Shown here one piece after another: positions 1 to 64,000 of a stretch of 64,000 nt of DNA. Position numbers and translations under genes: made by a program. The stretch covers positions 682,001 through 746,000 of the forward strand of contig NADL03000614.1 in the NCBI GenBank assembly GCA_002205965.3, written 5' to 3'. Every line of letters starts with the position of its first letter. Position 1 is the stretch's first letter. Under the pieces are notes generated by a model, which did no database searches, was not told the origin of the DNA, and worked only from the letters and a program-made list of their open reading frames with translations. The DNA comes from Kappaphycus alvarezii (taxonomy: Eukaryota > Rhodophyta > Florideophyceae > Gigartinales > Solieriaceae).

Positions 1-600
1 AGAGTTTGCTCTGCTGTAGGGATCACGAGTTTGGGAGAATCCAATAACGGCGGACTGAATATACTCAACCTTGTGCCATTCTGAACAGCAATGAGGTAGA
101 GCTTGGGGCGTGAGCTTAGAGATTTTCTCGTGTTTTTTCTCGATAGCATCGTTCAAAGTACAAATAGGAGAAATATACCGACTGACACGAATGTTTCGAA
201 AATACGCAGAAATTCTATTTTTTTCCTTGAGGCTGAGATATATTCACTTTCTAGAGCTTTTAGAGCTAAAGAATAATGCTCATGCATTTTTCCACATTCG
301 TTATGTAGAATATTTTCGCGTTTCCTTTAAGGAGATGGCGGATATACTTGGGATTTTGTTCGTCATTGAGCATGTTATCCTGGCGGCATACTTGTATTCA
401 GCTATGAACTCGTTCAAAAATTCCGCTAGGGTTCTAGAAAATTCCTCATGTTCTTCCCTGAAGCGCATGAATATATAATATGAAATTTTTTCTCCCGATG
501 GTGCCGGGTTGTGTGGACACTGGAGTGGAACGTATCGGGGTTGAGGCCAGTCTAATCGGTGATCCGGTTTGTGACGCAAAACAGTTGAAATATACATCAA
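1..600 (-). other. Decayed minus-strand open frame, unassigned
   Basis: Read on the minus strand, this stretch stays mostly open in one frame, with two stops near 301 and 280. It gives a charged sequence containing LNEFIAEYKYAARITC and, nearer the window edge, SEWHKVEYIQSAVIGFSQTR. It runs off the left end of the window. It looks like old coding DNA rather than random sequence, and given its surroundings a transposon protein is the likeliest source. No family was recognised, so no function is offered. Confidence 0.2.
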
Positions 601-1045
601 TTTGTTTTAATGCTTTGCTGAGGTCACCACTGCGGAGTGTAGTTGACAGAAAAAGTCTTTTAATGGATGGAATATTCTTGACGAACGGTTGGCACATTGT
701 GTTCCGCGAGAAGCACAATCAACTTGCGAATGATCAATGGATTGGTCAGAATATGTCCCGAAAAAAGCATTGGGATATGGAAGTAGCCGAGCCTTTAATT
801 AATCAACAGCGTGGAAACTATCCTCAACACAACCTTTAATGCAGTCTACCAGAGACTGTTGCAACTCCGTGGCCTGTCTGATGCCTTGACCGAAAAATAT
901 ATTAATACACCCTTTTGCAAGTGCAAATTAATGAGGATTTAATGCTTAGGAAATGTAGCCCTTTTAGTGGATTTTTGTACTAGTATAAGTCTCCTTTTTT
1001 GTGGTTGGCTTATTATTTTTCGCTCTTTGTTTTTATGCAACCCGT

Positions 1046-1096
1046 TATTCAATTTCTTAATTCAATTTCTTTTCAGTTCAATTTCTTTTCAATTTA
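1046..1096. repeat. Short tandem repeat, TTCAATTTCTT-type
   Basis: About four imperfect head-to-tail units built on ttcaatttctt, each 12-15 bp, with small A/T or CAG spacers. This is a simple minisatellite visible by eye. Confidence 0.6.
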
Positions 1097-1219
1097 CAAG
1101 AAAGAATCACAATCAATTTGACAATTCAATTTACTCGGCCTTCAGCTAGCTTTTTTGGAAAATTTACAAGGTATTACTGGTCACCCTGTAGGATATTTCA
1201 GGCCAAAACCGGCCATATA

Positions 1220-1249
1220 TTTCAAATATTAAATCACCCCACATTTCCC
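1220..1249. repeat. Dispersed 30-bp repeat, copy 1
   Basis: These 30 bases, starting tttcaaatattaaatc, recur exactly at 60582-60611 in the same orientation. The upstream flanks also share ccaaaac-like words. It is probably the visible core of an older dispersed repeat. Confidence 0.5.
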
Positions 1250-4200
1250 TAAATTATCTTAGAAGAGATCGAATATTCAGATTGGATTTTAACTAAATAT
1301 ATTTTAAAATTACTCTTAATTGATTCTTTTCAGCCTAATGGCCCTGTAAATTTGAACAACACTCGAAGCTGCGTTTGCACTTCTGACAGTACGGCAGATT
1401 TTTCTTGTTCTGTAAGCGGTCCTTGTGCTTACGGTTCCGTACAGTAAGTGGTCAAAGTAGTTTTTAGACTCGTTGGGAGTAATCTTCCAAAGCTTACAGG
1501 TACTCTTCTGAAAAATAACACCTGTAGATGTAGCCTTAGTAACCCCATCGTGTTCAGCCAATCAGCGGTCAGCTTTGCGGCTTAGGCATAGCGGAGCCAA
1601 AAAGTGGGTCCGTAAGCACTTTCAGCCGTACCAAGATCTGTAAGAAAAACTACTGAAACTTAGCTACGTGGCACACGTCGAAGATCTGAAATCTTAATTT
1701 TAAATTGAACCTGACTTCACATGTGTAGTACCTGAAACTGAACCTGAAACTGGAGAGACACCAGTCGTTACGTGACTGGCCGGAGATGAAGGCCTCGGAT
1801 TGGTATGGGACGGCGAATTTGTGTAGGCCACGTGAAGACTTCTGATTGGTTGGAGAATCTGCAACCCTTGGCGAACTTGGAGTGACGCTGGTATTTGCGG
1901 TGCTTACAGTTGGGTTTAGAGTGATGCTGACAGAAGTTGAAAACCTACACAGAGTAGGTCGGGATTCCGATCTTATTCTGGATTCGGTCGGAGCAGGTGG
2001 GCCACGTGGCACCACGATCGAATCAGTACCCTTATTGGCCACCAGATAATGTTCAAAATGAATTAAATGTGAATGTATTTGCCAGCATTTACCGCCTCAC
2101 ACGTGCCATAAGAAAACGCAGAAATAGGACAAATAGGTATACTTTCACTATTGAGTAACGAATAGACTTACTTCTTAATTCTACGAAAAATGGTAAATCA
2201 AGATTGTCGCGAAAATTCGATGGATAAATAGCAGGATTTAGCGGCGAGCCTGAAAAAACGGTAAACGTTTTTGCTATTGTAAATCAGTTGGGTAGGTTGA
2301 TAATAAACCTGTTCATGTTGTTTGTACTTCAGTGACCAAGGTGGATTGGCCTTTTACAGGCAGTGAATGCCGTCGAATACTTCTAGCACAACGACTGCCT
2401 ACTAGTTAAATTCCCTAGCGGACAGTTCTGCGGGCAGTAAAAGTGAACCTAACACTACAATGGTACTACCAGGCATCGCTAACGGTACAATAGGGTAGAT
2501 AAATACAGACGAAGTAGGATAGAAGTAGTAGTAAGGTCAAATGGCTACACAACAGGACTGTAAATAGTACATAAATAAATTTACTGTATGTGCCATGCAT
2601 TTTGACAGTTTCAAGCTGTATTTTTAGTAGTGAAAGACGGATAGTTTCTACTCACGTCGTTTGCGTGGCAGGCAGAACATGATAATAGTTTTTATCTAAC
2701 GAAAGCATTTCAACCTAATTCCAATAGAATAAGCAGATTACAGAAAACTAGGGAGAGACTGGAGTCGGATTTGATTTTCCTAATGTATAAACGTATATAT
2801 TATGAACCAATAAAAAACCGAAAAAATATCTTGTGCGCCTTCTTAATCCAATGATAGGTGAGTGTGAGATGATCCCCGACATTAATACAGAAATCTCTCT
2901 CTACTGTGATATATACCTTCGTTGTACCGTTCCTTAACAAGGACAAGAGGAAGAGTCTTATCTCTTAACTAAAATTGTCCTCTGGACAAAGCTTAGCGTT
3001 GCCTGTACACTATTTATACGAAAATTGGACCAGAATGAATAGTAGTATGGGCGTGGTTTAGACAAGATGATGGAAAGATAAAAAAGTTCCCCTTCACTCG
3101 AAAAGAGCTTTACCTCTAGGATCTAGACAGAATTTGGCCAGCACTTCGTGACGTCTCTAAAAATGAACTTCTGGGTGACGCAATTTAGTAAGTCCTTGGT
3201 TGGTCGCCCTTGTAACGACTTAGGCAGGGTGGCATGTATCCGTTTTTGCACTTTACGAACATCTGACCTACTCGCTCACATCTCCCGGGATTTATACCAG
3301 GCCCGTCCACATGATTTGCTACGCCACGGAACCGTTCTACTCTTGCATCTGGTTAATATTAAGTCTTGCTTTGCCGTAGTAAAAGTAAAGTGCTAATCCT
3401 GCAATGGAGGAGTAGAATGCCTATACGCAAAGGAAAGGAGTGCAAGTGAGGTAAAATACAGTGGTTTGCAGCGAGTGGTGCCAAGGTTCAGGGTCTATAT
3501 TACAACTAACAGAGCATTTCTACCACCTAGCCAACAAGCAAGAAGTGTTGGACGTGAAAATCAATACGGCATTTCGTTGAAACAGAATGGCCTTCACCCT
3601 AGAGTATGTCCAATGGTGCATTCCTTAAGGCTAGTCTCCAGCCCTCTTCAAGCGTGATCTGCGCGTGTGTTGGTTAATTTACTTAGTGGGTAAGCTTACA
3701 TCCACTACGCTTGATCCCTTATGGACCAACTGGCGTTACTCTAGAAATGACCTTACTTTCCAAATATGGAACTACCTAAACTTTTTCTCCGCAATTATTG
3801 GCCAAACGCTCGCCTGGCAGCCGATTGTATCGACTCCCTGATTGTGGTGAACACATCAGAGTGGCACATACTCCGAGCGTATCAAAGATATAGTCTAACA
3901 ATAAAACACTCAAAACTTCCCCTCCGAGTGCAAAGATAGGGACCGGGATGAGCCTGATCTTACCAGCGGGGAAATAGGGGTGCGTTTAATGTGGGCGCTC
4001 TGAAGGCCGGGAACCACGGGAGTTTGTGACGAAGGTGTTATGTAACAAAAAAGATAAATTCCGACAAGGGAATTTGCCTATGAGCACCTTGTATTTTCGC
4101 AGGTTGTCAGCGTGAGCTGGGTTCAAGCTCTTGAAGGGGTAAGAGTTTCGCATCCTAACGTGAGAAAGGGCCAGTGGGTTAAAGAAATTTATATCAATAT

Positions 4201-4291
4201 AACCGGTTCTGCCTGCTGCGGGCTTTGCCCGGATGTCCGGCCTCGTCTTGTGTTCTTTCCGGTTCTAATAGAGTCCCAATTGCAGTGGTGT

Positions 4292-4318
4292 TGGTGGTAA
4301 ATCTTTATGGGTTGTACA
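4292..4318. repeat. 27-bp exact match to 43535-43561
   Basis: The word starting tggtggtaaatctttatg is identical over 27 bp to 43535-43561. At the second site it leads straight into a longer repeat that is also present at 14120-14254. This copy diverges immediately after the match, so it may be the broken edge of the same repeat family. Confidence 0.5.
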
Positions 4319-4521
4319 TTTCAGGAACATTTTCGGGGCAAATTGGTTTTCTGAAGCTGGCGAGTGAAGAATGACGCTTCTCATGTACGTAGGCATGAAT
4401 AAAACCATGTCCAGCTTGTACAAAATCGCTAACTTCATATGCTTGTCTCTTGCCCTTAGAAGATAAATTTGATAGATTAGATCGCATACACCTTCGAAGT
4501 TTCGGTGCAACGAAACTTTCC

Positions 4522-5445
4522 GTAAAACGAAGGCGTGAGGAAAGTATCTGACCAGTTTTTGACGAACCTTAAAGTTGTCGTAGTGCTTTATTTTCCAACT
4601 CGGCTATGCTGTTTTGTACACAATAGCCCGGCGAACCTACCGAAAACCGAACTCAGACAACAAATAACAACAACCACTAAAAGGTAGGTGGTCATCTCTT
4701 AACCACAATCAAACTAACCAAACTAATTATCCATAGCACTAGTGTCTATTGGACCGTTGTACTCATATAAGGACAACTTTTGGCACTTTTTTCAATACAA
4801 ATTTTTTTATCTCAGCGCATTTATTGTCCCTTCGCATGTTTTCATGAGTGAAGATGGCCGATCAAAACAAACTTTTCAAGATTTTTGACCTCGGTGAAGG
4901 CTAGAGCAGTTTTCCCTCACAAGCTTCCGCTCTTCGCAAGAAGTTGTGAAAACGGCTTCATTTTGGAAGGAAATATAGTTCGTATTATCGTGGGGGGTTT
5001 TAGAAACGAGGGGTCATGTACAGCAAGAATTACTGCACTGTAACTTGACAAATAAAACCTTTTTTGCAGTAAAAAATTCGGGCTTCCAAAACATTTACCG
5101 TTCCAAAACGTAACGGACACGGTTCTCATATGAGGACAATGTGTGCCTCATGTGAGGATAGTGCATAGTCGTATATACACTAGACCACACAGTAGTAAAA
5201 TATCCATTCTGCGATGAGAAAGTCCATAAAAATCGTAATTCGTCGCAGTGCTTGGGTGTACATGTGAATTGACGCTGGTGTAACCAGAACCAAGACGGTA
5301 AACGAGAAATAGATTTCCTTACAAAATGATTCCAAAGAAATAAAATCTCGAACGAGCCAAATCAACAAAATCAACTCCCTAAATTACACAGTTGACATCC
5401 GTCAATCTATTTTCGAGTGATGTACCACCAAAAAAGCACTCAACT
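4522..5445 (-). repeat. Copia LTR (3' LTR in element orientation), with insertion
   Basis: It aligns with 9788-10507 at both ends: 4522-4742 with 9788-10008, and 5184-5445 with stretches of 10008-10507. The shared words include gtaaaacgaaggcgtg and agtgatgtaccaccaaa. The middle differs by an inserted element (4743-5177) and by a segment present only in the right LTR. A purine-rich run just inside it (about 5446-5455, read on the minus strand) would fit a polypurine tract. Confidence 0.85.
4743..5177. mobile_element. Small inverted-repeat element (MITE-like) inside the copia LTR
   Basis: The right LTR preserves the empty site (tagcactagacc). In the left LTR about 435 bp interrupt it, and cactag is found on both sides (4737-4742 and 5178-5183). 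The ends form an imperfect inverted repeat starting gtgtctattggac on the left and gtgtatatacgac on the reverse of the right end. If TA is taken as the target duplication, the inverted repeats begin GTGT, which fits a non-autonomous Tc1/mariner-like element. A 6-bp duplication is equally compatible. It encodes no convincing protein. The insertion is younger than the copia element. Confidence 0.65.
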
Positions 5446-5474
5446 CCCCCTATTTCATCATGAGGAAGGGCAAC

Positions 5475-5840
5475 TTACATTTGCAGAATCTCAAGGCCTT
5501 CACGGTGTTTTTCAAAAACGACACGAAGAAGCGGCTTCGTCAAAATGCCCGCAATCATCTCTGAGGTGCTGCAGTATCGAAGTTTGATGTTGCCAAATTC
5601 GACCTGTTCCTTCACAAAGTTCATCCTGATCGATACATGTTTGGCGTGGCGCGCACCCTCAGTTCTCCATACCAAAGCGCCTTGATTGTGCTCATTCAAC
5701 ACAGTAGGTGAGGCTTCCTCACAGTCCAACTGCATCAACAAATCACGAAGCCAAACCACCAACTTCACCCCCAAATCATGGCGACTTACTTGGCTTCTGT
5801 TGTCGAAAGAGCCACAGCGCCTGGATTCAGTGTTTTCCAA
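5475..5840 (-). pseudogene. Copia RNase H region
   Basis: This is the C-terminal end of the copia polyprotein. The translation holds the typical tail NEHNQGALVW, then ARHAKHVSIRMNFVKEQV, then TSEMIAGILTKPL, the usual end of copia RNase H, where histidine and TK-P motifs close the domain. It lies next to the left LTR, as expected. It is a fossil and part of the broken element. Confidence 0.85.
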
Positions 5841-6243
5841 CAGATAGAAGTAGAAATAAACTTGAAAAGAGCAAAAGCAGTAAAACGACGATCACTTTGG
5901 TCACCAGCCCACTAAGCATCACAAAATGCTATGAGAACTTCTTCACTCCTCCTCTATAGGAGAAGAGCAAACTCTGTGGTACCACGAAGGTACCGTAGTA
6001 CCCTCTTCAGTGCAATCCAGTGGGTTCTAAGAGGGTTTGCTGCAAATCGAAAAAGCAAAGACACAGCTGCCCTAATGTCGGGTCTCGTGCTCGTCGAGAT
6101 GAACAATAAGCACCCCAGCAACTCCTGATAGTTGGTGCGATCAACAGCTTAACTTGGCTCCTCAAACGCTTTCATGGCACCTTGACACATGGGGTTGTAC
6201 ACTGCTTTGCAGCTTGACATTCCAAATCGCTCTAAAGTCTGCA

Positions 6244-6830
6244 CTATGAAGTGCTGATGTGACATCCACGCAGCGTCCCTGTCCAAAAAAATATGACATC
6301 AAGAAATGGGCCATTCATTCCAAGGTCCTTGACATCAAAATGTGTCGAAAGCTCGGCCTTGACAGCGAATACATCCTTGCTATTTCCGCCCATCACAATA
6401 ATGTCGTCGACATAAAATAGTATCCACACTTTCTCTCGACAATACACGCCACTATCAGCTATCAAAGCCTGGAACCCACTTTTAGCCATCACTGTTCCCC
6501 ATTTCTCGTACCACAGCCGTCCTACCTGTTTGAGGCCATACAAGCCTCGATTCAACTTCGTAACTTTGCCATCCTCGCAAAGCTTCAGGCCCTTGGGGCC
6601 AGTCACATAGAAATCACTATTAATATCTCCGTGCAAAAAGGCGCTTCGCACATCCATCTGCTGTATACAGTACCCCCTCTGAAATGCCAAAGCAATGCAA
6701 GTGCGCACAGTGTTGAAGTCTACCACCGGCGCAAACGTCTGATGAACATTTCCTTGAAAGAATCTCTTGCAACAAGACTTTACTTGTGCCTGAATACTTT
6801 TCCTTCATCATTGCGCTTGCGCAAGAATTA
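6244..6830 (-). pseudogene. Copia reverse transcriptase region
   Basis: The translation carries the copia reverse transcriptase motifs in order: QMDVRSAFLHGDI (the first catalytic aspartate), GLKLCEDGKVTKLNRGLYGLKQ, and LFYVDDIIVMG (the YVDD active site). The spacing is normal for the family. The region downstream toward RNase H is worn. It would have copied the element RNA into DNA in virus-like particles. It is a fossil. Confidence 0.92.
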
Positions 6831-7859
6831 AAACCGAGTCGTAATCGGTTTTATGTCGCGAGGAATGTCCAAAATAGTCCACGTGACATGCATATTCAAT
6901 GAATCAAGTTCTTTCTTAATCGCTTCTTTCCACTCAGCCGCGTCTGGCTGCGAGAGGACGTCACTTACTGACGTCGTCTTAGGATGGAATACCTTCGCCA
7001 TTTTGAGTGCAAGTGAGTAATACCTCTGATCTGGAGTATAAAAATCTGTCAGTTTTCGATCCCTTCTAGGTTATCCAGGCTCTTCCTCATCGCCTGAGTC
7101 ATTCTCATGAGCCTGATGCCCTGGAAACTTTTCGACATCATCATGACTTGCTTATTCCTCTGATCCCTCCACAGGTATATGCGTAAGCAAGCCCTCGTCT
7201 CCCGCAGAATCAACATCATCATTTCCACTAACCCCCTCTGCATCAAAACTCCCTGATGCCATGTCAGTTTCTTGCAGACTTGAAGCTGGGGTTGCGTTTC
7301 CTGAGACCGGTGACACCGTTGCAATAGATGACTGCTCGTCCTCTTCATCATTAAGCAGGATAACACCGTCATCGCTGTCACGGAAGCTCAGCGTCCGACC
7401 CCTGGCAGGATACTCATCCTGAAATATAGTGACATCCCTGGAAATAATCGCCCTCATCCTCGACCGTATCCAGAGCTTATATTGCCTATTATCTGCACAA
7501 CCAATAACTAGTCCCTCCTTTGACATCGCATCAAGCTTCTTGCGAAGATGCGTAGGAATTTGGTGCCAAGCCTGACATCAAAACACACGCAAGTGGGACA
7601 CACTCGTCCTCCTTCCAGTCATCAACACATATGATTATACAGAGTGGTCCCTCGGACAGAGGAATTAATTCCTTATATGTGCTGTATGCACAACTGCTTC
7701 TGCCCAAAATCGACGCGGCAGACCTGCATGCTCTATCATCGCACGAGCAGTCTCCACGAGAGTTCTGTTTCAACGCTCCGCTATGCCGTTCAAATTGTGG
7801 GAGTATAGCGGTGAAACGGTATGGTCAATACCATGCTCTGTCAGATAGTTTCGAAGTGC

Positions 7860-8385
7860 TATGTACTCCCCCCACCGTCACTGTGCAACCTTTTGATGTT
7901 GAAATTGAATTGCCGTTCCAGCCATGCCTGATGGATCAAAACCTCGCCATATACATCAGACTTCAACTTGATAGGTACAGCAGCAATATACTCAGAGTAC
8001 TCGTCAAAAAAGTGATGAAATAACGTGAAACCGCAAATGAAGACACTGACATCGGTCCCCAAGCGTCAGAGTGCACAACTGCACACCTCTCCTCAGCATT
8101 ATTGTTGTTGCGGCGCCGACGCTGCTTCGTCTGTTTCCCATTCATGCATCCCATGCATGAGTCAGAATTACCCTTCTTAATCTTCAAATCTAGCTCTGAT
8201 ACAATTACTCTGCGTTCTAGCTCCTTAATGCTCTCAGAATTGCCATTTAAAAGCCTCTCATTCCAGAGCTTACGTCCTGCGCTATGTGCCTGGTTTCCTT
8301 TGTAGTCATTTGTGTCAGGATCTCTTTCCTGACTTCCTCTCGAAGAAGCAATACTCGCAAAACGATGGAAGCTGGAAGCTCTCAA
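7860..8385 (-). pseudogene. Copia GAG-pre-integrase and integrase region
   Basis: Minus-strand translations include CMGCMNGKQTKQ, typical of the zinc-binding stretch ahead of the copia integrase core. They are followed by VVHSDAWGPM and FFDEYSEYIAAVPIK, the DDE core around the first aspartate, and later HSDGGGST. This part would have joined element DNA to the chromosome. Several breaks separate the pieces. Positions 6831-7859 hold the more variable integrase C-terminus and linker, rich in Asp, Ser and Glu. Confidence 0.85.
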
Positions 8386-8724
8386 TTTCGGATCAACCGC
8401 CCTTCCATTAATGTACTACACTCCTCTGTCAACCCTTTTCTGGAACATGAGTACTCCATAAAGCATTGCACTACATCTTTCTCTGTTGACATTGATGCGG
8501 TAGCCAATGTCGCAAAGCTTTGAAAAAGAAAGCAAGTGGCAACGCAAATCAGCGACACACAACACGATCCTCAGCACCAAAGTGAGTTCGTACCAAGAAC
8601 CTGTAGATTCAACGTACGTGTGAAAATGAAGAGTCCCTCGATGAGTGGCAAATACTCAGTTGCCATCACCCAGCACTACAGCTCTAGGATTAATCTCCTC
8701 TCTGTTATACAACCAGTCTCTGCA

Positions 8725-9690
8725 TCACACCATATGGTCGGAAGCCCCACTGTCAAGGAGAAACGCATTTCTCGGGCGATCTTTCTCTTCATTCGAATAT
8801 AAATATGCTACTTGCCTCTCATGATCAATTTGATCACGATCACTGCGACGAAAAACTAAAAGAGTTGCTTGATTGGCACTTTCATCCTCTGATTTGCGTC
8901 CTTCATCTGCAAAGGACACTCTTTTCTGCAATTTTTCCTTCCTCTGAGGACAGTTTGCAGCAAGATGTCCTACCTTTCCGCATATATAACGGCGGCGCCT
9001 TTTGATCTTTGAAGGGGAGAATCCCTTGCTCCGGAAGTCACGCTTACTTCTAGAACCGGTCGCTGCCAGGGCCCGACTACTGTCACCCCGTTAGGACTTG
9101 AAGCTTCCAGCACGCAGGACCTGTTCTTCATACTCTTGTAAAAGAGTAGTAGTTGCTGTCTCTCAATCCAACTTCGTTTTGAACGTCTGCAGCGATGCGA
9201 TAATGGCCCCAAATAGAGAATTCTTCTTGCCTCCGAAAGAGGCAAGCAAGGTTGCTACTGGTAGCTCTTCATCGACCTTGCTTTCCATCGCGGCTAGACG
9301 GTTGAACGTCTCTTCAAAGAAGTCGATATAGTCTTGAACAGTCTGGCTCTTATAGCGCATGCCTGATAACTTCGCCTGGAGCCGAACCTTCGTCGCTGTA
9401 TTCGATACAGCGTACCTATCTTTCAAGTGCTACCATATCTCATGCGTATTACCTTTGACACTCAGACATTAACGAAGGGGGCGGTCACCAAGACCTTGAA
9501 CCAATACTACACGGGCAGTCGGAATCCTCTTCTTCAAATCTGCACTCAAATTGTTTGTGACCAAATCATATTCGTGACTTCAAGCGCGGCCTCAGTTCGT
9601 GGCGCCCATGGATGTAAATCTTCCCCCGGTTTCCCATAGAACTTGTAGACCTTCTTACTGTCCTCCATGACACCACACAGCACAGAAATC
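8725..9690 (-). pseudogene. Copia gag and protease region
   Basis: Reading right to left: MEDSKKVYKFYGKPGEDLHP near 9670 as the probable gag start; a UBN2-type gag stretch with YIDFFEETFNRLAAM (9163-9426); a likely zinc-knuckle area near 8960; and the aspartic protease start LLDSGASDHMV at about 8725. This is the classic gag to protease layout. It is a fossil with several breaks. Confidence 0.85.
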
Positions 9691-9787
9691 ACACAGATAA
9701 ATGACGATAGTAACAAAGAAACTGAATAGCATTCAGAACAAAAGACTTGTAAATCACAGCAGTATGCGAGGGCTGGGCCTATAAGCA

Positions 9788-10507
9788 GTAAAACGAAGGC
9801 GTGCGGAAAGTATCTGACCCGTTTTTGACGAACCTTAAAGTTGTCGTCGTGCTTTATTTTCCAACTGGACCATGTCATTTTGTACACAATAGCCCGGCCA
9901 ACCTACCGAAAACCGAACTCAGACAACAAATAACGACAACCACTAAAAGGTAGGCGGTCATTTCATAACCACAAAAAACTAACCGAACTGATTATCCGTA
10001 GCACTAGACCAAAGAGTAGTAAACTATCCAATTCTGCGATGAGACAGTCCATACAAATCTCATTTCCTCGCAGTGCTTGGATGTACAAATGAATTGAAGC
10101 TGGTGCAGCCAGATCTGTGCCTTCATGGCCGAATGTTGCCATGTTGTTACTGTAAGGAAAATTAAAGTACGGTTGACATGCGATATATCTACAGTGCGCC
10201 GCCCCTTTACACTCTCCCACCCGGCAGAACAACATAGAGAAGTTTACACAGCGTAGACACACCCGTCCGTTGCCTTGCCGAGATGTTCAGCCCCAGCCCT
10301 CTTTGTAAAAGAATCCTTTATTTTCCCTATCCCTAGCCTACCTAACCTACCTACGCGCTACTGATTATTACCCCTGGTCGCAAAAGGGTACAGAAGCGAG
10401 GTAACAAGCGGTAAAAACGACAAGAACCAAAGACGGTTCCCCTAAATTTCATAGTTGACATCCGTCAATCTGTTTCCCAGTGATGTACCACCAAAGAAAC
10501 GCTCAAC
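9788..10507 (-). repeat. Copia LTR (5' LTR in element orientation)
   Basis: The partner of the left LTR, about 720 bp, without the small inserted element. It contains about 290 bp (roughly 10110-10420) that the left copy lacks, so either that was lost on the left or gained here. It lies directly upstream of gag in element orientation. Confidence 0.85.
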
Positions 10508-11257
10508 GCTTTCTCTCCTTTCAAATGCCAAATGCCATGCTTAGGTACATCCCTTTCTGTTAAAATCCGCCACTATCTCTAATTTAATAAAGAACCAAGC
10601 ATTTCCCCCCTTTGAAGTGTCATGGTCTGGTCTCGCAACTTGACGAGCTCAGTAGATTGGATTAGTCATATACGTAGCAATTTCGATGGCACAAAGTTGC
10701 AGAGAATGCGTCGCTAAACACTTTTTCGCGTGCCACCCCTGTATCATCGATGGGTCTCTCTTTGTTTAGCCGCAAGGTAGGTTTGGGTGTTTTATTTTTG
10801 AAAGGTATATTTGATTAGCGCTGGTGCCGCCATCTTTGCTTGCAACAGTCCAACATGGAAAGCTTCCTACATTGATGTTGTGGGTTGCACCTTACAGCAC
10901 TAATTACCATTCGGGGTGTGCGTCTCTCATTTTTTAATCCAGTACACATGCCGGGAACTGTGCAGGCTACGTAAGAATGAAGTTAACGGTATTTACCAGC
11001 ATGAACTATACCGATGTAATCAATAGCGATACCTTGCCGGGGGGAATTTTTGGGATATTTTAATGCATGGAAGATGTGGTCGGTTATACCCACGAGGCTA
11101 ATGCGTTATGCGGGATAAGTCCTCGCTGATCGGCAACAATACAGTAAATGACCTTTCTAAGTGTTATGTTGCTCATTGTGGTCGGTGTGCTGTGGCTACA
11201 ACTTATGGTCACGAGAGCCATGTACAATACTCTACGTGGCCTCAAATTTGGTATACG

Positions 11258-11287
11258 AGAGCCATGTACAGTACTGTGCATGGCTCT
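11258..11287. repeat. 30-bp near-perfect palindrome
   Basis: The sequence reads agagccatg, then a TACAGTACTG-type centre, then catggctct, so it pairs with itself almost end to end. A second, partial copy of its left half (cgagagccatgtaca) lies about 44 bp upstream near 11212. The centre resembles the TGTACTGTAC tracts near the glycosidase gene. Confidence 0.6.
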
Positions 11288-11584
11288 GAGCCACAAATGA
11301 AGTGCACTGTACAACAGTACATCAGATGCGCCTCAAAACAGGCGAATATGGGGGTATAGGGGCTACTTTTTATATTTTGCTAGTAAATTAGTACCTCTTT
11401 GTGCGTTTTAGAAAATTGCGAATCTCTATATAAAGGCTGGTCGACTGGGGTGTGAGCCTCGACCAACAACAATGACACCCAAACACCACCATCCCAAAAC
11501 CCAAAACACCAACCCACCAACCCACTAACACCCCAACATCACAAACACCACGTTGCCTTGTCCTGTCTACTGTCCTCAAAGCAG

Positions 11585-11720
11585 TGGCGTCCCTTGTCTC
11601 CTTGGACTTACGGTGTGCATGCCGAAGTTCAAGGGGGTAATACTCATTATACTGCAGGTGTCCCTTGTCTCTTTGGACTTTCGGTGCTTAGCTCGAAGTT
11701 CAAGGGGAAAATACCCTCAG
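11585..11720. repeat. Tandem pair of hairpin-forming units
   Basis: Two adjacent units of about 70 bp share gtcccttgtct, ttggactt, cggtg and gaagttcaagggg. Within each unit ccttggactt can pair with aagttcaagg, giving a stem with a loop of about 15 bases. A loosely similar arrangement (tcttggactttgcggg) occurs near 36460. Function unknown. Confidence 0.5.
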
Positions 11721-12345
11721 TGACTGGTAAAATTTAAACCCTGAGCTAAAAGGGAAAAGAAAAAAAGAAAAAAATCAAAGAAAACAAAAGAAAACAAGAA
11801 AAATACAAGGAAAATAAGAAATAAATAAATTTAGAAGCACTCAAATAGAGGTGCGAACAAAACAGAACCCCTTCCAATGCCAAACAAACAAAAAAGCACT
11901 ATTACTAAGCTCGTGAAAAAACCGCATCGCATGGATCCAACTGGATAGGGTCATTGCTGTAAGTGAATGTACAAAAAACATTGCTGGCTGAGGATGGGGG
12001 AATCGTTAGGGTGGTGGGAACAAGCACTCAGAGGCGGCGAGGAGCAGAATAGAACCTGATCGAAAAGACGCCGGCTAAAATTGTTTAAAATAGTATGAAA
12101 GTTTATATGACTACATCTATGTACAGTAATTGTTGGGTAGTACAGTACAGTGCGTAACCAGTCAATCCAAATGCATTACGCAAATGTGAAAAATTGTGAG
12201 TAACATGTTTTATCATTAAAAGTCTCTCTCTCTGACGCGAGCACCGATGCGCACGGACGACGAAGTTTTGTACATCCGGTTAGATCTTAACCGTACGGTC
12301 TAGTTAGGACGTGCGCAGTCCACAGTAGATACTGAACGCATTACA

Positions 12346-12365
12346 CTTCTTCTTCTTCTTCTTCT
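12346..12365. repeat. CTT microsatellite
   Basis: Nearly seven uninterrupted CTT units. Confidence 0.9.
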
Positions 12366-12639
12366 GATGCAGCTGTACAGTATAACATGAGTACAGCAGT
12401 ATTAAACATGTAACATGACGCATATGACAAGAATCAGGCTGCTAGTTCGGTCTCTAAACATTTACAATAGGTAGGAAAACAGATCGATTTTTACATACCG
12501 CTTGTATTTTACCTTTGGTTCACATAGCCCATCTCGAGTTCATTGTGTTCATCACACCTCACACCTCGAAAGCTCCCCCATTCACAGCCTTCCGAAGTCT
12601 CGCGATAAATATTGTACAACAGGGCGAACACGGGGTTAA

Positions 12640-13600
12640 ATGGGGTGATTTGCCACGATTTCCTGGTGACAACAACAGGGGAGACGAGACCTACAGTAAT
12701 TTGCGTAGCAACTGCTACACCCTGAGAACGGCGGTTCTATGAATATGCGTACTTGCAGGTTATGATAATGGGAGTCGCTCAAACTCCTTTCCGACGAACC
12801 ACTGGCTTTATTCTGGACGAATCTCGCCGCGTGATGTGAAAACAGCTTTTCACGCGCATCAGCAACCGGAACGGCTACCCGTGCGGCAATGCCAGTTGCA
12901 AACCGGTAGGCGAAGTCCCGAGCAGTCGAGTGCCAGTCCCTAGCGTGGAGATTGGAAGGGCCAGGAAGCGATGCCCGTGACCCTCTGAACATATCAACTC
13001 GGCCAGGCGAGTTTTCTTGCCAAGGCGAGCATTGTCAAGGGGCTTGAGTGGGCATCGCGCCAGACAGGAGAGGCGGGTGGGGGTCAGGGGATGGGTGAGG
13101 GATACGTTATAATAGTCTGTACCCCATTCTCTCTCCAAGCGCCTTGATGTCCTTGCAAACTGCACGGCCGCGTTGTGATGGCTCGAGGACAGGGTGCCGG
13201 GCGGCTTTGGAGAGGTCTGCGGCATACAACCGTATTTAGGAGTCATGCCGCAACCCGCGGGTGGTAAGTACAGCACAGCGCAGGGCAAGGTCACCGTACT
13301 GATCCATAAGTGTTGTGTAACCCCCCTTGTGGCATTTTAAGTGGGACGAAACAATGGTACCCGGCATTGGAACTGCAAACAGATCTTGTAATTGCGGTCC
13401 AAGATGTAGGTACCTAAGGCTAGAGCCGGAAAGCGGGGGTTCATTTTCTATAACAGATAAGCTAAGTGGTTCCCAGTCAACTTGTATATTAGTGTGCATG
13501 TATATGAAATGATGCGGCAGGTGCTGATGGAACTTCCCTTTACAAGCATGTACAGGGGAGATCAGCCAGCAAGAAGTAGCATTCGATGTTATTGCCAATG
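12640..13600 (-). mobile_element. LINE-like fragment, endonuclease C-terminus
   Basis: Minus-strand translations give the C-terminal part of a LINE with a restriction-like endonuclease. In order they show LHLGPQLQDL; a Cys/His stretch ending MDQYGDLALRC then GLRHDS; the nuclease core VSLTHPLTPTRL with a downstream lysine-rich helix (ARLGKKTRLAEL) and GHRFLALPISTLGT; and the end, where ARDFAYRFATGIAARVAV is followed by AREKLFSHHAARFVQ. The pieces lie in different frames, so it is broken by at least two frameshifts, and it is 5' truncated. In this family the nuclease nicks target DNA and the free end primes reverse transcription. Confidence 0.65.
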
Positions 13601-14119
13601 CGGGGTGTTGCTGTAAAGGATACCTTGCACCTTCGAAACCTGCTCAGTCGCACGACTGGAGACAGTTCTCAAAAGTTCCTTGACGACAGCGAACACCACC
13701 GCTAGGCTTTAGTGCCTAAAATAGCATACGGTGGCAATATAAGGCCCCCACTGGTCGCAAGGAGCGTTGGCGAAGTGCTTTACAGTGCACTATCATGCAT
13801 TGCATTAATAGCAGCGCTTCGGGTAGACACTTCACATCCTGCAATAAACCAAGGAGCCCTTCGCATCCATAGGCCCAAATTTAACCCCTTTCCTATGTAC
13901 ATGTCGTAATTACACTGTCCCGGCCCCTTTCGGTGGCCCCCTAACTTCATGCCCAATTCAAAGCCCCTTGTTGAGGTACTGACTGTTACGCAGAGAAAGG
14001 TAGATGCGTGATGGATAGCACTTGGCGTGGACGGGGGGTATGGGAGGACATGGCGAGTGTTTTTGAGGTGGGGATGATGGGGGGCGCAGGATATACGTAG
14101 TTGTGGCAGATAATTACGC

Positions 14120-14254
14120 GTTGTACAATATGACACAGAAGCGGGCGGAGGGCATTCAGAATTTAACCACAAATCCAGGCGGCGGGTGGAACTTGTAGCG
14201 CCTGCATCAGTTGCAGACTAAACGCAAAACGAGTAACGGAGTCGCGAAGCAGGG
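14120..14254. repeat. Dispersed repeat, copy shared with 43555-43683
   Basis: About 135 bp align by eye with 43555-43683 at roughly three quarters identity. They share gttgtacaat, gcggaggg, ggcggcgggt, gcgcctgcat and gactaaacgcaaaacg. The 43-kb copy begins with the 27-bp word also found at 4292. It lies just upstream, in the minus sense, of a LINE fragment and may be an untranslated or linker part of such an element. Confidence 0.6.
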
Positions 14255-15299
14255 TATGGAGATGATGATTGTGACGTAGCCTGCCCGTGGTCAGAGCGCA
14301 CCCAGCCAAAACACCTGCCACAGTAAACGAACTCCCTCATTTCCCCTCTTAAAGCTGTTTATATTCAGCAGGGGGCAGGGCGTGTGCAACTACCAACGAA
14401 GTTTTAAACTTTGGCACGTAGAAATTGTAGAACCAATAACAAAAACATAAAATTTCGTGCAATAGTGCAAGTCCACAGTAGCACAATTAATTAGACATAG
14501 AGAATCACAAACAGTTTACTAAAACTGTGGGGAACCAGTGCGGGGAGAGAGGTAAAGAGACGGTTAGTACCCGGTTCGATTGCGCGAGTGGTAGAGGGAG
14601 TGAGGATACCCCGGCAGTAAGCAGTGCTGTAAGGGATAGGGCAGTGGTAGATCAGAGACGGTTGGAAAAGGGTAGGGCCGGCGAGGTCGAAAGGGTAGCA
14701 AGCGCTTACCCCCGGAGAGTTAGGGCGACTCCAGTTGCTTCTCAATTTATATCGAACAGTTGCTGGAGAATTTGGAGGACTCCGTGCGCGCACTGCGGAA
14801 AATAAATACTGTAATTATTTTTTGGCATCTAGAAATATAAAATTTATATCTTTTATCCTTCGGCAAATCTATGCGACACCCAACGGGGCCCGTTGTAACA
14901 TGCTGGGAATGTAAGGAATAAAAATAGGGAAATTAATATCAATTTCTTAGATATTATTATACTCGCATACTATTTCTGGGGAACTGAGCAAGAAAAGTAA
15001 TATATGAGGGACTGTTTGGGTGTTTATTTAATTAAATTTGATTCCTTTTCTCGTGCTACATGAAGCGGAAGTAGATTGGTGGAGGATAAATATGATGATA
15101 AAATACTCACTATATTAGTTATCGGGCTATGTCGAGCCCACCCAGGGGGCAAGCTGCCTTTTAAGTGTTTGCAACCACAGAATTCCTTTGCATAAATATG
15201 TGGGTGCCCTCCTCGCAATCTGGGTAATCACAGCATAGTCATCAGATTTTTAAGCTTTCAAAGTGGATATTTGCACAGGAGCGAGTTTATTTCACGTAG
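14255..15299. other. No recognised gene; contains a GC-rich patch
   Basis: The patch at 14527-14805 is GC-rich and open on both strands (92 codons plus, 100 codons minus), but neither product resembles a family and the double openness reflects base composition. The rest (14400-14520 and 14810-15299) is AT-rich with no feature. Confidence 0.3.
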
Positions 15300-15650
15300 A
15301 ACTCTTGATGAATGATTGAAATTTTCTATGCCTCGGGTCCCCAGTTGCTTTGGAAAAGTCCATAGAGAGAAATTTTATCTGAAGATAGTTTAAACGGTTC
15401 CCTTAAGCACCTTGAAAGTGACGCAGGAGGTGGTCGCCATACCCATCCCATGTTTCAGAACAATGAAATCTTGGGCATGGCGTTGGGGGAGGTAAAAGCG
15501 AGTTTTGGCAGTAATAATGGCGCTAGAGCCCATTGTGGTAGCTCGCATGCTTCGATATTTGTTTGGATTCCAGGGCATGAGGCGCTTTACAAACATTCCT
15601 TAGAGGTCGCGGGCCCCATGGTGGCGCGGAGAGATTAACTTCTGGTCTTT
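15300..15650 (-). mobile_element. Probable LINE-like endonuclease-region fragment
   Basis: In one minus-strand frame the translation has HASYHNG, then CPRFHCSETWDGYGDHLLRH followed by FQGA and GNRLNYLQ. A D-x-YGDHLL-x-H/C-x-x-G pattern followed by N-R is typical of the zinc-binding part ahead of the restriction-like nuclease in the LINE families seen elsewhere in this window. Only this short piece is visible and it has stops, so the call is tentative. Confidence 0.35.
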
Positions 15651-18600
15651 TCAGGGTAAAATAATCTTGAAGCCATCACGGATAACAAAACTAAGGGGGG
15701 GTTTGCGATGTTATGTGGTTAGGGAAGTATAGTACTGTTTGTTAGTGCCTCTTATCTTAATGAGTATTATTTTTTTGTGAAAAGTTTGACACTTGGTTAC
15801 TCAAATTTGTTTTGACTTGTTTTAATTCATTAGGTGGGGTTATTAGGCCATGATTCCAATTGATTCTGCTTATAAACTATACTAGAAGTTTTTATTGACG
15901 TAACTACAGTTCTAAATTCGCCAGTGGGCTCGTATGAATTCATGAAGTGCTAATTTTCCAACCACGTACACTCTCGAGAATCTTCTATGCATACTTTTGT
16001 TAAATTCATGGAACTAGAAGGTTTTTCAGTTTGAAACGATAGGATTCACAGATCTCTGTCCAGATTACGTGTAAATACCTCGGGGTATGCAAGGGCTACC
16101 TTCTTCGGTCCGTTTCGGTATTGTGCTCTATACTAAGAGCCTGTCTGGAAAGATAAAACATTGGAAATTATTGGCATCGGAACTGTAAGCTCTAGGCACC
16201 GTCATATTTTGCGGCTTAAGGTTACCTTGGAATTTTTGTAGGTTCAAACGCTAGTTACATTTATATGTCGAAGATTTCTGTGCCTCCAGCACATGTTGCT
16301 GGGTTCGTTCGCCTACGTGATGCTCTCTTAAAGCTAAATAGTTACTTATAAAAAGACCCAACTAATGAGAATCTTATTCGGATCCTTACAGACGCAAAGC
16401 TAGAAATGTTCTGTAATGGGACATTCTGAGTTTTTTCTAATCCTCATGTTAAGAACCAAGCTTGCAACTCTGGATACCAATTCATGAATATAAGAGTTTT
16501 GCAGTTCATGAAAAGTCTTTGTTTTCCTTAAAACATCTTCCATGGAAAGCTTCTTTGAGAATATACCCGGATCTGCCTTTTTACCAAGAATGGCTGTACT
16601 AGATTTGATTGAGGTCCCGAATTCAAGAATTGAGTTTAATACATTGGTCTCTCGTGAAGACTCGTTTTACCCAATCCATTTACAGTTCAGTTGATTTATG
16701 ATAATTCTGCTTTTCACTTGCTAAAGGAATGAAAAGTGTTCAGAGTTAATAAATTTTGATTATAGCTACAGTGCATCATTAACTAGCTGGGATGTGGAGC
16801 ATTGGTTGAAGAATTTTCATCTTTAGAGTTCAAATCTCTTCCAACATCTCCATTTCAGTAACTGAATACTTGAATAACCATATTTTGTGGAATACTCGAA
16901 ATAGTTGTTGACTCTTTTTTTAAGAGAGAAAAATGATATGAATGAAATGTGAAATTGTGCTCTAGGATATCTTAATTCGACGGCCAATAACAATACAGCA
17001 ATTTTTGTTTCCCGGGTTTCACTGAAAAGAGTCAGAGGGTCTCTGAATAGAGTAAAACATTTTCAAGCATATTTGTAGTAAGCATTTCATTGGTTTCGGT
17101 CTTCGAACCGTATTGACCAAGCATTTTTACGAATCTCAACTTTTTTCCCCTATAGATAAGAGTAATTTATGCTCGTGTTCATACTAAAATTAGATGATTT
17201 GCTCGAATATATAGCATTCAGTTCTTCCTACTCTTTCAAACCTTCAATTAAATTTTCATTTGTCTCACCTGTAATTCGTTCTTGCATGATTACAATACCT
17301 GATAGATCATTTTTAAGAAACTCATTCAAAATTACAAATTATTGGGCTGTCATCTTGACTTTTTGCATTTTCTGCGCTATTGTTGTCACAAAAACTATTT
17401 TCATAATTATTCCAACATTTGTGCAGTTTTATTTGGAAAAATATATTTCTTTGTTATATAATGTAAATTCAGTCTGAATTACGCAGTAATCAGGAATTCC
17501 AAGTTTTCTTCAATCTAAGTAAGACTAAAAGACGAAGAGTCTTCATTATTTTCAGCGTCCAAACAAAAATCTATCGTTGCCTTTACCACGTATACTTTCT
17601 CTGGTTTTCCTAATTGGCTTCATTATATTTTTGCTCTGCTTGAAGCAATCTCCTGACAACATTCCGCTGATTTATAAGGTGGAAATCCGGAGAGAACTTT
17701 GTCGAAATGTTCCTCGATCCTTTATCCTGAAAAATTTACAAAGTTTTCTGGTTGGAATAAATCCACTCTTAACAGAGAAAATTTGACTGCTCGTATCCTT
17801 TGTTCCCTAATGTTATTTGAAACAAACGAGGAAAATCTTTCTGCTTCTTATGGCTTTCAGTCAACTCCAAATCACGGTCTGAGATTCTGTAAGGCTTGCT
17901 TATACCTAACGTCTAATATTTGAGATAATCGTATAAATTGATACTTTAGGAAACATTCCGATCGCCCCGAAGCCCTTTCAAATTCAGTTGAATTCGTATT
18001 TATGTGATTTAAACTATGTTTACTTGAAAATTCAAATTCAATGGAAGTAAAGATTTGACTTGTTTAAATTCCACAGTAAGCCTCAACTGGCGACTTGTTC
18101 CATTATCAACTTGAGTAGAAGGATTTCGTGCAACGCTAGAGAGGCTAAGATTAGAACAATCCCCTGAATTGAGAAAGAGTTTCTAGTATGAGAGAGCTCA
18201 TTTGATGGCGGGAATAGTATAACTGAAGTGAATAAGAAGATGTTAGGTAATATTATTGCCGACATGAATGGTACTTGTAAATGTTTGGGTACGTAATTTC
18301 CAGTATGATCATGAATCATTACTATTTTAGAATTTAAAATAAGAATTTTAACGCATTGAAAACAAATATTAAGAGCAGGTGTAATCTAGTAATTTTGCAT
18401 TTTGCATTCATGCTTAATGGACGCCAAATGATTGATTCTAATATATATTGGCACATTTTCATATTTGGGTGTTATTTGGACTGCCTTCTCAAAATTAAGG
18501 ATCCCTGATTCGTCGTTGCCGTTGTTATCGTCAGCACACTAATATATCTCTTAATAATTATTAATTTGGGACGCTGGTTAAGAAATAGAGAGAATATGAA

Positions 18601-21600
18601 GGTCATAGAGGCAATTTTAGTGGAATAGTGTCATTATTGCCCCATATTTCACATCTAACAAGAAGTGCCCCTACCAACGGCAATATTTTCAGACAATTGT
18701 AGTTACTGGAATTTTCAGAGTTAACATAATATCGCCTCTGTTTTGCAAGGGTAAATTAGTTCTCACCATGACAATTTAGACCTCTACCACTTCTTTGAGA
18801 TTTTCATGAAATTTTAGTGTCCATTTTGGCATTAATTGTAGTTCCTGCAAATGTTGAGATTATGAGCGGAAAATGACACACTTCAATCAGAGTTGTACCT
18901 GGAGAGTTAATATCGGAGATATGCATATTTATGGTCAGAAAGTGAATGCATTAGAAGTGCTTAATAAAAAACCCAGGTGTAATTTTGCAGATTTGAGGCA
19001 CTTAGTCCTGATTTGCAGAAGAAAATAGGGAAAAAGAACTTCTCGTATGCAGCCCAAAGAAGAAATCAAAAAAATAGTACTCAAACTAAACTCTTTATGA
19101 TAGAAGAAAGTCAAATGGCTTCAGTTATTTCGGATTCGAACATGTGATACATAATGTTGTACAACTTTTTCAGTACTGGCAGAATAAGCTGGACCAGTTT
19201 CTTTCGTTGCAAAATATATCTTTTACATGTTGGTTGTCTTTATTTATATCTAACTCACTTTTTTTGATTTATAGAACGTCAGTCACCGGTCTCGAAGAAT
19301 ATAATCCATAAATCTCCTTCTTATGTCCTCTAGTATCATTCGCTAGTAATATTTTTTCAAATTTCGCTTCGTTGATAGAGACCGATCTTTGTGAGTTTTC
19401 CGTTCCGAGAAAATCGCACATGGAGTCCTTGCCACGCACCATAGGTATATTAGTTCTCCACTGAGGCGATCACGACCCTGAGTATTTTGAAATACTATAA
19501 GCGATATAAAATAGAGCTTTATTTCACGCAACTTCTTTCATATGAACAGTAACAAACAATTTACAGTAAGTGAAATGAACGCAGTCATTGAATAGCGTTC
19601 TTTTAGCTTCAAACATTCAGCCTTTTTCTGATGAAATTTTCCCTCCGTCATATCATTATCATAATAAATGAGCATATTAACATTTTGGGGACAGTGCGAG
19701 AATTATGTCCTCTAAAGTATTTGATTGTCGGATGTTACAGTGAGATTGATTGGACCGAAACTGAGCCCAGTTATAGAAAAGATGCGGGCGTCGGCATAAT
19801 CAGAAGAGAGATGGAAACGAAAGGCTTAATAATACTTAAACGCACAATGTTATTTTGATCACATCTGGTCCCGTCTTAATAGCTATCACAGCTAATTTAC
19901 TAAATGAATTCTTAGATTCTATCCTAAGTGAATCTCCATCTTTTTCAGTAGATATTGGGTCGGCAATTGAGTCTTATGGTCTAAAAACTTTCAACCCTAG
20001 TTATTTGGATACCGCAGTTTCTTCACGGTCCTAAAACAGTTTAAAATGTTAGCCGAAGCGTCAGATTCAGGCTTTTTTTGCTAAAATCACAAACCATGGG
20101 TCAGAAAAAACACAAAACGATGCCTGTAATATTTCTTTCTCTTCTGTATCATGAATTTGTGGTTCAAAACACAGCCAAGAGTAAATTATGTGTCTCAAAA
20201 TCTTAAATTCGTCTATTTGTATCCAGTCAGCCCCACTACTCATTTTCTGTACATATATTAGCTTCAAATGTGTGAAAGACTCAAAACATTTCCTTTTTAG
20301 CGTTTTAATTGCAAACAATTTCACTTAACACTTCTCCTTAAATGTGATAGATGTTTTTTATGCAATTCTCGAGTGCAAGATGTTTTCATTGCCTTTTTGA
20401 ATACTTAAGACTGGAATAAATACAAGACAGATGGCATTTGCTCAGGGAATTGAAACTCCAGTGCAGACCACTTGAAAAATTAGGCCAATATGTAACTACG
20501 CGATTCATTTTCCCTAGGTTATTGCCGCTGTATTGTGGCTCAAATCCCCCTATTATATACTGATTTCTTCAATTCGAGTTACAAGCTCCATATTTATGGC
20601 ATAATCAGCGGTTGCAGTGAAGTTTCGAATAAACTGTTTGGACAACGGCCTTGGTCACGTCTGTCCAAAATGAACTGGTTAATTAAACATTTAATTTTTA
20701 TTGAATGACTGCCGTGGCTGTTCAAAGTAGTCATCGCTGCGCCACAATCTTCATACAGATATAATTTTGATTATTTAGTTCCGGAGCCATCGAATCTCAC
20801 GAAAAATTAGGAATAAATCATGAACTGCAGTAATGAAATTTCCATAATGGTATCCTTGACTTGTATTGTTTTGATTTGTAGTATGATGAAAATCTTAAAA
20901 TTTTGCGAATATATTTTTGAAGTAATCAACCATAGGAGCATCCGCACGGAAATTAGATAACAACTAAGGAATTAGCTCGCTAATGAGAGAAATAACTTTC
21001 CTAGTACCTCTTGTACTTTAAATATTTTCCTCTTTCGCGTGAATTTTCACAGGCCTAACACTCCTAGTTTTCCTTTATTCTGCGTCTTCCTATCATACGA
21101 GAGGCGATCAACTGGCATATTCTTTATGATCTCCGCATAGAACGTATCATCGCTGCAGGTTTCAAGACAAAACGTTCGAGCTTTCTTATCCAGGATGATG
21201 ACACGAAACAATGGACGTTGGGGTCTGAAGTGGAAGTTACTGGCGAGTAAAAGATTCATATAGCTATCGGTTTCTTCTAATCTCATGTTCATTTATCCTC
21301 TCAATTTTTAATCATTCAATTTCTTTTGGATGTAACTATTCTTTCGATGTTTTTCATAGTCTTTTTTAGAAATTGGGGACCAGCTTTTTGTAAGGTAGCA
21401 TATCATTGAATTTTTCGCAATTCTAAACAGGTTATGAGGCTTTTATTAATTCTGCAGTTTTATATCTACTTAACGCTCAAAAATTTCGGAGGCATTGCTA
21501 TCATTGGTTATAAATATGGGACCTGGAAGAACTTCTTTCTACGCCTTCTGGATGCTCATGTTCACATGAATATCCCTCCTGACTCCATGCACATCTTCTT

Positions 21601-22660
21601 TAAGCTACCCGATATAAAAGGACACGAAAGGAGATTAAAAGAATCTTGTTTGTAGTTTTATTTATTTCAGAACTTGTCGTCAAAGTTCAAGTTAACCTCA
21701 ATGAATGAGACCATAGAATTTTTGATTTGATACGCTTTTTTCTCTTTTTTTCTACATTCTACTACAAAACAGTTTTGATATTCGCTTTCAATATCACCAA
21801 AGCAGCAAAATTGGTAACGAATACCAGCAAAGATATCGAAAGCAAAGAAAAATTGGTAATTTCTCCTAGGGTATCTAGCTAGGCAGCCAAGTGTATATTA
21901 CCTACCATTCAATATCTCCTACATTCGGTGATGTTAATGATTTATCCGAAATATTTGCATCCTTTTTGATTGATTAAGATAATAGCTACAGGTTAGATAT
22001 TTCTTGCTTTAAAATCTATTAAGCCATTCATATTCGAAGTAAGCCTTTTTAACCATCTTCATAATCTTTTCAATGGAAATATTTAAATTTTAAATGCAAA
22101 ACGAGATAAATTTAAAACTTGCAGGAATTATGTCTTGCCCCTAAACCTTGTACGATGAGGACGAGCGATAATATTGACGCGATCTCGAAACAAAGGAGAA
22201 AATGAATCATGACTGTCGATTTAACTTCTTCCAGTGTCATACTCAGGTATTTTGTGCAATACGGAGTATATTTGGTGGCGCAGAGAGTAGTGAAAAAGTG
22301 ATAGAGGAAACAAAAATGGTTTCTTTTATTGAGAAGGGTCAGGGTTAAGCGCATCTGCAGGACGAAGGGGTGGCTTCTCTCCGATGATCAGGATGTCCGC
22401 TCCCTGCTTCTTCAGAAAACCACTGTGCTTGTAAGTAATAGCCCCACGTCGACGCTCTTAGATATAACAGGGTTATTTTTGAAAACACCCCGGAGTATTG
22501 TCGGAGTTTAATGTGACATAATAAAGCGCAGTACTATGCCACCTCGCATGCTATCCGGACCATGGAACTCCTCCCTAACAACTCCCTTACCGACAGACAG
22601 CTTCTACAGCTACGAGACTCCATCACTGTACAGAACTACATTCTGATCGGTAGTATCTAT
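15651..22660. other. AT-rich stretch of about 7 kb without a recognised gene
   Basis: Frames are short and mostly hydrophobic or Lys/Asn-rich, as AT-rich non-coding DNA gives. The least random-looking are minus 21047-21292 (contains PLFRVIILDKKARTFCLETC), plus 21434-21655 (WKNFFLRLLDAHVHMNIPPD) and minus 20067-20324. They could be worn pieces of a transposase, but I recognise no motif. No clear repeat or RNA gene was seen. Confidence 0.3.
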
Positions 22661-22665
22661 CCGCT

Positions 22666-22716
22666 ATAGAACTGTCCTTGTATGAGGCACACTTTGTCAC
22701 TATATGAGGAGAACAA
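22666..22716. repeat. Fragment related to the MITE-like element at 4.7 kb
   Basis: About 50 bp here match the reverse of the right end of the 4743-5177 element, sharing atgaggcacac, ttgtc, atatgag and gaac at the same spacing. The other end was not found nearby, so this is a partial copy. Confidence 0.4.
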
Positions 22717-23259
22717 AAGTAGACTGCACTGTAGAGTGATGGTGAAATAATTTTTAGGTCCAATATTTTTTTGTTAAAAAAAAACACTGTAATTACAGTA
22801 AATCTCTACCCCTAGTTTCTACAAATGTTGCAGTGGGCATGTCTCAAACAGATATGCCTAGTACATAGTGCAATCGGTACCATGTAAAACTTTAGGTGGA
22901 ATAGGTCCTTGCTACATCACATTTGCTAAAGAAACTCGTTGAATAGACAAGTACCACACAAAACAATGCCTGATGGCCGGGTATGTACATTAAAAAAATA
23001 AATTTTACTAGTTTCATTAAAGAGTTAAAAATTCAGATAGGCAACAACAACAGTTCTCTGAAAAGTTTTACATCAAATGGTTTAGATAGCATTTTTACTC
23101 ATCTGTCATTTCTTTGCAGTTAGAAACAGATTGTGCTTCTCGCGAAACGTCTGAACCTTTTTTCCATAGATTAAACACGGTTCTCTTCTATAGATTCGGA
23201 ACTATGCTTTGACTGAATCCGCAAATTGCTTCTCCTCTACGTCTGACTGACTTTTAACA

Positions 23260-24900
23260 AATTATTCTTCAACTAAATACTCGCTTGGCTGCCCAATCTC
23301 CATAATTGATTCGTTACTTAGTCCATACTCTTCCCTTACATTCATAGTTTTCTTCTTCACGATAATCAGAAGCGGAAGAACTACCTCTTTAGCGTACTTC
23401 TTAACAATTTGACGTGCTTTGAACGGATCCGATTGATGAAAAGCCGTTAATGTGATTTTCATGAAGAGTCGTTAATGTGATTTTCATGTTTTCCAGCTCC
23501 AAGTCAAACACCACAGCTACGTAAAGATTAATATGTAAGCCTTCGAGGTCTTGCGCATTGAAAAAAGGATTCAAGATTTCTACAAAAAATTAGCGTACAG
23601 CAGCGCAAATCTGTGACTTCAGCATTGAGAACTGTTTATCGAATTTTCCGCTATGAATGGATGTACAGTCTCATATTCTCCTTAAATTTATGATAAAATT
23701 CTATAAATCGCTTACAGCCGTACTAAAAGGCCATTGTTTCTTCTGACTGTTGAGGCTGAGTTGTACGGGGGTCAACGTTTTCCACTGTAAATTGAACATC
23801 ATCCTAAATTTCTTGACTTGTAAATCTCTTCCGAAGATTTCGGTGCTCCTGGGAACCGAAAACTTTGATGAATACAAGTTCTTATTTTAGCATCATTATC
23901 ATCATAACAACAACAATCACAAATCTGGTTTTCACGGGGTTTGGAATCAATCTTTCTGGACATCTTTCGAGCTTGCATGCCTCATACAATGCTTTTTTTT
24001 CGTTGCTTTGTTTTTCCAAGTTTTTTCATTTCATCAATGCGCTTCGTACAAAATCAAAGGAAATTAGTGGAATTCTCTCAGATAATGCCTTTGAAAGAGC
24101 TGCATTACAGGCATTATATATAATATTTGCAAAACATGTGGCACTGCATCATTATTTCGGGTCTGGGGCATCAAATTATGCTATATTCTGTAAATTACTT
24201 GTACATGCTCTCAGATTCGCACCGCCGTCATTGACCCAGGCTGTAACTTTGGTCATCAGACTATATTTTTCCAACTGTTCAAGTAAGATTGCGCTCAAAT
24301 GTTGTCAGCTTGTGCTGTCACACTCAACGAGAGCAAGGTAAAGTTGGACATTCTTTTAGTTCGTGTCTACAGCAGGAGCAATTAGTTCGAAAAATCTTGT
24401 CAACCATTGTCCATCCAAAGATCAAACGATAGACTTGAACAACCAGGTTCTTTAAATTTTTAGCTTAGCAAAATTCTCTTCAATATCCCTGTTGAATCCG
24501 GAATTATTTTCTGTCTGAACTTCGTTTTACTCGTAATACTGGCACGGGGATTGATACTGTGCAAAAACAGACGAAAGTTTGGATTCTCAACGAAAGAAAA
24601 TTGTAATCCTCCACTCACAACCATCAACACAAGTTTCTTGTTCATTTTTTTGATATGCCGGAATTCTGACTGCACATCTGATTTGTTACAAAAAATGTCT
24701 GAAAATGCTTCCTCTTCTTATTTTGCGGTTCACGACATTGGTTGTTCGTTGATTTAAAGCTCTGAAACAGGTCTGCATGGTGGTCTCTCAAATGACGTCG
24801 GAATGAATATTTCCTACGGCTGATCTTAAAGGTCAATATTCCCTTCCTTTCCCTTCTATTTGAGCTTGTAGCTGATTCAACATCAGGAGAACAACCGATG
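23260..24900 (-). mobile_element. hAT-type DNA transposon relic
   Basis: On the minus strand, 24836-24642 gives KYSFRRHLRDHHADLFQSF, like the His end of a BED zinc finger. The next frame (24675-24460) gives VVSGGLQFSFVENPNFRLFL then ITSKTKF, the typical hAT step from D-x-x-PFS-x-VE-x-x-x-F to the P-x-R-x-T motif. The remainder to about 23260 is badly decayed with stops in every frame; its last open piece, at 23262-23462, is charged and unassigned. hAT transposases cut and paste with 8-bp target duplications; no ends or duplications were identified here. Confidence 0.55.
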
Positions 24901-26106
24901 CATGCTAACCTTGATTTGCCGACAGATTTTTAGAATCCCCAAATAAACCCCCTTTTTCTATTTCTTTTGTTAGCATTCCAGGTTTCAATTGCAATTTCTA
25001 AATATCTATTTTGTGTTTTTCGCGTCTCAGTATTGTCCGTATCATCTACCAGAAATCAGTCTTCTGTGCTGGAGCTTTGATTTGCCATGCAGTGATAGTC
25101 GCCATATACTAAGGTTGCCGTGGTTCAATGTCGGTGTGTAATGTTCTAAATAGTAGTTCTTAGTTTCCCGATGACTTTTTTCATCAAGCAGAAAGATTAA
25201 TAGCGGTTCGGGCTCTCGGAATGTAGAGATCCGTCGATTAGTACATTTGAACATGTGTATGTCATTTGTTGGTCGGTACTTTTGCTGCATGTCTATGGTG
25301 CAAAGAAATGTACATCTGCTGACATTAAAGCAAATATTTCAATGGATTACGGTAAATGTTTAGTAACGGGACGACGGTTTTCCGGAACAGGTACATTTAC
25401 AATGTACTTGTTTATGTACTACCAAATAATAAGTCTCCTGAAACCCGGGTTTCTACCCTCTTGAGGAGAGAACCTTCACTTGAATGAGTATCTATTGTGC
25501 TCACTGTACGTCCGACTATACGGCCAGGGAACATGCAGTAGCATTCAATTTTAAGTACTTTATGTTAACTACTCATATGCATCACTGGGACTAAGAATTA
25601 TGGCACGAATAGGAAATTGATGAGTAGTAGATTGTGGGCTCTGTTCTCGCTGGCTGTATATCAGAGGCCCTAAAAATCCAACGGGAACTCGACTCTTTGT
25701 GAAAAAGAGTCGACTGTGTGCCATTAAGCATAAACTTTAACATGAGATAGAATCCGTTGACATCTCATAAAGGGATAATTGAGTACCCCAAAGACAGCAG
25801 CTAGATTTGTAAACCATATGAAGCAAGCAAAAATAGTTGGGTTCTATGAAATAGAACTCGTAAGATAATGTTTTGCTTTGCCATATAAATTAACACTAGT
25901 TAATGTCATCCGGGAACCCTATTTAAGATCTTTTTAGTGTTTTCCAACCACATGATCCATGAAACAACACCTTTTAGTGCTCACGTGAAAGATGTAACTA
26001 TCGGCAATGCCATTTTCACGGCAAAAAAATAAAAGAACCTATGACTTACTGAACTTGAAGACTCCACAGCAATCCTAGAAAGATGCATTAGTAGTTTCAC
26101 TATTAC
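24901..26106. other. No recognised gene
   Basis: AT-rich sequence with short frames only. Minus 25042-25290 stays open for 82 codons (HMFKCTNRRISTFREPEPLL) and could be a worn fragment of a transposon protein, but no family was recognised. Confidence 0.3.
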
Positions 26107-28140
26107 TTAATTTCCTCTTCTTGTTTTACACAGCAATTTCTTTTCAAATACCTGCCACAAGATCCGATATCGTAATATTATCCTCATTATCTGTGTAGTT
26201 AGATGATCTTTGAGATACGGAACCAAACTTGGTCTCATTGAGTTCCTCAACAATAGTATCATAAAAATTAGATTGCGATAAGCAGAGTATTGGCCCGAAA
26301 TAATTCTTATAAAGTAACCATTAATCAACTATTATGATTGAAAAGAGAGAGAAATTAAACCGGAGCGACCAATATTTCACCTCCAATTTCTTTTTAATTC
26401 TAAGGCTATCTATCTTACATTTTTTGTGCAAATCGATTTGAGAAGACTTACCGTAGTAACTTTGTACAATATCGTGAGTGGCAATCTAAAATTACGCTTA
26501 TTTGTCTCAGCCTCGACAGTTTTCCATTTTGCCCTTCAAATTTCGGTTCCTGCATTTGTCGCATGGCAACAGTCTATGAAATATTTTCATTCCCTGTCCA
26601 TACAAAATGCAGTCATTGAAGATTTTTTGGTTTGAAAAATCTCCAAAATTATTTAGATATGATCTCTACGCTCCTTGAGCTCCTCTGCGGACAGAAATTG
26701 CATGGAAATTTCCAAACCACATTTTCACCACGCCGATAAATCTCGTTCCATGTTTCATTAATGTTTTCGTAATGGACACTGATGCAAAAATACGAGTACC
26801 CACATATGACTCTATCTGCTTTTAACCATGGTTGAACCAAGCAAAGTGTAGGAGCGGTACTGTACCAGAATTCTTCTGCGAAGTCACGCCGAAGTTCACT
26901 CATTTTCCCCGTAATAAGCTTCATTCTCGACATTATTCCTGACTGATCACATGCTGAAGCTTTCAATTTACAGTCATTTTCAGGCTTTTTGTAATAGGTA
27001 ATGTTATGTGGAAGTTCTTTATTGACCCAATTTCTGCCAAGACCGTACCATTTGCTGATAATTTCATCCACCCAACTGTGAGAAGATAATGTGACATATA
27101 AAACGCGGTAGTTATTGAGAGCCTTTAAATATAAAACCATGAGAGACCAACTTCTATTATCAAAAAGACTTTCCTCACGTTCAGAAGTTTGGCATAAGCA
27201 AAAATTACAAGAATGAGCTCCAGTCTCCTGTGCGATATGATCCTTCCAAAGCTTATGCCTATCATTTACTTCGACCAAACTTCATGCTAGAGGTCACAGT
27301 GGGTTGAAAATGTAAACCTCTTCATTAGTATGAAGATTCCAAAATATATTACCTCTCCTGACGAAACGTGATGTGTTCTAACAGCATCTAATCGCTCACT
27401 TGTATGACATTAAGGTGCTGTGGATGTAAAATGCTCAAAAAGTATTCAAAAGGTGATACGTTTCGAAGAGTTCGTCCATAGGCAAGATTGTTACCATAGC
27501 AGCTATTTATTTTGAACCCTTTTCGGAAACCTTTTCATTAATAGATTAAACACCTCCTGATTGGTCCACAATCGCTCGCCTCCAATTGCAATCGCATCTT
27601 ATTGATGCGCATGGGAACTGTCCGAATTCCCATTTGATGCTGACGAAGGAGATTGGAAAGAATTTGAATCTTGATTTTTCACTTTTATTTGGCAATCAAG
27701 GAGGCTCGAACTCTTTCACAACATCTTTTGGAGGTAGACCCACCTTTATATTAACAATTTTCAGCGTGACAGTCTTGAGACGGCGACGTGTCTTCCAGCT
27801 TGCTTCCATAGACTTCTTCCTTCGCCCACTTAAAATTTCAATATGGGTTGGAAAAACTACCCATTGCCTAGTTTCGTCTTCCAAGCCGATCTATGCTGGC
27901 ACCTGCTCTCCGCAGCTGAAGTAACAATGGAAGTACGACAGTAACTTGGACTTCCGGGAACTGTTCGCGAATCTATTTTTTGGAAAGGTTTAGGGAAATC
28001 GAAGGTGTTTGTGTCGGGGAATGTTGTACTTGCGTTGAACAAAGTAGCAATTCTCTTGAAGTTTGTTTTGATCGAGTATCTACATGTCTTTTTGAGCGCA
28101 TGGGAGTAAAAAAAGGCCGCGAAAAATGTGTAATTCAAAA
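26107..28140 (-). mobile_element. DDE transposon relic (IS4/piggyBac-like family)
   Basis: The core is the 209-codon minus-strand frame at 26649-27278. It holds WVDEIISKWYGLGRNWVN then LPHNITYYKKPEN, followed by DQSGIMSRMKLI and later LVQPWLKADRVICGYSYF. This order matches DDE transposases of the IS4/piggyBac-like type that I know from oomycetes and other protists. The residue after ICG is normally an aspartate (D-S-Y-F) and is Tyr here, so the catalytic site looks lost. Below 26640 the frame breaks, but a stretch like AFCMDREWKYFIDCCHATNA fits the following C-terminal part. Upstream, 27586-28140 is probably the N-terminal region, in several frames. It is dead. Confidence 0.6.
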
Positions 28141-29045
28141 ATGTTCTTAAAAGTTGTCTTCATGTTAGGACAATGGTCAAATAGATACTAGCGGTCACTA
28201 CATTGGATCCTACTACCACCTGCATCTTGATGGGCCCTTATGACGCACATTCAATTCTGGTCGAACAAGCTTCATCAAGTTTCCGCATTACAGTATTCAC
28301 TTGAAAGATTTCCCTGGCATTATTGTCTTCGAGGCGGCTTTTAGTTAAGAGTCAATAAATGTTCACCACACCTCGTGAACGAGAGAGAATCTTTACCCTT
28401 TACTTATCTTGGAGGCAATGTGCGAATAGAGGCAAACTCAGGGCGTGACTACCTATAGTACAATTAGGAGACCCCTCATTTGTTCTACATTATCATTACT
28501 CTTAGAAGCGGTACGAAACACAGTGCACATCAGGGTTACTGTAAAGTTTGGAGCTGATTCGGTGGCAACTTTGACGGCTCTGGGTCATTTCAATGGTTGT
28601 TTTGGAACATACTGTAGCAAGATGTTTGTTGTCTGGCTGTCACACAAACTGTTGGTGTCGGTCGTTGTATTGTGAGTTTACTTGCGCGCATCCGACGCTT
28701 CGCCTAAAATGCATGTGGCCAAAGGCGGCCGGTGGTTCCCAGAAAACAGATAAATTTCAGCACCGTAGTCTAAAATATAAAAATAAATCGTACAGTACAA
28801 TACTGTACTGTATTGTACTGTACTGAACTTAAAAAATAATTAAGGCAACCCAGAATCCAACATTTTTCCCCATCAAACACTTGCTTTTACAGTATGTGCT
28901 CCACTGCATGCGGCCGCTATGACTCAAACGGTAGGCTCTTACTCCAGAAGTACTGTACAGTCCTGTCAGTGTCCCTGCGGAAAACACGTAAGTTCAATAA
29001 AAATATCACCACATTGACACAAATTGCTTTGTTACAACTTGTAGC
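28141..29045. other. No recognised gene; GTACTGTAC tracts
   Basis: The spacer between the DDE relic and the glycosidase gene. Apart from the GTACTGTAC-rich tract at 28790-28825 nothing was recognised. The short frames do not resemble proteins. Confidence 0.35.
28790..28825. repeat. GTACTGTAC-rich tract
   Basis: Alternating tacagtac and tactgtactg words form a self-complementary simple repeat. Similar tracts lie at 29046-29091 and 31409-31436. Confidence 0.7.
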
Positions 29046-29091
29046 ACTGTACAGTATTGTACTGTACTGTACCGTCTACAGTATACTGTAT
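29046..29091. repeat. GTACTGTAC-rich tract
   Basis: A run of ctgtacagt, tgtactgtac and acagtatactgt words about 140 bp upstream of the glycosidase start. The composition is the same as the tract at 28790-28825. Confidence 0.7.
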
Positions 29092-29231
29092 GATCTCTCG
29101 AAATCACGCGGTAATCTCCTCATCGACAAGGCGCTCCGCCTTGTGCTACGCGTCTCACCTTCCCTATCATTCCGCTTCCCCTTTTCTCCATCTACTAGTC
29201 ATGCACCCAGGCCCATTTCCACTCCCTAGCC

Positions 29232-30819
29232 ATGCCCACCCACACCTTGCCTCTCCAATCTCCATCCCCCGCCATCCGTCCCCTTCTCGAACAGAATGGA
29301 CACCGCGCCGCCCTCCTGCTCTACCCCCCACCCCACCCTTCCCTCCTCCTATTCCCCACCCATCTCACTCATCCCACCAACCTCCGAGCCTACCTTTCAG
29401 TCCCCATTTCCTTACCTCCACTGCCCTCGCTGTCTTATGACGGCTCCCAAATCACCCTCTCCTCCCCGTCCCATTCTCTTACCCTCTTCCTTTCCCCGAC
29501 TCACCCCCTCCTCCATCTCTCCTTCCAATTCCCTTCACCCCACCAGCTGCCGCCACCCTCCAGTAAAATCCTCTTGCGCAAATCCGGACTCACTGTCTGG
29601 CGTTTTGAACGGGTAGCCAATGGCCATCAACTCGAGGTTGCCATAGGCGTCATCCGGGATATACCCTCCCCTCTCAAAGAACTGTCTTCTCGTCAAGCTT
29701 TAGTTTCCCGATGGACAAATACCCTCAACATATCCACTCCTCATTCAAACCTCAATCATATGCTCAGTTTTGCCAACATTCGCCTTTGCGAGGCCGTCTT
29801 TGCCGCACGGCTCAACGGGTACGTTCATTCCCCAGGCGGCGGCATGTTTTACAGTGGTGTTTGGACTAATGATCAGGCGGAGTATGCCGTGCCGGTACTG
29901 GCCCTATTTGGGAAACAGGAGAGACAAGTCGCGGAGAATTCCATGCGCGTTTTGGCTCGTCACATGAATGCGGATAGTGGTATCGTGCCGTATAGTGTCG
30001 AGGTTGATGGAGGGTATATTGGCACGTTGGATAGAGGCGATGCTGCTATGTATGCATGGGGAGGGGGAATGTATATCTTGATTTTGGGAGGGAGGAGACA
30101 AGTAGAAACGGAAATGTTTGGATATGTTAAACAATGCTGCGACCTGTTGGTGAAGAAGGTTAGACGGGAAGGGGTAGTTGAGTCGGATAGTGATGAATTG
30201 GAGGGAAGATTTAGCACTGGCAATTGCAACTTGGCCGTCAATTGCTTGGCGATACTGGCTCTAGAGGGGGGGGAGAGGTTGCGAGGGAGATGGGCGAGGA
30301 TGAACTGGCAACAGAGTGGGACACTGCGGGCGCCAAGTTAAGGGCAGAGGTTGAGCGCAGGTTTCGTGTTCGTGATGAGAGGGTCTTTGCGTATCACCAG
30401 GGCTGTCAGGAAGGAAGAGGGTGGGCATGTTTGGCTTCGTTGGCCAAGTTGGCTGGGGATTGGAGGCGCTAGAATATGTCCTACGTGACATGTGGGTTAG
30501 TGGCAAGGGTTTATTGGTTAGTAGCATGAGTGCGGATGTGTGGGATCGGGAAACGCTGTATGCGATTCGTGTAGCGTTCAAAGTGGGTATGGTGGAGGAA
30601 GCACTGGAAAAGCTGGTGGATTACGTAGAGGGAAAGTACAGGGACCAGGCCGCAATGCCGTTTGCCGTGGAAAATCATGATAGTTTCGCCCCTTTGTCTG
30701 CAGAGAGTGGGTTGCTCATTCGGGTGGTCACTGAGGGGCTGTTAGGCATGGAGTTTCGGGCAGGGAGAGTGCTGCACTTGACGCCGAGATGTCCCGCTAA
30801 GTGGGGGTTATTCTGTTGA
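29232..30819 (+). pseudogene. Six-hairpin glycoside hydrolase homologue, two frame switches
   Basis: The best candidate for a non-transposon gene. From ATG 29232 the first frame (to about 30265) gives a Pro/Leu-rich, probably beta-rich N-terminal part. The (alpha/alpha)6 barrel follows: MLSFANIRLCEAVF, YVHSPGGGMFYSGVWTNDQA, DRGDAAMYAWGGGMY and ESDSDELEGRFSTGN. These match six-hairpin glycosidases, mostly bacterial and fungal, that trim oligosaccharides; the exact family and substrate are not clear. The homology changes frame in a run of eight G (30266-30273) and again near 30411-30421, then ends with DRETLYAIRVAF, LSAESGLLIRVVTEGLLGM and LHLTPR before a stop at 30819. Total length would be about 530 residues, roughly normal. 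Both switches fall in G- or AG-rich runs, so sequencing error is as likely as decay. It is GC-richer than its flanks, compatible with transfer. Confidence 0.75.
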
Positions 30820-31408
30820 CCGCGTTTATTATTTGAATGCTTGCGTCGATTTTCGGGTAAGGAGGACAACTGCCGGAGTCAAGCTCGACATTAGCGCTGA
30901 AAACATGTTTGGCAGCATAGAAGTTCCACAGGGTACAACTGCAGTAATGTATGTCGCAGAGTCCTGTCGAAGTATCCAGCTGAGCATTTTGCCAGAGTGA
31001 AATCTACATGAGGATTTGTTCAACTATTCTCGTCCTCATGGCCCCGAGGCAATGTGTAGCATCTCCGATGGCTCGTTGGGTATTGTTACATTGCAGTTGA
31101 ACCCGATGTACGGTATTCTTCAGACAAATTATACGTAGGCAGCATCCGCCTCTTGGTGATATCAACACCCTGTGCAAATGTATGGGGGAATTTTGGGGGT
31201 GCTTTACTGATTAGGGATGCAGGACGGCTCTTTTCCGAAGGCTAAGTGGGACATGTAATGGAGAGTCTGGAAATGAGGCCGAGTCATGAGGTACCTCACA
31301 GGGTACATACCTCATAAGTTATCGCTTGCAAATATAAGTGACAACACAGTTATTCCGCACAATGAAAACTTGGAATTTGCGAAGTGTAAAGGGACGGATG
31401 CAGTGCGA

Positions 31409-31436
31409 GTACTGTACTGCGCTGTACTGTACTGTT
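31409..31436. repeat. GTACTGTAC-rich tract
   Basis: A third tract of gtactgtactg words, downstream of the glycosidase and immediately before a truncated LINE fragment. Confidence 0.7.
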
Positions 31437-31439
31437 AGA

Positions 31440-32085
31440 GCACCAGCACCAGTAGTGGGATTAGTGATAGCCAGGAATAACATTAATTACTCTATATGTA
31501 TAAGGTTACTGCGGGTTTGGACTATAAGTTCGAAGTCCCTCTGTTAATTCCTGGAACCGATTTTGGGCCTACTGACCTCCTCGTGCAACCTCCGGCCTCT
31601 GCTATAGACCCCAAGGAAAGGCCAATTGCCTGTGAGGTTACTATTGTTTCACCGTTCAAACAGGCCTCTGTCACGAAAGGAACGCAAGCCGCCGCAGGCG
31701 CAGCCACTCAAGCTTACCGCAACAAGGTCCAGGATCTTGATCGTAAGCTCTCCAGGCGCCTTGCACCACCATCTGACAACCCGTCTCGTCAGCCGAATTT
31801 CAGCTTCGAAAACACTAGCTCTCGAACCCCTTGAATCATCGTCCCCAGCCACCGCTCTGTTTCTGGAAACGTTCATTCCGCGGCTTGCGACCAGATATCA
31901 TATCTCTAATCCCACTATTCGCTCGCGAGTATATCAGCGCCTCAGCTTTGTTCTGTGGTCCTCGGTGGCTGTGGCCATCATTTCCCGTGCCCCATTGCAC
32001 GTGACCGATATTGACCATCTAGTTCTTAATCCTTAGCTCCAGTTGTAGACGATTTTGGGGGTCTCAAAATCTGTAAATTTTTTCA
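31440..32085 (+). mobile_element. LINE-like 3' fragment, endonuclease domain
   Basis: The first frame gives FGPTDLLVQPPASA then ACEVTIVSPFKQASV. This is the P-D-x-LV...D/E-V-T-V-x-SP core of the restriction-like nuclease, with a downstream Q-A-Y-R-N-K helix. After a frameshift near 31790-31835 the second frame gives LALEPLESSSPATALFLETF and RVYQRLSFVLWSSVAVAI, the normal C-terminal end, with a stop at 32034-32036. Everything upstream of the nuclease is missing, so the copy is 5' truncated, as LINE insertions usually are. It belongs to a different subfamily from the copy at 43.9 kb. Confidence 0.65.
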
Positions 32086-32403
32086 GGTAGGGGGTGGTAC
32101 CTGACACGTACCGTACCACAAAATCACTATCATTGGTGAATGCACAAACTAAAATGCGGAAGGATCATAAGAAAGGTGTGCCCTCTTGTCTAGGAGGCGC
32201 ATATTTTTGTTTCGCGAACCTGAATTTCCATATTTGTTGAACAGTGATAAAAGCACCGTTAAACTAAAACGGCTCAATGCACTATATTTTGAAGATGTAG
32301 TGCCTATCTACATGCCACGAGTCACAAAGTAAATACCTTTACACTGAGGTAGTGCCTAACGTCTCCTCTCGTCACACGTCGTCAATAACATCTACAACCA
32401 GAA

Positions 32404-35400
32404 ATGTCGGTAATTGTACACAAGGGCATGGTTTCCAACGACTTCAGTTTATTCTATATCCAAGGATTGATTCTCTCAGAAATGACTAGCAATTTTCACG
32501 ACTTTTCGAGACATGGTGAGAGCGGTGGGTCGAGCGAAAAAACACTAAGCAGTAAGCGAGAATTTGTATCAGACAATGGTGCCTTTCAATAGCTTCGCCA
32601 ATATGCATCCCCAGAATGTAGCATCTCACACTCCGCAGGTAGCCAATCCTCGTATACACCACAAAATCACAACCGCACGTCGGAGCACAAGGAATCGGCT
32701 CCCTTGGAATCGACACCCAATTCATCTAATTACGGTATTGTGTTTGATGAAGCGGATGTAAACACTGTTACAGATGATGATCATCAATTGAGTGAGCAAA
32801 AACAAGCAGGGAAATTTGTTGAGGGCACACAACTTCAGCCTAAATCTCTTAATGTGAAAGCCGTTGTCGTCAACGAGAACCGATAATTTCATTAAGGAAT
32901 CGGCTACCAACAGGACTCACTTGAAAGAGGAGACATAGGCTTCTCATAAGAGCTAGTTGAGGCAGGCATTCAGATTGGCGACTTATTTGAATCCTCAATG
33001 GATAGCCATGACATGGACAATGGACATGCCGAGATTTCAAATGCAGAGTTACGTTCTTTATTCCCTTTGTTTGAATCATCGGACTTGGAGGGAATCAGGG
33101 TTTGTTGCATCATCTAGTTCACTCTTTTAGGACCTCTATAGCCGTATATTCCATGAATTTGACGATAAGAGATATACAAGGTCAATCTGAGAAGACTTGT
33201 TGGAGGAACAGGCCAGAGTATTAAGCGAATATATTGCTGGGAAGGAACTTTAAAGTAAGGCAGCTTCCCAACAAGAGAGCGGACTAGAAGATTGGAACTA
33301 GGACCATACGTTCGATGACTTCACAGTCATATTGACGATGTCAATGAAACTCTTGAGAAACTGTTTGTTTTTGAAGCAAATACAGTATTTGGAAACGTTA
33401 CAGCTGAATTTAAGTCAAGAAAAAAAACAGTAGCCCTGGAGATGTGAATATATCCGATTAAATTACCCCGTTAAGCCTGGTGCAGACTTTTTAACTGATT
33501 GACTCTTTGAGAAACTAAACTGTTTCCCAAACCGTGTATTTCACCAGCAAGGAAAGAGATTAACCGACGCAGTCGAGATACCAGGGATTGAAATTCTTCA
33601 CGTGTTGTACGCAGCGTATATTGAATCTCCAACTACACATTGCAATGAGAATGAGCGAGGCAACTTCCTGTAGATGTGAATTGCAGCAGATAGTTATCAT
33701 GAGGTTTGGGCAGCCTTCAGCGGATGTAAAGAGAGACGAAGTACACATGACTACTCAAGCACTGTATGATACCGTAGCGCGAACCGAACAACTGCTATGA
33801 TTACGGAAGTGGAGGCTGAAACAGCTGCTATCAATAGGGACCTTATTTATGGCCCACAAGCAACTGTTCTTTCCCTTTATGAAAACAACCTGAGAATGTT
33901 TTCCAGAGTAGTAACAGAACTCACGTACTTTCAGCAACACAGTAACCCTAAAAAGGGTCTTGGTCCTGTGGGGAGCGCGCTTTCTTCAGCTTTGAGCCTA
34001 TTCTTTCTTGCTTGTCATCTCACTAGATCAGGGGAGAAGCTAATAAACACAAGAGAACGATTAGTGAAACTTCTCCAGGGGCATCTAGAACTGGAGTATT
34101 GCGACAGATGCCTGACGCATTGATAGCTGCAGACCGCTTCTACAATTAAAAGGAGACTACTTCATTTGTTCCTAATGTGTTAGGCGCGAGTATCCTTGGT
34201 ACCGAAGAGCGAGACTTGTGGTATCCCTTCGTGTTTGGGGATGGCGACATTTCAAAATGACATCGTGGTATGGTGGTGTGGTAACGGGGTTTTCGGGTTG
34301 TATGTTCTGCTCTTTTGCGAAGTGACGGATCAAATAGGCACGTAATGACTGTTCAGGCCTGCTTGTACAGTGAGAGTTGCTCTGGAAGGATCGCTGAGAT
34401 GCTGCATAATAACTCTATCCTCTCCCCATCACGCAGATTCACTGTGGTTATCAGAGACCCCTACAGAACACCAGACTCTTTAGTTAAGATTAGTGAAGTT
34501 CTTCAAATATTTGATTATTTGATGAGGGAAAAGGCACGACGCGGGGAATCTTGCCCCTCACATGAGCAGCAATAATTACACCAATGGGTTGCACTGGGAA
34601 GGACATTGTGGATCGAGTGCTTGGGCGTGTAACACAGTTAATTTATTTGCAGTTTGAAGATCCTGTCTGGTTCCTGCTTCGTGCATTTAGATTCACGTCA
34701 CGGACTGGACATTTTTTTATCTTAGCAGTGGCTAGAAATTTCGAGCAGTACATGAAAGGCATTGCATTCGGACTTGCTGGAGCGATTTTCTCTCTTGGGG
34801 CATCAGCTCTCCCTCCCTCCCCTTGTGAAGCAGAGCAGTTCATCAAAGAACGTTAGAACTCTGTCCTTTTTTGGTAGGAGTGAGGACGCAGGTTATTACA
34901 GAACCAAACACCTGATTGGACATGGCAAACAGAATAATGGGTTATCCAACGAGTAGTTTATTATCGTTAAAAAATCGGAACTTCTAAGAATTCTTACAAA
35001 ATGTGGCCAGACATATGATCCCCGTGCTACTAAAGCTCAGCTTGTTGAGGCTCTTACTCAGCTTGAAGCTGCCATTGAAAACAATACATTGAATATGGCC
35101 ATGGAGGATGAACAGGATCGTTCTGAGTTGAAAATATTTACTGAAGCAAAGAAGGCTATATCTGAGACGCTTTAAAAAGCCTCTCTCTCCGCCTGGGTCA
35201 TGAAACCGCTTGTAGTAACCATGGGAATGCGCGAAGGGAGTCTAAATATGGAAGAGACTCTTAGGTCACTTCCGACGTTTTTCGCGGATCAGCATGGGTT
35301 TTATGCGATGCCATGCGGTTCCTAATTATTCTGCTGGGATAACAAAAAGCCTTTTACGATCAAACATGTGTGACAAGTCGGGCTGATAGAGAGCAGAACT

Positions 35401-36890
35401 TCCGAATTCCTTGCTGACAGTACGGATTTTTTCGTTGCTATTTCAAATGAAAACGATGATGTTACTGCGTTTCCAGTTGAAATCAAAACTATGACAGCCG
35501 TAGGAACTATTTTTCGGCAACAGATATCCGAGAGAAGAAGGGTTCTTTGATTTTTATTGAAGGTGTTGGTCAATATGAATCCTGCAATGAGTTCTTTAGA
35601 GAAGTTATCCCAACTACACAGTACCGGGCTCAAGTTCTCCATCATGTTGCTACTTTGGGTGTGAACTGAGTATTGTTGGTATTGGGTATCTGAGGTTCAA
35701 TGACATAGGGACGCATTGAATATGCATGCGCCATTCAGTTCGCAGAAGTTTTTAGATGCAATTAAACGTACTGTCTAGACTGTGTACGTCGAGTTTCATT
35801 TGAATGGATCGGAGGAGAAGCGAAGTATATTCGGAAGCAGTATGACTCCTTACTGAAGCAATCACATGCTTCTGATATTCACAGTTTTATGTCTTACTAC
35901 AACCTTAGTCATGCCTCGCGTCGCACAGTGTTTGCAAAAGGCACTCCCCTGCCCCCTGTCGTATGATACGATTAACGCCTATTGTGTACTGTAATCACAT
36001 GAAAGGGGGTGTGGACGTGTTATCCCGTCAAATGAAGAATATTACCCGCTGTAGCATAAGGGAGAACCCTGTTGTTTCAATTGTTGGGCGGCATCTATCT
36101 ATGTAAGTACGCAATGAAATTGTTGTGTAAAGATTTCTCTTGCCAGAGCCGCCAATATCTTACCTTATACACATGAACTATTACACAGAGAGAACAGAGG
36201 GTATGCCTATTTCAGGAATCGAGTATCACAGACTGAGAAATTTGGCTATTTCGTCAGGGCTCTATCTCAGAAATGGTTTACCAAAAGGGACAAAGACGTA
36301 CCCGATAAAACTAGATTCAAGTAGTCCAACCGACTAATTCCCCTTTTCAACAGCAACGCCGCCAACCGGTATAATTCTGGCCTCACAAGGCAAGGAGACT
36401 GAACAAGCGATTTGAAAACATAAAAGTCTGCGCAAAGCCAACATACTGTGTGTTGTGTTCTTGGACTTTGCGGGGGTTACAAGGGAATAAACCCCAGGTA
36501 ATGAGAAAACGACCTAGGATACATCAGTGGTGTGTCACTTGCAGGCAAACAATCCGCTCTGCTTGTTGGAATGATTAGCATACAAAGGCAAATTGAAGCT
36601 TGCAGAGCCCTCTCGGGAAGATATCAACGATTTTGAAAGAATTTCGCCTGAGACCAAGATTTGCGTAAATTGTAGTGCTGTTAGTTTTTGTTCGTAGTGC
36701 GAATATATACTTGGGTCGCATAGCCTTCAAATCGTCCGTGTCCACGCCCGACGCCGAACGCCGGATCGAACAGCACTTTAGCTACTCGATCTGGTCCTCT
36801 AATGCCCAAACCACGCTGTTCCGGATGCCGTCTCTCGGTGTAGACCGTCCCGCCTCCACCCTTTCTGAAGATTCTATCTGTTAATTGCGG
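32404..36890 (+). mobile_element. DNA transposon relic: YqaJ-like nuclease plus DDE-transposase tail
   Basis: A long decayed coding stretch on the plus strand with many stops and frameshifts. From 32404 an acidic Ser/Asn-rich part contains GIVFDEADVNTVTDDDHQ. The middle (33500-34850) has open pieces with no motif. From 34970 a helix pair (LLRILTKCGQTYDPRATKAQ, then LVEAL) resembles a SAP-like module. At 35399-35666 a nuclease-like part follows (DSTDFFVAIS, FPVEIKTMTA with E-x-K, then YRAQVLHHVATLGVN with the conserved Gln). At 35980-36340 a transposase tail reads YCNHMKGGVDVLSRQMKNIT. Cys-rich words follow (YCVLCSWTLRG, HQWCVTCRQTIRSACW). The layout suggests a DDE transposon carrying its own exonuclease. 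Ends were not identified. Confidence 0.5.
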
Positions 36891-38749
36891 CGGATCCGTT
36901 AATTTTTTGAAATAAATGACTCCCCCACAATTTCAGATGGGATTGGTAGACTAATGCTCATTTGGTTCACAAATCTCAGTGTCACTGTACTAGCACAATA
37001 AGACGTTCTGATTTCCGTATTGCGAAATGCTCACAGATGTGTGACCTTTGATACAATCCAAAGGATATATTTAATATACTTTCGAGATTGCAAGAGTTGA
37101 ACATCTTCTATTGTGCTTCTAAATTCTCAAAAAACCTTGTAGAGTCACGTTCAAGGTGTTCGTCTCATTGCAATAATAGATTTTGTAGATTAGCACAGTG
37201 TATTTTTTGTGATTTTTGGACCGACGTTACAAAGAATACGAAGCCAAAATTTTCTTAAGGCTCTAAAACTTTCTAAACAACCCAAACCCCATCAAACTTT
37301 AGATCGTTGCATTCATTGTGATGAACTGCGTCGATTGACGCTTGCTTCATGTAAAAGCCATTTTTGGATGATGAGATACAAAAAAAACATGAAAGGTCCA
37401 TATGATGACCGTCTATAAACCTAAGCATAGGTTTAACATAATAGTTGGTCAGTGAGTGTACTGTACAGTACTTCACACCCAAGAAACATCATTAGTCGGG
37501 TTTGAATATAATAATGAATAAATGCAAAAACATTCCATAGGAATTGGTTCCCTAGACGACGACATCCGGAACTATGACCACTCAAGGTCAATAATTCCCT
37601 ATGAAGTCATTAATTGCCTCAAAGGTAATGAAATCCCTGCAAAAAAAATTAGCTTAGGTTTACAGTACACAAAATCTCTTTAATAGTGAGCTGAGCCACC
37701 CGTTTTTCACAATGAAATTGAGAATTATGGTAGAAAAAAACGGTTTGTACACATGACAGAAAAGTGGTAAAAATGAAACATTTCATTTACTTTCGTGATC
37801 GAATCTGTTTGTAATGGCCAAATCACATAACCATACACATGACTGTGTCCCAAGGCCGCCCTCGAAATCCCTGGTCTGTCGTTTGCGGCCACAACGTGGC
37901 CTTCGGTTCAACTGTATGCCCCTCTGGGCGACCATTTCAGCCCCACGCACCGGGCGGATGTGCGCAGGTTGGACGAGGGCGGAGCGAAGGGCCCGCTAGG
38001 AGGGGAAGGAGGGGAGGTTGATTCATGGAAAGCGGGGTTCGTGGGTTCGCGGAGAAACAGATCGTTCAAAAGCGGGGGAAGAGGTAGATGATTCAAGTAG
38101 AAGAAGGGCTGAGGTGGCGTGTCTGTGCTACGCACGGCTGGGGGTGGCAGAGGGGGAGATAGAACGGCGGAAAATCAGGACTGTACCAAGAAAAGAGCGG
38201 AGTGGGGTTTCGGGGTGGGTTAGAGCTTACGGGAGGAGGACGAATTGGCAGGAACACAGTAGTCTTTAATTTAGTTATTTTTGCGGCTTTCGCAGTGAAC
38301 GAAACGCAGATGACTTTCTCTGCTTCCAAGACGTGAAATGGTTCCGCATTTTTCGGAAAATGGCTAAGAAGGTTCCACGCTGCACCGCTGTCAGCCTTTT
38401 TCGAACGGCAAGGTAATCATATGTTCTACCATAATCCTCTTATATGTCGAAATTTGCCAAACGAATTACAGGCTGTATTGCATTAATGAAAAGAAGCCGT
38501 CAAATACGTGGCGAAGAATGCTGAAATCCTGCATGCTGGTGAATGCGTGTGAGATTAAAATCAGCGCGATCCAAACACCCCAAGACCCCTCTCCTCAACC
38601 TATTACCCTCCTATTCTCGGTCTAGCCCAACTTTTCCATCCCGAACATGCTAGTACCATCTAATCTGACCTCAACTCCAATCTCTAACGTCTGATGATCT
38701 ATTACATTACTTTCTCCACTGAAAAAGAATTAAATAAGCACCAAGTGCC
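36891..38749. other. No recognised gene; GC-rich patch at 37850-38250
   Basis: Mostly AT-rich. The patch at 37850-38250 is GC-rich and open in several frames on both strands. One plus frame reads AALEIPGLSFAATTWPSVQL, which looks protein-like but matches no family I know. The abrupt composition change suggests inserted sequence. Confidence 0.3.
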
Positions 38750-39818
38750 GTGATTATTGTTTTAGAACCAAACACTTTCGATTTCCGGACTGCATCTACC
38801 CCCATCACCATCCCGAATAGCACCTCAGCCATCCTTCAAACTCCGCTTCTAACCACGACTTCCATGTCCACGACTTCTATTTCCTTTTTTGTCACCCCTT
38901 CCGCAGCCAAAACGTCCAATCCATCCGTTTTACCCATTCCTGGCACTAATAATTATCCCAACGCTACTATTATCTCCCCTACTCTGGTCAACAACTCTCC
39001 ACCTACCGCGACTCGCTCTCGCACCGCTTCCACTACTCTTACCATCACATCTACCGTCACTACTCTCGTTACTCGCTTCATACACATGCCCCACATCATC
39101 TCCCCTCCCGATTAAGCAGTCACTGCCAATGCTTCGCCAGCTTCCCTACTGTTTCTGCAATCTCCCTCACCTCATGCCCAATCCATAGGATCGCTCTAGA
39201 CGTCACCGCCACCGCTTTCCCTCACTTATTGACCGTTCGTCTCACTTCCCTCACTGATTCCTCAGTCTCTCCTTATTTTCCTGTCGTTCTCCCCACTGCT
39301 TGCGTCGTCCCCTCCGTAGCTCGCGCCGAACCGGCCACTCCTCGCGCCGTCTCCCCAGGCGCCTTGATCAATGACAATTCGGCAAATGGTAATGAGACAA
39401 TTATTCGAGCTATTCCCAGGAAGGATAAGAAGGGAAGTCACTGAAGATTTTCTCCAGAAGAAGAACTTGTGCTATTTCGGGGTGTGGCTGCTGCAAAGGC
39501 CCACACTGAAGCGTTCGGAAATTTGATCAGAACGTTTGAAGAGGCTGCGGAGAGGTCAAATGAGAACCCTATTCTACGGTAACTCATCACTGCAAATTGC
39601 ATGCAAGACAAATACAAGCGCATTAAAGCTTCCTTGGACAGGCATGATAAGCGCGATCAACTCAGTTGTGGATTGGATTGAGGGGAGAGGTCGGAGAAAT
39701 GGACGTGTTACTTCTTATGTACCTTGAGGCGCGTGATGATGCGAATGCAAGGAGGAGTGCTGAGAAAAAGGCAGATAAAGATCTCGATGCAAAAGATCTC
39801 GCCGGGAGGGAAATGTAA
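38750..39818 (+). pseudogene. Myb/SANT-like domain protein, broken
   Basis: The clear part starts at about 39229 and runs into a Myb/SANT-like domain: RFSPEEELVLFRGVAAAKAH, FEEAAERSNENPILR, then MQDKYKRIKASLDRHDKRDQ. After a frame change near 39677 come GEVGEMDVLLLMYLEARDDA and RRSAEKKADKDLDAKDLAGR, with a stop at about 39818. This N-to-C order matches a DNA-binding family common in oomycetes that travels with DNA transposons. In-frame stops at 39442 (TGA) and 39577 (TAA), plus the frame change, make it a pseudogene. The Ser/Thr/Pro-rich frame at 38750-39115 is probably the low-complexity N-terminal region of the same protein, but the join is unclear. Confidence 0.6.
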
Positions 39819-39987
39819 ACAATGAAAGTAAGTCATAGAGCGTCCTGTACCGATTTTGAAATCTTTGGGGAGAGCGCAGCCGCCTGTTGGTCGATATTTT
39901 TCATATTTTATGCCGAAATTCGCGGGCTTTCATGAGATTTCAATCGCATCATTGGGAGAAGAAATAGCTGAAGAACGAAGAAGATCT

Positions 39988-40104
39988 CAAGATACTCAAT
40001 GTACCAGAATAACAAATGTACAGAATCACAGTTTTGTCTTACAAAGATATCCAGATAGTCAATGTCCTAGAATATCCAATGTATAGTATCACATTTTTGT
40101 CCTT
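39988..40104. repeat. Tandem duplication, two units of about 54 bp
   Basis: Units 39988-40040 and 40051-40104 share agata, tcaatgt, agaata, caatgta or aaatgta, atcaca and ttttgtc in the same order, at roughly three quarters identity. Confidence 0.6.
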
Positions 40105-40300
40105 CTTCGTTCATCAACCATTTCTTACACTCGCTGGTGCAATCGAAGGCTCCAAATAGCGCAAGAATATCGGCTTCAACTCCGGCAAATATCTGCTCGC
40201 AGGCGGCTGAGATCTGACGATTGAGATCTTCATCCAGCGGCTTTCGTTCATCTTCCTCGTTCAGACCCCTCCCTCATCTCGAGAAAAACAAAATCCAAGC
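40080..40300 (-). other. Minus-strand open stretch, unassigned
   Basis: The minus-strand translation stays open for about 65 codons and looks protein-like: NEEDERKPLDEDLNRQ, then CEQIFAGVEADILALFGAFD and SECKKWLMNEEG. No family was recognised. It lies just beyond the Myb/SANT pseudogene on the opposite strand and could be another gene of the same element. Confidence 0.25.
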
Positions 40301-41153
40301 GTCACACCAAAAAATCTTCTTTCTGCGATATAATTTCCTATAGCGTATATTTTGAGCTCGTTTACGTCTATTATTCCCACAAAAATAGTGTTTCCGCGTC
40401 ATCTTGCGTCTATTGTCCGTATTTTCCAACTTTCGCATGCTTAACTCGACGTTCTTGTTACTTGGGTTTCTTTAGTCGACTTCAGTGTTAATATTTGCGA
40501 TTCAACTACAAAAACAGACGTCGTTGCATCCCTAGCAGACTTTTTGGCAATTGATGCGCTCCGTCCGTCATTATCAAATAATGCAAAGTTCCGATACGTA
40601 CTTTCAGAGACAAATGATTGGTTTTACCACTCCGGTGACCTATTTGGATCAAAGTTAACCCACTACACTAAACTAAATATTAAACATATCTGTACTAACT
40701 TTCTAAAGATACTGTGGTGCTCTACAGTACTGACAAGCTCTACCGCACAGATGAATTAGTGCATATGCACAGAGAGCATCACCAATATTCCGTTCGGACT
40801 AGGCAGCAAATAAAAGTGCAGCGCTTTTGTACGCTCCTTTTTCGAACTTGCATTTCCGTGACGGTGACCAAATAGAAAAGAAACAAAACACGTAGGAATG
40901 AAAAGGAAATAAAACACGTAGGCATTCTGTCGATGATAGAGTCTGATTTTTCCCGTTCTCGGTAATTAGAATGTAGATGACGCACCAACCAGTCATTTCG
41001 ACACGTACTTTCCATTCTGAACGCACTTGTCCACGGAAGCCGGGAAGAATGGACGAATGAAAACAGTTTCCCAAAGGTCTTCCCACCACCTACCTCTTCG
41101 CATTCATATACCGACGCCTCTCGCCACCACTGCATCTCCGGTAAGCCCTTCAA

Positions 41154-41606
41154 CTACATTCCTGTTCTTTGAAATTCTTCAATTACCGAGCATGGCAGTC
41201 TATCGGAAGACATTTTGTCCACAACGTTTGCGGTAAATATGCGCTCTACTTCCTTTTTCTCGTTGGTAGGCACCAAAAACGATTTTTTGGTCAGGCCTGC
41301 TTGATGGCTGGCCTGAAAGTAGCATTTTAGGGAGCGTAGTTCCTTCCCCATTACTGTGTCGGTATACCCTTTTTGAGTCGATTGTGGTTGTCTGGAAAAC
41401 CATGGATAGATCGGATATATCTTCCAAAAGTAAAACACCCAAACGTTCCCCCAAAAACGATTCGTAAGTGTTAGGGTGCCCTCTGGGATGGCCATTCGCG
41501 ACCCCTCGCAGTTTCGCGGTGCATTTGCAGATGACGGATTCCCTGGCTTGTGTTCAATTATCCGAACTGAAGATCTCCGAGATTTCTGATGTGCGCAAAT
41601 TTGCAC
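41154..41606 (-). pseudogene. Minus-strand frame split by a LINE insertion, possibly hAT
   Basis: The frame (150 codons as it stands) includes the LINE fragment at 41285-41450. Outside that insertion it reads LVPTNEKKEVERIFTANVVD, then KMSSDRLPCSVIEEFQRTG on one side, and a Ser/Arg-rich part on the other. The step from a helix to D-x-LP-x-S-x-IE-x-x-F resembles the hAT transposase motif also seen near 24.6 kb, but the evidence is short. The frame continues past 41154 only after a stop (40779-41153 is open but unassigned). Confidence 0.3.
41285..41450 (+). mobile_element. Severely 5'-truncated LINE insertion with 12-bp target duplication
   Basis: From 41294 the sequence matches the last codons of the minus-strand LINE at 43.9 kb (ACLMAGLKVAF then GA and stop) and its whole 3' untranslated tail, ending in the shared core gtaaaacacccaaac (here agtaaaacaccc). 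The same 12 bp, ccaaaaacgatt, lies on both sides (41273-41284 and 41451-41462). Nine extra bases sit at the 5' junction. This is the signature of target-primed reverse transcription that stopped early. Confidence 0.8.
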
Positions 41607-41946
41607 ACAAAAAATCTAGAAGAGGACCAAAATTGTATGCAGTATCGGAATTTGGAAGATATTAGGGGTCGAGCAAGTTGGCAGACAACTTCAAGTCAAG
41701 TCCCAAGTGGTAGGGAGTTGAGAGTCAACTCCGGACCCAAGAAACATTTTTCCTACCCTGGTCGCAGAGCATCAGTGGTAGACCCTGCCCCTTCCATACT
41801 TGCTTGTAACTCTCTCAACTCTCTTCAATATACACTCCTTTTTATTCGTTCAACTATACCACGGTAGCACTTTTGTCGCTTGCAACACCTCCTTCTTGGG
41901 GTAGTTGGTTCTAAGTATCTCTTCTCCCGACGATTTACCCCTATCA
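41587..41946 (+). repeat. Solo LTR, short form
   Basis: It begins TGATG and ends CTATCA, and matches both ends of the LTR at 48759-50104. It starts near gtgcgcaaatttgcacac and ends gacgatttacccctatca, but lacks about 985 bp of the middle. The flanking words atttc (41582-41586) and agttc (41947-41951) could be a worn 5-bp target duplication. No internal element region was recognised beside it. Confidence 0.7.
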
Positions 41947-41959
41947 AGTTCCTTGCTTT

Positions 41960-43300
41960 TGCTGCCTAACACGAACTCATAAATCTCGCTGGTGCCTACT
42001 CTGCGTTCAGGTCCCTTGCGAAAACATCGGCAAACTACGAGCCTCCTGAGCTCCAACGTTCGGATATTGTCTCGTTGGATACCATAACACCTCATGGTGA
42101 TCTCGCTGCCATCTGGTCCGGGCTTCGTGCCAAAATTTTCCGCTTCGAGTCGCCTTATTGTGCTGGGTCCCCGCTTCCTCCGTCGCCACTTCCTCCGAGA
42201 AGTTGACTGTATCATTTATTACAAGCTTTCACGTTTCCTTGAAAACCAAAATATCGCGCGGCTCTCTCCGCTAATACTCCAGATTCATTCTAAGAGTCAC
42301 ACCGATGCTCCTCCTCCCAACGTCACGAATGATGGCTGGGCTGTTGTCGGATCCGGATTCTCTTCGTCCCTTCAAACCTCTATTCCTAAACCTGCCCTTC
42401 CTTCCGCTGCTCCAATCCCCCCTTCCCAATCCAACGTCGACAATTGCTATGGAGACGTCGTCGAAAATTGCTATGGATGTCTAGAATATGTACCACCTCC
42501 TGCAACGACCATAGATGACTACACTTATTATAGAAGACTCCTTACAGTCTTCCCCGTCATTCCATTCCCGCCGCACTGTTTCCGCATCCTTAAACCTCTT
42601 CATCATCGCGAAATGCCCTCCTCCCTCCACCATACGCCGTCTCCTAGTCCCTACTGTCAACTATATTCCTAATTGCCTCCGGTCTGTCTTTAATGATCTA
42701 ATGGGTAGCCTTTTCATTGTATTTCTGCGTGCTAGGACTGACGCTGATCTCTGAGGGACTTTTCTAGGATTTAAGCTGTCGGGAAATTGGCCACAAGGAA
42801 AGACGAGAAAGAAGAATCGCGTAATCAAAAACACCTTGCACTAACTATATCCCTAAACACCCGCTTCGTTGCGCAAAGAATGGCGGCTGGCATTACCTCT
42901 TCGAAGTGCCACGAACGCATTCGGATCTCTCCCTTCGTCGCTGTCTCCGCGTTCCCATTATCCTTTCCGTCGAACACGTCAACTAATGTTCGAAGGGGCT
43001 GCCAGCAAAGCAGCTCGGTCTATCTGCTGCGATACCCCTGCTCTATTCACTCTAGGATCGGATATACCTTCCAAGAGTAAAACACCCAAACGTTTCCCCC
43101 TCTAGGAAGTGATGTGATTCTAAAATCTTTGCACCCTCCCCATCCATGCCGGTTCACCTCTGTCTTCCATCAAAACTTCCTTCTCCCTATACATTTACAG
43201 AGGCAGATGTGCGCCGCGGCCTCAAGACCCTTCCATTTCGCAGTGCACCTGGTCTCGATGCATTTCGTGCGGGAGTGCTACGATCTCTCTCACATAACCG
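41960..43300 (+). mobile_element. LINE-like fragment, N-terminal part to start of reverse transcriptase
   Basis: Plus-strand pieces in changing frames. A Ser/Pro-rich N-terminal part (42094-42560) carries a 24-bp tandem duplication at 42434-42480 that encodes NVDNCYGDVVENCYG. Next come LVPTVNYIPNCLRSVFNDLM, the conserved stretch before the reverse transcriptase, and then FTEADVRRGLKTLPFRSAPG followed by LDAFRAGVLRSL at about 43198-43300, the family's usual entry into the polymerase domain. The rest of the polymerase and the nuclease are missing. A 43-bp LINE tail is inserted at 43058. Several frameshifts and stops are present. Confidence 0.6.
43058..43100 (+). mobile_element. 43-bp LINE 3'-tail insertion with 7-bp target duplication
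   Basis: Only the last 43 bp of the LINE tail are present (tcggatatacc, ccaagagtaaaacaccc, aaacgtttccccc). tctagga occurs immediately on both sides (43051-43057 and 43101-43107). The host is another LINE fragment, so the insertion is younger than it. Confidence 0.85.
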
Positions 43301-43534
43301 TGGGGTTTCCGAGCCAACCGACTCTTCTCTCTCAGTCTTTACGCAATTGCAAAATAACACAGGCTTCAGGAGAGGAGGCACCGAGGCACTCCAAAACCAA
43401 GGGCTGGAATCGGAAACCCGGGTCGCGGGAGGCTTGGAAGGAGGGCACCAGGTACCTTGACAACTGGATTAATTCCGTTTCTTGGTTCCCCAATCCCGAC
43501 CACTTGTACCAGTTATTTGATGCCCTTCCGAGCA

Positions 43535-43683
43535 TGGTGGTAAATCTTTATGGGTTGTACAATGTCGCACAGAGACTTGCGGAGGGTATTCATAAATTAA
43601 CTACGGATACGGGCGGCGGGTAGAAACCTGTCGCGCCTGCATTATTTGGAGACTAAACGCAAAACGGGTAGCGAAGTCGCGGA
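43535..43683. repeat. Dispersed repeat shared with 14120-14254 and 4292-4318
   Basis: It begins with the 27-bp word found exactly at 4292-4318 and continues with the sequence shared with 14120-14254. The three sites together suggest one repeat family about 150 bp or longer. Confidence 0.6.
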
Positions 43684-43784
43684 GCTCCTGTTGAGGGGAG
43701 GAACCGCGACGGGAAGCAGCGAAGGAAGCAGGGAGGCGGAGAAAACCCTTGCCGTCGTCGCCCAATGCGCTATGGATATCAATC

Positions 43785-43815
43785 GGGGGAAGGTTTAGGT
43801 GTTTTACTCATGGAA
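43785..43815 (-). repeat. Short copy of the LINE 3' tail, minus orientation
   Basis: The plus strand reads gggggaaggtttaggtgttt then tactcatggaa, the reverse of the tail core. It lies 56 bp outside the 3' end of the large minus-strand LINE. No duplication was found around it. Confidence 0.6.
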
Positions 43816-43868
43816 CGCAACGCCTTTTTCGCAAAATACTTTACCTCTCAGCCTTCCGAGCTACCAAA

Positions 43869-46130
43869 GGGGGAAAGGTTTGGGTGTTTTACTCTTGGAA
43901 GATACATCCGATATATCCCATGGTTTTCCAGACGACCACAATCGACTTAAAAAGGGTATACCGATACAGTAATGGGGAAGGAACTACGCTCCCCAAAATG
44001 CTACCTTCAGCCCAGCCATCAAGCAGGCCGCATTGGACATGACGGCTGCTGCAGCGTGCCTTTGCATCAAAACCCTACGAACCTTTCCGTACGTCTCCAA
44101 TACCCTCACGGCCACGTTCCTTGCCACGTCATCAATCCCGACAGGGGAGAGGAGGATATCGTTCTGGTTGCAGTAAGTGCCGTAATGACGATGTTTCTCG
44201 CGCTCTGCGAGTGTTGCGGCAGCGCCTGCGGTAACCGTACTTGGCGAAATATAGCGGCGTGCGGAGGGGTGGGCAACAGTAACGTCGACGGCGATATCGG
44301 TACTGTGATGCCCGTATGCATCGGGTATGTAAATGCCCATTCGTAGCGCGGGGGACTCCGAATGCACAGGTGAATTGAGAACCTGGTAGAGGAGCGGATG
44401 TTCGACGAGGGCGACGATCCCAACTTCCTTGCAGTAGCAGGCAAGGACGTTGCGGAGGATGTGATGACGACGAGTCATTCCGTCGTATTTGCAGGTCAAC
44501 GCGTGTTGACCACTTGGACCTAAGACGGGTGCGACGTCGGCCGAGCGGCGGGAGCAGACCGGACAGCGAGTAGATTCAGGGAATAGCGCGATGCCGAGAC
44601 GTAGAGCCAGAGAGACTTTCCACGTAGAAGAGGACATGTACGTACCGCAGTGGGGGTGAGGAAGCGAAGAGAAAACAGATGAGGTGGAAGATGTGCGCAC
44701 GGAGAGGAGCCGTGCTCAGTCGTGGGCTGCCGCGGACGAGAACAACCTATCGGACTTCGATAGCATGAGTTCTGTTCTGATCGCAGACTGGAGCCTTTCG
44801 CCGGGGACCGGCGATGAACAACGCTCGAAAAGAGCCGTAGCTGTAAGCGACGAAGATAGCTGCGTGTGGCGGGAGGATAAGAGCGAGATGGCGGACCGAG
44901 GGATCTCTTCCAAGTGGCGGTCCTGGGAAAGAGTGAGCAGGTCGGAGATAAGTCCGAAGGAATCAATTACAGATGCTGCGTAAGCAGCCTCGGTAATGTC
45001 TGAAGTTTGCAGGAGACCTAGACCGCCCATAGAGAAGGGGAGAGAGGCTTGGAGCCAGACTCGCTCTGGACAGGGCAGCGGCAATTGGTGAACCGCTTCC
45101 TTCTGCTTCTGATCGAAGCTAGCGGCGAGTACCGCAGATTGAGTGGAGGGAAGCGTACGTAACAAGTGCATGACCTTGGAGGCGTTCGCGCAGAAGCGGT
45201 GTAAGTAGAAAGCCAACTGAACATCATCCAAGTCTCGAAGGGATTGGAAGATGCGGTCAACTGCGTTTTGGCGGCCTGCGAAAAATTGGGAAACAAAAGG
45301 GTCCGAGCCAATCGGGGATCCCAGCACGATAAAACCAGGGGGGTTGAAAAGGGGCAAGGAAGTGCCAAAGGGGAGTGGGAAGGGGAGAAGCCGTAAACTT
45401 GGGTCTTGGCAAGGTTGAGCTGGAACCCTAGTGGACCTCCTTCAAGCTGGATGAAACGGATGGCAGCAGCGGCTTAGGACCGAGGAAGATCAATGTTACC
45501 ATCATCTGCGTACCAAGCGTTCAGGGCAGGTGAGAACTTCTCCTGTAACGATAGCAAGAGAAGATGGAGAGCCAGGGCAAAGAGAAAGGGACCGAGGGGA
45601 TCACCTTGCTGAGTGCCCTCTGAACTACGGACATAGTAGGGTCCAACAGCAAGCTCTGTGGGAGCATCGTAACAAGAGTGTACCCACCGTGCGAGGTCTG
45701 GGGCATGTGTCTGTATGGCTTCCAGAATGCGCTGGCGGGAGATGCAATTGAAAGCGTTGCGAGCGTCGATCTGGACCAAGACGTGATCGTGGAACTCGGA
45801 TCTCTGGGAAAGACGACGCACAGAATGAATTATTGCATCGGTGCCGTTCTTGACGCCTTCCTCGACCTGATGGGGCGGAAGGTAGGACCGGATGGCGGAG
45901 GTGGCTTTGTGTGCCGCGAGCCTAGAAATTAGGCGTCGGTAGAGAAGCCCAACCGCGATCGGACGGATTCCCCGTTCGGCTTCGGCAGCGCAGTAAGACG
46001 GCCTCCACAGAAATACGGGCGGCACGCGGCCGGCAGATCGCCGTTCAAACAAAGGTTGAGGAACTTTGTCAGGGCATGTAGGCAATCCCTCCCGGGCGAA
46101 GCAGCATTCGCAAGAACACTGGGGATAATA
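43869..46130 (-). mobile_element. LINE with restriction-like endonuclease, 5' truncated
   Basis: The best-preserved LINE here. Minus-strand order: reverse transcriptase (46085-45474) with RPIAVGLLYRRLISRLAAHK, EGVKNGTDAIIHSVRRL, LVQIDARNAFN, SSEGTQQGDPLGPFLFAL and the active site AWYADDGN; thumb and connector (45357-44716) with APIG-type GSPIGSDPFVSQFF and SMGGLGLLQTSDITEAAY; zinc-binding CPVCSRR...H..TC; and nuclease YIPDAYGHHSTDIAVDVTVA (PD...DV-T-V) with LAEREKHRHY, ending at 43984. From 45357 to 43984 one frame is broken only by a TGA at 44716-44718; a further break lies between 45357 and 45474. The 3' untranslated tail ends near 43869. Flanks agctaccaaa (near 43858) and agctaaccaa (near 46131) may be a worn target duplication. 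The N-terminal half is absent. Confidence 0.8.
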
Positions 46131-46139
46131 AGCTAACCA

Positions 46140-46170
46140 ATTTTTCGATCATTAAAACACCCCAATTTTT
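46140..46170 (+). repeat. LINE 3'-tail-like sequence
   Basis: It reads ttttcgatcattaaaacacc then ccaatttttcacc, closely resembling 52057-52085. Both carry the AAAACACCC core, but with a different lead-in (ATCATT rather than AAGAGT), so they form a second tail subfamily. It abuts the 5' end of the minus-strand LINE. Confidence 0.5.
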
Positions 46171-46561
46171 CACCTTGACAACTTGCGTTGTAGGTCCTGG
46201 ATCTTGCAGTGTTGTGTGAGGGGAGCAGCTCGACCGGAGACTTGCGTTGCTTTCGTGAGTGAGGACTGCTTTAGCGGTGACATCACAGCGATGAAACATG
46301 TGATGGGCCGGTCCGGGAGGCCCACTTCAGGGTCTCGGGGAGATTGCATAAGGTGGATTTCGGCTAGCCTGTAGTCCGTACCAGTGACGATATTTTCAAC
46401 TTCAAACTAATGGTCCAGGCCGACGGAGCAGAAAGAGAGGGGAATGGGGGGGTAGTTTACTTTGTCGTCTGACACTTCTAGCGGGGGGATCTAAACGGAG
46501 TTTAGAGAGAAGGAATGGAGAAAACAGAAATGGGTCTGCGCCAGAGTAACCCGGTCACCTA

Positions 46562-47419
46562 ATGTTTACCCAATTACCCTACTATCGGCCCCCCTTAAAC
46601 CCTTTCCCCTTCCCTCCTAGACTGCCCTTCTCCAACCTTCATTCTGCCACACTCGGCGCCTGCGCCGCATTAGGCGCGGGCGCCAGGCACTCGTGTCTTC
46701 GCGCGTCTCGTGGATCGCGCTCTTACGTCTACGGGGCTCTAGTTGCATCGGCTAAGGATACGGCCTTCTCAAGTGGCAATTTCTCTCCCGCCAGGAAGGT
46801 TCTCACCCTCGACCAAGTACTGCAACGCTCAGTGCACCCTGCTGCACTCAACCCTGGCGGTATGGGAGGGTTCCTGAGCCAAACGGTCCTGCTGGTCGTA
46901 CCCAAGGCCGTTCTTCTGGCGCGCTTGTCTTCGTTGCCGCCCCTTTCTGTAAGTATCGCGCTTACAGCGGAAGTTTTTCAAGCGATTACACCCATGGCTC
47001 GCCACGGTTGTGATTGTGGATTTTTTCTTCCCCTGCTTTTGGCAGCCATCGCACTACTGGCATATCGCGCAAGACCGCACTTTGCTGCTCTTCACTTGGC
47101 CATTAACGTTCTCAATGTTCCGTGTCTACCGAACCCCTCACGCCCGTCACAAATAAGTAACGAGCAGCCCCTATCTTCTCAAGAAGCCGCCCCTATCACA
47201 TTCAACGCCGAAGTCGCTCATGGACAGGCGTACACTAGGCGCGCGGGTGAGACTATTACGAACGCGGAAACGGCGAACAACTTGGCCCTTTTGGAAATGA
47301 GCCCTGTTCCATCAGCCTCTGCAACAAACAAACCACCAGTCAACACCTCATGTCTACCGAACCCCTCACGCTCATCATCTATCGATGCAACGAAAACAGT
47401 CGGCTGGCTGTCTGGTTAG
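46562..47419 (+). CDS. Hypothetical protein, 285 codons
   Basis: One of the longest intact frames in the window. The first third is Pro/Ala/Arg-rich; residues about 150-170 form a hydrophobic stretch (CGFFLPLLLAAIALLAY) that could span a membrane; the last third is Ser/Asn/Ala-rich. A 21-bp direct repeat (47123-47143 and 47351-47371, 228 bp apart, exactly 76 codons) encodes CLPNPSR twice in frame, which argues for real coding or a recent duplication. It ends 172 bp before the first recognised part of the plus-strand LINE and could be its N-terminal or ORF1 product. Equally, GC-rich composition alone could keep it open. No family recognised. Confidence 0.3.
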   Translation: MFTQLPYYRPPLNPFPFPPRLPFSNLHSATLGACAALGAGARHSCLRASRGSRSYVYGALVASAKDTAFSSGNFSPARKVLTLDQVLQRSVHPAALNPGGMGGFLSQTVLLVVPKAVLLARLSSLPPLSVSIALTAEVFQAITPMARHGCDCGFFLPLLLAAIALLAYRARPHFAALHLAINVLNVPCLPNPSRPSQISNEQPLSSQEAAPITFNAEVAHGQAYTRRAGETITNAETANNLALLEMSPVPSASATNKPPVNTSCLPNPSRSSSIDATKTVGWLSG

Positions 47420-49243
47420 GAGGTATAGTCGTTCGCAACCCAATCAGAGAGGGAAAGCAGTAATTAATCGCGACAAGTGAACGAGGAACACCGACCCAAC
47501 GGCCATTTCGAGGCCAATTCAATGGTGACCACGGATCTGCCAGAACACATACCACTCGACGGACACAGGTCCCAGTGGGTCTGCCCGCCCGATGTCTGGG
47601 CCAGCGTCTGAACGAGCCTTACCACATGTCGGCTATTGCCCGCTGTGCACCCAGGAAAAACCTCGAATCAAAACTGTCGCACAGCTGTTAGCACACCTTC
47701 GCAGCTCGCATTGTCGGGGCTCTACGCTAGGACCACCTAAGCGTCACGAGCTCGCAAAACTTTCAGAGTACCTATCCACTCTAGGGTATTGATACTGTGG
47801 GTGTCACGACCAGTACATCGGGTCAAGGGTATCCCGCCCCACCTCAGACGGCTTGTATGTATTCCCGTACTCCAACTGCCCAAAATGCAGTGTACGTACA
47901 GCGCCCATGCACTATGTTCCTCTACATGATACACAACTGCGCAGACCCACTACAGTGCCCACCCCTGTCTCAGTTGTAGACGATCCGCCCACCCCGGAGC
48001 GGTTGAGAATCTCCCGGATGGCGCCCAGCCGGACAGTTCAGCCACTCCCCTGGAACCGATCCCCCAGTCACTGCCCCACACGGAGAAAATATTTACTTCA
48101 CACACGCCCATCATGGCACATATTCCTGTGAAATTCCGCACCTGCTTCGCGGAAACTTATGAAAAAGCCATGAATGACGCTGCACAAGCCTGCGAAGATG
48201 GTCACCCTAGCGCCACCAAAGAGTTTGTTAAACTATTCCTATTTCCGGCGGTCATGCTAACGAACCTATCCGACACCAGCTCTTGTACCGAGACACGCTG
48301 GTAATCACTCGCCGACCGAATGAAGGAAAGGTTAGAGCTTTGGAACATTGGGCAATTTGAGACTATTTGGGATCAGGCCACTCAGCAGGCGGCACCCTGT
48401 AGCACGGAATCTACGCAGCAAGAGCTTAATGTCCGGCGAGCAACGAAATTGGCCCAGGAGGGGGCGTACGGTAAGGCCGCCCAGGCATTAAGTTCTCTGG
48501 GGGTCCTCCCACCAACGCCAAGCGTAGTTCATGCGCTCCTCGCCAAACACCCACAACTGCCTGTCGAAACCGAAAATCGAGGACCAATTGCGCTGGAATC
48601 CATCCCCCCATTTCGAGATTTCGGTGAAGAAGAAGTCCTAGCAGCTATAAGAGGTTTTCAACTGGGCTCTTCTGGGGGGTTCCGATCTTCGGCCCAACCG
48701 CCTCGTAGAACTGATAAGGTCTCCGTCTTCATCCGGACACTCTGGATTCTTAGCAGCCTGATGAGTGCAAAATTCTCACACGAAAAGAAAATCTAGATGA
48801 GGACCAAATTTAGATACAGTATCGGAATTTGCAAGATATTTTTACAGTTTCTGAAGTTGCAAGATAGTTTTAATTTGGATGAGTGTGGCAAAATCATGGG
48901 TTGATTTTTTTAAGACACGGCGTCATTAAAAGATGACATTACTGTACACGTACAAGGTCGTCATACTTTTCGAGGACGTCGCAGTGTTTAAAGTTCGAAA
49001 TCGACGTCGTTAAGGCAACCACTCACCATCAACTACCCCATCGGCTCACCCCTTCTGTTGGCCCTTAACATGACCAACCTCCGCCCTTCCCTCACCATCA
49101 CCAAGTCATCCCGAGGCCTTCTTTTACTCAACGATTTGGCCCTGATGGCAAATGGTCCAACTGACTACGACAAATACTGTAGAAGGTTGGACCGGGAACG
49201 TATTCGGGAGTGGGTCCGCCGTAATTGCTTCGAGCAGTCAAAA

Positions 49244-49263
49244 GAGGAGGAGGAGGAGGAGGG
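49244..49263. repeat. GAG microsatellite inside the long LTR
   Basis: About six GAG/AGG units. It encodes a glutamate run in one frame and helps keep several frames open. Confidence 0.8.
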
Positions 49264-49790
49264 AGAAAAGGAAGAGGAGGGGAAGAAGAGGGGGACTGGG
49301 TGGACCCGTCGGAGCCACTAGTGTACCATGGTTGGGGAGCTCTTATAGAGAACGAAGGGGAGACTGAGCGAGTAATTGTGATCTCTGACTCTTCTGACGA
49401 AGATGAAGAGAGGAGTGAAGAGGAGAATGAGGAGGATGGGGGGAGGGAGACATGGAAAGTTCTGGATTAGTGGGGAAGGGGCCAGAAAATATGGACCAGG
49501 TGGTCCCGGCTCCGGAACCAGATGGGGGCGTCTTCAGTGGTCTATATTTCGCAGGAGGAAATTGAGAATTCTAAGCCGTTCTCGGATATTTTTGTGGACT
49601 GCCTGGGTGGAATGGATATTTTGGGGGAACTGTTTGGCTCTGATATAGAGGAGTAAGATATTGAGGAAAAAATCTAGATATTTATCCTGATAGTATCTGC
49701 TGTTAGTCTTTCTCGTTCACACGATTCAATTTGATGCATTTTACGGTCCTTAGTATGTTTCTTTGAGAATTTAGGGTTAGCCAAAAATTC

Positions 49791-49798
49791 TATATAAG
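49791..49798 (+). promoter_or_regulatory. Candidate TATA box of the LTR promoter
   Basis: TATATAAG lies about 310 bp before the LTR end, a plausible place for an LTR promoter. It is absent from the short LTR copy, which lacks this segment. Assigned on sequence alone. Confidence 0.35.
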
Positions 49799-51490
49799 CT
49801 GAGTAAACTGCTTCCCCTTTTGGAGGAAAAGCAAGTTGGCAAACAACTTCAAGCCAAGTCCGGAGTAGTAGGAAGTTCAGAGTCAACTTCAGACCCAAGA
49901 AAATGTTTTCCTACGCTGGTCACAGAGCATTAGTGGTAGACCCTGCCCCTTTCATACTTGCTTGTAACTCTCTCAACTCTCTTCAATATACACTACTTTT
50001 TATTCGTTCAAGTATACCACGGTAGCACTTTTGTCGCTTGCAACACCTCCTTCTTGGGGTACTTGGTTCTGAGTATCTCTTCTCCCGACGATTTACCCCT
50101 ATCACAGCCCTCACGAGAGCCGTGAATACTTTGGCAGGCGGAAGAGCTCCAGCTGCCCTAGCTCCGTGGATAGTGGGAGCACCTCTCACACCCCTAGCGG
50201 AGAGGGACATGACTCCGAGACCAATCGCTGTGGGTGAAACGCTTTGCAGGCTGGCCGGCAGCTGCCTTATGAAAAGAGCAACTGCGAAAGGAGCCAGTTA
50301 CCTGCAACCTTTGCAGGAGAGGATCGCCACTCGTTGTGGAACGGGCAAAGTCGTACACAGCGTTCGACGAGTGGTCCAAAAGTTCGGACATAATTCCGAG
50401 TATGGGATGCTTACCGTGGATTTTGAGAATGCTTTCAACCTATGCAGCTGCTCAGCATTCTCGGATGCCACAATGAACCTCTTCCCCGAGCTTTTGCCGT
50501 GGGTCGCATAATGCTACGCACACGAACCTGCATACCTGTGGGTCAGTGCTCACACTATTCGCGGTGTGCGGGGGAAGCAACAGGGCGATAACCTTGGCGG
50601 CCTCCTGTTAGACCTGGTGCTGCACCCCATCGCACTCAAAATTCAGCAGCTCGTAGCCTCTGGGGACGAAGAAGATGGGAACGTGGGAAATCTCTTGCTC
50701 CAAATGTGGTACCATGACGATGGATACATTATCGGACGCCATGACCATCTCCTCAAAGCGCTCGACATCCTCTCCTCGCTCGATACAACAAACCGAGGAC
50801 TCCATCTTTCGCTGTCCAAATGTAAGGTTTCGTGGCCCTCTGCACCGCCTGAGGCAGTGCAACGCCTTTACCCGATGGAACTCAGACAGGAATAAAGTGG
50901 GGGTACAACTGTCCCCAACGCCCCTGTCGGCTATGCACAGTTTAGTACGCAATTTTTAACCTCTCATGTACATCCCCTCGAAGCATTCCGCAACGCCGTC
51001 GCTGATATTGAGAATACGAGGGTGGCATTTCAGCTTCTGCGCAACTGCTTCGGGGTCTGTAAGATTGGGTATCTATTGCGCGTAGTACCGCCATCGTGCA
51101 CCGCACACGGTGCTGTAATATTTGACGGAATGATGGAGCGTGGCGTCCGAATATTGACTGGGGGAGTCCTCGACTCTGAAAATTTTCGGGAAATGCAACT
51201 ACCTGTCAAATCTAAGGAGGAGAAACCCGTCCATTGGACTAGGATTCACGTCCGCGAAAGATATCGCAAGTGCTGCGTTTCTGGCCCCCAGTTCAGCTTC
51301 CAACAGGCTGTGCGAAAAGGTTTTGCCAGCCTCCATCAGGAGTCTCACCGGCTTTGGTCTCAATCCTGAGCGCCTGTGGGTGCCGGTTAGCTGGATGGAT
51401 TGGTCTGACTCTAATTCTGTGGAAGGCGACGATGTTAATAGCGACGTTGCCGACACATTAGAGCCAAATTCGATTGAGGACGAGGATCAG

Positions 51491-52056
51491 TAGGTGTTAG
51501 ACGTACGCGCAGGTTGTGACATTGCAATACCGTACCTTAACATCTTTGATGCACGTTGGAGAGCAACGTGCAATTACGTGTGCGACATCTCGTTAACCAC
51601 ATGAATTGTATGACGTCACATTTTTTATGATATTTTTTCTCGTAAGACTTCAATGACCTTACGTAGTTCTCTGATTGATCTTTTGTCGAGACATCACGTT
51701 TATGGGTCCACACTTCTGTCCTTTTTCTTTGTGGTCTTGGTTATCTCCCAGTTCTGAGGTTCTGAGTGCCGGGTTGTTTTGATTTGATGGCACCGTGTGG
51801 TACGTGATCGTCTGTGGTGACTTGATGGCTGAGATTGTCTCCTATCAGTCCGTGGCAAACTCACCCAGTTGAGCAGGAGTCTGAGCTTAGGTAGGTTTGT
51901 CAGACCACTCTATTGTGTATTTAAACTGAATAAAGATGAAAACTGGACTGATGAAGTTATCAATTCAATCAGACGAAGTGTATCTTCCTGCTCGAAGACC
52001 CGACAACTATTAAAGAACATACCAATGTTATCCAGGATTACAGCCGACTTTATTTT
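51491..52056. other. No recognised gene
   Basis: After the plus-strand LINE ends, this stretch has no family match. The frame from 51869 (ENWTDEVINSIRRSVSSCSK) is open but not recognised. Confidence 0.3.
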
Positions 52057-52085
52057 TCAATCATTAAAACACCCAAAGTTTTCCC
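52057..52085 (+). repeat. LINE 3'-tail-like sequence
   Basis: It reads tttcaatcattaaaacaccc then aaagttttcc. It is the closest relative of 46140-46170 and shares the AAAACACCC core of all LINE tails here. Confidence 0.5.
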
Positions 52086-52119
52086 GAGTAACCCTGCGAC
52101 TGAGCGAAAAAAATGCCAC

Positions 52120-52420
52120 GCCGACATGTTGTGGATGGGGTTGTGGTGGTGAATGCATCCAAGCTCCGAGACATAGCGGTCTGCGTCATGGTCACCGTGA
52201 ACATCGAATTCCTGCTAGCAATGGTTGTATTTCAAGGGATACCAGTATGTGTAGACTGGGAGACCGAGGTGCCTGCGCAGCATGATGCTCCAGTGCTCTG
52301 AGGACACCTTCGTCGCATTGGTGGTATGCACAAGTAGGAAAGCGGCGGTAGCTCTGTGACGATAAGCCAGCCCGCATACGTGACGACGAGTTTCTTCTGC
52401 TGAGTGGCAGCTGGGACGGG
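52120..52420 (-). mobile_element. LINE-like fragment, zinc-binding region
   Basis: One minus-strand frame reads HRATAAFLLVHTTNA, then SEHWSIMLRRHLGLPVYTYW, C near a TAG stop, then FDVHGDHDADRYVSELG and HHHNPIHN. The pattern L-RR-x-LGLPV...C...D-x-x-GDH...HHN is the stretch between polymerase and nuclease in the LINE family found throughout this window. It is short, with an in-frame stop. Confidence 0.5.
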
Positions 52421-53337
52421 AAACTGTCGTCTATAGGTCATCTTAGGAAAAGAGGAATGATTTGGTTCTTTAATTTTTGAAAAGTGTGGTTTGGCTATCC
52501 CCCGGTGTATGCTAGGCATGCTCAGGATAATGGGTAATGTGAGTCATGCGCCTAAATCGCTGGCTCGAAGTCTGTCAGCAGGCATAATGGATTTGATATC
52601 ACTGCTGCTGAGTTAACTCAGCTTGATTTTAATCTTCGACTGACAATATCATTTCAATAGGAGACTCTAGTAGTATCCATTCCTCTATACAGGCCAAAAT
52701 TAATTCCTCTTAAGATGTTATTTGGACTTTTTTTCGTATTTGCAGTACTGACGGTTGCTTAAAACACTATTACACTCGCAGTACCAGCATTCTTTGATGA
52801 ATTAACTAGAAAATGGGATAGCTCCTTCCCTGTATGGTGACCGCATAATCTTTTGCAACAAATCGAGTCTATATGATACTTTCAATCGTCACCTATATAG
52901 GATATTTTTAATAATTAATAAGAGTCATTGTTCTCACCCGTCCATACATCTGTAGTTGTAGTAAATATCTGTACCTTCGCAAGAGACTCTAGGTTTAACT
53001 CATCCGTGGTGTCTTCTGATTTTCGAAGAAACCGGCTGACAATATGAAGACTGATATGATAAATGTTTGGAGAAAACTCCTCGACTATAGCCCCTCATAC
53101 CAAATCATCAACGATTTAACGTAGTTTTTGATTTACATAAATCCATACTTCATACATTCTGACGAATTTTTGTGAACCTTTTTTGTCTTTGTGACGTTGG
53201 AGCAAACATTTTCTGAAACCTGGCAGATGTGACATTTCAAATGATCACATAGCTGCTTTGAGGCTGTCGTACGTAACAGAGATGTCATTTTATGTGTGCT
53301 AGGGTATAAAATTGCTTCGGCCATTAGTTTCCCCACC
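52421..53337. other. No recognised gene
   Basis: AT-rich, with short frames and no motif or obvious repeat. Confidence 0.35.
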
Positions 53338-53465
53338 TTCACACAGCAAATGTTGTGAGGACGACGCATTTGATATTGATGATGCCTCGCTGTGACCAAA
53401 TGCACGTTCGTCCATGTCTAAATGACCAACCCTTATGTTTCATGCAATTGCATGTAAACCTAACA
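53338..53465. repeat. 128-bp dispersed repeat, copy 1
   Basis: It aligns without gaps to 58448-58575 with 10 mismatches in 128 bp by eye count. It contains the palindrome catgcaattgcatg. The flanks are unrelated. No inverted termini or target duplications were found. Confidence 0.85.
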
Positions 53466-53989
53466 GCTCTTAGAGCAGAATGCTGAGGCCCGGGCCCGGT
53501 GTTCGCAACTGCGTTTTGGCTCTTCTTTTTTTACGAATGGAGATAATGACTTTTTGGATGAATTTAAAAGGTTCGAAGAAATGTTTCGAAGGTATGATCT
53601 ATTAGCGGAGGCTAGCGAATATTGGTTTTGTTTATTTGTTACGAATTAACGGTAATTAATGACCAGCTTTAAAAGTTTATAATTAACATCCAATAAAAGT
53701 ACTGATTACTCTTCTATTGTGTCATGCCCATCAAAATTTTAGGACTACATCATGCTTTTAAGCCACTGATTTTTGTGATATGTGGAAAATGCATAAAAAA
53801 ACAATGAATTTAATGCAATTTATTGATGACAAAGCCGTCATGAAATAGAGATTCAGTATTTTGTAATATGATAATTATTAATTTTCGGAATTAATCGGTC
53901 ATAAGTCATTATTATTCCTTTTAGGTGACGGTTTGGTAAGAATTGATAAGTTCTCATCTAATTAATTATTCAGTTTAGGTTTATATAAT
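53466..53989. other. No recognised gene
   Basis: AT-rich spacer between the 128-bp repeat and the copia fragment. No motif seen. Confidence 0.3.
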
Positions 53990-54490
53990 TCTATTGTTTA
54001 CTGCGATGCATCATTTGCGACAAATACCCTCGGATCAGCACGGCTTTTATATATTATTTTCTTGGCAGATGAAACTGACAAGTGTGAACCGCTTTACTGG
54101 TCATCTCACAAATCGAAACTTGTCACGAGGTCTGTACTTGGCAGTGAAGTTATGGAATTGGCTGATGCTTTCGATATGTCTTATGCCCTGAAACACGACT
54201 TCCAAAAAATTCAATTACGACCGGTATCGATTATCATGTTTACAAATAGTTTATATCTTTTTGACGTTACTAAAAGGGCTACTACGACTACTGAGAAGAG
54301 TCTTATGATAAATATTGCCACCGTAAGGCAATATTACAATCGAAAGAACTTTAGAACATCAAGTTTTTCGCTCTGAACTCAATCCCGCTGATACATTGAA
54401 TAAGTTCAGAAGTGACTCTATTCTACAAAGCATTCTTAGAGATGGTCGCATTAGCCATCTAATTGAGCAATGGTTTGATAGAGAAAGCTG
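53990..54490 (+). mobile_element. Ty1/copia RNase H fragment
   Basis: A fossil fragment of a second copia lineage, unlike the element at 4.5-10.5 kb. The translation includes YCDASFATNT near 54002, then PLYWSSHKSKLVTRSVLGSE and MELADAFDMSYALKHD, then MFTNSLYLFDV and TTTTEKSLMINIATVRQYY, the usual RNase H order in fungal- and oomycete-type copia. It closes with an LIEQWFDRES-type end near 54485. Only the C-terminal part of the polyprotein is present and it is broken; no LTR was seen beside it. Confidence 0.75.
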
Positions 54491-55138
54491 AATTCTTTTG
54501 ACTCAAAAGAACAGAGAAAGTTTTAATTTTGTAATTAGAAGATTTTTTCATGAAGTGGAAAATGTCAACCGACAGTAGTTCTAGTTCATTGCGTATACTT
54601 ACTCGAATTGATATATTTTGGGCTATTTAACCGTGCTTTATACTGTCATTTAGGCTATACAACTGTACTGCATTGTTGTCGGCTATCCTACAGTATACTT
54701 CTGACCTGTGCAAATCAGGCAGGGGGATCTGCAGTATAAAGAGAGTGATGGTGTTGCATCTCGCACACCATCACCAACAAAATAATGAACAACAACAGCA
54801 ACAACCGAAAATACGCAAAAGAAACATTGCTCGTGTTCCTCCCCTTGACTTTGCTTGGTACAGAACAAACGAATTTGCCGACATGCGGCTCTCGTTCGGC
54901 TCAACTACGGGGAAAACAACAACTGCATCCCACAAAGCAATTATGAGAATAGATTATTTTTGACGTTGGGAATGCGTCGACTACACAGCGACTCGGCGGG
55001 AACAATATTAATGCAGAAGACATAGAAATTACGTAGGCATACCTATACTTCAGTTCTTAGGTAATTGTCGGATACGACCAGGTGAAGTTTACGTACTACC
55101 ACCGACTCTGTCATGTCTATAACAAGAAGTAACCATGT
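54491..55138. other. No recognised gene
   Basis: Spacer between the copia fragment and the PIF/Harbinger relic. Gln- and Asn-rich frames near 54780 come from CAACAA-type simple sequence. Confidence 0.3.
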
Positions 55139-55640
55139 GACATAGTGGAACGTACGATACGGTCCGTGCAGGCCCGCTTGAATTTGAATCTGAAGGATTG
55201 CGTGCGGTTCAGCTCTTACTTCAAGACCGTGATGAGCATGAAGAAAAGTGGGTATAGTGAAGACGAAGAGATCTGCCTCGCGACTGTTCTGTTGAGCAAG
55301 CGCCCCGTCTTACATCTGCGTGAGGATTTGGACAAGCCATTCAGATTCCTGCCGTCGTAGCGCATCTTAAGCGACTTACCGAATTTGCATGCGGGCTGTT
55401 ACCCAAGTAGCAAACTGTCTTCTTCCAAGCCCACTGACGGAGTCGAAGAAAGTGGACGAAATATGTGGACCGTCGTCGCAGCTCGAGACAAAGTAGGATG
55501 AGACTAGGCCTTACAGCAGGAAAAAGTTAAGGAGCAGCTGCTGATAATGCAGAGAGGGACGAAGAACCTCATGATGGAGTTGTAAGCGGTGAAGTTGGAG
55601 GAGATGAAGTTAGAAGCTAAACGAAAAAATGCTTTCCTCA
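55139..55640 (+). pseudogene. NAM/Myb-like accessory protein of PIF/Harbinger, broken
   Basis: The plus-strand frame 55145-55360 reads ERTIRSVQARLNLNLKDCVR, then MKKSGYSEDEEICLATVL. Further pieces follow with ESGRNMWTVVAARDKVG, ALQQEKVKEQLLIMQR and AVKLEEMKLEAKRKNAFL. This is the order seen in the no-apical-meristem-associated or Myb-like proteins that accompany PIF/Harbinger transposases: a helical DNA-binding part, a linker, then a charged coiled coil. Stops interrupt it. It faces a transposase relic on the opposite strand, tail to tail, which supports the pairing. Confidence 0.5.
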
Positions 55641-55889
55641 ACCGGCCCTGCCGGATAAATCCCTGCAAGTTCCATGGGATTACTTCAAGATTAAAAAAGA
55701 GGAGTGTATGGTGGCGGTGGAGAAGATCTGCGAAGAAAAGAACGCCGAAGTTACAATGAACCTAGAGCTCCTCATCATTCCTGCTGAAGAGGTGCAGGAT
55801 TGAGCCGTCTGGGGACTGTTGCTTTCTGTGCAATGAGGCCTGTCTAGATACATACACACTAAACAGAGTAGCTTAGGAATGTAAAATTT

Positions 55890-57444
55890 CGTCGATGAAC
55901 CCGCGACCCTTTTTCTTGGCGATGCCTCTATACTTTTCCCCGTATCTTTCCCATAATTGCTTGATGGGTGATCAATTCGACTTTTTGTGCTTGTTTCGGT
56001 CCTCAATGAAGATATTTATCTCTCAAAGTGCTGAACTGGAACCAATAGGTGCATTAAACGTCTGTAAAAGGGCAATTTGAACTAAAACTCCCCATATTGG
56101 CCACCCAGCGCCGTAAACAATGATTTTTCCGCAAACGCGTCCTCCTTCTCCACCTTTATGTCAATTTCTTCGATACTTTACACTATTTTGTTTTTCAGGA
56201 CGACAGCGCACGTCTTTTTAATGTAAATCCTCTCTACAGTCATGAAAATGGGCGGACGGGCTATGATTTTCTACTTCGGCTGGAGCGCGCAGGAAGCGCT
56301 TTATCTCCTTCACTGCCGATTCCTGGACCTTGACGAGCAAAGCATCCTTCTTGGCTGTAATAGGCTGTACCGAAAAGATTAATATGGGGGCCTTTGGGTA
56401 ATTGTCGTCTACGAACTAATTCTTCCGTAGTATGTCTACAACTCGGAACTCACATGGCGAAAGATAGTCTCCTTGCGCGATCTTACTCAACAATTTCGAA
56501 GCTTCGACTAATTTGATGTCGTTTAAACCTCCCTTTATGAGCAATAACGCGTGCCATATCCCGAGCGAGCAGTCCGAGATAGCCTCCAAAATCACCGCGG
56601 TCTTCTTCTCCTTGCCCTTGAACTGCCCCTGTCATGCCATCGTTCAGTTCTTTAATTACCAATTACATCAATAATTGCTGCCCAGAAAACTCTGGTACAC
56701 CGCTTCTCCGCAACGCACAACAGGCGCTTTATGTCAAGCAGGTAAGTCGGATGAAGATTCTCTAGAACTGTTTCACACACTCGAGACCCCTATTCTCCGA
56801 TATCGCCTATAACTATTCCCAAACCTAGGCCATAACACCGTACGTTAGTATAGGAAGCCCCGTAGTGGCTTTTTCGCGAGAAAAATTACCCACCTTTCCC
56901 TCGCAGTTCGTCTTCTGTCGAAAGTAGTCGTCCTACTCTACGACAAATTTGAACGCTTCCTCTAATATAGCTTGAAACATAAGTAAAGACGGCAGAAGAA
57001 CACCTCTTCGTACAAAAAGAACCTCTCCAAAGTACTGAGTGTCGAGAAACGCCGCTGCTTCTGCGACTTTTGGGTTGCTTCCGACTGGCTTGTCCGTGCA
57101 AGACCCGCGAGATTTGCAATTTTCTCTTCTTCTTTGCTTTCGGTCAGTAAAAAGGAGGGGAGGACCGCAGATTTTTTCCCTGTTCAATTTCTTCCGCTTA
57201 CATTGCCTTGATCCCTACTCAGGATGATACAGGCTTGTGATGATTTGCCCTTCATCTTTTGGTTCGAAGAAGTCTGTCTGCTGTTTCCAACTGTGGAGGA
57301 AGAGGTGTCGAAGTGGCCTAATACTTCCGAATCCCCATCTACGGCATTAGCCAAGTCCGGAGCAAAGAAATCAGACGAGTGGAAACCAGTAACATTTTTA
57401 TCGGGCAGGGGAGGGGCCATATGCGGATACAGCAGCCAAGACAT
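55890..57444 (-). mobile_element. PIF/Harbinger transposase relic
   Basis: The minus-strand translation around 56640-56270 reads FKGKEKKTAVILEAISDCSL, GIWHALLLIKGGLNDIKLVE, then FVDDNYPKAPILI and QESAVKEIKRFLRAPAEVEN. These match the plant-transposon-protein type of PIF/Harbinger DDE transposase (G-K-E-K-x-T-V-V-L-E-A, W-H...G-x-L-N-D-I, D-x-x-Y-P, then the E-R-F-like helix). A later IFIEDRNKH (about 56000) fits the usual C-terminal I-I-E-D-E. The Ser-rich frames at 56886-57444 are probably the N-terminal part. The copy has stops and frame changes throughout and the terminal inverted repeats were not found. Confidence 0.6.
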
Positions 57445-58447
57445 GGTACCGGGCCTTTTGTTTTTGCTTAATGGCGCAATGGATGTTTTTCGTAGTTTAG
57501 GGTAGATTTAACTAAGTGAGGAGGGACTTCAAATGAATTAAAGCAATTTAATGTGATCGTAAGCTGGATTCCGATCATTATATGGGTGAAAGACATTGGC
57601 TATTTTCAAAGGTGGATGGACTAGACTGGAACGATTCACGTTGACAAACTTGATAATGGCCGCGAGAAGAGTAATTTTTTTGAATTTACTGAAGGTTATA
57701 ATGAGAACAGGGTGTACGCTTTTTGGGAGATATAGGGAGTAAACTGGTCCCATTCTAAATTTGCGCGCTGGATTGTCAGCCGACACGGTCTCGAATGGAA
57801 CAGAGGATTTTAAGTTTGCACAGAGCAGATTTCGGTGTACTACCACGGCAATTGGGCGAGGGATGGCGACTTTATAGCTCGTTACGCATATTTTTATTAT
57901 GGAAAAAGTATAAAAGGCAACAGTATATTCGGATCAGTCATTTCAAGTTGAAATGGCATTCTTTGCGGTGGTAGAAGGGTGAAAGACTAAGTTTATGGAA
58001 GAGGAGTATTCTACCTTTTTTCTTCGAATAGTTTTCCCGCAAAGGATTTATACTGGTATAGACATCTGTGGATAACGAGCTGAGAATAAAGGGCGTTCTT
58101 TTGGAGCACGGGAAATATGTTCGGAGAAAACAAGGCCAAATAAAGGAAAACAGGGAATTTAATTTTGTATATATGACTTGAAATACTCCATTCTGTCTCG
58201 CAAAACGGAGAACGGTGGCAGAGACGGCGATATATGTGGGAATTTTGATAAGATTTGAGCGAAAGCTGGCGGTTAGTCCAGGTTCGAAAATTAAGAAGAT
58301 CAAGGTGTTAGTCTTGGTCGTGTTGTACTTAGATGTCAAGCTGAGTAATTCGTACTTGTTACTTTTGGTTCAGTGAATTTGGATAGCTCAACCTACAATT
58401 ATAAAGTTCTAGATCACTACCTCTATAGCATTGCTGAGGTAATCACT

Positions 58448-58575
58448 TTCACACAACAAATGTTCTGAGGACGATGCATTTGATATTGATAATGCCTCGC
58501 TGTGAACAAATGCACGTGCGTCCATGTCTAACTGGCCAACCCTTATTTTTCATGCAATTGCATGTAGACCTAACA
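58448..58575. repeat. 128-bp dispersed repeat, copy 2
   Basis: Gap-free partner of 53338-53465, same orientation, 10 mismatches in 128 bp by eye count. Confidence 0.85.
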
Positions 58576-60581
58576 ATATAGAAAGTAAATTTAATAGAAA
58601 TTCTTTAGGAGAAGACAAAGCGCGCGATGCAATCGCAAAAAATGAGTTCTAGGGGTGGTAAATGTGGGGTGGCTCATATTTGAAAGATATGGCCCGTTGT
58701 GGCCCGAAACATCCCAGAGGGTGAACAGTAGTTTTAGAGTGAGTTCTCCGCATTCTGATTGTGCTTATTCTGCTGTGTTCAATTTTTGTACGCTGTTTTT
58801 GAGAGCGATTCCTTCTTCGAATTTTTGCTTCCGCGCGAGAAGTGCACAAGAAATGATCGTCAGAAGTGAATGATTGCGTATCATGTACGCTTTCATTTTC
58901 AGATGAGTGCAGTACCACGTATAGCGTACACCTGAGGAAAGTGAATGCACACCTTTCAAATATAAAAGAACCAAATCGAGTACCACGTACAGTATTTTAT
59001 TGTCAGTAGAACGCCTCGTTTGCATTTTCGCCAATACTTAGTATATTTGAAGTTCTCTTACCCTTTTACCCACAACCATAGATGTATCAGTGATTATGTT
59101 ACTATCGCAGTGCTACATGCTTCGCAAGCTCGAGTCGAAGTTGGCCCAGCATTTTTCTTTCACAGCAGCCGCGTAAGTACAGTACAATACTTAACTGAGG
59201 AGGTAAGCATAAAGTACAGCATACTCTAGGAAGTATGATCAGTGGCACAATTTAAATTATAGTGGTTATTACGTGTTTTTTAATATTCGAAAGTATTTGG
59301 GACGCCAGGAACTGCACTCACAAGTATGGAAAGGGAACTGTTTGCAACGAAGATAATAAGCCTTCAGAAAAACCACAGGAAGCCTGTCGGATAATACATT
59401 TTTTCAGATATTTCTCGTTTTCCGCGGTAGCTCGTTACAGTTGTTACCATAGTGGATCGTGAGAACACAAATTTCACTCACAGGTGGTTGATTCTTCTTT
59501 TGGATGATTGCTACCTTTTACTTCAGCAAATTCACACCAAGATTCATATTGACGTCTATTTTTACGAACCCTGCAACCATACCTGAGGATTTGTTACCCC
59601 CACCGCCACACAGGTGGACTTCGTGCGTATAGTTCCTGATTCATTAATATTGATTGCACACAAATCTCTTCAAACCTGCTCCATCTGGTGCCATAAGCAG
59701 ATAAAAACTTACTGTTTTAGGCAAACATCACGAATGCAGTTATATGAGCACTCTTACCACCTTTTGATGCAGCACAAGGCCATTTCTATATTTACTCGGT
59801 GGTTCCTAACAAACTAAACGAGAATGCAAGACCCTTACCAAATTCATTACAACAGGTCACAGGTGCAATATGATGAGTCACGCAGAGTTGATTTCAAGCA
59901 TCAAAATATTGCATCCATAATTGCAAGCATGTTTATCTAGAGCACCACCCAAATAACCAATTTACATACCAAAAAACTGTGCAGGACCAAAATAGATCCT
60001 CAAGAAAGGATGGAATATTTTTTTGATATTCCGTCAGATCTATGGAACCATTCCGGTTCCTTGGTTCCAAAAGACAGCAAGTACGTCTTCGTACTGCGTA
60101 TCAATCAATAATTGTTTGCGTCAGTTCAAAGAAATGCAAGTCCAAAGGGGACGTCACTCCTCATGCATTCACCCATTTGTGTATTCTTAGTCCCATTTCG
60201 TTCATTCATGATCTGTGAGAGGCATTTTTCTTCCCAGTATTTCCTATTGCATAACTACAAGAGGCGATCAAGACGCCTTGCACCGCGCTCATACACTTTC
60301 AGTAACATTTATTTTATTCCTTTTGTTAGCATTTTGGTAGACAAAATAAGCGTGGCTTACTGTTTCCGGTACAGTAGCGACTACCACTAATACTGTTCAG
60401 TAAAAAAGTGAGATCAAAGATTAAATAATATCTAAATGTAGCTCCCTGCATACCTGTTCCTTTACAGAAGAAAAATCAACTTGGAAACTTGGAAAATGTT
60501 TTAAACTTTGAAATTTTCAAATAATTCATGATCTGTACTTTTTAACCCAGTTGGATACTCTGGTCCAAAACCCACAAAATC

Positions 60582-60611
60582 TTTCAAATATTAAATCACC
60601 CCACATTTCCC
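60582..60611. repeat. Dispersed 30-bp repeat, copy 2
   Basis: Identical over 30 bp to 1220-1249 in the same orientation. Confidence 0.5.
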
Positions 60612-61492
60612 ACATTTTTAGGTTCACTTTGAATTTGTACTCTCAGGCTAAAAATTTGATTTAAAATGAATAGTATGATTTTAGAATTGGTGGACTCAGT
60701 ATGCTGATTGAACAAAGTTGCGAGGTTTCCACTTTCCAAATACAAACGCGCAATCTCACTTGAATTGAAATTTGATCGCAAGCTAAACAAATATCTGCAG
60801 TTTTCCCTATTTATGTACATAATCAATTGAAATACCTCTTTTAGTTGTTAATTTGTAATTTGGTGACTTAATACATTCTGTCAAGCATGACATTCTCAAA
60901 ACATCCATTTTAAATGAATTTATACGACTTAGGAAGATAAGGAAGTGCGGTAGCTTCCCATTTTATTATGTTGATACCAATGCAACCAAAAGATACATTT
61001 AGTACCTTTAGCGGCTAATCTTACTAAGAGATTTCAAGGTGCTGAAAATCAGATACCTTTAAAGTGACCGCTACGAAATGGATTAATCAAACTATTGACC
61101 AAAATAAATGCGAAAATATTACTATTATTATGAGGATTCCTTTCTTGTTTTACTTCAAACAAAGAAATCCACATCATGATTTCCGATTAGTACCTTCACT
61201 TCCTCTTTCCGATTACCCTTCCCCGCTTTAGTACTACTCTTTAGCCTAATACAACAAAAATTAAGCGACCTAGACATGTTGACACTTCCTCGCAGGTGGT
61301 AGAGCGAGAGAAAAATAGATATGCTCAATTACAGTAGTTGCGGCTGCTAAGTCCTTGCTACCTAAGTACCTTAGTCGCCCTTTTTGACTCGCCGAAACGT
61401 TCAGCAGCGCCCACTACTAGTCAATCAAATCTTCACAAGTATACACCAGTGTACACGTACTCGACAACCCACAACTACCTTGGAGTGCCATA

Positions 61493-63260
61493 TCAACCAC
61501 CCGTTCGGAAATGGGCCAAGAACCACGTTGCAGCCGGGTTTCTTTCAATACGACCATCGAAATAAACTCGAAATATTGGGCCGGAAGCCCAATCCATCCT
61601 ATTAATTATCCACACCCGCAAAAATCTCAAGCTGACCGGCTCGTTCAGGCCCCATATCCGCAAACTTTGCGTGCTGTAATAGCAACCTTTCGGCGCAGTG
61701 ATCTCCAACCACTGAAAAACCTCATCCATGGCGTCCCCCAATTTGCAGCCGCCTTTAGCCTGACCGGCGACCTTATTAAACCACACTTCCGACTGCGACC
61801 GCATCTTACTCCACCGTTCAAACACTTGTGTAGCATAACTGCGGGGGCGTATTACAGTATGATACTGTATGGCGGGCTAGCGATGTACGTCAAATTGCGG
61901 ACCTTACAGTCCATCGACACTGTACGGTCGGGATGGCTAGCTGTACGGGACGCACTGTAATGGTGGGTACTGACAGTGCCCTTCGGCTTCCTGAGACCTA
62001 GGGTTGTCGTATATTTGTCTTTAATAGCCTCGTATAGTAGTAGCAAGACGTGCCATACTTAAGTGCCCAACGTCTCCCTCGTACCAGGGAGGTGGGATAC
62101 CAACACGATACCCGGCATTAAACTCTAAGGCGCCTCGTTCGGGATACTTGGCTGACCCTTTTTTCCCTTTATTTTGGCTACTCTACGGCATTTGTTGCTT
62201 TCGCACTAGGCTTCGGACAAGTCTGCATCCTACGGGACAAGGGTGGTAGTGGACGGGGACTACGAAACGGACGTCGTAGATCTCCTCGACCACCGTCGGA
62301 TCCGTGCGATACAGGATAGCCACGACCGACGGGAGGGAAGAGGCGAGCTCCGCCAACTCGTTTACCTGTCCCCACGACCTTGCTCCCCCGTCCCACGGTG
62401 GGCGCTCCCTAGTTGACCGGACAACGAAGAATCGTGCACAACCGACTCGGTATCGCGTCCCGTACGGTTCTATGCTAACTTCACGCTGTAGCACGGGCTA
62501 CCTTTTATGGTACAATATTGTGATGACTACCCCCAATACACCCGGCCAGTCCTTATTCGAATGGTAGGCCAGCCTCAGCGGACGGACAGTCAACTTCCCT
62601 TTCTGGTTCATGAGCTTCACGCTTATCTCTCCGTCAGACGCGAGCTCCACCTCAACTGGGGCAACATGAGCGGCTTTATCACTATGTCACTGTAAAGGGT
62701 AAGCGAAGAGGAGCATTGCATGCGGGCCTACTAAATCTTCCGCCTCGGTCAACAAACCCAACTTCACAACCCGCAATATCTCGCGTGCCGGTACCCCCAC
62801 CCGTTCCCTCTGAGCAAAGAATTCCCGATCGACCCTTTTCTCATGGACCGACAGCACTAAACTAACAAAATTCGATTTGATCGGAGAGGGGAAGTCCGAA
62901 TCCTCGTGGTAGTTGGAAACTGCCGTTACATATTGTCACGCAGGGCTCGGCCTGACCCTGCCGTCTAAGGATAGTTAGCCAATAAAAGCTACTGATTCTT
63001 CCTTCGTAGCTGGAAAATCCTGCCTATCCTCATCATCACAGAAGGCCCACTACTCCTAAACTGGCTCAGCATATTCTTTCACGTCCTCTCCGTCCACCCA
63101 TGCTCTTCAAACATCATAGCGGCTTATGTGCCACCACCATTGTCTTGTTGTAGAGATCTCCGCCCCGCTCCTGCCTTGGCTAACACTACCGCCTTAAACC
63201 TTTGATTCTATTCCACCCGAAAGCGCTTAGCTTTCACATCTCGATCTACGGCTGCCAACT
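61493..63260 (-). mobile_element. Tyrosine-recombinase element (Crypton- or DIRS-like), broken
   Basis: Minus-strand order: core-binding domain start (KAVVLAKAGAGRRSLQQDN then MMFEEHGW, about 63190-63090); QYVTAVSNYHEDSDFPSPIK (about 62930); a catalytic-domain stretch (AEDLVGPHAMLLFAYPLQ, VEVELASDGEISVKL, GKLTVRPLRLAY); then SLRIWGLNEPVSL, NRMDWASGPIFRVYFDGRIE and ATWFLAHF near 61690-61520. The last part holds the R, W and Tyr of the tyrosine-recombinase box; the His of HxxR appears as Gln. The order fits the recombinases of Crypton or DIRS-like elements. No reverse transcriptase was seen here, which slightly favours Crypton. The copy has several breaks. Termini were not identified. Confidence 0.6.
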
Positions 63261-63320
63261 CCCACTAAGAGTTGATGGAGCGCTCAATTTCGAACACATC
63301 TCGTCCTGTACCCAGCACCC

Positions 63321-63967
63321 TTATCTTAGAGCTGATTCCTCGCAAGGGCGCAAATCACGGTTGCGCTTCCATACTGGCAATGGCATCACTTTCCAACCTC
63401 CAGCCGTCGCCACTTTGCCAACCACGAGAGGTATAAAATCTAATGACGGATTCCACAACCTCGCCTTCCCGTCTCCCCAGTCTTCTTCCGTCTGCGTCGA
63501 CATTTACTTCCTCCTCGGTACCTCCGTTCCCCCTTAGACTCTTCTAGAAGACCACATCGTCCAGCCCGTACTTCGCCACGATGACCTCCACGATTGTCGC
63601 AGTGGCCCCCACATCCCTCAGATCCCAGGTCCGTGAGAAAGAATCGGCGAACCGTTTGACTGCTGACAGGATCCTTCTCACCTCGATCTGCACGCCCATT
63701 CCCTTCGGTGGTTCCGCAGGCTTCCTAGAATCCGCCATCATCGGCGGCGAGGCGGACAATATTGCCTCGCGAATTGACACCACCGCTCTTTTGTACTCGT
63801 GCAGCAACACGCGCTTCACCTCTAGTTCGTACACGTAGCTGACTAAGTTTCCATGGAGTAACAGCTGTACCGCCCGCAACTCCCTCAAATTGGTCGAGAG
63901 CGCTCTGTCCTAGGCCCTGAAAAATCTTGACCCCTCTAAAACCCCGGAAACCCTCTTCGAAATCCAA
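63321..63967 (-). other. Open frames upstream of the recombinase, unassigned
   Basis: Two overlapping minus-strand frames (63544-63888, 114 codons; 63725-63967, 80 codons) and a third at 63321-63503 continue from the recombinase toward the window end. The longest contains LLHGNLVSYVYELEVKRVLL and VGATATIVEVIVAKYGLDDV and looks like real coding sequence. The position suggests an upstream gene or N-terminal region of the same element. No family was recognised. Confidence 0.3.
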
Positions 63968-64000
63968 TTTCCCCCCGTACCCATGTCCGCCTCATCGCTA

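What the first reader, a model, noticed from the sequence alone, without database searches (positions are those of the whole stretch)
43051..43107. A 43-bp LINE insertion with its own 7-bp target duplication
tctagga flanks exactly 43 bp of LINE 3' tail, inside another copy of the same broad family. Very few LINE insertions this short are recognisable. It suggests that this tail is enough to be inserted and that reverse transcription can abort within 50 bases.
Basis: seen in the sequence. Interest (0 to 1): 0.7.

Follow-up and report, generated by a model that had tools for sequence, protein, structure and literature searches.

The report
Very short LINE insertion, verified
A 42-base scrap of the end of a copy-and-paste DNA parasite (a LINE) was really inserted here, with its own small target duplication, and in this genome such tiny insertions are common rather than exceptional.

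Summary
The host is a fragment of another LINE; nine of the 13 host copies whose site I read are plainly empty there. The insert is the 3' end of a dispersed LINE family with 7768 matches to its last 20 bases, up to two mismatches, in the window's 336 Mb genome. It is not rare for being short: of 63 distinct sampled copies, 18 have a tail of 57 bp or less; 28 of 63 carry 7-14 bp duplications, against 14 of 1302 in a swapped-flank control. Stops look uneven: none seen below 32 nt, many at 33-57 and 99-142, fewer between (exploratory). Overlaps at 5' junctions exceed chance. Best explanation: target-primed reverse transcription that ended after about 44 nt, joined upstream through a 2-nt overlap (GA). 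One other host copy (C850) carries a longer tail at the same site; a tree and a shared junction favour a separate insertion, but conversion or later deletion is not excluded. Known kind; unusual abundance and length pattern.

The parts
43050..43057 (.). left copy of the target duplication, CTCTAGGA (its last GA is also compatible with the LINE tail: 2-nt overlap)
   Evidence: empty-site paralogues
43058..43099 (+). 42-bp 5'-truncated LINE 3' end (TCGGATATACC...GTTTCCCC)
   Evidence: dispersed copies sharing this 3' end
43100..43107 (.). right copy of the target duplication, CTCTAGGA
42500..43345 (+). host: fragment of a different LINE lineage, interrupted upstream of its reverse transcriptase domain (42500 is only the start of the stretch compared)
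   Evidence: paralogues; RVT_1 in paralogue L006
43346..43523 (.). sequence that follows the host in the window and in C482 (88% identity) but not in C850, C88, C519 and C830, whose match stops at 43340-43346
43785..44130 (-). second, longer insertion of the same LINE family (263 bp of 3' end, about 53 bp other sequence, then a second tail of about 31 bp) inside another LINE, with 7-bp duplication ATCAATC at 43778-43784 and 44131-44137
   Evidence: the other LINE runs on without it in L066, L061, L057, L043, L060
41409..41452 (+). further tail copy

Best explanation
A non-LTR retrotransposon (LINE) inserted by target-primed reverse transcription. The endonuclease nicked the bottom strand of the host LINE opposite TTCA|CTCT. 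The RNA's 3' end (...TTTCCCC) was reverse transcribed from the nick for about 44 nt, synthesis ended, and the cDNA end was joined to the staggered upstream target end through a 2-nt overlap (GA), leaving an 8-bp duplication. Shown: anatomy, empty sites, dispersed 3'-anchored copies with duplications, excess overlaps at 5' junctions. Inferred: the nick, the order of steps, and that the enzyme stopped early rather than ran off a short RNA. The confidence below is for the target-primed insertion as such; the short-RNA rival is a variant of it.
For: Duplication and empty-site paralogues. Of 66 sampled tail copies (63 after dropping near-duplicates), 30 (28) have duplications scoring 7 or more, against 14 of 1302 in the control. 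The 20-mer nearest the 3' end and the next one are found about equally often (7768 and 8204 with up to two mismatches), which suggests that few fragments lack the 3' end. Long LINE copies end in this tail: L031 and L034 are 97% identical over 1524 bp, and L031 has a 275-aa frame ending before it. Comparable short insertions: L063 33 bp / TTTTGGGGTAC, L070 36-38 bp / CTACCGCTCGG, L067 46 bp / GTTTCGGATGA, L065 35 bp / TATGAGTCGGTT. Overlap at 5' junctions 1.8 nt on average against 0.67 expected, p 1e-4 in a simple simulation (n = 15).
Against: 35 of 63 sampled copies have no duplication passing the threshold; 10 of those 35 have tails of 280 bp or more, at or near the limit of what was searched. 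A longer tail at the same site in C850 leaves room for a longer insertion later cut down. RNA length cannot be read from DNA.
Confidence: 0.88

Rival explanations
1. The insertion was longer (as in C850, about 75 nt of tail) and was inherited by both host copies; an internal deletion later left 42 bp in the window.
For: C850 carries the same tail at the same site. Both filled copies read CTCTAG, where all nine plainly empty copies have C in place of the second T. By plain identity C850's best match among the 12 other host rows is the window, 76%.
Against: The window's nearest relative, C482, is empty: together 95/98 support, and the tree holding window and C850 together is rejected only mildly (AU p = 0.032); five of ten inner branches of that tree are unresolved. 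Window and C482 share a junction at about 43345 that C850, C88, C519 and C830 lack. A deletion would have to end exactly at the duplication and recreate its last two bases.
Confidence: 0.07
2. Variant of the best explanation: the short inserts come from short RNA templates (a processed or degraded 3' fragment of about 33-57 nt), not from an enzyme that stops.
For: 18 of 63 lengths fall in 33-57, none seen below 32, only 7 in 58-98.
Against: Lengths spread over more than 20 nt with no single 5' end, and overlaps with the target vary, as for premature stops or early joining.
Confidence: 0.3
3. Filler DNA captured during break repair, with a chance repeat at its edges.
For: Overlaps at junctions occur in such repair too (recalled).
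Against: Dispersed copies with the same 3' end, a weakly shared target and duplications far above control.
Confidence: 0.03

Closest known systems
5'-truncated human L1 insertions (Kojima 2010, PMC2912911, passages seen)
   Same: 5' truncation, target duplications, overlaps and extra nucleotides at 5' junctions.
   Different: L1 has a poly(A) tail (recalled) and a TT/AAAA target; here the tail ends in CCCC and the target is only weakly shared. Median L1 insertion lengths by class are given as 335-445 bp in tumours and 968-1520 bp in the germ line (PMC13009371, passages seen); here the sampled median tail is 114 bp, with lengths capped near 290.
5'-truncated R1 and R2 elements of Drosophila (PMC2718515, passages seen)
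   Same: Junctions of truncated copies show 1-5 nt that could belong to target or element, or extra bases; early stop, degraded RNA and early second strand are named as causes.
   Different: R1 and R2 insert in 28S rRNA genes; this family is dispersed.
Restriction-like-endonuclease LINEs such as Utopia and R2 (PMC4640811, PMC5678591, passages seen)
   Same: Downstream of a cysteine-histidine knuckle the family has a C-terminal block with conserved RHD, RPD(I) and D-V-T in most rows, suggestive of such an endonuclease (motif recalled).
   Different: Knuckle spacing differs from the printed CX2-3CX7-8HX4C; no match to any solved structure by profile; no strict target.
5' junction types of zebrafish and human LINEs in cultured cells (PMC4245944, passages seen)
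   Same: Duplication length depends on the LINE; truncated copies of some LINEs join mostly through overlaps or extra nucleotides.
   Different: Cell-culture assay of other LINEs.

Membership tests
non-LTR retrotransposon (LINE) insertion by target-primed reverse transcription | common 3' end with variable 5' truncation | tested here: met
   66 sampled copies, tail 33 bp to the 290-bp limit of the search, from one 3' end; the sample required that 3' end, but 20-mer counts agree
non-LTR retrotransposon (LINE) insertion by target-primed reverse transcription | target-site duplication flanking the copy | tested here: met
   window 8 bp; 30 of 66 copies against 14 of 1302 controls
non-LTR retrotransposon (LINE) insertion by target-primed reverse transcription | empty site in a relative | tested here: met
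   nine plainly empty paralogues of 13 read
non-LTR retrotransposon (LINE) insertion by target-primed reverse transcription | longer members encode a reverse transcriptase upstream of the tail | tested here: inconclusive
   L031 and L034 were held only 1.5 kb upstream of the tail and carry long frames there; a related copy at window 50512-50892 matches RVT_1 only at E 0.1, below the cut-off. RVT_1 was clear in the host lineage and in another LINE in the window.
restriction-like-endonuclease LINE | C-terminal endonuclease after a CCHC knuckle, N-terminal zinc fingers | tested here: inconclusive
   conserved C-terminal block but no Pfam match for it at the thresholds used and no PDB match
restriction-like-endonuclease LINE | strict target site (usual, not universal, in this group) | tested here: not met
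   28 targets share only C at -1 (17), C or T at +1 (23) and T at +3 (19)
SINE or other short element with a fixed 5' end | copies with one common 5' end | tested here: not met
   5' ends spread from 33 bp to the limit of the search

The most novel reading that the evidence does not exclude
In this lineage target-primed reverse transcription has discrete early stop zones: a minimum product of about 32 nt, a first zone at 33-57 nt and a second at 99-142 nt. This would make the genome, with thousands of tails, a record of where the enzyme can let go and of the shortest cDNA that can still be joined.
Probability: 0.3. Interest if true: 0.6.

Novelty: new member of a known kind. Interest (0 to 1): 0.42.

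Why it matters
Insertions under about 60 bp are easily missed in repeat surveys (inference), so the early end of target-primed reverse transcription is poorly charted. A family with several thousand 3' ends, in which over a quarter of the sampled copies are 57 bp or less (18 of 63, of which 7 keep a clear duplication), would let stop positions, minimum length, joining and target choice be measured from a genome assembly alone.

Tried and rejected
Counting 20-mers at increasing distance from the 3' end to measure truncation genome-wide (7768, 8204, 4635) proved uninformative: the third 20-mer is poorly conserved even in long copies (26 of 43 pass), so its drop says little about truncation. Tails shorter than 29 bp were sought among sites matching the last 20 bases: of the first 60 rows listed (C1 to C40), 18 were fetched and read, 33 are in the list and so hold the longer core, 2 were read, and 7 were judged from neighbouring matches listed; none was shorter than 29 bp. 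Rfam found nothing in the window. Pfam and PDB gave nothing on the C-terminal block. The organism stayed unnamed: an RPB1 fragment matched RNA polymerase II chains (best 430 bits), which did not place it. Paper searches on short or truncated LINE insertions listed 0 to 15 papers each (two listed none); no title or abstract start shown described such a length pattern, and I read passages of six papers only. The library is partial. The stop-zone boundaries were chosen after seeing the lengths, so their p-values are exploratory. Folding the tail RNA showed no strong structure in the last 44 nt.

Full report
Observation. The window lies in a 336 Mb genome of 884 contigs. The reported letters are present. 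The direct repeat is 8 bp, not 7: CTCTAGGA at 43050-43057 and 43100-43107 around 42 bp. TCTAGGA alone occurs 12 times in the window, 7.35 expected, so its position, not its presence, is the evidence. Because the tail family also has GA before TCGG (several genome copies match 'GA + 43 bp + T' exactly), the junction is ambiguous by two bases.

Host. The flanks belong to a dispersed repeat. Searches with the right and left flanks returned 26 and 15 places, 29 distinct ones. I read the insertion site in 13 of the 29, the window included. Nine are plainly empty (C482, C492, C813, C519, C830, C39, C827, C670, C469); C794 and C25, nearly identical to each other, are empty there but carry another insert about 40 bp downstream; the window and C850 are filled. 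The copy on C519 keeps a frame of at least 549 aa across the empty site with a reverse transcriptase domain (RVT_1, 33.5 bits, cut-off 29.6), so the host is a LINE.

The second filled copy. C850 carries the same tail at the same site, but about 75 nt long, next to a further inserted element of roughly 440 bp with inverted ends; its duplication reads CTCTAG / CTCTATAG. In a tree of 13 host copies, window and C482 group together (95/98); the tree holding window and C850 together is worse by 12.9 log units, AU p = 0.032; five of ten inner branches are unresolved, and C850's highest plain identity is to the window (76%). Window and C482 also continue together past 43345 to 43523 (88% identity), whereas C850, C88, C519 and C830 stop matching at 43340-43346; could not test this because its query ended at 43345. 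On balance this favours two insertions at one place. Against it, both filled copies share a T (CTCTAG) where all nine plainly empty ones have C, and gene conversion is not excluded.

The family. A 21-base core plus CCCC matches 893 + 1496 times (overlapping matches included; reversed-pattern control 0). The last 20 bases match 7768 times with up to two mismatches (control 22). Sample: the first 100 rows are 74 places; identical copies collapsed to 66, and three more near-duplicates dropped leave 63. Measured tail length runs from 33 bp to the limit of about 290. By class, copies with a duplication scoring 7 or more: 7 of 18 (57 bp or less), 13 of 25 (58-150), 7 of 9 (151-259), 1 of 11 (280 or more, at or near the limit); 28 of 63 in all. 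With right flanks taken from other sites the same search succeeds in 14 of 1302 trials. Long elements ending in this tail: L031 and L034, 97% identical over 1524 bp, with long frames.

Length pattern. Stops per base at risk: 0 of 252 at 29-32, 18 of 1364 at 33-57, 7 of 1683 at 58-98, 18 of 1270 at 99-142, 9 of 1866 at 143-259; 33-57 against 58-98 p = 0.008, 99-142 against 58-98 p = 0.004 (bins chosen after seeing the data). Sites chosen by the last 20 bases alone could have shown tails of 20-28 bp; none of 60 did, with about 7 expected at the 33-57 rate (18 of the 60 read, the rest accounted for as told under tried and rejected). The shortest among the 18 is 32 bp with duplication TCTACCAGAT (L106).

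Junctions. Of 30 copies with a duplication scoring 7 or more, 9 have a mismatch in it and were not used. Of the 21 perfect ones I left out two near-duplicates, L049 (whose boundary was misplaced) and three with extra nucleotides; in the remaining 15, target and tail overlap by 1.8 nt on average, 0.67 expected if two chance extensions add up, p about 1e-4. Leaving out the three with extra bases, and the threshold on duplication length, both favour overlaps. Targets: 28 sites, window included, show C at -1 (17), C or T at +1 (23), T at +3 (19) (no control computed); runs of C make the position of the C uncertain.

Mechanism. The anatomy fits target-primed reverse transcription ending early, with joining through a short overlap, as described for truncated L1 and other LINEs (PMC2912911, PMC4245944) and for R1 and R2 (PMC2718515); I saw passages of these papers, not the whole texts. 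Whether the enzyme stopped or the RNA was short cannot be read from DNA. The C-terminal block of the family suggests a restriction-like endonuclease LINE, by motifs partly recalled; the knuckle spacing printed in PMC5678591 is not matched, and Pfam and PDB searches found nothing for it, so I do not file it there.

Verdict. Real, and correctly read as a LINE insertion; ordinary in kind; unusual in how common such short copies are and in the uneven distribution of their lengths.

Noticed in passing
window 43785-44130, minus strand: A 346-bp insertion of the same LINE family with two tails (263 bp ending in a tail, about 53 bp other sequence, a second tail of about 31 bp) and one 7-bp duplication; perhaps read-through RNA ending at a downstream tail.
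   Followed up: partly
window 43535-46148, minus strand: A different LINE lineage with a reverse transcriptase domain (RVT_1, E 2.9e-10), the host of the insertion above.
   Followed up: partly
window 47529-51366, plus strand: Remains of a LINE related to the tail family (63% identity to L031 over 101 aa), with zinc-finger and reverse transcriptase matches below the cut-off.
   Followed up: partly
L008, between the left host flank and the tail (C850): An element of roughly 440 bp with inverted ends CTAGTGTCTA ... TAGACACTAG inserted at the left edge of the tail.
   Followed up: no
L011-L026 (C3, about 29-100 kb): A tandem array with steps of about 12.8 kb (one longer), most units carrying two tails.
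   Followed up: no
L010 549-2504, minus strand: A 652-aa LINE frame stays open through an antisense tail insertion (GERFGCFTLGRYF).
   Followed up: no
L042, L072, L106, L035: Tails inserted in or next to other tails of the same family.
   Followed up: no
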